Origin: an uncultured bacterium
GTDB taxonomy: Bacteria > UBP6 > UBA1177
Assembly: GCA_905235605.1 (NCBI GenBank)
Contig: CAJOMF010000029.1
Span: 1 to 46,073, forward strand
Direction of reading: 5' to 3'
Length of the DNA stretch: 46,073 bases
Each line of letters begins with the position of its first letter. Within the stretch, counting starts at the first letter, position 1. Below, one piece after another: positions 1-46,073 of the stretch. Both the position numbers and the translations under genes were made by a program. A model generated the notes under the pieces. That model did no database searches. It had not been told where the DNA came from and was given only the letters and a program-made list of their open reading frames with translations.

Positions 1-1144
1 CAAATTCCGTCACGCAGGGAGCATCTGTAGCAAATCTGTGGAAACCGCTTTTTGCAGACGGGCTTCATTTTGATTTCGCATGGCGGACATTCAAATGGGC
101 GAATGAAACATCGGATAAGAAAAATATGGCGGCAGTTCATTGTGTGATAATAGGATTCAGTGCCGCTGAAAATAAAGAACCGAAAATCATTTTTGTGAAT
201 GAACAGGAAAAAATCGAGGCTGAAAACATAAACGGCTATCTGCTTGATGCTCCGAATATTTTTATCGAAAAGCGGACTGTACCTTTGTACAGTGTACCGC
301 CGCTTCTTACTGGCAGCCAGCGTATCGACAACGACGAATTTATATTTACAGATGAAGAAAAAACTGAATTTGTAAAAACAGAACCTTTGTCAGAAAAATT
401 TTTTCGCACTTGGTATGGAGCTGAGGAGTTTTTGTATAATTCTCCGCGCTGGTGTTTATATTTGGGAAATTGTTCGCCTTCAGAACTTCATAAAATGAAA
501 AGTTGTATGAAAATTTTGGAAGCGGTGAAACAGTATCGCCTTGCCAGTAAAAGAGCGGCAACTGTCAAAGCGGCTTTATATCCGGCAAGATTCGGACTTG
601 AAGTTATTCCGACAACAAATTTTCTGATTGTTCCGGTAGTTTCTTCGGAAAAACGAATTTATGTTCCGGTCGGCTTTATGACACCGGACAATCTTTGCAG
701 TAATCAGGTAAATATGATCCCTGATGCCACGCTTTATCATTTCGGGGTGTTGACTTCGTCTGTTCACAACGCTTGGATAAGAGTTGTCTGCGGGCGTCTT
801 GAAAGCAGATACCGCTATTCAAAAGACATTGTTTACAACAACTTTCCGTGGCCGGAAGTTTTATTGGAAAGCGGAGAGCTTGCCCGCAGAAAAATGCACG
901 CGAGCCGCGTGCGCTCCGACATAGAACATCTGCTCAGGCGATTTTAGATGCCCGCGCAAAATATCCTGATTCTTCTCTTGCAGATTTGTACGATGAAACA
1001 CTGATGCCGCCTGAACTCCGCAAAGCCCACAGAGAAAACGATAAAGCCGTTACGACTGCTTACGGCTTCGATCCGAAAATGACAGAAGCTGAAATTGTGG
1101 CTGAACTTTTCAAAATGTATGAAAAACTGACGGAAAAGAAATGA
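1..1144 (+). pseudogene. C-terminal part of an MmeI-like (type IIG-like) class I SAM-dependent DNA methyltransferase, truncated by the window edge and frameshifted
   Basis: Open frame from nt 3 reads NSVTQGASVANLWKPLFADGLHFDFAWRTFKWANE...AAVHCVIIGFS and continues into ORF 126-947 (TRD-like FPWPE end). The C-terminal segment SAQAILDARAKYPDSSLADLYDETLMPPELRKAH is in another frame (ORF 848-1144). Confidence 0.8.
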
Positions 1145-1263
1145 TTTCCGGGAAATACATCCGGCTTTCAATTAAAGGAGAACTTCCTGAGAAAGTGTTT
1201 CCTTTTTTCTGTTTATTTTTGTTTAAATCATTATAATTCATCGTTTTTTTGTTGAGGTAAAAC

Positions 1264-2100
1264 ATGTTGAACTGGCTTTCTTACGGAGCGGTAGACATCA
1301 CCGGATATATTACTCCGTTCCTGTTTTTACTGGATGTTCTGATCTGGTTTTTATTGGTAAGAAAAAAGACCAGCATCAAAAAAAACAGAAAAATTTTAGT
1401 GAAAACCGGCATTTTTTCGCTGCTCGGAGCTGCAATCGCGCCGCTCTTGATAATCGTGGTTTCGGGAAAGCTGTTTCCGTTTCTGTCATCTGCAGGTAAA
1501 CTGATCAAAAGCATAAACAGTTTTGCCATGTTGAAAACAGCGCTGATCGTTGCATTCAAAGGTTTTTCGATAACGGGCGGCATACTCATCCTTTCGATTG
1601 TTCTTCTGTTTGCTTTGAAAGATGCGAAAAAACTCACTTTTGCAATTCTTTATCCCTTCCCGCTTTTCGCGGCGCTTGCCAGAATCAACTGTTTTCTCAA
1701 AGGGTGCTGCTTCGGCAAACTTTCTGAAGGGATTTTTGCGATAAAATATCCGCCGGCAAGCCTTGCGTCAAGACAGCATTACGCCCAGTCGCTGCTTCCG
1801 TCGCGCTATGTCGCATCAATGCCGGTACATCCGACGCAGCTTTACATCGTTTTTTCGATGCTGATGCTTTTTATCGGTGTAGTTCTTATGAATAAGTTCA
1901 AAGTTAAAAAGAACATCATCGCAGGAACAGTCCTTGCCGGTTACGGATTTTTCAATTTCTTTATAGAACTTTCCCGCGAAGAGCCGCTTGTCTTCAATTT
2001 CATTACAATGGGACAAATCATGGAAATCATTCTTGTTTTCTTAGGTTTTTATCTTATTTTCAAAGTAAAGGAAGAAGATATTTCGGAAAGTGGAAATTAA
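1264..2100 (+). CDS. lgt: Prolipoprotein diacylglyceryl transferase (divergent)
   Basis: Multi-TM protein with RINCFLKGCCFGK and HPTQLY motifs and a C-terminal G.FNFFIELSREEP, typical of Lgt. Confidence 0.85.
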   Translation: MLNWLSYGAVDITGYITPFLFLLDVLIWFLLVRKKTSIKKNRKILVKTGIFSLLGAAIAPLLIIVVSGKLFPFLSSAGKLIKSINSFAMLKTALIVAFKGFSITGGILILSIVLLFALKDAKKLTFAILYPFPLFAALARINCFLKGCCFGKLSEGIFAIKYPPASLASRQHYAQSLLPSRYVASMPVHPTQLYIVFSMLMLFIGVVLMNKFKVKKNIIAGTVLAGYGFFNFFIELSREEPLVFNFITMGQIMEIILVFLGFYLIFKVKEEDISESGN

Positions 2101-4781
<2,681 letters not shown>

Positions 4782-4799
4782 TCAAAAAATATTTGCTCA

Positions 4800-5573
4800 C
4801 TATATTTCAACTCTTTCCGCCTTTGCGGCAAGGTCATTGATGATCTCTCCGGCTATGATGAGACCGACAACAGAAGGGACAAATGCCGTGGATCCGGGGA
4901 TATCTCTGCGTTCAGTACATTTTCTGGCTGTTCCGGGCGGGCAGATACAGTGCATCCGGCAACTGATTGACATGTCTTCCAGAGGTCTGACCGGTTTCTC
5001 TTTAGAATAGACCACTTTCAGGGATCTGATCCCGCGTTTTCTGCATTCCTTCCGCATGATTTTCGACAGCGGGCATATCGATGTTTCATAAATATCCGCG
5101 ACTTCAAATGCCGAAGGATCGATTTTATTGCCGGCAGCCATGGATGAGATCACGGGAACTCCGGCTTTATTTGCATTCCCGACGATGGTGAGTTTTCCGG
5201 TCACGGTATCAATGGCATCTACTATGTAGTCATACTCACTGAAATCAAAGAGATCCTGAGTATTGGGAAGATAGAAGGTCTTATAAGTTCTGACTTTGCA
5301 GTCGGGATTGATCTCGTGTATTCGTTCCTCGGCGACATCCACTTTATATTTGCCGACCGTCTTCATAGTAGCCAGTATCTGCCGGTTGAGATTGGTCAGG
5401 CAGACCTTGTCGTCATCGATCAGATCAAGCGCTCCGATCCCGGAACGGGCAAGGGCTTCCACAGTATATCCGCCGACCCCGCCGATCCCGAACACGGCAA
5501 TGCGGCAGGAAGCAAAATACCGCATGACCCTTTCTCCATAAAGAAGCTGTGTTCTTGAAAACTGATTCAGCAT
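4800..5573 (-). CDS. tcdA: ThiF/MoeB-family tRNA threonylcarbamoyladenosine dehydratase (TcdA-like)
   Basis: FGIGGVGGYTVEALARSGIG...LIDDDKVCLTNLNRQ, YDYIVDAIDTVTGK. Confidence 0.88.
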   Translation of the reverse strand: MLNQFSRTQLLYGERVMRYFASCRIAVFGIGGVGGYTVEALARSGIGALDLIDDDKVCLTNLNRQILATMKTVGKYKVDVAEERIHEINPDCKVRTYKTFYLPNTQDLFDFSEYDYIVDAIDTVTGKLTIVGNANKAGVPVISSMAAGNKIDPSAFEVADIYETSICPLSKIMRKECRKRGIRSLKVVYSKEKPVRPLEDMSISCRMHCICPPGTARKCTERRDIPGSTAFVPSVVGLIIAGEIINDLAAKAERVEI

Positions 5574-5589
5574 TGCATTCTGCCAGTCA

Positions 5590-7584
5590 TTATCTGGATT
5601 TTGCCGCTTTGACGATGTTTTCAGCGGTGAAGCCGTATTTTTCCATGACCAGGCTTCCCGGTGCGGAAGTTCCGAAAGTATCGACTGCGATTATTTTTCC
5701 TTCTTCTCCTGCATATTTTTCCCAGCCGAAACTTGCTCCCGCTTCGATGACTATGCGGTTTTTGACACTTTTCGGAAGCACGGATTCCCTGTATTTTTCG
5801 GGCTGTTTTTCAAATGTTTCACGTGAAACCATGTTGATGACTCTCACTTTTCTGCCCTCTTTCTTAAGAGTTTCGGCAGCCTCAAGCGCGATATGGACTT
5901 CCGAACCTGTCGCAATGAGAATGAGTTCGGGAGCAGCCTCTTCAAGAATTGCGTAAGCACCTTTGAGCGCGTTTTCTGCTGCGGCGTATTTCGTTCTGTC
6001 AATGACCGAAACATCCTGACGGGTCAGAATGAGGGCAACGGGCTGATTTTTATTTTCAAGGATATATTTCCATGCGACTGAAACTTCGTTCGCATCTGCC
6101 GGACGCCATACTTCAAGCCCCGGAATGCAGCGGATGGACGCAAGCTGTTCTACCGGCTGGTGTGTCGGACCGTCCTCGCCTACTGCAAGAGAATCGTGTG
6201 TGAAAAGGAATACCGGGCCGAGTTTTGCAAGTGCTGCAAGCCTTATCGGTGGGCGCATATAGTCGACGAACGAGAAGAACGTGCCGGTGTAGGGTTTGAG
6301 CATTCCGTGGTAGAAAATGCCGTTTGCGATAGCTCCCATCGCGTGTTCCCTGACTCCGAAGTGAATGTTTTTGCCCGAAAAATCGTCTGCAGAGATCCAT
6401 TTTTCGCCGGAGATCGTCGTTTTCGTCGAGCAGCTGAGGTCTGCGTCGCCGCCTACAAGCCACGGAACGGCTTTGCCGAGAGCCGCAAGGACTTTTCCGT
6501 CTGCAGCACGGGTCGCCATTTTCGTTCCCGCTTCGAATTTGGGAAGGATCTTGTCCAGATTTTCAACTTTAAGTTCCTGCATATCCTTGAATTGAGCCGC
6601 TTCCTGCGGATATTTTTCCGCATATTCGGCAAAAAGTTTATTCCAAGCCGCGACAGCTCTCTTTCCGGTGCGTTTTATCGAAGCAAAATCCTTTTTAACA
6701 TCGTCATCGACAAAGAAAAACTTTTCGGGATCCATTCCGAAACCTTTTTTTACCGCCGCAAGTTCGTCGGCACCAAGCGGAGAACCGTGGGATGAAGAGC
6801 TCCCGGCCTTGTTCGGAGAACCGAAGCCTATCGTGGTTTTGAAAATTATGAGAGTCGGTTTCGTCTGCTCTTTTTTCGCCTTTGCTATCGCGCGGTCGAT
6901 CGATTTGAGATCGCTGTTGCCGTCAGCAACGGTGAGGACCTGAAATCCGTAGCTTTCGAAACGTTTTTTTACGTCTTCGGTGAAAGTTATCGCAGTCGGG
7001 CCGTCGAGTGAAATATCGTTTGAATCGTAAAGCAGAATGAGCTTCCCGAGCTTGAGATGCCCCGCCAATGATGCGGCTTCGGAAGCGATCCCCTCCATCA
7101 GGCAGCCGTCACCCAAAAGTGCGTAAGTGTAGTGATTTATGATCTCAAAACCGGGTCTATTGAAGCGCGCTGCGAGCATTCTTTCGGCAATCGCCATGCC
7201 GGCTGCATTTGCAACACCCTGACCGAGCGGACCAGTAGAAGCATCCACACCCGGAGTTACGCCGAATTCGGGATGACCCGGAGTCTTACTGCCTAACTGC
7301 CTGAAATTCTTCAGATCGTCCATCGAAAGTTTGTATCCGGCAAGATGGAGCATCGAATAGAGAAGCGCACTGCCGTGACCCGCTGAAAGAACGAAACGGT
7401 CGCGGTCGATCCAGTCAGGATCTGTCGGAGCGACTTTCAGATGTCTCTTCCAAAGCGTGTATGCAAAAGGTGCAGCCCCCATCGGAAGCCCGGGATGACC
7501 CGAATTAGCCTTCTGGATCATGTCTGCTGACAAAACACGGACGGTATTTACACTTTTTTCAGAAATTTTATCGGGAAAAGCCAT
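5590..7584 (-). CDS. tkt: Transketolase
   Basis: [65 protein letters not shown]. Start moved to the ATG at 7584, preceded by GTGGAG. Confidence 0.96.
5815..5830. promoter_or_regulatory. parS-like site TGTTTCACGTGAAACC
   Basis: 15/16 to the consensus, with a perfect 14-bp palindromic core; within tkt. Confidence 0.85.
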
Positions 7585-7688
7585 TTTCAACTCCACAAAA
7601 AGTTCATAAATCGGCTGAATATACAAAAAAATAGACAAACGACAAGATAAAAATGGTGTCAGATGAATCTTTTGGAAAAGTTTTTGTG

Positions 7689-8450
7689 CTACAGAAGATT
7701 TTCCAGAAAAACTTTGTTTAGACTATCCCAATTTGACGGATATTCTTCGCTTTTTGTCTGCAGGATTTTTTCGATTTCGGCAATATTTTGTTGAATGAAA
7801 TCGTCAAGAGTTTTGATGTGAGGACCTTCGGTCTTTTCCAGATTGTGCTTTTTCGCCTCTAAAAGCCGCATAAAATCGTCTTCGATCTCACTGGGCATGG
7901 AACCCGTGTAAAGTTTTGAAAAAAGTGTCGGCGGCGGGCTCTTTTTCTCGAGGATCCAGCGGCACGCAAAGATCGGACGCAGAACATAAAGATACTTTTT
8001 GAGGATGACGCTATCCTCTTTGAAATATGCGCGAAGGTTGTTTTTCGCAATCGAAATGTAGTGGTAAAGCATCCGTTTTTCCGAAAAATATTCAGGCATT
8101 ATGCTTTTTACCCGCTGCCAGTCTCCGGTCGTACGGTAAACCACCGGCGAATCGGCCCATTCGAAAATCACGGGATTCGATTTTGCAAGAAGCAGAAGCA
8201 GCTTTTTTATATCCCAGCCGTTGATGTCATAAATATCGTTGAGTTCATATTCGATCACATCTCGGACGGCATCAAGCCTCAGATAGTCGCGGATATCCCG
8301 CACATAGACAAAACGCACGTCGTAATCGCTGTCAGGAGAAGCAAAACCCCACGCGCGGCTGCCGCTTTCACAGGCATAAATTATCTTTACATTATGCTTC
8401 TGCTCGATTTCCGAAAGTTTCTCTTTGATTGTTTCTTCAATGCTCGGCAT
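7689..8450 (-). CDS. Pol-beta-superfamily predicted nucleotidyltransferase (COG3541-like)
   Basis: [28 protein letters not shown] motif followed by a YKD-type helical domain. Confidence 0.85.
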
Positions 8451-8564
8451 TTTATGCTCCTTTGATAAATAAAACGACAGATTTTACATACAACGAGATT
8501 TTTTGCAATCAAAAAGTTGTCAGCTACAATAATTGCTGCTTGAGCGAAAGAAGGGAGGATGAGG

Positions 8565-8870
8565 ATGAGTAAGGAAGAAAAATATGACCTTTTGAAAGAT
8601 CTTGAGGAACCGTTTGAATTTAAAGGAGAAGCTGTTTCTGAAACAGTTGATGGTGTAACATTTTACAAAAATGATTCAACTCAAAAAATTTGGTGGGTAG
8701 AATCTGAAGTTATGGATGATTTCAGATTCAGTTTTGACAAAAAAATAATTTTCAACTTATTCAAAGACTATCCAAAAAAGCTGAACAAAGAACAAAAAGA
8801 AATCTTTGACAAAGAAAACCCTTATTGGGCTGATTTCTTTAAAGACCGCAAAAAAGAGGATAGAAATTGA
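8565..8870 (+). CDS. Small hypothetical protein, paralog of 9704-10003
   Basis: RBS GGAGG and ATGAGTAAGGAAGAAAAATA start; shares KIWW.E and KEIFDKENP.WAD with the downstream paralog. ORF track start 8559; ATG at 8565 preferred. Confidence 0.75.
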   Translation: MSKEEKYDLLKDLEEPFEFKGEAVSETVDGVTFYKNDSTQKIWWVESEVMDDFRFSFDKKIIFNLFKDYPKKLNKEQKEIFDKENPYWADFFKDRKKEDRN

Positions 8871-9008
8871 ACTTTAAAAAAATCACAAAAAAATGTAATG
8901 AAATTGCTAGAAAAGCACTCGAAAACATTTGTTTTGAAAAATTTTTCCCTCTCGCTTTTTTCAAAAAATCGAGTATAATACGGCAGTTTTTGTGTTTTGG
9001 AGACAAAC

Positions 9009-9308
9009 ATGGTCGCTCACGAAATAAGCATTCTGACAAATAACATTGCTCCGATCGCGGCAAAATACGGAGTCGAGAGAATCAAGCTGTTCGGTTCAAG
9101 GGCACGAGGAGACAACAAACCGCAAAGCGATTACGATTTTTTGATAAGCAAAGGAGAGATTCACTCTCTGCTGCAATATGCGGCTTTCGTAGCCGAACTC
9201 GAAGAACTTTTAGGAGTGCCTGTTGATGTCATCACCGACACATCGGATGATGAATACTTGATAAACACTGCGGAAAACGAGGGAATTGAAGTCTATGGAA
9301 ACAAATAA
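9009..9308 (+). CDS. mntA: MntA-like minimal nucleotidyltransferase (antitoxin of a HepT/MntA pair)
   Basis: GSRARGDNKPQSDYDF (GSx10DxD-type MNT motif); ATG after GGAGACAAAC. Confidence 0.85.
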   Translation: MVAHEISILTNNIAPIAAKYGVERIKLFGSRARGDNKPQSDYDFLISKGEIHSLLQYAAFVAELEELLGVPVDVITDTSDDEYLINTAENEGIEVYGNK

Positions 9309-9657
9309 CCGCGACCAGCAGATAGTCAGCAAAATAATCAAATATTGCAGTGAGATCGAGCAGACTCACGAGAGTTTTGAGAATAACAAAGAGCTTTTTT
9401 TCGATAAAAACAGCGGTTTTATTTACCGAAATTCGATAGCAATGCCTATTTTGCAGATCGGAGAACTCGTAAAAACTCTTTCCGATGAGTTCAAATCAGC
9501 ACACAACGATATTCCGTGGTGCGATATAGCAAGAATGCGAGACTGTTTCGCTCATCGATACGGCACAATGGATTATGACATGACTTGGAATACATCTGTC
9601 AACGATGTGCCTGTGCTGAAAAAATATCTTGAAAATCTGAAATCTGATGCCTCATAG
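9295..9657 (+). CDS. hepT: HepT-like HEPN ribonuclease toxin (DUF86-type)
   Basis: PILQIGELVKTLSDEF...IPWCDIARMRDCFAHRYGTMDYDMTW (R-x4-6-H HEPN motif); overlaps the MNT gene by 14 nt. Confidence 0.85.
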   Translation: METNNRDQQIVSKIIKYCSEIEQTHESFENNKELFFDKNSGFIYRNSIAMPILQIGELVKTLSDEFKSAHNDIPWCDIARMRDCFAHRYGTMDYDMTWNTSVNDVPVLKKYLENLKSDAS

Positions 9658-9703
9658 GCTCGTTTTTATGTTTCAAAACAAAAAATCATAAAGGAGGATA
9701 AGG

Positions 9704-10003
9704 ATGAGTAAGGAAGAAAAATACACGGCTGAGGATCTTTTCAGAGAACTTGAAGAAACTGCCAACGAAGAAGATACGACCGTATGGATAACAGTTGACG
9801 AGGTGGATTTTTATAAAGAAAAGCCTGAATGCAAAATTTGGTGGCTTGAAGATCCTGAAACTAAGGGTGAAATATATTTTACTTTCGATTTCAAGAAAAT
9901 ATACGGCATCTACAGTGATTATCCTCAAAACCTAACAACGGAAGAAAAAGAAATCTTCGATAAAGAAAACCCTTTCTGGGCTGATTATGTCAACGGAAGG
10001 TAA
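9704..10003 (+). CDS. Small hypothetical protein, paralog of 8565-8870
   Basis: RBS AAGGAGG; same MSKEEKY start, KIWWLED and EEKEIFDKENPFWADY end. Confidence 0.75.
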   Translation: MSKEEKYTAEDLFRELEETANEEDTTVWITVDEVDFYKEKPECKIWWLEDPETKGEIYFTFDFKKIYGIYSDYPQNLTTEEKEIFDKENPFWADYVNGR

Positions 10004-10053
10004 TTTCTATTCAATTTATTACAAAGCCGTTGACTCTTTCTCGAAATAGTTTT

Positions 10054-10108
10054 TCGAGTTAAGGGGGTAAAAATTGCAAAAAAGTAAAAAGTTGCCCCCT
10101 TAACTTGA
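10054..10108. repeat. Inverted repeat TCGAGTTAAGGGGG / CCCCCTTAACTTGA upstream of the DUF4143-type ATPase
   Basis: Arms at 10054-10067 and 10095-10108 match at 13 of 14 positions; a further partial copy ACCCCGTTAA lies just downstream. Confidence 0.85.
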
Positions 10109-10158
10109 AAAATACCCCGTTAAATGATATGCTTTTTCGGATCTTATCGGAGGTTACT

Positions 10159-11406
10159 ATGGAATTTGAAATCAGAAACGATTTATACCCGAGAGAGAAA
10201 TATTTGGAAAAAATCAGAGGATTTTATCACGAATGCGAGGTGATAAAGGTTTTGACCGGCGTCAGAAGATGCGGTAAATCGTCGATCATGAATCTTATCA
10301 TTCAGGAATTGCTTGCCTGCGGCGTGAACAGAGAAAATATCCTTTATTTCAATCTTGATAAAAAACCGTTCGATACGGTCGATTCGGCCGAAAAACTTGA
10401 TAAAATAATCGAAAAAAACAGGACTGCAAGCGGCAGAAACTATCTTTTTATCGATGAGATCCAGAACATCAAAAGCTTTGAAAAGATAATCAATGCATGG
10501 CGTGAAGAGGGCAACTTTTCGATATTTATCACTGGTTCGAACTCTTATCTTCTGTCGGGAGAGCTTGTGACAAAACTGACCGGACGGTACATCGAATTCA
10601 ATATTCTTCCTCTTTCGTTTGACGAATACTTGAACGTGAAAAAGTTTTTCGGGAAACAGGTTTCCGACGATTCGACGGAGCTTAGAAATTATATCTACGA
10701 AGGTGGTTTTCCTTATGTTTTAAAGCTCAACTCAATGAATGACAAAAGAAGATATGTCCAGAATCTCATTGACGAAATTTATGAAAAAGATGTAAAAAAA
10801 AGACTGAAAATAAGACACCGTTCCGTCTTCGAATCGATCATGAAGTATCTCGTCAACAATTTCGGTGCGACAACGAGCATCCAGAATATTGTCGATGATT
10901 TTGTCAAAAACGGCGTGAATATCAAAAGAGAGACTGTCAACCGGTACATTGAAGCCTTGGAGAGTGCGAAAATCATCATGTCCTGCAGCCGGTTCGACAT
11001 GAAATCAAGGAAATCGCTTACCGGAGAAAAAAAATTCTACCTCTCCGACCTCTCGTTTTACTACGCATTGAATACCGACAACCGTATAAATTACGGTCCG
11101 GCATTGGAAAACATCGTCTACACCTACGCTTTAAGCCTGGATTACTCAATCAGCGTCGGCAGGATCGGAAAACTGGAGTGCGATTTCATTTTAAGAGATA
11201 ACGAAATGAATTATTCATATATTCAGGTCGCATACACGATTTTGGAAAGCAGAGAAACAGAGGATCGGGAATACCGGAGCCTTGAAAACATAACATGGGA
11301 TAACTATCCGCGTTACCTGCTTACGATGGATAATCTTATCCAGAAGCGAAACGGCATAATTCACTGCAATATAGCTGAATTTATTAAGGAAAACAGGAAA
11401 TTCTAA
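10159..11406 (+). CDS. AAA+ ATPase with DUF4143-type C-terminus (COG1373-like)
   Basis: [17 protein letters not shown] (Walker A), [10 protein letters not shown] (Walker B), [14 protein letters not shown]-terminal nuclease-like [23 protein letters not shown] at 10159 preferred over the ORF-track start 10105. Confidence 0.9.
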
Positions 11407-11567
11407 TTTTCCCTCATAGCAATGCAGAAAAGTTCAAGCGGCAAGTGGCAGTAACCGTTGGGATTTTTGACAAGATATTTCTGGTGATATTCTTCAGCGG
11501 GATAAAAGTTTTCGAGCGGTTTCACTTCGACCGCGAATTTTGCCGCATTTTCGCCGAAAAGCGATTT
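11403..11567 (-). pseudogene. msrA: C-terminal remnant of peptide-methionine (S)-S-oxide reductase
   Basis: Reverse-strand reading [54 protein letters not shown], with an in-frame TAA immediately upstream. Confidence 0.85.
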
Positions 11568-11635
11568 TTACCATTTCTTTTGCCTTTTTCCTGCTTTTTC
11601 CTATGATTGCGCGGTTTTTGTTCAAGGAGGATAAA

Positions 11636-13036
11636 ATGAACAACGAATTCAAGGTAAAAGACATTTCTCAGGCTGATTTCGGCAGAAAGGAGATCGCTCT
11701 GGCTGAGATCGAGATGCCGGGACTTATGGCGCTTCGTGAAAAATATGCTGAAAAACAGCCGCTCAAAGGAGCTCGTATCACGGGAAGTCTTCACATGACG
11801 ATCCAGACTGCTGTTTTGATAAAGACTTTAGTCGCTCTCGGTGCGGATGTCCGCTGGGCAAGCTGCAACATCTTCTCTACTCAGGATCACGCGGCGGCGG
11901 CCATTGCCGACATGGGCGTTCCGGTCTTCGCATGGAAAGGCGAAACTCTTGAAGATTACTGGCAGTGCACGCTCAAAGCTCTTTCGTTCCCCGGCGGCAA
12001 AGGTCCGCAGCTCATCGTTGATGACGGCGGAGACGCGACGCTTCTCGTCCACAAAGGGTATCAGTATGAAGAAGATCCGACGATTTTCGACGCTCCGGCT
12101 GAGAACCGCGAAATGCAGATAATCATTGATCTCATCAAGGAAGAATACAAGAAAGATCCGCAGAAATGGCACAAAATCGTTAAGGAAATCAAGGGTGTAA
12201 GCGAAGAGACCACGACCGGCGTCCACAGACTTTACCAGATGCTCGAAAAAAATACCCTTCTCTTCCCGGCTATAAACGTCAACGATTCTGTTACGAAGTC
12301 GAAGTTCGACAACCTTTACGGCTGCCGGGAATCGCTTGCCGACGGCCTCAAACGCGGAACAGACATCATGGTCGCTGGTAAAATCGTCTGCGTCTGCGGC
12401 TACGGCGATGTCGGCAAAGGATGTGCGAAGTCGATGCAGGGTTTCGGCGCGAGAGTCATCGTCACCGAGATCGACCCGATCTGCGCTCTTCAGGCGAGCA
12501 TGGAAGGTTTTGAGGTGAGAACAGTTGAAGAAGTCGTTGATTTTGCTGATATTTTTGTAACAGCTACAGGAAACTGCGACATCATCACGGTCGACCACAT
12601 GAAGAAAATGAAAAACATGGCGATAGTCTGCAACATCGGACACTTCGACAACGAGATCCAGGTCGATGCGCTCTATGCCGTCCCCGGCGTCAAGAAGATC
12701 AACATCAAGCCGCAGGTCGACAGAATCGAGTTCCCCGACGGACATTCGATAATCCTTCTCAGCGAAGGCAGACTTGTAAACCTCGGCAACGCGACGGGAC
12801 ATCCGAGCTTCGTAATGAGCAACTCTTTCACAAATCAGGTTCTGGCGCAGATGGATCTCTGGCAGAACGACTACAAACTCGGCGTTTACATCCTTCCGAA
12901 GCATCTTGACGAGGAAGTCGCGCGTCTCCACCTTGCAAAACTGGGGGTAAGCCTCACGAAACTCACGCAGAAACAGGCCGACTACATCGGAGTAAAGGTT
13001 GAAGGTCCCTACAAAGCGGATCATTACAAATATTGA
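11636..13036 (+). CDS. ahcY: Adenosylhomocysteinase
   Basis: [86 protein letters not shown]. Start revised from 11540. Confidence 0.96.
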
Positions 13037-13043
13037 TTTTTGC

Positions 13044-13068
13044 AGAGACGTCATGATATGGCGTCTCT
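13044..13068. repeat. AGAGACGTCATGATATGGCGTCTCT palindrome (member of a GAGACG...CGTCTC family)
   Basis: Near-perfect inverted repeat directly after ahcY. Confidence 0.8.
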
Positions 13069-13099
13069 ACGTGATTTGCGGTTTTTACGGAGGTTTTAA

Positions 13100-14083
13100 A
13101 TGAAAAAAATCCTTTTTACTCTGTTGTTTTCAACCCTTTTTCTGAATCTCAACTCGTGTATCGCGATGAAAAACGATGTCGATATGGCGAAAACCGAGCT
13201 TCGCGCCGAAACCACTGCAAAAATGAAGATCCTTGAAGAAAACGTGACGAAAAACGTGACTCAATCACTCAAAGAGGAAGTGGCAAAACTGAATGCGCGT
13301 CTTGACGAGATCGAAAAAACGCAGCAGACCGAAAAGCAGATGCAGAAAAACAAGATCGACCTTTCCTTCAACAATCTTGAGGAGTTGCGCGAAACCATCA
13401 AAGAGCTCAACAAGAGAATTGACAATGTCGATATGACGGCGCAGAAAAATTCTCTTTTCTCAGAACAGATAAGTGCTCTCGAGAAAAAAATCGCTGAAAA
13501 CGAGACCGAACTCGCTCAGTTGAAAGAAAATATGAATTCGCAGATAGAAAACCTTAAACCTGTTGACAAGTTCACCGTGACGAAAGAAGGTGCCGTCAGA
13601 CTGCCGGAAAACTCGGAAAAAAGCTACAACCAGCTTGTAGAATACACAAAAAGCGGAAACTGCGACCCCGTGATCGCAAGAAAAGCGTGGGAAACTTTTG
13701 CCGACAAGTGGCCGGAAACCAGAAAATGCGACGTGACATTCTGGACAGGTGAAACATACTATATGGAAAAAAGCTACAACAAGGCTATCGAAACCTTGCA
13801 GCCAATCGAAAAAACATACCCCGGATGCGCAAAAATCGAGCGCAGCTACCTTCACATCGCCTTTTCACTTTTCTACATCGGCAAAGTCGAAGTCGCGAAC
13901 GCCATTCTTGAAAGCATGAAGGAAAAATTCCCGCAGCCGGCATTTCCCGATGAAGTAAAGGAACTCGAAAAGCTGATAAGATCAAAAATGCCGAAAAAGG
14001 CAGCTCCGGCAAAAAAAGCGGAACCTGCAAAAAAGGCTCCTGCAAAACAGCAGACAAAAACTCCTGCTAAAACCAAAAAGTAA
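13100..14083 (+). CDS. Lipoprotein with coiled-coil and TPR, YbgF/CpoB-like
   Basis: Signal peptide with lipobox LNSC, long coiled coil, C-terminal TPR (TFWTGETYYMEKSYNKAIETLQPI) and Lys/Pro/Ala tail. Confidence 0.7.
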   Translation: MKKILFTLLFSTLFLNLNSCIAMKNDVDMAKTELRAETTAKMKILEENVTKNVTQSLKEEVAKLNARLDEIEKTQQTEKQMQKNKIDLSFNNLEELRETIKELNKRIDNVDMTAQKNSLFSEQISALEKKIAENETELAQLKENMNSQIENLKPVDKFTVTKEGAVRLPENSEKSYNQLVEYTKSGNCDPVIARKAWETFADKWPETRKCDVTFWTGETYYMEKSYNKAIETLQPIEKTYPGCAKIERSYLHIAFSLFYIGKVEVANAILESMKEKFPQPAFPDEVKELEKLIRSKMPKKAAPAKKAEPAKKAPAKQQTKTPAKTKK

Positions 14084-14133
14084 CTCAAAAAATTTATTTT
14101 CAGCAAAAATCCTTAGAAAAAGGGCAAAAAAAA

Positions 14134-14209
14134 TGGCTCCTCGTGACGGACTTGAACCGCCGACCTAGTGGTTAACAGCCACCCGCTCTACCGACTGAGC
14201 TAACGAGGA
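14134..14209 (-). tRNA. tRNA-Asn (anticodon GTT), CCA encoded
   Basis: Reverse complement TCCTCGTTAGCTCAGTCGGTAGAGCGGGTGGCTGTTAACCACTAGGTCGGCGGTTCAAGTCCGTCACGAGGAGCCA; acceptor TCCTCGT/ACGAGGA, anticodon loop CTGTTAA. Confidence 0.97.
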
Positions 14210-14390
14210 ACCTCAAAAAATTGGATCAAATGTAACGAACTCAAACGGGCGGCAGTATACGCCGCGAAAAAAAATAGTCAAATAAAATCTTCTATTTTTT
14301 GTGAACATTACAAACTTTTACAGTAAAAACAAATAGTTATCTTTAAATTTGGCTTGCGTTACGACTGAATCGCATAAGGGCAAAAAAAAT

Positions 14391-14408
14391 CCCCCGTTGC
14401 CGGGGGAC
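14391..14408. terminator. Putative intrinsic hairpin CCCCCGTTGCCGGGGG downstream of the 14448-14708 gene
   Basis: GC-rich hairpin; on the minus strand it is followed by a T run. Confidence 0.5.
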
Positions 14409-14447
14409 GCCGTTTGAGTATTACAACATAACCTGAGGGGATCTTAA

Positions 14448-14708
14448 TCAGCTGATTTTCATCGTTTTTTTATGTTCTCTGAAAACCATCGGAATGAATT
14501 TCGCAGATTCAACCGTTTCAGCAACAAAGTGCATGAAGTCGCTTGTCGGCTCGGTCTGCCAGATTTTTCCGCATTCAGAGCATCTGAAAACGCGTCTTTT
14601 TCCGTCAAAGAAAACCGCGTCATGATAATTTCCGTTGTTTGCCTCGTATATACTTTTTCTGATTTCGAGCGACTCTCCGCCGCCGCAGCATTCACATTTA
14701 AAACTCAT
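14448..14708 (-). CDS. Small zinc-ribbon-like hypothetical protein
   Basis: MSFKCECCGGGESLEIRK...RVFRCSECGKIWQ (CxxC pairs); start ATG at 14708. Confidence 0.6.
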   Translation of the reverse strand: MSFKCECCGGGESLEIRKSIYEANNGNYHDAVFFDGKRRVFRCSECGKIWQTEPTSDFMHFVAETVESAKFIPMVFREHKKTMKIS

Positions 14709-14956
14709 TTCTACCTCCAAAAATCAAAAAACACGCTTATTTAGTTCCACTAGGTGCCGATTTTTCTGACTCAAAAATGAACTTTTTTTGAAAAAAGTGA
14801 ATAAGTCGCGATTTTTATTGATGAATTTTTACATGTTTTTTTGAGGGATTCTGCCGCTCATAATGCCTAATAAGGTAAAAATCCTGAAATTCGCGTTTTT
14901 GAATAGCCAAAACACAACGTATCATAACGCGTTTTTGATTTTTTAAGGAGTTGATT

Positions 14957-15115
14957 TTGTTAACAGAAAATATAAATTTTGCGAATCAAGAATCAAGAAT
15001 CAAGAATCAAGAATCAAGAATCAAGAATCAAGAATCAAGAATCAAGAATCAAGAATCAAGAATCAAGAATCAAGAATCAAGAATCAAGAATCAAGAATCA
15101 AGAATCCGCGTTTAA
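14957..15115 (+). CDS. Candidate 52-aa ORF with a heptapeptide (NQESRIK) repeat, possibly frame-switchable
   Basis: AAGGAG followed 6 nt later by TTG; frame reads MLTENINFA(NQESRIK)5NQESRIRV* through the AATCAAG repeats. Confidence 0.3.
   Translation: MLTENINFANQESRIKNQESRIKNQESRIKNQESRIKNQESRIKNQESRIRV
14984..15106 (+). repeat. Tandem heptanucleotide repeat (AATCAAG), 17 full copies plus AATC
   Basis: Read directly; perfect copies without interruption. Confidence 0.98.
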
Positions 15116-15311
15116 TTATATGTGATTCAAACGTAAAAATCAAGTTTTTCAGTCAAAAAATTTCAGATTCTTTTAATAATTTTAGTTGTTTCCCATTCTC
15201 TTGCGGCGCCTCCCTAGACTCCCTAAACTCCATAGAATTGCGCCGCACCCCGCGCCGCACAAGACAGCGTCAACCGCGCCGCCCGATACAGCACGCAACA
15301 TAGGAGGAAAA

Positions 15312-17483
15312 ATGAATAAATTCTGCCTCATTTTGTCACTATTTTTCAGCACATTGGTTCTTTTCGCAAATGATGATGACAAGTTGAAATTAGCCGTCAT
15401 GGAGTTTGAGGATCTCAGCGGGAAACTTTCTCCGCAGATGCTCTCCGGAGCCACCGAGTATATGCGAGGTGCATTCGTCAGCTCTAACAAGTATGTCGTT
15501 ATCGCCAAAGAGCGGCAGGAAAAAGAGATGATCAAGGAGATAAAACGGGAATCATACAAATCCTGCAATGACAAAAACTGCCAGATCCCGCTCGGTCAAG
15601 CTCTTTCCGCTGACACGATACTGCGCACTACAATCAATTTTTTCGGTGGAATTTTCACGATCACTTCAGAACTCATCGACCTTGCGAAAGAAGCGACTGT
15701 GAGCGGTGCGAAGCAGAATTTTGACGGCTCAGAACGTTCGCTCATGCAAGCTCTCGACAGGATCGTCGTCCAGATCGCCGGAACAGCCCTTTCCTACGGT
15801 GTTGAAGCGATGCAAACTCAGGAAATTCAAGGCGTAAAACTCGGCGGTGTCGAGCTTGACACGATGCCGAAAATCGAAGTAAAAGAAGCAAATTTTGATG
15901 AAGTCAAGAACTCTGTTGCGGTTGAAAAACTTGAATCCAATACCGGAATTTCACTTGAGGCCGATGCCGATGTTCTTGTCCTTTACGACAAGTGCGTCAA
16001 AGCAGACCGGAATGGCGAAACAGACACTCTCCACACCATCGATTTATGGTCTCAACTTGCTGAAATAAAAGATAAAAACCCGTTTCAGCAGCAGGCTCTA
16101 AAACGAATTTCAGACTGGAAAAAATACGTTTATTCAAAGCAGATGGCTAATTTGTTCGAGGCAGCCAAAGCGGCTGACAAGGCAGGACAGATATTCCCTC
16201 AAAAAGCAATTGACGCCTGGAACGATGTTTTCAAACAAAAAGGAACGACATACGCTGAAGAAAGTGAAAACCGCATTTTTTTGGCAAAATTCGATAATCC
16301 TTATGAACGCTCAGCCATGGAACGCTGGAATTTCTGGAAAAACTATAAATCACAGATCGAAAAATATAAAAATCAGCTTCAGAAATTCGAGGAACAAAGG
16401 AAAGAGGACAGGGAAAAACTGAAAAAAATTCTTCCGCTTGAAGTCATAACCGATGCGCAGAAAAGAACCGTCCTTCTCCAATACATGGAAATCTATGCTC
16501 CTTTCTATGGAATCGAGGATGTAAACAGCATTATTTATTCTATGGACGACAACACGGCTGCGAAACACATTTACGGACTCGTCTACAACGACTATTTGAA
16601 GAAGGAAATGGCTGAAAAATGCGAAAAAGGCAATGGTGCTGCGTGCTATATCTCGGCATCGCTTACAGAAGTCGAAGATCCGCAGAAATCGAATATGTTT
16701 TTCGCTCAATCATGTGAAAGAGGCGTTGTGAATGCATGTGTCAAAACAGGAAGAATCTACTTCCAGAACAAGCAATACAAAGATGCGGCAAAACTTTTTT
16801 ACGAATCATGCGGAATGGAGTCGCCTGAAGGATGCCATATAGCGGCTTATGTCACAGCAAAAGGAATGGGCGTTGAAGAAGATCTCTTTCTTGCAGGAGC
16901 AGTTTATAAAAAAGCATGTGAATTGGGCTATGAAGCAAGCTGCCGACCGGCAAAACAGCTGTCCGGCGTCACTCCTGAAAAATTAGAGCAGATAAAAGAA
17001 CAGCAGGAACACCAAAAACTTGTTGAAGAAAAAAGAAAAGCCGAAGAGAACAGAAAAAAGGCAGAGGCTGATAAAAAGACAAAGATAGCTGATGAACTCA
17101 ACCGCGCAGGGCGCAAAAAAAGATTAGGAATGGCAACAGGATTTCTTGCTTCGGGTGTGGTCGTCACAATTTTGGGCGGAGTCTCGTTCTACGGCATGGG
17201 ATCTGCAGAAAAGGATCGTAAAAATTATTACGATGAATATTGGGGTGCTACAGGAAGCAAAGCTACCGAATACCGCAAAAAAGCGCAGGATGCCGACAGC
17301 AAGCGTAAAACATATTTGGGTCTCGGAATTGCCGGAGTCGGTGCCGGTGTTGCACTCATAACAACAGGAATCGTTTTTTACAGCATTGATTTCGAAAGTG
17401 AGAAAAAGGTAAAGAAAAAATATAATGTCTCAATCGGCACAAGCCCGTTGGACGGAACATTGCAATTTGCGTTGAACTGGTAG
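15312..17483 (+). CDS. Exported CsgG-like N-domain protein with Sel1-like repeats and C-terminal TM segments
   Basis: Signal peptide; KLAVMEFEDLSGKL..., ADTILRTTINFFGGIFTITSELIDL; Cys-containing Sel1-like repeats (NGAACYISAS, GVVNACVKTG, SPEGCHIAAY, GYEASC). ATG at 15312 after GGAGG. Confidence 0.7.
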   Translation: MNKFCLILSLFFSTLVLFANDDDKLKLAVMEFEDLSGKLSPQMLSGATEYMRGAFVSSNKYVVIAKERQEKEMIKEIKRESYKSCNDKNCQIPLGQALSADTILRTTINFFGGIFTITSELIDLAKEATVSGAKQNFDGSERSLMQALDRIVVQIAGTALSYGVEAMQTQEIQGVKLGGVELDTMPKIEVKEANFDEVKNSVAVEKLESNTGISLEADADVLVLYDKCVKADRNGETDTLHTIDLWSQLAEIKDKNPFQQQALKRISDWKKYVYSKQMANLFEAAKAADKAGQIFPQKAIDAWNDVFKQKGTTYAEESENRIFLAKFDNPYERSAMERWNFWKNYKSQIEKYKNQLQKFEEQRKEDREKLKKILPLEVITDAQKRTVLLQYMEIYAPFYGIEDVNSIIYSMDDNTAAKHIYGLVYNDYLKKEMAEKCEKGNGAACYISASLTEVEDPQKSNMFFAQSCERGVVNACVKTGRIYFQNKQYKDAAKLFYESCGMESPEGCHIAAYVTAKGMGVEEDLFLAGAVYKKACELGYEASCRPAKQLSGVTPEKLEQIKEQQEHQKLVEEKRKAEENRKKAEADKKTKIADELNRAGRKKRLGMATGFLASGVVVTILGGVSFYGMGSAEKDRKNYYDEYWGATGSKATEYRKKAQDADSKRKTYLGLGIAGVGAGVALITTGIVFYSIDFESEKKVKKKYNVSIGTSPLDGTLQFALNW

Positions 17484-17492
17484 GAGGTCATT

Positions 17493-18770
17493 ATGAGAAC
17501 TAAACTATTGATTTTATCGGCAATTTTCACGACCTGCCTTATTTCATGCGAAAAGAAGATGGTCTGGCTCAATCCTGATGATCCCGAAGCTGATTTATCT
17601 AAAATCAGTGCAATGTGCGAGGAAAAATATGCCGAATGCGGATATATAGAACAAGAATTTGACGGCAAAATGAGAAAATTTTTCTGCGGAGAATGCACGC
17701 AGGAAGGATATGAATGCAAAACATACAACAGATGTGAAGACATTGACGAATGCGCAGATACTACGCTGAACAACTGCCATGGCAATTTTGAGTGTCACAA
17801 TTTGGATATAAAATTTGACGGGAAACCGTTTGAGTGCGTCTGTAAGAAAAATTATTCGGGCGATGATTGCACCCCAGAGACAAGAACGAAAGAATGCGTC
17901 GATTTGCCTGAAAACGCTGAGTGGAACAGCGTTTCAGAAATCACCCAGACCTGGAACGGTGAAGATTGGGAACCTTCAAACCAAGGGACTTTTAATGAAG
18001 AAACAAGCGAAACAGAGTGCAGGTTTAAATGTAAAGAAGATTATTTCTGGAACGACAGCAAATGTTTGAGTGATACAAGAACATTCAAATGTACCGGACT
18101 TCCCGAAAATGCAGTTTACAACACTGTCGATGAAATTACGCAGACTTGGAACGGCGAAGAGTGGATACCTTCAGACGAAAGCTATTTCAGCGAGACTCCG
18201 AGCACGACAGAATGCCGTTTCAAATGTGCATCGGCAGAATACACATGGAACGGCAGCACATGCGCAAGCAACGGCTCATCAACACTTCCTGAGTGCAGCT
18301 CAACTTCATCAACCCCGTGCAGGGATTCAACAAGCGGTCTCACCTGGTCAGCGAGGGCATCATCAACCTACACATGGCAGAATGCAGGCACATATTGTTA
18401 TAATTTGACAGAAGGCGGCTATTCGGATTGGCACCTGCCGACGATTGATGAACTCAGGACGCTTCTGATAGCAGACAGAGTGAAAAACAACTGTCAGGTA
18501 AGCGAAACAAACAACTGTCTGTCTAGCAGTTGTTGGAGCTGCTCAACCTGCACGCAGACAGGTACACAGTCATCAAGCGGAACCGGTTGTGATTCTTGGG
18601 GCACCTCATACAGCGACGGGCATTACAGCAAATTCGGGGAAACCGAATGTTTCTGGTCTTCCTCTACTAAATCAGATAATTCAGGTTACGCATGGTGCGT
18701 GTACATCAATAACGGAAGCGTGATCAGCCTCAATAAGACTTACAGCATCAATGTTCGTTGTGTGAGGTAG
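17493..18770 (+). CDS. Lipoprotein with EGF-like domain, duplicated Cys modules and DUF1566 (Lcl)-like C-terminus
   Basis: Lipobox LISC; DIDECADTTLNNCHGNFECHNL...FECVCKKNYSGDDC; two TR[TL]KC..LPENA..N(S/T)V.EITQTWNGE modules; C-terminal STSGLTWSA...GGYSDWHLPTIDELRTLL...FWSSS. Confidence 0.8.
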   Translation: MRTKLLILSAIFTTCLISCEKKMVWLNPDDPEADLSKISAMCEEKYAECGYIEQEFDGKMRKFFCGECTQEGYECKTYNRCEDIDECADTTLNNCHGNFECHNLDIKFDGKPFECVCKKNYSGDDCTPETRTKECVDLPENAEWNSVSEITQTWNGEDWEPSNQGTFNEETSETECRFKCKEDYFWNDSKCLSDTRTFKCTGLPENAVYNTVDEITQTWNGEEWIPSDESYFSETPSTTECRFKCASAEYTWNGSTCASNGSSTLPECSSTSSTPCRDSTSGLTWSARASSTYTWQNAGTYCYNLTEGGYSDWHLPTIDELRTLLIADRVKNNCQVSETNNCLSSSCWSCSTCTQTGTQSSSGTGCDSWGTSYSDGHYSKFGETECFWSSSTKSDNSGYAWCVYINNGSVISLNKTYSINVRCVR

Positions 18771-18834
18771 GTCGTGACCGCATTTTACGAGCGAAGCGAG
18801 TTATTTTTGCCCGCCCTTTTGAAGGGGGCGGGCT

Positions 18835-18853
18835 CTTGGCTCCCACTTTGGGG
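18835..18853. repeat. CTTGGCTCCCACTTTGGGG, 19-nt exact copy of a segment at 43470-43488
   Basis: Exact identity read in both places; flanked here by GC-rich inverted repeats. Confidence 0.85.
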
Positions 18854-19016
18854 TCGAGTTGCCAGTGGCAAGTCGACTCGCTGACGCGAAGCGGTCAGGC
18901 GAGTCGAAATTTTTTAACTTTTTTGATGGAGGTGGCAAAATGGATTCACCATAAAAAAGAGGGCTAACAAAATTTAACAATTTGTATTTACTGAAATTTT
19001 ATTTGTGGAGAAAAAA

Positions 19017-19871
19017 ATGTGTGCAGCAAAAATTTCACGGCTTGTCGAAATATACAAACTTATAAAAGAACATGGTATCAATAATCCTGACGGAAGTATT
19101 GATCTTATTGGAGATATTGATTTAAGCAATCTGGGACTTCCTGAAATTCCTTTTAAAATCAGGAATTTGTTCGGAGATTTTGACTGTTCTAACAATCAGT
19201 TGACATCTCTGAAAAATGCGCCGGATTGGGTTAGCGGAGATTTTGACTGCTCCAACAATAAATTGACCTCTCTTGAAGATGGTCCATCGTATGTCGGAGG
19301 AGATTTTTACTGCGCAGGTAATCCGAATTTGAAATCTTGGGGCTCAAATACATCAAGAAACATTAACGGGAATATCTATTCTTATGCCGAATATCTAAAA
19401 ACCAACAAAAAGGAGATGGAAAAGAGAAAAGCTCTAAAAATCGGTTTAGTCGCATGCAGCAAAAGCAAACAAGGAAAGGACGATCCAACAAAAAAATTCA
19501 AAGCACAGGAAATCTACACAGGCAACTCTTTCGGCAAATCAAAGGAATACTGCCTCGACAAAGCAAACGGATTCAATGAGTGGTATATTTTGTCAGAAGA
19601 ACATGAGTTGCTGGATAAAAACAAAATGATTTCTTATTACGATAAATATTTGGGCGACTTGTCCCGCAAAGAAAGAAGAGCGTGGGCAGCAACAGTCCTT
19701 GATGAACTTGGTAAAAAATATGACCTTAAAAGAGATTTGTTCTATATTTTCGGCGGAACGCTTTACTATGAAAATTTGAGTCAACACCTAAATTGTGTTG
19801 TTTTTGAATATAAAGGCAGTAACAGCATCAACTTGGAAGCACCCAGAATTTACACAAATGGCGGTAAATAA
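19017..19871 (+). CDS. Fusion of short leucine-rich repeats with a DUF6884-like domain
   Basis: LRRs GDFDCSNNQLTSL / GDFDCSNNKLTSL / GDFYCAGNPNLKSW; C-terminal IGLVACSKSKQ...EIYTGNSFGKSKEYC...WYILSEEHELLDKNKMISYYDKYL. Confidence 0.65.
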   Translation: MCAAKISRLVEIYKLIKEHGINNPDGSIDLIGDIDLSNLGLPEIPFKIRNLFGDFDCSNNQLTSLKNAPDWVSGDFDCSNNKLTSLEDGPSYVGGDFYCAGNPNLKSWGSNTSRNINGNIYSYAEYLKTNKKEMEKRKALKIGLVACSKSKQGKDDPTKKFKAQEIYTGNSFGKSKEYCLDKANGFNEWYILSEEHELLDKNKMISYYDKYLGDLSRKERRAWAATVLDELGKKYDLKRDLFYIFGGTLYYENLSQHLNCVVFEYKGSNSINLEAPRIYTNGGK

Positions 19872-19875
19872 TTTT

Positions 19876-19898
19876 GAGACATCAAGAATTGTCTCTAC
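19876..19898. repeat. GAGACA...TGTCTCTAC palindrome family member
   Basis: Inverted repeat 5 nt after the stop at 19871. Confidence 0.6.
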
Positions 19899-19929
19899 AA
19901 TTTTTTGTTATTTTTTTATGGAGGAAAAA

Positions 19930-20511
19930 ATGAAAAAATCACTCATCAGTTCACTTTTTGTTTTCGCAGTTTCAATCTTTTTCGCTTCATGCGGAAGCGC
20001 ACCCGCAACCGAAACCGGCAAAGTCGTTCAAAACGAACTTCACAATGCACCCAAATGGGTCCTCGGCAGCTCCAGCACATCTGAACAGCTCTGCGGCGTA
20101 GGAAGCGCCGGCGGTTCCAGAAATGTTGCTATGATGCGCTCAGCCGCAATGGGCAGAGGCAGGACCGAAATCGCGAGAATGCTTGAACTCAAAGTTCAGT
20201 CGATGCTTAAAGACTACCAGTCAACAACGACCGGCGGCGAAGAATTCGGCACAGCTGCAAACGACGAACAGCACATCGTCGATGTCGCAAAACAGATCAC
20301 CGACACGACACTTACCGGCACAGAGCAGAAAGACACATGGGTCTCCGATTCAGGAACGCTCTATGTCCTTATGTGTGCAGACCTCAACAAATTCAGAAAC
20401 GCAGTCGGCAACATGAAACAGCTGAGTGAAAGCGTCAGACAGGCAGTCGTTGAAAGAGCAGAAAAGGCTTTCGACGAACTTTCGAAAGAGATCAACGCAC
20501 AGAAACAGTAG
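19930..20511 (+). CDS. LPP20-family-like lipoprotein
   Basis: MKKSLISSLFVFAVSIFFASCGS lipobox; APKWVLG..., AAMGRGRTEIARMLELKVQ. Confidence 0.7.
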   Translation: MKKSLISSLFVFAVSIFFASCGSAPATETGKVVQNELHNAPKWVLGSSSTSEQLCGVGSAGGSRNVAMMRSAAMGRGRTEIARMLELKVQSMLKDYQSTTTGGEEFGTAANDEQHIVDVAKQITDTTLTGTEQKDTWVSDSGTLYVLMCADLNKFRNAVGNMKQLSESVRQAVVERAEKAFDELSKEINAQKQ

Positions 20512-20533
20512 ATACGTTTTATGAAACGTCTAC
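20508..20533. repeat. GTAGATACGTTTTATGAAACGTCTAC palindrome family member
   Basis: Inverted repeat containing the TAG stop of the preceding gene. Confidence 0.7.
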
Positions 20534-20618
20534 ACACGAAATTCCCCGGAACATCAGTTTACAGAAAAACAAAACGTTCCGGGGGAACTCTCTTTTGCAC
20601 TTTTAAAAGGAGAAATTA

Positions 20619-21473
20619 ATGAAAACAAAAATTTTATCAGCACTTTTCTTTTTGATGTTTTCAGTTGTTTCATGCGGCAGCGCCGATGAGAAAAGCAACG
20701 CGAAACCGGCAACCACCAGCGTCAGCAGACCTGAATGGACAAAAATCGCTGAAAAAATCGAAAAACCTGATGTTGTGCTTTTTGTCGGAGAGGCAAGCAA
20801 CGCAAATTCGGAAGAAGATGCCGTCAATTTGGCTCAGCAGAACGCTTTTGCGAAAGTGAGCAACTCTTTCGGAGTCTCGGTCAAAAGCGAATTCAAGTCG
20901 CATGAAGTCGAAACAAACGGCGAATATTCCTACGCGATCGGGGTAAAAAGCTCTGTGACCGGCAAACAGATCGAAGTCAAAAACTATCACATCAAAGACA
21001 AATACACCGAGCGTTCAGGCAGAAATGAATACAACGCCTTCGTTCTTCTTGCAATTCCCAAAACCGAACTTGCAAGGATCCAGACCGAAGTCGACGGATT
21101 CGGCGTCTGGGCTTTGAAATCGGATATTCCCGAAGCGGCAGACAGGATCCGGGAACTTTTTCCCGTTTTCAACCGGAAAGGGATAAAACTCAATCAGGAG
21201 ATAAAATTCGAGGAGACCGGCGATATTTCCGCAGTTGCAGCCGCATCAAACAAGGCTTTTCTCCTCAGAATCGAAGTAAAGGAAACAAAATCGGAGGAAT
21301 ACGACGGTGAATTTTATTCCGTGATCGAAATCAACGCCGAACTTTTCAACCTTCTCACGGCAGAAACGATAAACCGGTGGAGAGTTGAAAGCAAAGGTGC
21401 CGCTTACAGCCGCGGGGAAGCCCTGTCAAACGGCATCACGAAAGCTGTTCAGGAAATAACAAGTCAGATTTAA
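20619..21473 (+). CDS. LPP20-family-like lipoprotein
   Basis: MKTKILSALFFLMFSVVSCGS lipobox; SRPEWTKIAEKIEKPDVVLFVGEASNANSEEDAVNLAQQNAFAKVS. Confidence 0.65.
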   Translation: MKTKILSALFFLMFSVVSCGSADEKSNAKPATTSVSRPEWTKIAEKIEKPDVVLFVGEASNANSEEDAVNLAQQNAFAKVSNSFGVSVKSEFKSHEVETNGEYSYAIGVKSSVTGKQIEVKNYHIKDKYTERSGRNEYNAFVLLAIPKTELARIQTEVDGFGVWALKSDIPEAADRIRELFPVFNRKGIKLNQEIKFEETGDISAVAAASNKAFLLRIEVKETKSEEYDGEFYSVIEINAELFNLLTAETINRWRVESKGAAYSRGEALSNGITKAVQEITSQI

Positions 21474-21483
21474 CCAACTGTTT

Positions 21484-21987
21484 TTATTTCAGATTTTTAA
21501 TTTTAGCCATTGCTTCATCGAAAGAAGCAGTCTTGAAAAGAAGTTTTCCTGATTTATCGAGAACAAAGATCATAGGAAGCGTCACATCGCCCGATTTTTC
21601 AACAACTCCGAACTTTTTGCCGACAACGGAATATTTGTCGAAAACCGTCTCGAAACCGAACTTGTTCTGCTTGAAATAATCTTTGAGATCCTTTTCGGTC
21701 TTCTTCCTGTCTCCTTCAGCCGGAAGCGAAACCAGAATAAATTCAAACCCTTTCGACTTATTTTCTTTGAGGAACCCGTCCCACTTCGGCAAAGACCTTT
21801 TGCACGGATCGCACATAAGTGAAAAGAAATCGACTATGAGATACTTCGCACCGCTTTTTTTCATCATTTCATCCGATGAGACAAGTCTGCCGCTGCCGCT
21901 CATCGCATAAAGCTCGATACTGTAGTCATCCGCGGCACAAAGCTGGAAAAAAGAGAAGAAAAACACAAAAAGAATGATTTTTTTCAT
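21484..21987 (-). CDS. Thioredoxin-like exported protein (TlpA/redoxin type)
   Basis: Signal peptide; YLIVDFFSLMCDPCKRSLPKWDGFLKE (CxxC), LPMIFVLDKSGKLLFK. Confidence 0.8.
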   Translation of the reverse strand: MKKIILFVFFFSFFQLCAADDYSIELYAMSGSGRLVSSDEMMKKSGAKYLIVDFFSLMCDPCKRSLPKWDGFLKENKSKGFEFILVSLPAEGDRKKTEKDLKDYFKQNKFGFETVFDKYSVVGKKFGVVEKSGDVTLPMIFVLDKSGKLLFKTASFDEAMAKIKNLK

Positions 21988-22254
21988 AATTTCCTATCAA
22001 TTCAAGTCTATAAAACAAAGAACAAGCGGATATAGCACAAAAAAACAGGAAAAAGAATTTTATTCCTGCAAACTCAGCAACCGCTGTCATTGTGCAAAAT
22101 CAAAATGACGGCAGGCGGGCAGACCTAAGCTCCCAGAGGATTTCACAAAACAAGGGCTTGATTTTTCAAGATATTTCCAGCAAAGCTCTGCTGATTTCGG
22201 GAAAATGATTTTGTGGCAGATAATTCTACTGTAAGGCAATGAAAAACCAAATTA

Positions 22255-23607
22255 TTACAGCAGCCATGCCATATAGACCGGCAGATAAACTACCCCGTCT
22301 TTTTCCTGAAGGTCTTTCGTATGAAGCACGAATGCTGTGTTGAGCTCTTCCGCATACTTGCTTCTGAACTTGTTGATCGAAGAAAGCGTGTAGTTTTTGC
22401 CCGATTTGACTTCGATCGGAGAGATGTTGTGCCTGTTCGTCACCTTCGATTTCGCGATAAGAAAATCGATCTCCATTCTCGAATTTCTGTCAGTTCTCGA
22501 CGAATTTGAATAAAAATAGAGCTTGTGCCCCGCAGAGACCAGCATCTGAGCGACGATATTCTCAAAAATCATCCCTTCGTTGACTTCAAGGTTGCCGAAA
22601 AGCAGTTTTTTATAGATTTCCTCCGAAACTATTTCGTTTTCGTCGAACGAGTGGCTGATCAGAAGTCCCGTGTCGGCCATATACATTTTAAGTGAAGAAC
22701 TGTCGCGGTTCAGCTTCAGCCCGATATTCGGCTCGGTCGAATTGTAGCAGATATTGACGATCATCGAATCTTCCAGCCAGAAAAATGCATTTTCGTAATC
22801 CCTTGATTTTATTCCCTTTCCCAGTGCGGCAAGAGAGAATTTTTTCTCGTGTTTGGAAAGCTGCGACGGGATTTCATCAAAGACCGCTTTGACTTTATGC
22901 TCGTAACCAGCTGCATGCTTTGCGATATCGGCACGGTAAAGTGAAAGAATGTCCCTTTTTACCGCATCGACCGCCTGAAAATCCTTATGCCTGAAATATT
23001 CGGCAACCGCCTGCGGCATACCGCCGATAATCAGATATTCGCGGAAAAGAGTCATCGATTTCCTGTGCAGAAGCGGCCCCATCGGCACTTTTTTTTCGAA
23101 GCAGGTTTTTATGACCGAAAGAAGGTTTTCCTCCTGCGCCGCCCACAAAAATTCCTCAAAATCCATCGGATACATCCTTAAGTGCCGCTCTTCCGAAGGG
23201 ATCACGATGTCTTTCACGTTTTTTTTGATCGACACGAGCGAGCCTGTTTCAATATAGTCATAACGACCGTCCGCAACCAAAAATTTTATAGCGGCACGCG
23301 CCCTCGGACAGAGCTGGACTTCGTCGAATATTATCAAAGAGTTGCGCTTAAAAAGCTTAACATTGTAAGCCGCAGACAAAAACGAGAAAAACGAATCCAG
23401 ATCCCTCAGACCGCTGCTGAACAGATCGCGGATCTCAGGCTCTGCTTCGTTGAAATCGATAAGAATGTAGGATTTATAGTTTTTTCCGGCAAACTCTTTT
23501 ACAGCGTAGCTTTTACCGACACGCCTTGCGCCGTCGATCAAAAGTGCCGTTTTACCACAGCTTTTCTGCTTCCATTCAAGCATCTTTTCAATGATTTTTC
23601 TTTTCAT
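22255..23607 (-). CDS. AAA+ ATPase with DUF4143-type C-terminus
   Basis: ALLIDGARRVGKSYAVKEFA (Walker A), SLIIFDEVQLCPRARAAIKFLV, YIETGSLVSI, C-terminal EIDFLIAKSKVTNRHNISPIEVKSGKNY. Confidence 0.92.
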   Translation of the reverse strand: MKRKIIEKMLEWKQKSCGKTALLIDGARRVGKSYAVKEFAGKNYKSYILIDFNEAEPEIRDLFSSGLRDLDSFFSFLSAAYNVKLFKRNSLIIFDEVQLCPRARAAIKFLVADGRYDYIETGSLVSIKKNVKDIVIPSEERHLRMYPMDFEEFLWAAQEENLLSVIKTCFEKKVPMGPLLHRKSMTLFREYLIIGGMPQAVAEYFRHKDFQAVDAVKRDILSLYRADIAKHAAGYEHKVKAVFDEIPSQLSKHEKKFSLAALGKGIKSRDYENAFFWLEDSMIVNICYNSTEPNIGLKLNRDSSSLKMYMADTGLLISHSFDENEIVSEEIYKKLLFGNLEVNEGMIFENIVAQMLVSAGHKLYFYSNSSRTDRNSRMEIDFLIAKSKVTNRHNISPIEVKSGKNYTLSSINKFRSKYAEELNTAFVLHTKDLQEKDGVVYLPVYMAWLL

Positions 23608-23631
23608 GCAGGCACCTCAAAAAGCATTTTT

Positions 23632-23716
23632 GCACCAAATCAAGATTTTTGTAGCACACTTTTTGCACCAAATCAAGATTTTTTAGAGGTGCTTTTCGCA
23701 CCAAATCAAGATTTTT
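23632..23716. repeat. Three direct copies of GCACCAAATCAAGATTTTT at exact 33-bp spacing
   Basis: Copies at 23632-23650, 23665-23683, 23698-23716, immediately upstream of the minus-strand DUF4143-type gene. Confidence 0.97.
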
Positions 23717-23859
23717 GTAAAATTACTGAAGATCAAAAACCATTTTAACACCGGCTGCTCTGTTAAATATTCACTGTGAAAAGCCGAAAAAACCTCTTTT
23801 CTTGACTTTTTTCCCAGTAATCATAGCGTTTCGCGTTTTATTTTTTAACAGTGGAGAAA

Positions 23860-26115
23860 ATGTTGATAAAGTTTATTAAGAATAAAATCGGTAATGATTT
23901 AAATACTTTTTCCGATGTCAGAAACGGTGCTCTCAACAATCTGGATAAATTTCTGATCCTCTTCACCGTCGTTTTGTGCGCTCTGCTCTACATCCCGATG
24001 CTCGGCAACTTTTTTATGATCGATCCGTGGGAAAACCACTATTCGCATGTTGCGTGGGAGACTCTGGAGAACAATTCTTTCGCAAAGCTGTGGTTCCAGC
24101 ATTCTAACAAGTTCTGGTCGAAGCCGCCGCTTCTTTTCTGGATGCTGATGCCGTTCTACAAGTTCAATATTTCCGAGTTTTCGGGAAGACTGCCTATCGC
24201 TTTGTTTTCGATAATCTCTTTAGTCGGTTTCTACATTCTTCTGACGCGGCTGATTTCGCGAAAATCTGCAATAATTTCAACATTTGTTCTTATGCTTTCA
24301 CCTCAGTATTTCATGCTTTCGCGTCAGATCATGGTCGATCTTCCGTTCGTCGCGCTCAACACTATTGCGATGCTCTGTATGACGGTCTACTACTTCGGAA
24401 ATATCGGAACTGATGAGAAAATATTCAAAAAAATCCCGCGAAGTGATTTTTATCTTTATCTTTTCTATTTTTTCGAAGGCTGGGCATTCCTGGCGAAAGG
24501 TCTTCTTTCGATCCTGATACCAGGCATTGCACTTTTCGTTTTTATGGTTTTTTCGCGTAATTTCAGCTGGTTTTTCGCGTGGAGACACCTCAAAAAACAC
24601 CTTATAGGAATGCTTGTTTATCTTGCCGTCGTCATGCCGTGGTTCGGTTATATGTGGATAAGCGAAGGAAAAAGTTTCTTTGACACTTTTATTATTTATC
24701 ACCACTTCAAAAGAACTACAGGCGAAATCCATAAGCCGAACGATCTCTACACGCTTTATGTCAGGATACTGGGCTATGCGATGTTCCCGTGGAGCGCTTT
24801 CCTTCCGGCTGCACTTTACAATTTTTTAACTAAAAAAGAGGAAGATTCAGAAAAAACCAAGAAACTTTTCTTTTTCAGCTCGTTCATAGGACCTTTTCTT
24901 TTCTTCTCTTTTTCATCGACTAAATTTTATCACTACATTGCGCCTGTTGTTCCGTTTCTTGCAATATTTTCAGGTATTTATATTGAAAAATTGTGGAGTG
25001 AACGCTGGACTCTTGCGACAAAAGTCGAAGCCGTTATTTCAATATTTTTAGTTGCTGCGATCGGGCGGGACATCGGTGACAAACACGTTCTTTTCCTTCA
25101 CCTCGTAACTTTCTACAACACAAGAAAAATTCCTGTTCAGGCTTCCTGGGAACCTGTGATAATTTCAGTTTTTGCTGTTTTCTGCTTCATAATTTTCCTA
25201 ATGATTTTGAACAAAAATCTGCAGAATAAAGGTTTTTATATCCTTTTTGCGCTCAGTGCAGGATTTATGACTTACTACTTTGCAGAGCCGCTTCCGCAGA
25301 TTTCAAAATATTATTCTTTAAAACCTCATGTTGAAGCCTATCTGAAGGACAGTCCTGAGAGAGCGCCGATTGCTGACTATTACAAATGGTTAAGAAAATC
25401 AGCAGGTTTCTGGCTTAAAAACGAGATAACTTTTTTGCAGACAGACAAGGAAAAAAATGTCATAAGATTTTTTGACAAACCGGGTATTCAGTATGTGATC
25501 CTTCGTGACAACGATAAAAAACGCTTTGAAACGCTAATGAAAAGAATAAACAAAAAAACAGTTGTCGTTTACAGCGGAGCTAAAAATACACTGCTAAAAG
25601 TTTTTGGAAAAGGTCAGGAGCGCGATATATCTAAAGCTGGCGGATACATCGTTCAAAATCTTCCTGAAAACTTAATAAAATCAAATGTTATTTTTGATAA
25701 TGCAATAAAATTGGAAGGTTTTGTAATTGACAAAAAAAATATAACGGAGCGCGATGGAAAATTCTTTGCAAAAGAAGGATCAACAATCAATATAGACCTT
25801 TATTTCAGATCTATTACCGACAAAATCAATAAAGATTACGATGTTTTTCTCCACAATGAAGGCAACAACAAAGACAAAAGGACAAAAGGTGACGGAAACA
25901 TGGCAAACGGCACTTACCCGACTGATTTCTGGAAAAAAGGTGAAACCATCAGACATCCGTTAAAAATAAATATACCTAAAGGGTCAAAAAACAATTATTA
26001 TATTGCATACACCGGCTTATATCAGGAAGAGTACAGAGCTAATATAACAAACAAAAATGAAGTAAAGGAAAGCGACAACAGAGCTGAACTTATTAAAATT
26101 TACCTCGACAGGTAA
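23860..26115 (+). CDS. Integral-membrane glycosyltransferase, GT39/ArnT (PMT-like)
   Basis: Multi-TM; FMIDPWENHYSHVAWE, SNKFWSKPPLLFWM, FSGRLPIALFS; RBS GTGGAG before ATG 23860. Confidence 0.85.
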   Translation: MLIKFIKNKIGNDLNTFSDVRNGALNNLDKFLILFTVVLCALLYIPMLGNFFMIDPWENHYSHVAWETLENNSFAKLWFQHSNKFWSKPPLLFWMLMPFYKFNISEFSGRLPIALFSIISLVGFYILLTRLISRKSAIISTFVLMLSPQYFMLSRQIMVDLPFVALNTIAMLCMTVYYFGNIGTDEKIFKKIPRSDFYLYLFYFFEGWAFLAKGLLSILIPGIALFVFMVFSRNFSWFFAWRHLKKHLIGMLVYLAVVMPWFGYMWISEGKSFFDTFIIYHHFKRTTGEIHKPNDLYTLYVRILGYAMFPWSAFLPAALYNFLTKKEEDSEKTKKLFFFSSFIGPFLFFSFSSTKFYHYIAPVVPFLAIFSGIYIEKLWSERWTLATKVEAVISIFLVAAIGRDIGDKHVLFLHLVTFYNTRKIPVQASWEPVIISVFAVFCFIIFLMILNKNLQNKGFYILFALSAGFMTYYFAEPLPQISKYYSLKPHVEAYLKDSPERAPIADYYKWLRKSAGFWLKNEITFLQTDKEKNVIRFFDKPGIQYVILRDNDKKRFETLMKRINKKTVVVYSGAKNTLLKVFGKGQERDISKAGGYIVQNLPENLIKSNVIFDNAIKLEGFVIDKKNITERDGKFFAKEGSTINIDLYFRSITDKINKDYDVFLHNEGNNKDKRTKGDGNMANGTYPTDFWKKGETIRHPLKINIPKGSKNNYYIAYTGLYQEEYRANITNKNEVKESDNRAELIKIYLDR

Positions 26116-27128
26116 AAAACTTCTATATCATTGAAATTATTGATATTCTCTATTGAACTAGTCATCAGTATCTGATTTTTCAAAGTCTCTATTTCCTTAA
26201 AAAGCATCTTTTTGGTCTCATCATCGACAAAAACGAAAATATCGTCTATGAGAAATATAGGAAATTCGTTTTTTTCGGCGTAAATACTGATTTCCGCAAG
26301 TTTTATCAGAAATGAAGTTATGTAAGTTTCACCCATCGAAATGTTGTTTTTGGCATTTCCGACTTCTGTCGTGATATTTATATTGTCAAGATGCGGTCCG
26401 TAAAGCGAAAAGCCTTTTTCAAGCTCTTTTTCAAGCCTTGAATCAAGTTTTTCAGCGCAGTTTTCATCTGTATTGTAAGTAAAGAAAACTTTCATTTCTG
26501 AAAAGAGTTTTTCCAATAAAATAGAGACTTTTTTATTGATTGTTTCACATGAAACATTCCTTTTTTTCCTTATCCTGTCAATAAGAGGTGCTGCCGCCGC
26601 ATTCAGATACTTGACAACTTCGGCATTTTTGTCTTTAAGAGCTGCATTTTTGTTTCTGATGTATCTGATGTATTCGCTCATGTCGTCAAAATAGCTTTTG
26701 TCTTCAATAAAACAAATCCTGTCTATAAAATCTCTTCGGAATTTAGGGCTTCCGGTGATTATAAACATGTCATCAGGAGAGTGAACGACAGGATAAGCTA
26801 TATTCAGAAGGTCTTTTCTTGAAGAAACATTGCCGTCAATTATTATTTTTTTATTTCCTTTTCTGTCGCAACCAACTGAAACTTTTCTGCTGTAACTTTC
26901 AAAATCATCAAAATCCGACTCAATATAGAAATTATGACTTTCTTTTGAAATGCAGTCCTTTATGTCGAAAGTTTTGAAGGATCTTCCGCTTGAGACAACA
27001 AAACAGGCTTCAAGGATAGAAGTCTTTCCTGAGCCTGTTTTTCCTTTTATAAGCAGTTTCTGAGGCAGATTTATAGAAAAATCGGATAAAGATCTGAAGT
27101 TGGATATGAAAACTGAGTTTATTTTCAT
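26100..27128 (-). CDS. recF: DNA replication/repair protein RecF
   Basis: MKINSVFISNFRSLSDF, LIKGKTGSGKTSILEACFVVSSGRSF, HSPDDMFIITGSPKFRRDFID, FLIDDIFVFVDDETKKM; follows dnaN. Confidence 0.93.
   Translation of the reverse strand: MKINSVFISNFRSLSDFSINLPQKLLIKGKTGSGKTSILEACFVVSSGRSFKTFDIKDCISKESHNFYIESDFDDFESYSRKVSVGCDRKGNKKIIIDGNVSSRKDLLNIAYPVVHSPDDMFIITGSPKFRRDFIDRICFIEDKSYFDDMSEYIRYIRNKNAALKDKNAEVVKYLNAAAAPLIDRIRKKRNVSCETINKKVSILLEKLFSEMKVFFTYNTDENCAEKLDSRLEKELEKGFSLYGPHLDNINITTEVGNAKNNISMGETYITSFLIKLAEISIYAEKNEFPIFLIDDIFVFVDDETKKMLFKEIETLKNQILMTSSIENINNFNDIEVFYLSR
26541..26556. promoter_or_regulatory. parS-like site TGTTTCACATGAAACA
   Basis: 15/16 to the known bacterial consensus TGTTTCACGTGAAACA; within recF. 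Confidence 0.75.
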
Positions 27129-27132
27129 AAAA

Positions 27133-28284
27133 TCAGATTCTGAGAGGCATGATCATGTGAACATAGAAGAATTCTTCAGTTTCTTCTTTCAAAGTCATAG
27201 GTTTATTAGCAGCTTCTTCAACTATTACGTTTACATTGTTATCATCTATAACATTGATTACATCAAGGAAGTATTTAGCATTTACAGCAACGCTTCTTTC
27301 AGTTGAAAAACCTTTTTCAATAACTATTTCATCAGTTGAAGTTCCGCCTGTATTTGAATTTGCTGTGAGTTTAAGAACATTTCCATTGAAGAAATACTTC
27401 GAAACCCACATTTTGTCTTCTGAATTAAGGACGATAACTACACGTTTTATTGCCTCTATAAGCTCCTTTCTGTTTGCAACTGCAAATTCTTTTCCGTTAA
27501 GAACTTCATAAGTTCCGATTATAGGACGGTGCTTAGGAAATTCATTTTTGAAAAGTCTCGAAATAAATATAACATTTTCATTCTTTATAAACATTTTTTC
27601 GTCGTCTATGGCTACATAAGCATCCTCGACATCAGCAAAAATTTTGGTTATTTCAGCAAAATTCCTTCCGGGAATAACTATTCCGCTTTCAAATTCAGGA
27701 ATATCCATATTGAAATTCTTGAGCATAAGTACAGAAAGTCTGTGAATATCAGTAGTTACCATATCAACAGTCTCTGTTCCGTCATCATTTTTTACTTTTA
27801 TGATAAGAACTCCTGAATAAGCCTTAGTCATATAATTTTCAGTCATTGAAAACTGAACTTTCTTGTAGGAAGAAATAAGCCTGCTTATTTTTACAGGTTT
27901 ATATTCTTTTGAAGTATCTGAAATTTCAGGGAAATCTGACGGATTAAAGCATGGGACCTTATATTCTGATTTGTCTGCTGTTATATCAAGAACATTGTTG
28001 GATTCGTTATACTTGAATATTATATTTTCAGCTTTTGAAAGACGGCATATATCATGAATGGATCTTGCAGGAACTGCTATTTTTCCTTCTTCTACCGATT
28101 CTTCGAGATTTACCTTTGCTAAAACTGTTATCTCGAGATTTGTAGCACTGAGAGTGCATTCTCTGTCTTTAAAGCTGAAAAGAACACTGGTAAGAACAAC
28201 CATCGTATGTTTCTTTTCTACACACGAACTGCAGTAATCAAGAGCCTTGAGAAGTTCATCCTTTTTGAAAGTTAATTTAGTCAT
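27133..28284 (-). CDS. dnaN: DNA polymerase III beta subunit (sliding clamp)
   Basis: MTKLTFKKDELLKALDYCSSCVEKKHTMVVLTSVLF..., C-terminal MTLKEETEEFFYVHMIMPLRI; lies between recF and dnaA. Confidence 0.95.
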   Translation of the reverse strand: MTKLTFKKDELLKALDYCSSCVEKKHTMVVLTSVLFSFKDRECTLSATNLEITVLAKVNLEESVEEGKIAVPARSIHDICRLSKAENIIFKYNESNNVLDITADKSEYKVPCFNPSDFPEISDTSKEYKPVKISRLISSYKKVQFSMTENYMTKAYSGVLIIKVKNDDGTETVDMVTTDIHRLSVLMLKNFNMDIPEFESGIVIPGRNFAEITKIFADVEDAYVAIDDEKMFIKNENVIFISRLFKNEFPKHRPIIGTYEVLNGKEFAVANRKELIEAIKRVVIVLNSEDKMWVSKYFFNGNVLKLTANSNTGGTSTDEIVIEKGFSTERSVAVNAKYFLDVINVIDDNNVNVIVEEAANKPMTLKEETEEFFYVHMIMPLRI

Positions 28285-28460
28285 AATTCTCTCCTTAATT
28301 AAAAAAACAATTATAAATAACCTTTGTTATAATGTTTAAAGACGATAAATTGTCAATAAAAACATGGTAGTTGTAAAACTTTTCAGTGTTGAAAAAAATG
28401 TTTGTTTTTTGTGGTCTTTTCATGGTCTTAGTTTTTCAACATACTAATTTTCAACATTTG
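28285..28460. other. oriC: Candidate oriC (AT-rich dnaA-dnaN intergenic region)
   Basis: Three TTTTCAACA DnaA-box-like 9-mers (28387-28395 reverse, 28433-28441, 28448-28456), each one mismatch from TTWTNCACA. Confidence 0.45.
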
Positions 28461-29801
28461 TTATAAACTCTTTCCTGAGCTTTCGATTTCTTTGCTCAAT
28501 TTCGTAACAAGTTTAGATATCTGCTCATCATCAAGTATGAGTTTTTCCACGTTTGAAACTGATGTTATTATTGTGGAATGATCTCTTCCGCCGAATTTTT
28601 CGCCTATTTCCTTAAAAGTCTTCGAAGTATATTTTCTAGCCAGATAAATAGCTATCTGTCTTGATATCGATATTCCTTTTGTTTTTTTCTTCGAAATAAT
28701 TTCAGAATGCTTAACTTTCGTGGCTGTAGAAACTATTTTTATTATATCTTCAATTTCTGTCGGTTGTTTTTTTATAGTATTTTTAAGGGTACTTTCAGCA
28801 AATTTAAGATCTATAACTCCGTTTCCTATAAATTCATGATAAATTTTAAGAGTATTTAAGGCACCTTCTATTTCACGTACATTGTTTTTCAGGTTTGAAG
28901 CTATGAAATCAGCTACTTCATCTTCTATTTTCATATCGTAAAGTTCTGATTTCTTTTTGATTATAGCTACTCTTGTTTCGTATTCAGGCGGAATTATTTC
29001 AAGGGTAACACCCATTGAAAAACGTGATCTGAGTCTGTTGTCTATGTCGTTTATTTCTGTTATGTGTTTATCAGAAGTTATAACTATCTGTTTTTTCTTG
29101 TCGTAAAACTGGTTGAAAATATAGAAAAATTCATTCTGAGTACCTGATTTTCCGGATAAAAACTGAATGTCGTCTATAAGAAGAACATCATTTTTAATTA
29201 TTTTTTCCCTGAAGTCTGAGATTGTCTTTGATTCAATAGCTTTAATATAATCTATTAAAAGCTGGTTCGTAGTCGAATAATAAACTTTTTTATGTTTGTT
29301 GTTTACGATGTAGTTTCCTATAGCCTGTATTATGTGAGTTTTTCCCAGTCCTGAATCACCGTATATAAAAAAAGGATTATAACCTGTTCCTGGATTTTTT
29401 GCTATAGCCTGTGCTGCAAGATAAACGCCGGCATTGGAAGGACCCATTACGAAATTATTGAATGTATAATCTTTATATTTTTCATATTCATCAGTAATTT
29501 TACAGCTGGTTTTGTCTGTTTTATCTTCGTTTTTGAAATCAAATTCAAGCTGCAGATCTTTTTCTTCGTTTTCTGGAACTACTATGAACTGGACTTCTGT
29601 ATTTTCATCAAAAAGAGTCTTAGCAATTTTTTCTATTTTGGATAAATAGTTATTTTTCTTAAGAAAATTATAAGCATATTTACTTTTGCAGTTTACAATT
29701 ATTTTTTCTCTTGACTCTTCTTTGGGATAAAGAGCGTCAATAAAAGTATTTATCTCATTATTATTGGTCTTTTTGAGCTCTTCTACTATTGTTTTCCACA
29801 T
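28461..29801 (-). CDS. dnaA: Chromosomal replication initiator protein DnaA
   Basis: NPFFIYGDSGLGKTHIIQAIGNY, DVLLIDDIQFLSGKSGTQNEFFYIFN, C-terminal KFGGRDHSTIITSV. ATG at 29801 preferred. Confidence 0.97.
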   Translation of the reverse strand: MWKTIVEELKKTNNNEINTFIDALYPKEESREKIIVNCKSKYAYNFLKKNNYLSKIEKIAKTLFDENTEVQFIVVPENEEKDLQLEFDFKNEDKTDKTSCKITDEYEKYKDYTFNNFVMGPSNAGVYLAAQAIAKNPGTGYNPFFIYGDSGLGKTHIIQAIGNYIVNNKHKKVYYSTTNQLLIDYIKAIESKTISDFREKIIKNDVLLIDDIQFLSGKSGTQNEFFYIFNQFYDKKKQIVITSDKHITEINDIDNRLRSRFSMGVTLEIIPPEYETRVAIIKKKSELYDMKIEDEVADFIASNLKNNVREIEGALNTLKIYHEFIGNGVIDLKFAESTLKNTIKKQPTEIEDIIKIVSTATKVKHSEIISKKKTKGISISRQIAIYLARKYTSKTFKEIGEKFGGRDHSTIITSVSNVEKLILDDEQISKLVTKLSKEIESSGKSL

Positions 29802-29883
29802 TATGCCCTCTTGCATCTTCCAAAATTTCCAGCTATTTTGTCAAATATTCGTTACTTTTCAAGAAAAAAATAGTTTTTGAGAT

Positions 29884-30576
29884 TTATCCTTGAAAACAGT
29901 GGTTTTCTTTGACAGCAACGTCAGGAAAGTCCGATATGATACCTTTTGTAAAGTTGTTTTTAAGAATCTGCTGCATCTCTTCTGCTGTATTGACGTTCCA
30001 GTAAACAGCTTCTGTTTTAAAAGGCAGAGACGGAATGAGTTTATTTACTGTGAAATCAAAATTTCTGCAGTCAGGCAGAACGAAATCTGGTCTTAGTTTC
30101 ATTATTCTTGACACAAGATCTTTCTTTGTAGTGTCGTCAAAAAGGAGTCCTTTCTTTAAACCTGTGAAATCATTTGTAATTTGTTCAATAACACTATCAA
30201 AGAATGAAGTTGTTATAAAATCTTCCGGCATAAAATGCAAAAGGGTTTTCTCAATAGTTTCTTTAGTTGTCTCAGGCTCCTTTATTTCAATATCAAGCTT
30301 GATTTTTCCTTTGCATAAATTCAAAACATCTTCGAGAAGCGGGACCCTGTAACCTGAACTTTCTGAAATTTTTATTATTTCACTGTAATTCATTTCTCTG
30401 AGAATGTGTCCTTTTAAAGCAGGATCGTGATGAATTATCAGTTTTCTGTCTTTTGAGTAACGGACGTCGAATTCTATAAAGTCAGCACCGTCGGAAATAG
30501 CGGCTGAAAAACTTTCAAGAGTATTTTCTTTTGCTTTTTTCGGACTTCCGCGATGCCCTCCGATGAGTTTTTTCAT
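29884..30576 (-). CDS. Glycerophosphodiester phosphodiesterase family protein
   Basis: GGHRGSPKKAKENTLESFSAAISDGADFIEFDVRYSKDRKLIIHHDPAL. Confidence 0.92.
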   Translation of the reverse strand: MKKLIGGHRGSPKKAKENTLESFSAAISDGADFIEFDVRYSKDRKLIIHHDPALKGHILREMNYSEIIKISESSGYRVPLLEDVLNLCKGKIKLDIEIKEPETTKETIEKTLLHFMPEDFITTSFFDSVIEQITNDFTGLKKGLLFDDTTKKDLVSRIMKLRPDFVLPDCRNFDFTVNKLIPSLPFKTEAVYWNVNTAEEMQQILKNNFTKGIISDFPDVAVKENHCFQG

Positions 30577-30638
30577 AATTTTTCTTCTCCTTCAAAAAAT
30601 TCAAAACACGGCTGATTTTATGTTTTGTGAAAAAATAA

Positions 30639-30681
30639 ACACTATTTTTGATGTTAAGTTGAATAAATAACAAAATAGTGT
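30639..30681. promoter_or_regulatory. Inverted repeat ACACTATTTT...AAAATAGTGT in a divergent intergenic region
   Basis: Perfect 10-bp arms (30639-30648, 30672-30681) between divergent genes. Confidence 0.55.
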
Positions 30682-30710
30682 AATATTTCAGGGTTTTTTA
30701 GGAGGGAGAC

Positions 30711-32600
30711 ATGCTGTATATAGGAAAAAAACTCGAACTTACGGAATACTTCAAATCAGTTCCGCTTGAACAGAAGGCTCAGCTTTACAGGGGTATCCGC
30801 GCTATTATGGCTATGCTTGTCAAAGTATCGAAAATGACGGAAATTTATTCTGTACGGGATAAGATTTTTTCTGAATTTACCGAAACGATGAAACAGAATC
30901 TTGATGTGATACACAATCTTCTTCCGTTTGCTACGGTAACTACGAAAAAAGTCGGTTTTTACTATCAGGAACGCAAGATCAAGCTCTTCGACGAAGGTGA
31001 AAGAAAATTCAGAAATATATTTTTAACCAATGAAATCAGAGAATTATACTTTGTAAAAGGAATAACTCCGGAAGAGATAGTAAACTTTTTCGCAGTAATT
31101 AAGGAAACTTTGAACTACACTCTTCTGGACTACGATTTCAACACACGTCTTTGGGACTACGGCATAACTCACATCGGAACGATTTCCGATCCCGACATGG
31201 GTGATCCTGAACCTTGGCAGGAAAGCTGGTTCAGGAGCGATGTTACACCTGTAACTCCCGATAAACTATTTGCGATGAAGCCTCAGAATGTCAATGAACT
31301 GTCGGAAATATCAAATGAATATAATATGCTGCCGGTCGTTGATATGGAAAAATTCAAAAAATGGGCTGAAAGCTGCGGAAAGGATGCTGTTGTAGGTAAG
31401 TATCTTGAAAATGCAGTCAATGTTGTTCTTGCCAATCCTGACAGAGAATCCAACAGAAATATTGTCGGAAAGATATGCGAGTATGCTGTAAAAAACGTTC
31501 AGAACAGTGATTTCGTCTCAGGTTTTATTTATATCAACAATCTGATTTTATTAGAAAAAGGTATAACTGATAAAGAAAATATAATATACCATAAAGTCAG
31601 GGAAGTTTTAGACAGAATAAAGTCTGAAGATTTTCTCAATTCTATATTTGAAATAGCCGCAGGAATAGATAATTCGCAGATAAAAAGTTTCAGCAGTCTT
31701 CTCAATCTTATCAGTGGAGAGCAGTTTGAAACGGCGTTTACCAAACTCTGCGAACTTGACAATAAAGCGGTACGTCTCGGCTGCCTTGAGGGTTTGGCAA
31801 AAAATCTTAAAGATCCTGAAGTTGTTCAAAGATTCATTGACAATCCTGACTGGCATGTTGTCAGAAATTTTCTCTACATAATGAGATTTGCGTATAATCC
31901 GGAATTTCTTCCTCAGGTCCGTGAAGTCATGAATCACGAGGTAAAGCAGATAAGGATAGAAGCAGCAAGAGTTTTAAGTATTTACGATGCCGATGAAAAC
32001 CTTGAATACTGGGAAAAAGCAGTTTTCTGCCCCGATGAAGAAGTAAGGATCCTGGCGGTCGAAAACCTTGTAAAAGTTAAAGACTTGAAGGTAAAAAGTA
32101 TTTTCAACGAGATTTTCAAACCTGCAAACCGCTCAAAGTTCAATCTTACCGACTACGAGCGCTACATGGACCGCATCCTGGCTTCCGGAAGAAACGAATT
32201 TTTTGATCTGCCTGGTTCGATGATATTTTCCGAAAATAGGGAATTAAGAATTATAGCTTTAAAATCATTGAATAAATTGAACAATCCTTCTATGGTTCTC
32301 ATGCAGATCAAAAGAAGGATAACTAGTCAGGAATTTCTCGCTTTAGACAAAGAAGAAATAGAACTTCTGCTCGGTTTGATGAAAGGAGAAATGATAACGC
32401 CGATGCTTGAACATCTAGAGTATCTTTTTACGCTTCACGGTAATATATTTAATAAAAATAAATATTTACCTATAAAAAAGCAGGTTTTTGAATTTGTAAG
32501 GCAGAAAGCTGCAAAAAATATGGCGATGCGCAGCTGGATCGAAAAGGGAAAGAAGAGCGGCGACAGCGAAACGCGTTCCATTCTTGAGGAAAGGAGTTAG
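30711..32600 (+). CDS. HEAT-repeat protein with an N-terminal domain resembling those of HD-GYP-associated proteins
   Basis: N-terminal GERKFRNIFLTNEIRELYFVKGITPEEIVNFFAVIKE; C-terminal helical repeats (IRIEAARVLSIYD, VRILAVENLVKV). Confidence 0.6.
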   Translation: MLYIGKKLELTEYFKSVPLEQKAQLYRGIRAIMAMLVKVSKMTEIYSVRDKIFSEFTETMKQNLDVIHNLLPFATVTTKKVGFYYQERKIKLFDEGERKFRNIFLTNEIRELYFVKGITPEEIVNFFAVIKETLNYTLLDYDFNTRLWDYGITHIGTISDPDMGDPEPWQESWFRSDVTPVTPDKLFAMKPQNVNELSEISNEYNMLPVVDMEKFKKWAESCGKDAVVGKYLENAVNVVLANPDRESNRNIVGKICEYAVKNVQNSDFVSGFIYINNLILLEKGITDKENIIYHKVREVLDRIKSEDFLNSIFEIAAGIDNSQIKSFSSLLNLISGEQFETAFTKLCELDNKAVRLGCLEGLAKNLKDPEVVQRFIDNPDWHVVRNFLYIMRFAYNPEFLPQVREVMNHEVKQIRIEAARVLSIYDADENLEYWEKAVFCPDEEVRILAVENLVKVKDLKVKSIFNEIFKPANRSKFNLTDYERYMDRILASGRNEFFDLPGSMIFSENRELRIIALKSLNKLNNPSMVLMQIKRRITSQEFLALDKEEIELLLGLMKGEMITPMLEHLEYLFTLHGNIFNKNKYLPIKKQVFEFVRQKAAKNMAMRSWIEKGKKSGDSETRSILEERS

Positions 32601-32602
32601 TT

Positions 32603-34018
32603 ATGGATGAAAGAAGAAACAGACCCGAATACGATAATTCGCCGAAAAAATGGCGCTACAATTTTTCAAAATCGCTTTTCACTTTCTGGAAAAATGTCAA
32701 GATGTACGGCGACAAAAATGAGAGGATCACTGAAGAAATCACGTTTTTCAAGCAGGTCCTCGATTTTTTCTTTGCCGAAAAAGACGAACTTTCGATTCTT
32801 TTTGACGGAATAGACATAAAAGTCGACAAAGTAAGAATAAGGGGTCAGAGGCAGGATGACAAATATTTTGAAGATGTTTACGATCTGTTTCTTTCGCTCT
32901 GTATGTCGGGAATAACCTTCAAAAAAGGGGTAACTGATGAAGAAATTCTGACTCTTCTTGCCGTTATCGGAAAGTATCCGGTAGGCCGCGAGCCGAAAAT
33001 CAAGGCTTATGAGCGCGTCAGAGCCGATCTGCCGCCTCTTGACCATATCGAGATTTATCCTTATGACCCTGAAGAATCGGGCAATCTTCCGATTTATACG
33101 CCGGAGCAGTCTGTTCGGCAGATTTACTGTTCTTTGGCGCGCGATTACGGTGATATCTGCAAAATGGTCGATGCAGCAGAAAGCATCCCGCTCCGTATGA
33201 CGGAACGCAGAGTTCAGGATCTGATAAGTATAGTTTCAAACACTAAAAAAATTGAAATCATTGAATTTATTATGTTTTTAGCATCAATAGCCTCTTTTGA
33301 AGGTTCAACTGAAAGCGCTTTTGCCGTTTCCAATGTTTTCTGGTCGGTTCTTATTGCCAAAAAACTCAAAATCGATATGCAGTCTGTAAAAAGAATAGCA
33401 GTTTCAGCTTATTTTCAATATTTTTCGAAAGATAAGGAAAAAGGTTATTCCGCGCTTTCGAGAATGGATGAATTCAACTATGACAGGATCGAGGCGGCAG
33501 TCAACGCTTCCTACAGAATAAGCGACTTTTCCGACAAGGCGCTGATCTCCGATGTGTCGGCGTCAAGCGGGACGCTTTCAGGTGAAATACTTAAACTTGT
33601 TTCGTATTTTTCGGCAGTTACTAGAATTTGGCCGGCAAATTCGTTCTACAAAGGGCCGCTTATGACAAGGCCGCAGGCAATGCGTTCAATAATAAGAAAC
33701 TGCACGAAAGGAGTTTTCAACAAGGAAATAGTCGAAGCGTTCTTTTCGATGGCGGGTATCTACCCGATAGGAAGTCTGGTCAAACTTTTTGACGGAACAC
33801 CGGCTGTTGTCGTAAAAAGATTCAAGAATTTCTTCGAACAATCGGAAGTTCTTGTTTTTGACAAAAATCTTTCAGTCGGTGAAAGAAAAACTGTAACAGC
33901 TGAAAATGTTTTGGATATTCCTGATGCGGCAGGGGTTGTTCTTCCTGAAAAAACGATTGTCGGAATTCTAAACACATTCCTTGACGAAAGAGAAATCTCA
34001 AATGAAAAATCTGAATAA
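32603..34018 (+). CDS. Degenerate HD-GYP-like protein without recognisable catalytic motifs
   Basis: N-terminal domain similar to that of the preceding gene (SGITFKKGVTDEEILTLLAVI); C-terminal MTRPQAMRSIIRNCTKGVFNKEIVEAFFSMAGIYPIGSLVKLFDGTPAVVVK resembles HD-GYP C-termini. Confidence 0.55.
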   Translation: MDERRNRPEYDNSPKKWRYNFSKSLFTFWKNVKMYGDKNERITEEITFFKQVLDFFFAEKDELSILFDGIDIKVDKVRIRGQRQDDKYFEDVYDLFLSLCMSGITFKKGVTDEEILTLLAVIGKYPVGREPKIKAYERVRADLPPLDHIEIYPYDPEESGNLPIYTPEQSVRQIYCSLARDYGDICKMVDAAESIPLRMTERRVQDLISIVSNTKKIEIIEFIMFLASIASFEGSTESAFAVSNVFWSVLIAKKLKIDMQSVKRIAVSAYFQYFSKDKEKGYSALSRMDEFNYDRIEAAVNASYRISDFSDKALISDVSASSGTLSGEILKLVSYFSAVTRIWPANSFYKGPLMTRPQAMRSIIRNCTKGVFNKEIVEAFFSMAGIYPIGSLVKLFDGTPAVVVKRFKNFFEQSEVLVFDKNLSVGERKTVTAENVLDIPDAAGVVLPEKTIVGILNTFLDEREISNEKSE

Positions 34019-35189
34019 AACTGTCACGCTTGAAAAAGGGCGTGAAAGACTGGCAAAAAACCACAATCCGTGGGTCTATTCAAAGGCTGTGAAACATATT
34101 TCGGACGGAGTTTCAGACGGAGATACCGTCGCTGTTCTGGATTACGCCGGAGATTTTATTGCGTGGGCACATTATAACGGAAGATCCGGCATAGCGCTGC
34201 GCCTTCTGGAATGGGACGAGGCGAAATGTCCTGATGAGGAGTGGCTGGAAGATAAAATTTCAAAGGCCGTCGCTTTAAGAAAGAGGATAATTCCTGAAAA
34301 TACCGGTATTTACCGACTCATTTTTTCTGAATCCGATATGCTTCCCGGCATAGTCTGCGACGTTTTTGAAAAAACGGGCGTCCTTCAGATCTCGACCCCC
34401 GCTTTTGACAGGATCAAAGCACGGCTTGCTGAAATCATAGCGGAAACGGCGGGGCTCGAAACGGTTTACGAAAAGAGCGACGGTGACGGCAGAAAGATCG
34501 AAGGCTTGCCTGAAACATCAGGATTTCTTTACGGAAATCTGGCAGATACAAAAATTGTTTCACGTGAAAACGATCTTTTTTTCGAAGCCGATCTTTCAGG
34601 CCAGAAGACCGGTTTTTACGCCGATCAGAGGGATAACCGCAGGTTTTTCGGTGAAATCGCACGCGGAGAAATTCTTGATATCTGTGCGTTTTCGGGAGCG
34701 TTTTCTGTCTATGCCCTGAAAAACGGAGCAGAACACGCGATATTACTCGATATTTCCAAAGAATCGGAGGCGCTAGTACGGCGCAATATGGAGCTTAATT
34801 CTATTGATTCCTCGCGCTACACCTTCATAAAAGGGGATGTTTTCGAACTTCTGCGCAAATTCGCGCTTGACGGGAAAAAATTTGATTCAGTCGTGCTTGA
34901 CCCGCCGAAACTCGTTCCTTCGAACAAATACCTTGAAAAAGGACTTCGCGCCTATAAAGACTTGAATTTCAACGCACTCAGACTCGTTAAAAAAGGCGGA
35001 ATCTTCGCAACATTTTCGTGTTCAGGCGCAGTAACTCCCGCCGATTTCAGAAACGCTGTCGCATTTGCCGCGCACGATGCCGGACGCGAACTCAAGATCC
35101 TGCGCCAGCTCCATCAGGCTCCCGATCATCCGATCCGCGTCAGTGCACCGGAAACGGAATATTTGAAAGGTCTGCTGGTCGAAGCCTAA
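34002..35189 (+). CDS. rlmI: Class I SAM-dependent rRNA methyltransferase, RlmI-like (PUA domain)
   Basis: LEKGRERLAKNHNPWVYSKAV, FYADQRDNRRFFGEIARGEILDICAFSGAFSVYA, SVVLDPPKLVPS. Confidence 0.88.
   Translation: MKNLNKTVTLEKGRERLAKNHNPWVYSKAVKHISDGVSDGDTVAVLDYAGDFIAWAHYNGRSGIALRLLEWDEAKCPDEEWLEDKISKAVALRKRIIPENTGIYRLIFSESDMLPGIVCDVFEKTGVLQISTPAFDRIKARLAEIIAETAGLETVYEKSDGDGRKIEGLPETSGFLYGNLADTKIVSRENDLFFEADLSGQKTGFYADQRDNRRFFGEIARGEILDICAFSGAFSVYALKNGAEHAILLDISKESEALVRRNMELNSIDSSRYTFIKGDVFELLRKFALDGKKFDSVVLDPPKLVPSNKYLEKGLRAYKDLNFNALRLVKKGGIFATFSCSGAVTPADFRNAVAFAAHDAGRELKILRQLHQAPDHPIRVSAPETEYLKGLLVEA
34556..34571. promoter_or_regulatory. parS-like site TGTTTCACGTGAAAAC
   Basis: 14/16 to the consensus, with a perfect TTTCACGTGAAA core; within the RlmI-like gene. 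Confidence 0.7.
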
Positions 35190-35249
35190 TAATATAACAC
35201 AATGATTTTATTGGATTTTGAGTAAAAAAACAGATCTCCTGTGATTTCT

Positions 35250-35271
35250 GAGACGTGTCAGGTCACGTCTC
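35250..35271. repeat. GAGACGTGTCAGGTCACGTCTC palindrome family member
   Basis: 8-bp perfect arms abutting the nrdR stop codon. Confidence 0.8.
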
Positions 35272-35723
35272 TACTTTTCGCGGACTTCGTTTGCTTTTGC
35301 GATGAAGTCTTTGGGTTCGCCGAACTCTTTATATACCGATGCAAAGCGGATGAAAGCGACTTTGTCGACCTCTTTCAGCTCGTTCATGACGAGATCGCCG
35401 ATGACGCTCGTTTCGACCTCTTTCTTTTCGAATGACTGAAGCTCCTTTTCGATCTTGTCGATCATAATGTCGATGGTTTCAGCCGAAACGGGGCGTTTCT
35501 GGCAGGATATCATGAGCCCTTTTTTGATCTTGTTGCGGTCGTAGGGTTCTCTCTCGCCGTTTTTCTTTTTTACGACGGGCATGACTTCCTCGATCCTTTC
35601 GTAAGTCGTGAATCTGCCGCCGCAATCCTCGCATTCGCGTCTTCTTCTGATCTCGCAGTCGTCTTTTGTGGAACGGGAATCAATAACTTTGTCTTTAATG
35701 GAACCGCAGAATGGACATCTCAT
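35271..35723 (-). CDS. nrdR: Transcriptional repressor NrdR
   Basis: MRCPFCGSIKDKVIDSRSTKDDCEIRRRRECEDCGGRFTTYERIE. Confidence 0.97.
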   Translation of the reverse strand: MRCPFCGSIKDKVIDSRSTKDDCEIRRRRECEDCGGRFTTYERIEEVMPVVKKKNGEREPYDRNKIKKGLMISCQKRPVSAETIDIMIDKIEKELQSFEKKEVETSVIGDLVMNELKEVDKVAFIRFASVYKEFGEPKDFIAKANEVREK

Positions 35724-35759
35724 TGGACTACTCTGAAAAAGTTTATGAACTACTGGCTG

Positions 35760-37052
35760 TTATCTGTTGATGAGCGGGTATTTTTTGCAGAGAGCGATGA
35801 CTTCATTGTGGACTTCTTCGATGACTTTGTCGTCGATAATGCTGTCGTCAATGCCGATCTTCGGGTTGTATTCGTTGCTCTTGATGTTCATGATGACTTT
35901 GTCCATAAGTCTTGCAACGTGGCGGACATCGTCTTCATTGAGGCCTCTTGTGGTGAGGAAAGGCGTTCCTACGCGGATACCGCTCGTGATGAAAGGCGAC
36001 TGGTCGTCAAACGGAACCATGTTCTTGTTGACGGTGATGTGCGCCTTGTCAAGAGCCTTCTCAACGATCTTTCCGGTTTTGCCTTTGTTTCTGAGGTCGA
36101 TGAGCATAAGGTGGTTGTCGGTGCCGCCTGAAACAAGGTCGTAACCCATTTTGTTGAATTCGTCAGCCATAGCAGCTGCGTTTTTGACGACCTGGGTCAT
36201 ATAGACTTTGAAGCTCGGATCAAGCGCTTCCTTGAAACATACTGCCTTTGCAGCGATGACGTGCATGAGCGGGCCGCCCTGCATTCCCGGGAAAACGGCG
36301 GAGTTGAGGTCTTTTTCGTATTCTTTCTTCGCAAGAACGAGACCGCTTCTCGGACCTCTGAGGGTCTTGTGGGTCGTCGAAGTTACGAAATCGCAGTAAG
36401 GAACAGGGCTCGGATGAAGTCCTGCAGCGACGAGACCGGCGATGTGTGCCATGTCTACCCACGTGATCGCGCCGACTTTGTCACAGATCTCTCTGATTCT
36501 CTTAAAGTCGATGATCCTCGGATAAGCCGAAGCACCTGCAAGGATCATTCTAGGCTTGTTTTCGACAGCAAGGCGCTCCATTTCGTCGTAGTCGATCCTG
36601 CCGGTTTCCTTTGCAACACCGTAGGGAACGATGTTGTAAAGTTTTCCGGAGAAGTTTACCGGGCTGCCGTGAGTGAGGTGACCGCCGTGGTTGAGGTTCA
36701 TCGCGAGAACCGTATCACCCGGTTTGCAGACCGTGAAGTAAACGCTCATATTTGCCTGAGAGCCGCTGTGGGGCTGGACGTTAGCACATTCTGCACCGAA
36801 AAGCTGGCATGCTCTCTCTTTTGCGAGTTTTTCGACCTGGTCTACTACTTCGCAGCCGCCGTAGTATCTCTTTTTCGGATAACCTTCGGCATATTTGTTG
36901 GTAAGCAGCGAGCCCTGAGCTTCCATGACGGCATTGCTCGTAAAGTTTTCACTGGCGATAAGTTCAAGACCGCCTTCCTGTCTCTCAGCCTCTTTTTCGA
37001 TGATTGCTGCAACTTCCGGGTCAACGCTCGGGATGTACTTCAAATTCAACAT
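35760..37052 (-). CDS. glyA: Serine hydroxymethyltransferase
   Basis: [58 protein letters not shown]; start ATG 37052. Confidence 0.97.
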
Positions 37053-37237
37053 TTTATCCTCCAAAAAAAGTTAAAAAACCAAAAAACCGCAACAGTTTAA
37101 TAATAATAAATTATTTTGCAAATTTAGGTTGTAGAAAGCAGTTGCCCTGCTGTTTTTTGAAAAATTGACACTTTTCCCATAATCCTTAAAATTTTGTGCT
37201 TTAAAAAGGCAATGTTTTTTCATATTAGGAGGAAAAA

Positions 37238-39313
37238 ATGAAAAAAAGATTGGTTATTTTGGCAGTTTTGGCGGGACTTGTTTTCGCTTCGTGCGGAAGT
37301 CAGCCTGCAAAAGAGGAAGAACCGGCAAAACAGTCCGCAGCTCCGGAACAGGCTGCACAGCCTGAAAAAGTTGAAGAAAAAGCTCCCGATTTCGGTGAAA
37401 AAGGAAACGCTTTCTACAAGCACTGCACTGATGAATTTGCCGCTGTAAAAGCAATCATCGCAGACATCAAGGCAAATCCGGCAGAAAGAAAATCCATCGA
37501 AAAACTTCAGCTTTTCAACAATTTCGAAATCAAAATCGAAGACGCATGGGGCAAAATCGAAATTTATCAGATGAATCACCCCGACAAAGGAATGAGAGAT
37601 GCAGCTATGGCGGCTGAAAGCGAGCTTATGGCTATTCTTTCCGAGATAAACCTTGATGCAGATCTTTACAAAGTCATGGCGGCTATCCCGGCTGACGATC
37701 CGGCGTTCGACGAGGAAGACAAGCACTTCCTTAAAGACGTTATCGACGATTTCAAACGTTCCGGCGTTGACAAAGACGAGAAAACCCGTGAAGAAATCAA
37801 AAAAGTCAATGCTGAACTTGTTGCAATCGCTCAGCAGTTCAATGCAAATATCGCAAGCGACAGAAAGAGCATAAAAGTTGCTCCGGAAAGACTCAAAGGA
37901 CTTCCCGAGGACTTCATCAACGGTCACGCGAAAGACGAAAACGGCATGATCACTCTGACCAGCGACTATCCTGATTACTTCCCGGTAATGGAATCGGCTG
38001 ACGACGAAACTCTGAGAAAAGAGATGTATTTCATGGCTCAGACCGTTGCTTATCCTTCAAACGAAGAGGTCTTCGACAAACTTCTCAAAGCAAGAAAGAA
38101 AATTGCGAACCTTCTCGGTTACAAAAACTGGCCCGAATATTCGCAGGCAAAACTTATGATCGGAAACCCCGAAAACGCTGAAAATTTCGTAAAGAAAATT
38201 GCAGCGATGTCAATGCCTTACGCTAAAAAGGAGGCAGAAGTCCTTCTTGCAAAGAAAAAAGCCGTTCTGGGACGTGAAGACGTCGAGATCGAGCCGTGGG
38301 ACAGGTTCTACTATCCGCGCCTCGTCAGAATGGAAAAGTTCAACTACGACCCCGAAACAGTCAGACCCTACTTTGAGATCCAGAAAGTCCTCAACGGAAT
38401 TTTCACAGTAAATTCAAAGATTTTCGGCCTTGAATTCAAACAGATCAAACGTGACGACGTTTGGCACGAAAGCATTCTTTCATACGATGTTTACTCAAAC
38501 GGCGAAAAGATCGGAACATTCGACCTCGACCTTTATCCGCGTGAAAACAAATACAAACATTTCGCAATGTTCACGAACCAGCAGGGGATCAAGGGAAGAC
38601 TTCCGAGAATGGCTATCGTCGGCAACTTCCCGACTCCGGTAAACGGCAAGGCTTATGTCGGTCACGACAGCGTTCAGACCCTTTTCCACGAGTTCGGACA
38701 CCTCATCCACGGAATCCTTGCAAGCGGACACAAATACATCCGTTTCGCAGGAACCAACTGCCAGAGAGACTTTGTTGAAGCTCCGTCGCAGTTTATGGAA
38801 GAATATGTATGGGATGCTCCGATCCTTCAGCTCTGGGCTACCAACGACGCAGGCGAGCCGATCCCGGCTGAACTTGTCGAAAAGATGAAAAAGTCTGATG
38901 AATTCGGTAAAGGTCTCCACACTTCGAGACAGCTTTACCTCGCTATCCTTTCGCTTGAAGTTTACCTTCAGGATCCCGATGCAGAAGGTTTCAACCACCA
39001 CGCTTTCGAGAAGAAGACAGAAAGAGAGTTCTCACCGTGGAAGACCTACGAAGAGACCCATCAGATCGAGAATTTCGGACATTTGGAAGGATACAGCTCG
39101 AACTACTACACCTACATGTGGTCGCTTTCCGTTGCGAAAGATTTCTACGGTTACATCCAGCAGAACGGCGGTCTCATGAATCCGGAAGTTATGGGAAAAT
39201 ACAGAGATCAGGTCCTCAAGGCAGGCGGCGCGAAAGACGGTATGCAGATGGTCCGCGATTTCATAGGCAGAGAGCTTTCGTTTGAAGAGTTCGAAAAGTG
39301 GCTCAACAACTAA
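37238..39313 (+). CDS. M3-family metallopeptidase, predicted lipoprotein
   Basis: Lipobox FASCGS; zinc motif LFHEFGHLIHG; M3-type C-terminus. Confidence 0.92.
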   Translation: MKKRLVILAVLAGLVFASCGSQPAKEEEPAKQSAAPEQAAQPEKVEEKAPDFGEKGNAFYKHCTDEFAAVKAIIADIKANPAERKSIEKLQLFNNFEIKIEDAWGKIEIYQMNHPDKGMRDAAMAAESELMAILSEINLDADLYKVMAAIPADDPAFDEEDKHFLKDVIDDFKRSGVDKDEKTREEIKKVNAELVAIAQQFNANIASDRKSIKVAPERLKGLPEDFINGHAKDENGMITLTSDYPDYFPVMESADDETLRKEMYFMAQTVAYPSNEEVFDKLLKARKKIANLLGYKNWPEYSQAKLMIGNPENAENFVKKIAAMSMPYAKKEAEVLLAKKKAVLGREDVEIEPWDRFYYPRLVRMEKFNYDPETVRPYFEIQKVLNGIFTVNSKIFGLEFKQIKRDDVWHESILSYDVYSNGEKIGTFDLDLYPRENKYKHFAMFTNQQGIKGRLPRMAIVGNFPTPVNGKAYVGHDSVQTLFHEFGHLIHGILASGHKYIRFAGTNCQRDFVEAPSQFMEEYVWDAPILQLWATNDAGEPIPAELVEKMKKSDEFGKGLHTSRQLYLAILSLEVYLQDPDAEGFNHHAFEKKTEREFSPWKTYEETHQIENFGHLEGYSSNYYTYMWSLSVAKDFYGYIQQNGGLMNPEVMGKYRDQVLKAGGAKDGMQMVRDFIGRELSFEEFEKWLNN

Positions 39314-39331
39314 GTTTCCGATAATTCTTTA

Positions 39332-40171
39332 ATGATTTCAAAAGTTTATTCTCCGGCAAAAATCAATATTTTTTTAAAAGTAGAAGGGCGCGAAACTGGG
39401 AGCGGAATGCACTTCATCAACTCTCTTTTCGCTCCTATAGACCTTTTTGACACGATCGAAATTGAAGAAAGCGCCTCGTTTTCGGTAGTTACTGAAGGGA
39501 TCTCGGAAAATATCCCGACCGAAAAAAACATAATTTTCAAGGCATACTCAGCTTTGCAGGGTTATGTCGGGAAAGAACTTCCGGAATTTGAGGTAACAAT
39601 CAGGAAAACGATCCCGAGCGGCGCAGGCCTCGGCGGCGGAAGCAGCAATGCGGCGGTATTCCTCAAATTTCTGAATGAATACTGCAAACTCAATTTAAGT
39701 TTAGCTCAACTTATTGAAATCGCTTCAAAAATCGGAAGTGACGTGCCGTTTTTCGTTCTCGGAAGACCTGCGCTCGTCAAAGGTCTGGGCGAAAAAATGG
39801 AACCGATAGAACTTCCGCCAAGCGACGACTTTTTCGTTCTCGTAAACCCTGAAATCCACGTCAACACAGGGCTTGCCTACTCGCTTTTTGATAAAAAATT
39901 CCCGAATTGCGATACTTCAAACCGCGTTCCGGAACACTTTTCATGGAAAAATGAAGACATTTTCAACGATTTCGAAGAGATAGTTTTCGCAGAATTTCCC
40001 GAAATCGCCCGCGTCAAAATGGAACTTGAAGCTATGGGCGCTCACAAAGTCTTCATGTCGGGAAGCGGTTCTACTCTCATCGCCATGACAAAAAGCGAAG
40101 AGGGAGCCGGAAAGATAGTCTCGGAATTTTCAAAAAGATTCAAAACTGTAAGAAAGATAAAGATAGGCTGA
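39332..40171 (+). CDS. ispE: 4-diphosphocytidyl-2-C-methyl-D-erythritol kinase
   Basis: YSPAKINIFLKVEGRE, IPSGAGLGGGSSNAAVFL, MSGSGSTLIA. Confidence 0.94.
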   Translation: MISKVYSPAKINIFLKVEGRETGSGMHFINSLFAPIDLFDTIEIEESASFSVVTEGISENIPTEKNIIFKAYSALQGYVGKELPEFEVTIRKTIPSGAGLGGGSSNAAVFLKFLNEYCKLNLSLAQLIEIASKIGSDVPFFVLGRPALVKGLGEKMEPIELPPSDDFFVLVNPEIHVNTGLAYSLFDKKFPNCDTSNRVPEHFSWKNEDIFNDFEEIVFAEFPEIARVKMELEAMGAHKVFMSGSGSTLIAMTKSEEGAGKIVSEFSKRFKTVRKIKIG

Positions 40172-40176
40172 GAGGG

Positions 40177-43008
40177 TTACGCAGCCGAAGCGTTGGCATT
40201 GACTTTATCTATCACTTTGCGGATGCCGAGCCATAGGGAAGTGTCGCTGAAGACTTCCACGATGCTGCCGCGGTCGGTAAACGGTGCTTCCTGAAGGACT
40301 GAAAGGTCTTTCATCATGCCGTTGTGAACGATGTATTCCACGATCTGGTTGACGAAATAGATCTGGCGGCTGTCAAGGCTGGTGTTGTTCAGAAACTCAG
40401 CGAAAGCCTCTTTTGCCGCGTTCATGTCGAGTCCTACGATTTCACGCACGAATTCGCCGAGCGGTTTCGCTTTATACAAAGCTTCGTAATCTTCCCTGGT
40501 TCCGGCTTCGCTCCAGAGTATCGCCTCGAGATCGGTCATATCTTTGCCTGTGAGAGGAAGATTGCTTTTGAGTTTGGCGATGACACCTTCGTTCTGGTGC
40601 TTGCGGACAAAGTATTCCGCCCGTTCGCGGTAAGTTGTGAGATAGGTAGTTTCGGCTTCTGCGACGCTCCATTTTGTCGAAAGCACTTCGTCGCTGAAAT
40701 TCGTGTCGTATAGACTGTGCGAATAGTTGACATACGTCATCAGATTGCGCAGATTTATGCGGATCTCCTCAAATTCCATGATTCCTGCGGTATCAAGGTA
40801 ATATGTGTGGAGGATTTTGTTTATAAGTTCTGACTGCATCATAATTGCGGGAATATTGGCGATATTTGCCACGGCATTCACCTTTTTCATGAGGTCGTTC
40901 CGTGCCGCGCCGTATTTGTTTCCTGCTAATAATGCAAGCTCTATTCCGTAAAGAAGGGCATCGAAACGCAGTGCTTTGACATCATCGATGTCGGGCTGGA
41001 TAAGCGGCACGAGTTCGCGCTTCATGTTGAGTGTCTCTTCGTAAGTCAAAGCGTTGTAGTTTTCAGGGTTTGAATAGAGTTCGACATATTTCAGATGCTG
41101 TCTTACGGCGAAATTGCCGCGGTCGAGTTCGCGCACTTTTTTAACCATTTCCTCAACCAGTTTTTTGCGGAAAGCGATGAGTTCAGGTGTCTGCCAGATG
41201 ATCTCCTGAAGTTTGAAGGCGATCTGCGCTTTGAGAAGGAAAAGAGCCCCTTGCAGAGCCACAGTGTCAGCACTTGCCCGCCCTTTGTTCATGCGGAAAA
41301 ACTCGAAGTTCCCGCAGAAATCGAAGATGTAGAACTTTGTCTTGTCAAATCCGTCGATAAGTCCCTGGCATAGGCGTGTTCCGCGTCCTATCATCTGCCA
41401 GAATTTTGCTTTGCTGAGAACGACTTTGAAGAAAACCAGATTCAGCACTTCGGGGACATCGATTCCGGTATCGAGCATATCGACTGAAATGGCTACCTGC
41501 GGCAGTTTTTTTGCGTCAGAGAACTCGTCGATCGCGCTCTGGGCATAGTTTATGGTGTTGTCGATCACTTTGGCGTAGTTGTTCAGGTGGGGAAATTCCT
41601 TTCCGAAAACTTCGAGGATTTTTTCTGCGTGTCTGTGGTTTTTTGCAAAGATGATCGTTTTGCCGATTTTGCTGTTGTAGTCGATTTTAAGTCCGTCGTT
41701 CATCAGGATGCGCAGAACTTTTCGGATGGTGTCTTCGTTGAAGATCCAGTCGTTCAGTGCTGACGGTGTGATGCTTTCGGGGATTTCGCCGCTTTCATCG
41801 GCAAAAGTCTTTTCGTATTCCTCTTTTTCTTCATCGCTCAGTTCGTCGTAAACTATTCCGCGCTGGATGAATTTGAGTGTCGTTTCGACTGAAAGAAAAT
41901 CGACCAGATAGCCGTCTTTTACTGCCTGCGCCAGCTCGTAACCGTAAGTCGGAACGCCGTTTTCAAGCTCGAAAACCTCGTAGGTGTTTTTGTCGATTTC
42001 GTCTTTAGGTGTCGCGGTGAGACCTACGAGCGGAGAATCGAAGTAGTTGAAAATTTCCTGATATTTGTTGTAGATCGAGCGGTGCGCTTCGTCGCAGATC
42101 AGAAGGTCGAAGTGTCCGCAGGAAAAGACTCTTCCTTCTTTGTCACGCACTGAATCGATGCAGTTTATCATTGTCTGGTAAGTCGAAAAGACGCAGTGAG
42201 CTTCGATGTTGCATTTTTCTTCGCAGAGATTTGTGACAGAAAGATCGGGCAGAAGGTTCACAAAGCTGCGTTTCGCCTGGGTCACGAGGGAATTTCTGTC
42301 TGCGAGGAAGAGGACGTTTTTGATCCAGCCCTTGTCCATCAGCACTTTTACGAGTGCGATGACGGTTCTTGTTTTGCCGGAACCTGTCGCCATGACAAGG
42401 AGAGCCTTTCTGCGGTTTTTCTCTCCGAAACTGTCGCATACCGCTTTTATTGCAGCTTCCTGATAGTAACGTCCGGCAATATTTCTATCCGCCATAATGT
42501 TTTTCAGGCTGCTGCGCATCCGCTGGAGATTGAACCACTTTTCAAGATCACGTTTCGAATAGATCCTTGCGACCTTCCGCTCAGGATACTGGTTGTCAAC
42601 GATCCGTGTCTCGAAACCGTTTGAAAGAAAAACAACCGGGCGGAATCCCTGCTTCTTCTCAATCAGATCGGCGTAAAGTTTTGCCTGCTGTCTCCCTTTT
42701 GAAACATCAACGCAGGTGCGTTTCGCCTCGATTACGGCAAGGATGCGGCCGTCGTCACCAAACAGCGCATAGTCGGCAAAACCCACTTCCGACTTGTTCG
42801 GCATACCAGGGAGTTCGTATTCGTTGAGCCAGTTTTTTCCCTCTATCCAGCCGTCATCACGCAGCATCGTGTCGATGTATTTTTTGCGGGTCTGGCCCTC
42901 TCCGTCACCGCTTGCTGCGGTGACACCTCCCCCTGAGTGGGAGGCAAGGCTTGGCTGCGCAGCAGACTGAGAGGGGTTCTCTGAGGGATTCTCTTTATCA
43001 TTGTTCAT
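40177..43008 (-). CDS. hsdR: Type I restriction enzyme R subunit (HsdR)
   Basis: N-terminal nuclease GFADYALFGDDGRILAVIEAKRT; VMATGSGKTRTVIALV; LLICDEAHRSIYNKYQ; VGLTATPKDEID; GRGTRLCQGL. Confidence 0.95.
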   Translation of the reverse strand: MNNDKENPSENPSQSAAQPSLASHSGGGVTAASGDGEGQTRKKYIDTMLRDDGWIEGKNWLNEYELPGMPNKSEVGFADYALFGDDGRILAVIEAKRTCVDVSKGRQQAKLYADLIEKKQGFRPVVFLSNGFETRIVDNQYPERKVARIYSKRDLEKWFNLQRMRSSLKNIMADRNIAGRYYQEAAIKAVCDSFGEKNRRKALLVMATGSGKTRTVIALVKVLMDKGWIKNVLFLADRNSLVTQAKRSFVNLLPDLSVTNLCEEKCNIEAHCVFSTYQTMINCIDSVRDKEGRVFSCGHFDLLICDEAHRSIYNKYQEIFNYFDSPLVGLTATPKDEIDKNTYEVFELENGVPTYGYELAQAVKDGYLVDFLSVETTLKFIQRGIVYDELSDEEKEEYEKTFADESGEIPESITPSALNDWIFNEDTIRKVLRILMNDGLKIDYNSKIGKTIIFAKNHRHAEKILEVFGKEFPHLNNYAKVIDNTINYAQSAIDEFSDAKKLPQVAISVDMLDTGIDVPEVLNLVFFKVVLSKAKFWQMIGRGTRLCQGLIDGFDKTKFYIFDFCGNFEFFRMNKGRASADTVALQGALFLLKAQIAFKLQEIIWQTPELIAFRKKLVEEMVKKVRELDRGNFAVRQHLKYVELYSNPENYNALTYEETLNMKRELVPLIQPDIDDVKALRFDALLYGIELALLAGNKYGAARNDLMKKVNAVANIANIPAIMMQSELINKILHTYYLDTAGIMEFEEIRINLRNLMTYVNYSHSLYDTNFSDEVLSTKWSVAEAETTYLTTYRERAEYFVRKHQNEGVIAKLKSNLPLTGKDMTDLEAILWSEAGTREDYEALYKAKPLGEFVREIVGLDMNAAKEAFAEFLNNTSLDSRQIYFVNQIVEYIVHNGMMKDLSVLQEAPFTDRGSIVEVFSDTSLWLGIRKVIDKVNANASAA
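42897..42979. repeat. Palindromic element within the 5' end of hsdR
   Basis: CCCTCTCCGTCACCGCTTGCTGCGGTGACACCTCCCCCTGAGTGGGAGGCAAGGCTTGGCTGCGCAGCAGACTGAGAGGGGTT; shares blocks with 43371-43519. Confidence 0.9.
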
Positions 43009-43363
43009 CGCTCATTCTCCTTTTGACAACATTGTCAATGTGTTCGCATACAACTGCAAATTGTGTATCGACTTCAATATTTGAGAAACGAAGCACTTCA
43101 AGTCCGTATCCTTCAATAATCGCCGTCCTTTCCGCATCATAAGCCAATCCCTGCTCATCATAATGCTGAGAACCGTCAATCTCAATTACCAGTTTTGCAG
43201 CACAGCAATAAAAATCGGCGATAAAAGATTCAATTATCCGCTGCTTATAGAACTTTACAGGATAATTTCTCAAAAACATATACCACAATTTTCGTTCCTG
43301 CGGAGTCATTTCGCGTCTCAGTTCCTTCGCTCTTTCAAGCATTTTATTGTTTTTAGGAATCAT
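42998..43363 (-). CDS. DUF559 (Vsr-like) endonuclease-domain protein
   Basis: RAKELRREMTPQERKLWYMFLRNYPVKFYKQRIIESFIADFYCCAAKLVIEIDGSQHYDEQGLAYDAERTAIIEGYGLEVLRFSN. Confidence 0.93.
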   Translation of the reverse strand: MIPKNNKMLERAKELRREMTPQERKLWYMFLRNYPVKFYKQRIIESFIADFYCCAAKLVIEIDGSQHYDEQGLAYDAERTAIIEGYGLEVLRFSNIEVDTQFAVVCEHIDNVVKRRMSDEQ

Positions 43364-43370
43364 GTGTTAG

Positions 43371-43519
43371 CCCTCTCCGCCGCTTTGCGGCACCTCTCCC
43401 TGAGTGAGAGGCAAGTCGCCCTCTCCGTCTGCTTTGCAGCCACCTCTCCCTGAGTGAGAGGCAAGAAAACTTGGCTCCCACTTTGGGGGAGCTGTCACGA
43501 AGTGACTGAGAGGGGTTCT
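43371..43519. repeat. Array of three palindromic-element blocks
   Basis: 43371-43415, 43419-43465 (both CCCTCTCC...CACCTCTCCCTGAGTGAGAGGCAAG) and 43470-43519 (CTTGGCTCCCACTTTGGGGGAGCTGTCACGAAGTGACTGAGAGGGGTTCT). Confidence 0.93.
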
Positions 43520-43541
43520 ACAATTTTAATGAGTTCTATTA

Positions 43542-43775
43542 TTTTCTCCGAACTTTTCTCCGAACTTTTCTCCGAACTTTTTACCGTACTTTTTACCGTA
43601 CTTTTCACTATACTTTTCACTGTACTTTTCACTGTACTTTTCTGTGAACTTTTCTGCGAACTTTTTTGGGTAGTTTTTTGGGTAGTTTGGGTAGTTTTCT
43701 GGGTAATTGTTTTAGTTTTCTCCACAGTTTTTCACCCTAGTTTTTTGATTTTCTACCCTAGTTTTTTCGCATTTG
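43542..43775 (-). repeat. Degenerate 12-bp tandem array; minus strand encodes a (T/S)VKS, SSEK, TTQK-type linker; probable gene remnant
   Basis: TTTTCTCCGAAC, TTTTTACCGTAC, TTTTCACTGTAC, TTTTCTGTGAAC, TTTTTTGGGTAG series; minus-strand ORF 43495-43725 TQKTTQKSSQKSTVKSTVKSSEKSSEKIIELIK. Confidence 0.8.
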
Positions 43776-43848
43776 TCTTGGTAGTTTCTTGGTGCTTCTG
43801 CCAAAAGAAGCAATAACTGCCGCTGTTTCACGGATATGTGACCAGCTT

Positions 43849-43875
43849 AATTCGCTACACGCTGCGTAGCGAATT
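43849..43875. terminator. Hairpin AATTCGCTAC acgctgc GTAGCGAATT, putative terminator of the minus-strand ATPase gene
   Basis: Perfect 10-bp arms just downstream of the gene end at 43916. Confidence 0.55.
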
Positions 43876-43915
43876 TGTTTAATAAAGTCGGTCATTGGTC
43901 TGCCTCACTATGAGC

Positions 43916-45376
43916 TCAAACAGATTGCCTGAATTTATCTAACAAATGTTCTTGCATCAAAACTATATTCTCTTTTTCAACATAATGGTATATAGACGCA
44001 ACAATAATCTGGTTGTCAGGAAAATCTCTTTTAAGAATTTGCATCATTTTATCAATATTTAACCCATCTATCTCTTTTCCTTTCGGAGAATCCAGAATTA
44101 TCGGCAATTTAATGCCTAGAGCTTTTTCAATTTCTAAAATATAAGCCAAACGAAAAGAAAAAACTGTGTTGTGTAAGATTGCTCCAGATAGTTCTTTCAG
44201 ATTGCTGGTAAAGAGATATCTCCATGATATTTTTTCTGCATCTGGCACTTCCAATTCTGCCATATACTTTTGAACAGTTTTTATCATAGTTTGAGTAACA
44301 GAATTGTTATTATTGGTAAAATCAGAAATTTGTTTTGTTAACAATCTTTTTTCACCTTCTAATTTACCAATAATACTTTTAACATCTTCTGGGAAAATAT
44401 CGATTGTTGACATTTTTTTATCAAAACTGTCCGCCAAGGATTCTGTTTCAAAAAAAGATTGCTGTTGTTCTTCATTTTTAACTGCGAGTTGCAATTTTTC
44501 CAATTCTTTTAAAACTTCATTCATCTGCGGTATCAATGTTTTTTTCTTGGCTTTGAGCAGTTCAATACAATCATTAGCACCGACAATCATATCAGAGGTT
44601 ACACACACATTTTCACCTGTGTTTAACTGGATAACAAGCTTCATGCCTTCAATCAATTCTATTGTCTTTCGATTGCTTTTCATGAGATTATTCAAGCGTT
44701 TAATTTCTTTTTTCAGTGTATCTCGTTCAACCTTTAGTTGATCAATTTTTAACAATCGTTCACTATCATAATTAAGTCCAGTAAGAGAATTCTGATCAAC
44801 AACAATTTTGTCACGATATTCTGCAATATTTAAGATATGGCGATGCTTTTTTAAGCTTTCTTCAACCTTGCGCTTTTTCAAAATAAGATTATCACAGTTT
44901 CTATCTGACAAGCCCCTTATAAGTTCATTAATATTGAATCTTATACCAGCTATTACTTTGCCTCGATTTAAAAGCGTCCAGCCTTTTTCCTGATCGGCAT
45001 AAAATGCCCCAAGTAAATTATTCAGAATATCTACATTCCTTGTTCCAAATAATTTCTCGTGCAGTTCAGACAATTGAGTAGGCAATGCATACGAATACTG
45101 CTCTTCTCCTTTTAATAATTCTATATAATCTGGTTTTTTTCGTTTTAGTACCAACTCTGAATTATCATCTTTTTCTAAAACTAGTTCAATTGAAGTGGTT
45201 TCCATACGAAAATTTTTAGTCCCTGGAATATTATACCCCAAACCATATAAAACACATCTCAAAAGAGTAGTTTTACCGGTGCTATTTTTTTTACTAAAAA
45301 CCAAATTAAACCCTGATTTAAAGGTTCTTTCTGTATACAACAGTCCTTGTTCAATGAGAATGGTTTTTATTATCAT
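43916..45376 (-). CDS. SMC/ABC-like ATPase, DUF2326-type
   Basis: NLVFSKKNSTGKTTLLRCVLYGLGY (Walker A), central coiled coil, LSGAILHNTVFSFRLAYILEIEKALGIKLPIILDSPKGKEID (signature/Walker B). Confidence 0.8.
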   Translation of the reverse strand: MIIKTILIEQGLLYTERTFKSGFNLVFSKKNSTGKTTLLRCVLYGLGYNIPGTKNFRMETTSIELVLEKDDNSELVLKRKKPDYIELLKGEEQYSYALPTQLSELHEKLFGTRNVDILNNLLGAFYADQEKGWTLLNRGKVIAGIRFNINELIRGLSDRNCDNLILKKRKVEESLKKHRHILNIAEYRDKIVVDQNSLTGLNYDSERLLKIDQLKVERDTLKKEIKRLNNLMKSNRKTIELIEGMKLVIQLNTGENVCVTSDMIVGANDCIELLKAKKKTLIPQMNEVLKELEKLQLAVKNEEQQQSFFETESLADSFDKKMSTIDIFPEDVKSIIGKLEGEKRLLTKQISDFTNNNNSVTQTMIKTVQKYMAELEVPDAEKISWRYLFTSNLKELSGAILHNTVFSFRLAYILEIEKALGIKLPIILDSPKGKEIDGLNIDKMMQILKRDFPDNQIIVASIYHYVEKENIVLMQEHLLDKFRQSV

Positions 45377-46008
45377 AGGGAAACCTCCTTTCTGATTTTT
45401 TCTATTCGATATCGTTGGTGAATTATTTTTGCCAACACTATTTTTGCAACACCTTCTTGAATATCAGTTGGCAATGAATTTAGAGAGAGTATTTCAACAT
45501 AATCTTCCCATTTGTTTTCGACAAAACAACTAACTCTTTCTTTCCACGGTAAAGATTGGTTTTCTAAATTATAATCAAAAAGAACTTGCGTCACAATGTC
45601 ATATTTTTCGGTACAATTGCTTATTAATTCAGAATATCGTTGGTTTATCTCTGCTATCAATCCCTCATCATAATCATTGATATAATCTGTTGGTAAATCT
45701 TTCCCCAAAGTAAGAGCTATCACAGGCCAAACAATATCTTTTTTATTAACTCTTATTGATGTGGCTATTTTAGACCCGTTATGAAAGATATCGTTTTGCC
45801 AGATTGTCATTAATTGAGTCGAATTTATAATGTGTCCTAGCTCCAATTGATTTAAGAATTGCTGTATTTTTTCTTCAATAACTTTGTAACGTTCTTTATT
45901 ATTATGGTTCAGTCCTAAATTCTGTGGGATAGTCGAAAAGTGTAAAGATTTTTGAGAAAAAAATAGAAAAAGATAGGATTCATCCTTAAAATCTTTTTGA
46001 CAAAACAA
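45373..46008 (-). CDS. Uncharacterised partner of the SMC-like ATPase; start uncertain
   Basis: 4-nt overlap with the ATPase ORF; no ATG in the N-terminal third (TTG-initiated in the ORF track). Confidence 0.5.
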   Translation of the reverse strand: MFCQKDFKDESYLFLFFSQKSLHFSTIPQNLGLNHNNKERYKVIEEKIQQFLNQLELGHIINSTQLMTIWQNDIFHNGSKIATSIRVNKKDIVWPVIALTLGKDLPTDYINDYDEGLIAEINQRYSELISNCTEKYDIVTQVLFDYNLENQSLPWKERVSCFVENKWEDYVEILSLNSLPTDIQEGVAKIVLAKIIHQRYRIEKIRKEVSL

Positions 46009-46027
46009 GCTTAAGGAGAATCCTAAG

Positions 46028-46073
46028 ATGGCTTATAAGCAAAACAAAAGAGATAGTCAAGAAACAGTCGTTC
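46028..46073 (+). CDS. Start of a plus-strand ORF truncated by the window edge (MAYKQNKRDSQETVV...)
   Basis: AAGGAG 10 nt upstream of ATG; open to the edge. Confidence 0.4.
   Translation, partial: MAYKQNKRDSQETVV

Follow-up and report, generated by a model that had tools for sequence, protein, structure and literature searches.

A Lamassu-type (PDC-M46) two-gene operon probably inactivated by an ISL3-family element in its effector gene

Results

The window analyzed in this study is one whole contig of 46,073 bp (G000:C29) from an assembly of 2.67 Mb in 136 contigs with 96% completeness. Two neighboring open reading frames (ORFs) were found on its minus strand, namely B and an upstream ORF at 45373-46008, and the stop of the latter overlaps the start of B (Table 1). 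A previous sequence-only reading had described a two-gene unit with a 4-nt overlap, located next to the DUF559 and HsdR genes and more AT-rich than its surroundings. All of these points held. Both ORFs share the ATGA overlap, both neighbors adjoin the unit, and the GC content of the native unit is 31.3% versus 42.0% for the window, which places it in roughly the bottom 2% of 2-kb stretches. The only other equally AT-rich stretch of the window is dnaA-dnaN-recF; there, recF-like, dnaN, and dnaA genes lie consecutively at 26100-29816 with 31-35% GC, and this is likely the replication-origin region. A promoter and terminator scan of the AT-rich unit gave somewhat more matches than the shuffled expectation. 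PDC-M46B was present in one of the 19 genomes of the genus and family, i.e., the source genome alone, and the M46 pair was not found in the 18 other genomes searched. This absence, together with the AT-richness, fits horizontal acquisition of the pair.

Table 1 Features of the window around the M46 pair.
Feature	Position	Strand	Evidence
HsdR, EcoAI-type, neighbor downstream of the unit	40177..43008	-	78% identity to HsdR of relative L013
DUF559 (Vsr-like) small protein, neighbor	42998..43363	-	PF04480, E 1.5e-29
Degenerate 12-nt tandem repeat between the unit and DUF559	43495-43810 (including 43542..43700)		
PDC-M46B (B), SMC/Rad50-like LmuB-type ATPase, 486 aa, full length	43916..45376	-	PADLOC, motifs, AlphaFold
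B Walker A	S28-K-K-N-S-T-G34-K35-T36-T37		
B putative Q-loop and family motif YADQEKGWTLLNRG	residues 126-139		
B signature LSGA	residues 396-399		
B Walker B	LPIILD429-S430		
Overlap of A stop and B start, ATGA	45373..45376	-	sequence
C-terminal half of PDC-M46A (A; codons ~158-335, after the nuclease domain), 5' truncated	45373..45905	-	PADLOC
Left end of ISL3-family IS, terminal GGTTCAGTCCTAAATTCTGTGGGATAG, cut by the contig end	45906..46073	+	terminus repeated on other contigs
Transposase start ATG of the window IS	46028		

Subsequently, the two proteins were examined separately. B was matched by the PADLOC profile PDC-M46B over residues 1-481 (E 4.8e-170, profile positions 1-478 of 483), whereas the LmuB profiles of PADLOC matched it far more weakly (best E 3.8e-19). 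Pfam gave AAA matches only, all of which were sub-threshold. When an 11-sequence profile of B was compared with solved structures, a single relative was obtained, LmuB 9ux7 (E 7.7e-10); phmmer searches of single proteins against the PDB gave nothing informative. An AlphaFold model of B (mean pLDDT 83.5) had 9ux7_A, annotated as "LmuAB-DNA complex", as its best PDB fold match (E 2.1e-15), followed by a Bacillus subtilis YydD model, other LmuB chains including Salmonella LmuB, and Rad50/SMC heads. Whole-chain TM-scores to Lamassu are only about 0.4; hence, the case for homology is built on profiles, motifs, and the fold at the level of domains. The SMC-like ATPase of a candidate conflict or defense system proposed earlier is accordingly supported, as a PDC-M46B protein with LmuB relatives by both profile and fold.

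The same reading had typed this ATPase as DUF2326 and had proposed looking for a third component beyond the contig. The second-best fold match of B (9a6c_A, E 5e-12) is the YydD model, which we take to be a DUF2326 protein, and it would suit an ABC-three-component system whose other components are out of view. However, Pfam returned no DUF2326 match in B at E<=1, and PDC-M46B fits the full length. Furthermore, the relatives examined, including nine viral contigs and the annotated plasmid and phage relatives, are two-gene units with no middle component (in L024, A extends over two ORFs), and no third component is expected. The DUF2326 label was therefore abandoned, and we give a three-component system next to no probability.

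The P-loop S-x-x-N-S-x-G-K-T-T and the SGA signature are conserved across the M46B relatives, as is a Walker B motif with S, not E, after D. The segment D-Q-[ED]-K-G-W-T-L-L-N-R-G after the putative Q-loop is invariant in M46B, and no CxxC hook was found in B or in the M46B motif comparison. LmuB 9ux7 has a P-loop (S-K-G-N-T-K-G-K-S) and a Walker B (M-D-S) of the same kind as B. These results indicate that the atypical Walker A (SKKNSTGKTT), which had been recognized previously and is indeed present, is a property of the branch common to two-component Lamassu LmuB and not a defect.

The upstream ORF had been regarded as an uncharacterized protein of about 200 aa. Instead, it is a chimera, in which only 45373-45905 is native. 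This portion was matched by PDC-M46A of PADLOC (E 1.4e-50, profile positions 158-335 of 335) and shows 66% and 56% identity to the C-terminal halves of A from L013 and L014, respectively. The first ~35 codons are IS DNA, and the start codon, TTG at 46008, lies within the IS; the partner is thus an effector stump with an IS-derived N-terminus. A weak Cas6b/Holin/Cas5 signal was also obtained for A and was dismissed as chance.

No full-length PDC-M46A gene lies directly upstream of B. A breaks off at 45905/45906, exactly where a repeated ISL3 end stops, and this end replaces the rest of the gene. The GGTTCAGTC-type terminus also occurs on six other contigs, each time with unrelated flanks; five of these copies are near-identical and one is diverged, and all save the diverged one are located at contig ends or no more than a few bases away. 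The diverged full copy (L008, contig C16) encodes a DDE_Tnp_ISL3 transposase (E 8.7e-40) and is bordered on both sides by 8-bp direct repeats, AATTTCAT. A protein search of the assembly found no further ISL3 transposase copies. The element belongs to the ISL3 family by its DDE transposase, the shared terminus, and the 8-bp target duplication, the last being known from the L008 copy only; the window site shows one IS flank, and the repeats expected around the IS there are ATTATTAT. No other damage was seen in B or in the remainder of A, and their frames are open, so that the insertion was probably recent.

The contig runs out 168 nt into this multi-copy element, in an assembly of 136 contigs from which the far flank is missing. 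These circumstances would also be seen if A were intact in the organism, or in most of its cells, and the contig end stemmed either from a minority variant with the IS or from a join made at the repeat during assembly. However, the junction coincides exactly with the IS terminus and has a unique flank, as at the six other copies, which is expected of a true insertion. In addition, the N-terminal half of A was absent from the assembly when it was searched with the PDC-M46A profile, with the N-terminal part of L013 A, and for the expected junction of the IS right end and the target repeat. We therefore consider an intact A unlikely. As the assembly lacks the second IS flank, there may have been a rearrangement, or the population may be mixed and include some intact cells.

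Goat-gut Oscillospiraceae MAGs, together with an Oscillibacter MAG and one distant genome, contain relatives of B with 71%, 65%, 46%, and 40% identity; others are on nine viral contigs, eight Lactobacillaceae plasmids, and one Ruminococcus phage. A search of 193 genomes gave one distant match and the source genome itself, and two single-protein scans of viral contigs gave no match. In all nine viral-contig relatives, one nuclease ORF lies directly upstream of B and overlaps its start, and the annotated plasmid and phage relatives have the same two-gene A-B pair. Complete A in the relatives is about 330-360 aa; the exceptions are L012, in which A is cut by the contig start, and L024, in which the gene is split. 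In the latter (Leuconostoc citreum, NZ_CP042394.1, 1815-3004), the A region consists of two ORFs (840 + 339 nt) before B, which represents either a frameshift or a natural division into effector and docking genes. L023 (PV036414.1:1011-3517) lies close to one end of the 71.5-kb genome of a Ruminococcus phage and comprises complete M46A and M46B genes, all annotated as hypothetical; this phage carries a Lamassu-like system.

The N-terminal domain of A in the relatives shows the pattern G-x-x-[FY]-Q ... E-G ... [ED]-D ... Q-x-K of Cap4/DUF4297 endonucleases, and the catalytic pattern E38..[ED]D43..Q57-x-K59 is retained in all 11 aligned full-length sequences. The A proteins of Lactobacillaceae are above the Pfam cut-off for Cap4_nuclease (PF14130, E 2e-7), and A of L015 matches LmuA (E 8.9e-7). 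An alignment profile of A gave no useful match in the PDB, whereas that of B gave one. The fold of full-length A was modeled from L014 (pLDDT 81.8). Among its fold matches, the DNA-bound nuclease tetramer of Salmonella LmuA ranked first; a second LmuA entry and a HerA-DUF assembly came next, and Cap4 was a little lower.

The enzymatic Cap4 domain is thus present beside LmuB in intact relatives and absent from the window copy. Of the earlier description "minimal or truncated", truncation is confirmed, with A cut at 45905/45906, and minimality is not, as intact relatives carry the nuclease half. Likewise, the remark that no obvious effector is present is correct for the nuclease, but the effector is A itself, which has lost that half. 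A true minimal system, with a short partner and an SMC-like ATPase functioning without a nuclease, would account for both remaining frames being open and for the retained overlap. However, the relatives in which the whole A gene is visible carry the N-terminal nuclease with conserved catalytic residues, the window ORF begins in IS DNA, where its TTG start lies, and no homologue with a short A was found. Such a system is extremely improbable here.

Damage was also observed in other copies. The M46B gene of the closest relative (L013:6001-7461) is interrupted in frame by a TAA at codon 291, and its remaining frame is open and conserved. B of L035 is frame-broken, and a 108-aa relic of B was found in Massiliimalia (L016:6001-6291). 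Several M46 copies (the window, L013, L035, and L016) look inactivated.

Discussion

The window unit is very likely an inactivated two-gene Lamassu-type (LmuAB-like, PDC-M46) defense operon in which A was broken by an ISL3 element, as indicated by the gene identities, the truncation point, the IS junction, the intact architecture in relatives, and the folds. It represents a known type in damaged form and not a new minimal system; what appeared to be a minimal effector-less SMC system is corrected to an IS-broken operon of this type.

In Lamassu, sensing is likely the role of LmuB, and LmuA is the effector, which works by abortive infection (PMC10586767, review). LmuA is freed on activation and forms a tetramer, by which its Cap4 domain is activated (preprints described in the review PMC12409362). 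From the homology to Lamassu, we infer a corresponding course of sensing, sequestration, and release in intact M46. Intact A would be a Cap4-type PD-(D/E)XK dsDNA endonuclease whose C-terminal domain docks on B, and B would form a short Rad50/SMC-like dimer that keeps A silent. By analogy, B may recognize abnormally structured DNA of an invading phage or plasmid, upon which A would be released, assemble, and cut DNA, so that the infection is aborted. The ISL3 element presumably entered A at codon ~158, so that the nuclease domain was cut off from both the docking domain and B. As the effector half is separated from the docking half, no restriction is expected of the window copy, and the system is probably inactive in the source genome.

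A different possibility is that the insertion is a reversible or selected switch, with LmuB and the docking domain kept without the effector and precise IS excision restoring the nuclease. The effector-less LmuB and LmuA docking domain could then, with no lethal effect on the cell, bind DNA or sequester LmuA from other systems. We regard this as highly unlikely.

PDC-M46 is a PADLOC candidate two-gene system of Payne et al. and is a prediction; in one earlier study, a PDC-M46 call coincided with a Lamassu call (PMC11811056). In the papers examined, we found no test of PDC-M46 antiviral activity. The window copy resembles PDC-M46 in B over its whole length, in the A stump, and in gene order, and differs in that the ISL3 end stands in place of the nuclease half. 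With the two-component (type I) Lamassu LmuAB of 9ux7, it shares the Rad50-like ATPase, the non-canonical P-loop, the D-S Walker B, and an effector gene directly before LmuB with no LmuC or other middle gene. However, B is about 75 aa shorter than 9ux7_A (562 residues), with a whole-chain identity of about 15%, and typical LmuB is about 560-650 aa; KGWTLLNRG is invariant in M46B, whereas 9ux7 has only FYIDQDDSW. Lamassu type II/DdmABC (Cap4 LmuA + LmuC + LmuB) has the same Cap4-type nuclease effector, and an LmuA tetramer tops the fold matches of intact A, but M46 has no LmuC and M46B lacks the CxxC zinc-hook motif. The Cap4 effector of CBASS is similar in its N-terminal dsDNA endonuclease domain (PF14130 in relatives; fold); in M46, by contrast, no SAVED domain was identified, and no cyclase gene was found among the neighbors examined. 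Taken together, the relatives support including PDC-M46 within Lamassu, where it would form a two-gene type with a Cap4 nuclease and a short LmuB. If the intact relatives are active, they would provide compact Lamassu models on small lactobacillus plasmids and a Ruminococcus phage.

The present unit also adds a case of such a pair beside type I hsdR. In the window, the pair lies 5' of hsdR; in L013, it is flanked by hsdS and the HsdR gene. The two HsdR proteins are 78% identical over 908 aa. Window HsdR begins at position 199 of the L013 homologue and is therefore without the ~200-aa N-terminal domain found in L013. Neither hsdM nor hsdS is on the window contig, and a search of the source genome for a matching hsdM gave five N6_Mtase genes, none of which was tied to this contig. 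The hsdS-hsdR interval has been described as a potential hotspot for guest defense genes (PMC12255303), and another embedded pair is known in a Vibrio cholerae type I cluster (PMC11411939). The guest pairs DarTG2 and TgvAB are alike in position to M46, beside hsdR as in the window or in the hsdS-hsdR gap as in L013, but are different systems.

Two kinds of repeats were observed near the unit. The minus-strand reading of the 12-nt repeat, TTQKTTQKSSQKS...EKIIELIK, resembles the C-terminal linker of SLFN/AlbA_2 regulators, and the region is possibly a relic of an SLFN/AlbA_2-type gene. On contig C14 (L021), an SLFN_AlbA_2 gene is followed by a similar repeat beside hsdM. A 25-nt repeat, CACCTCTCCCTGAGTGAGAGGCAAG, occurs twice at 43391-43465, just upstream of DUF559, and its 18-nt core has one further occurrence in the genome, on C18.
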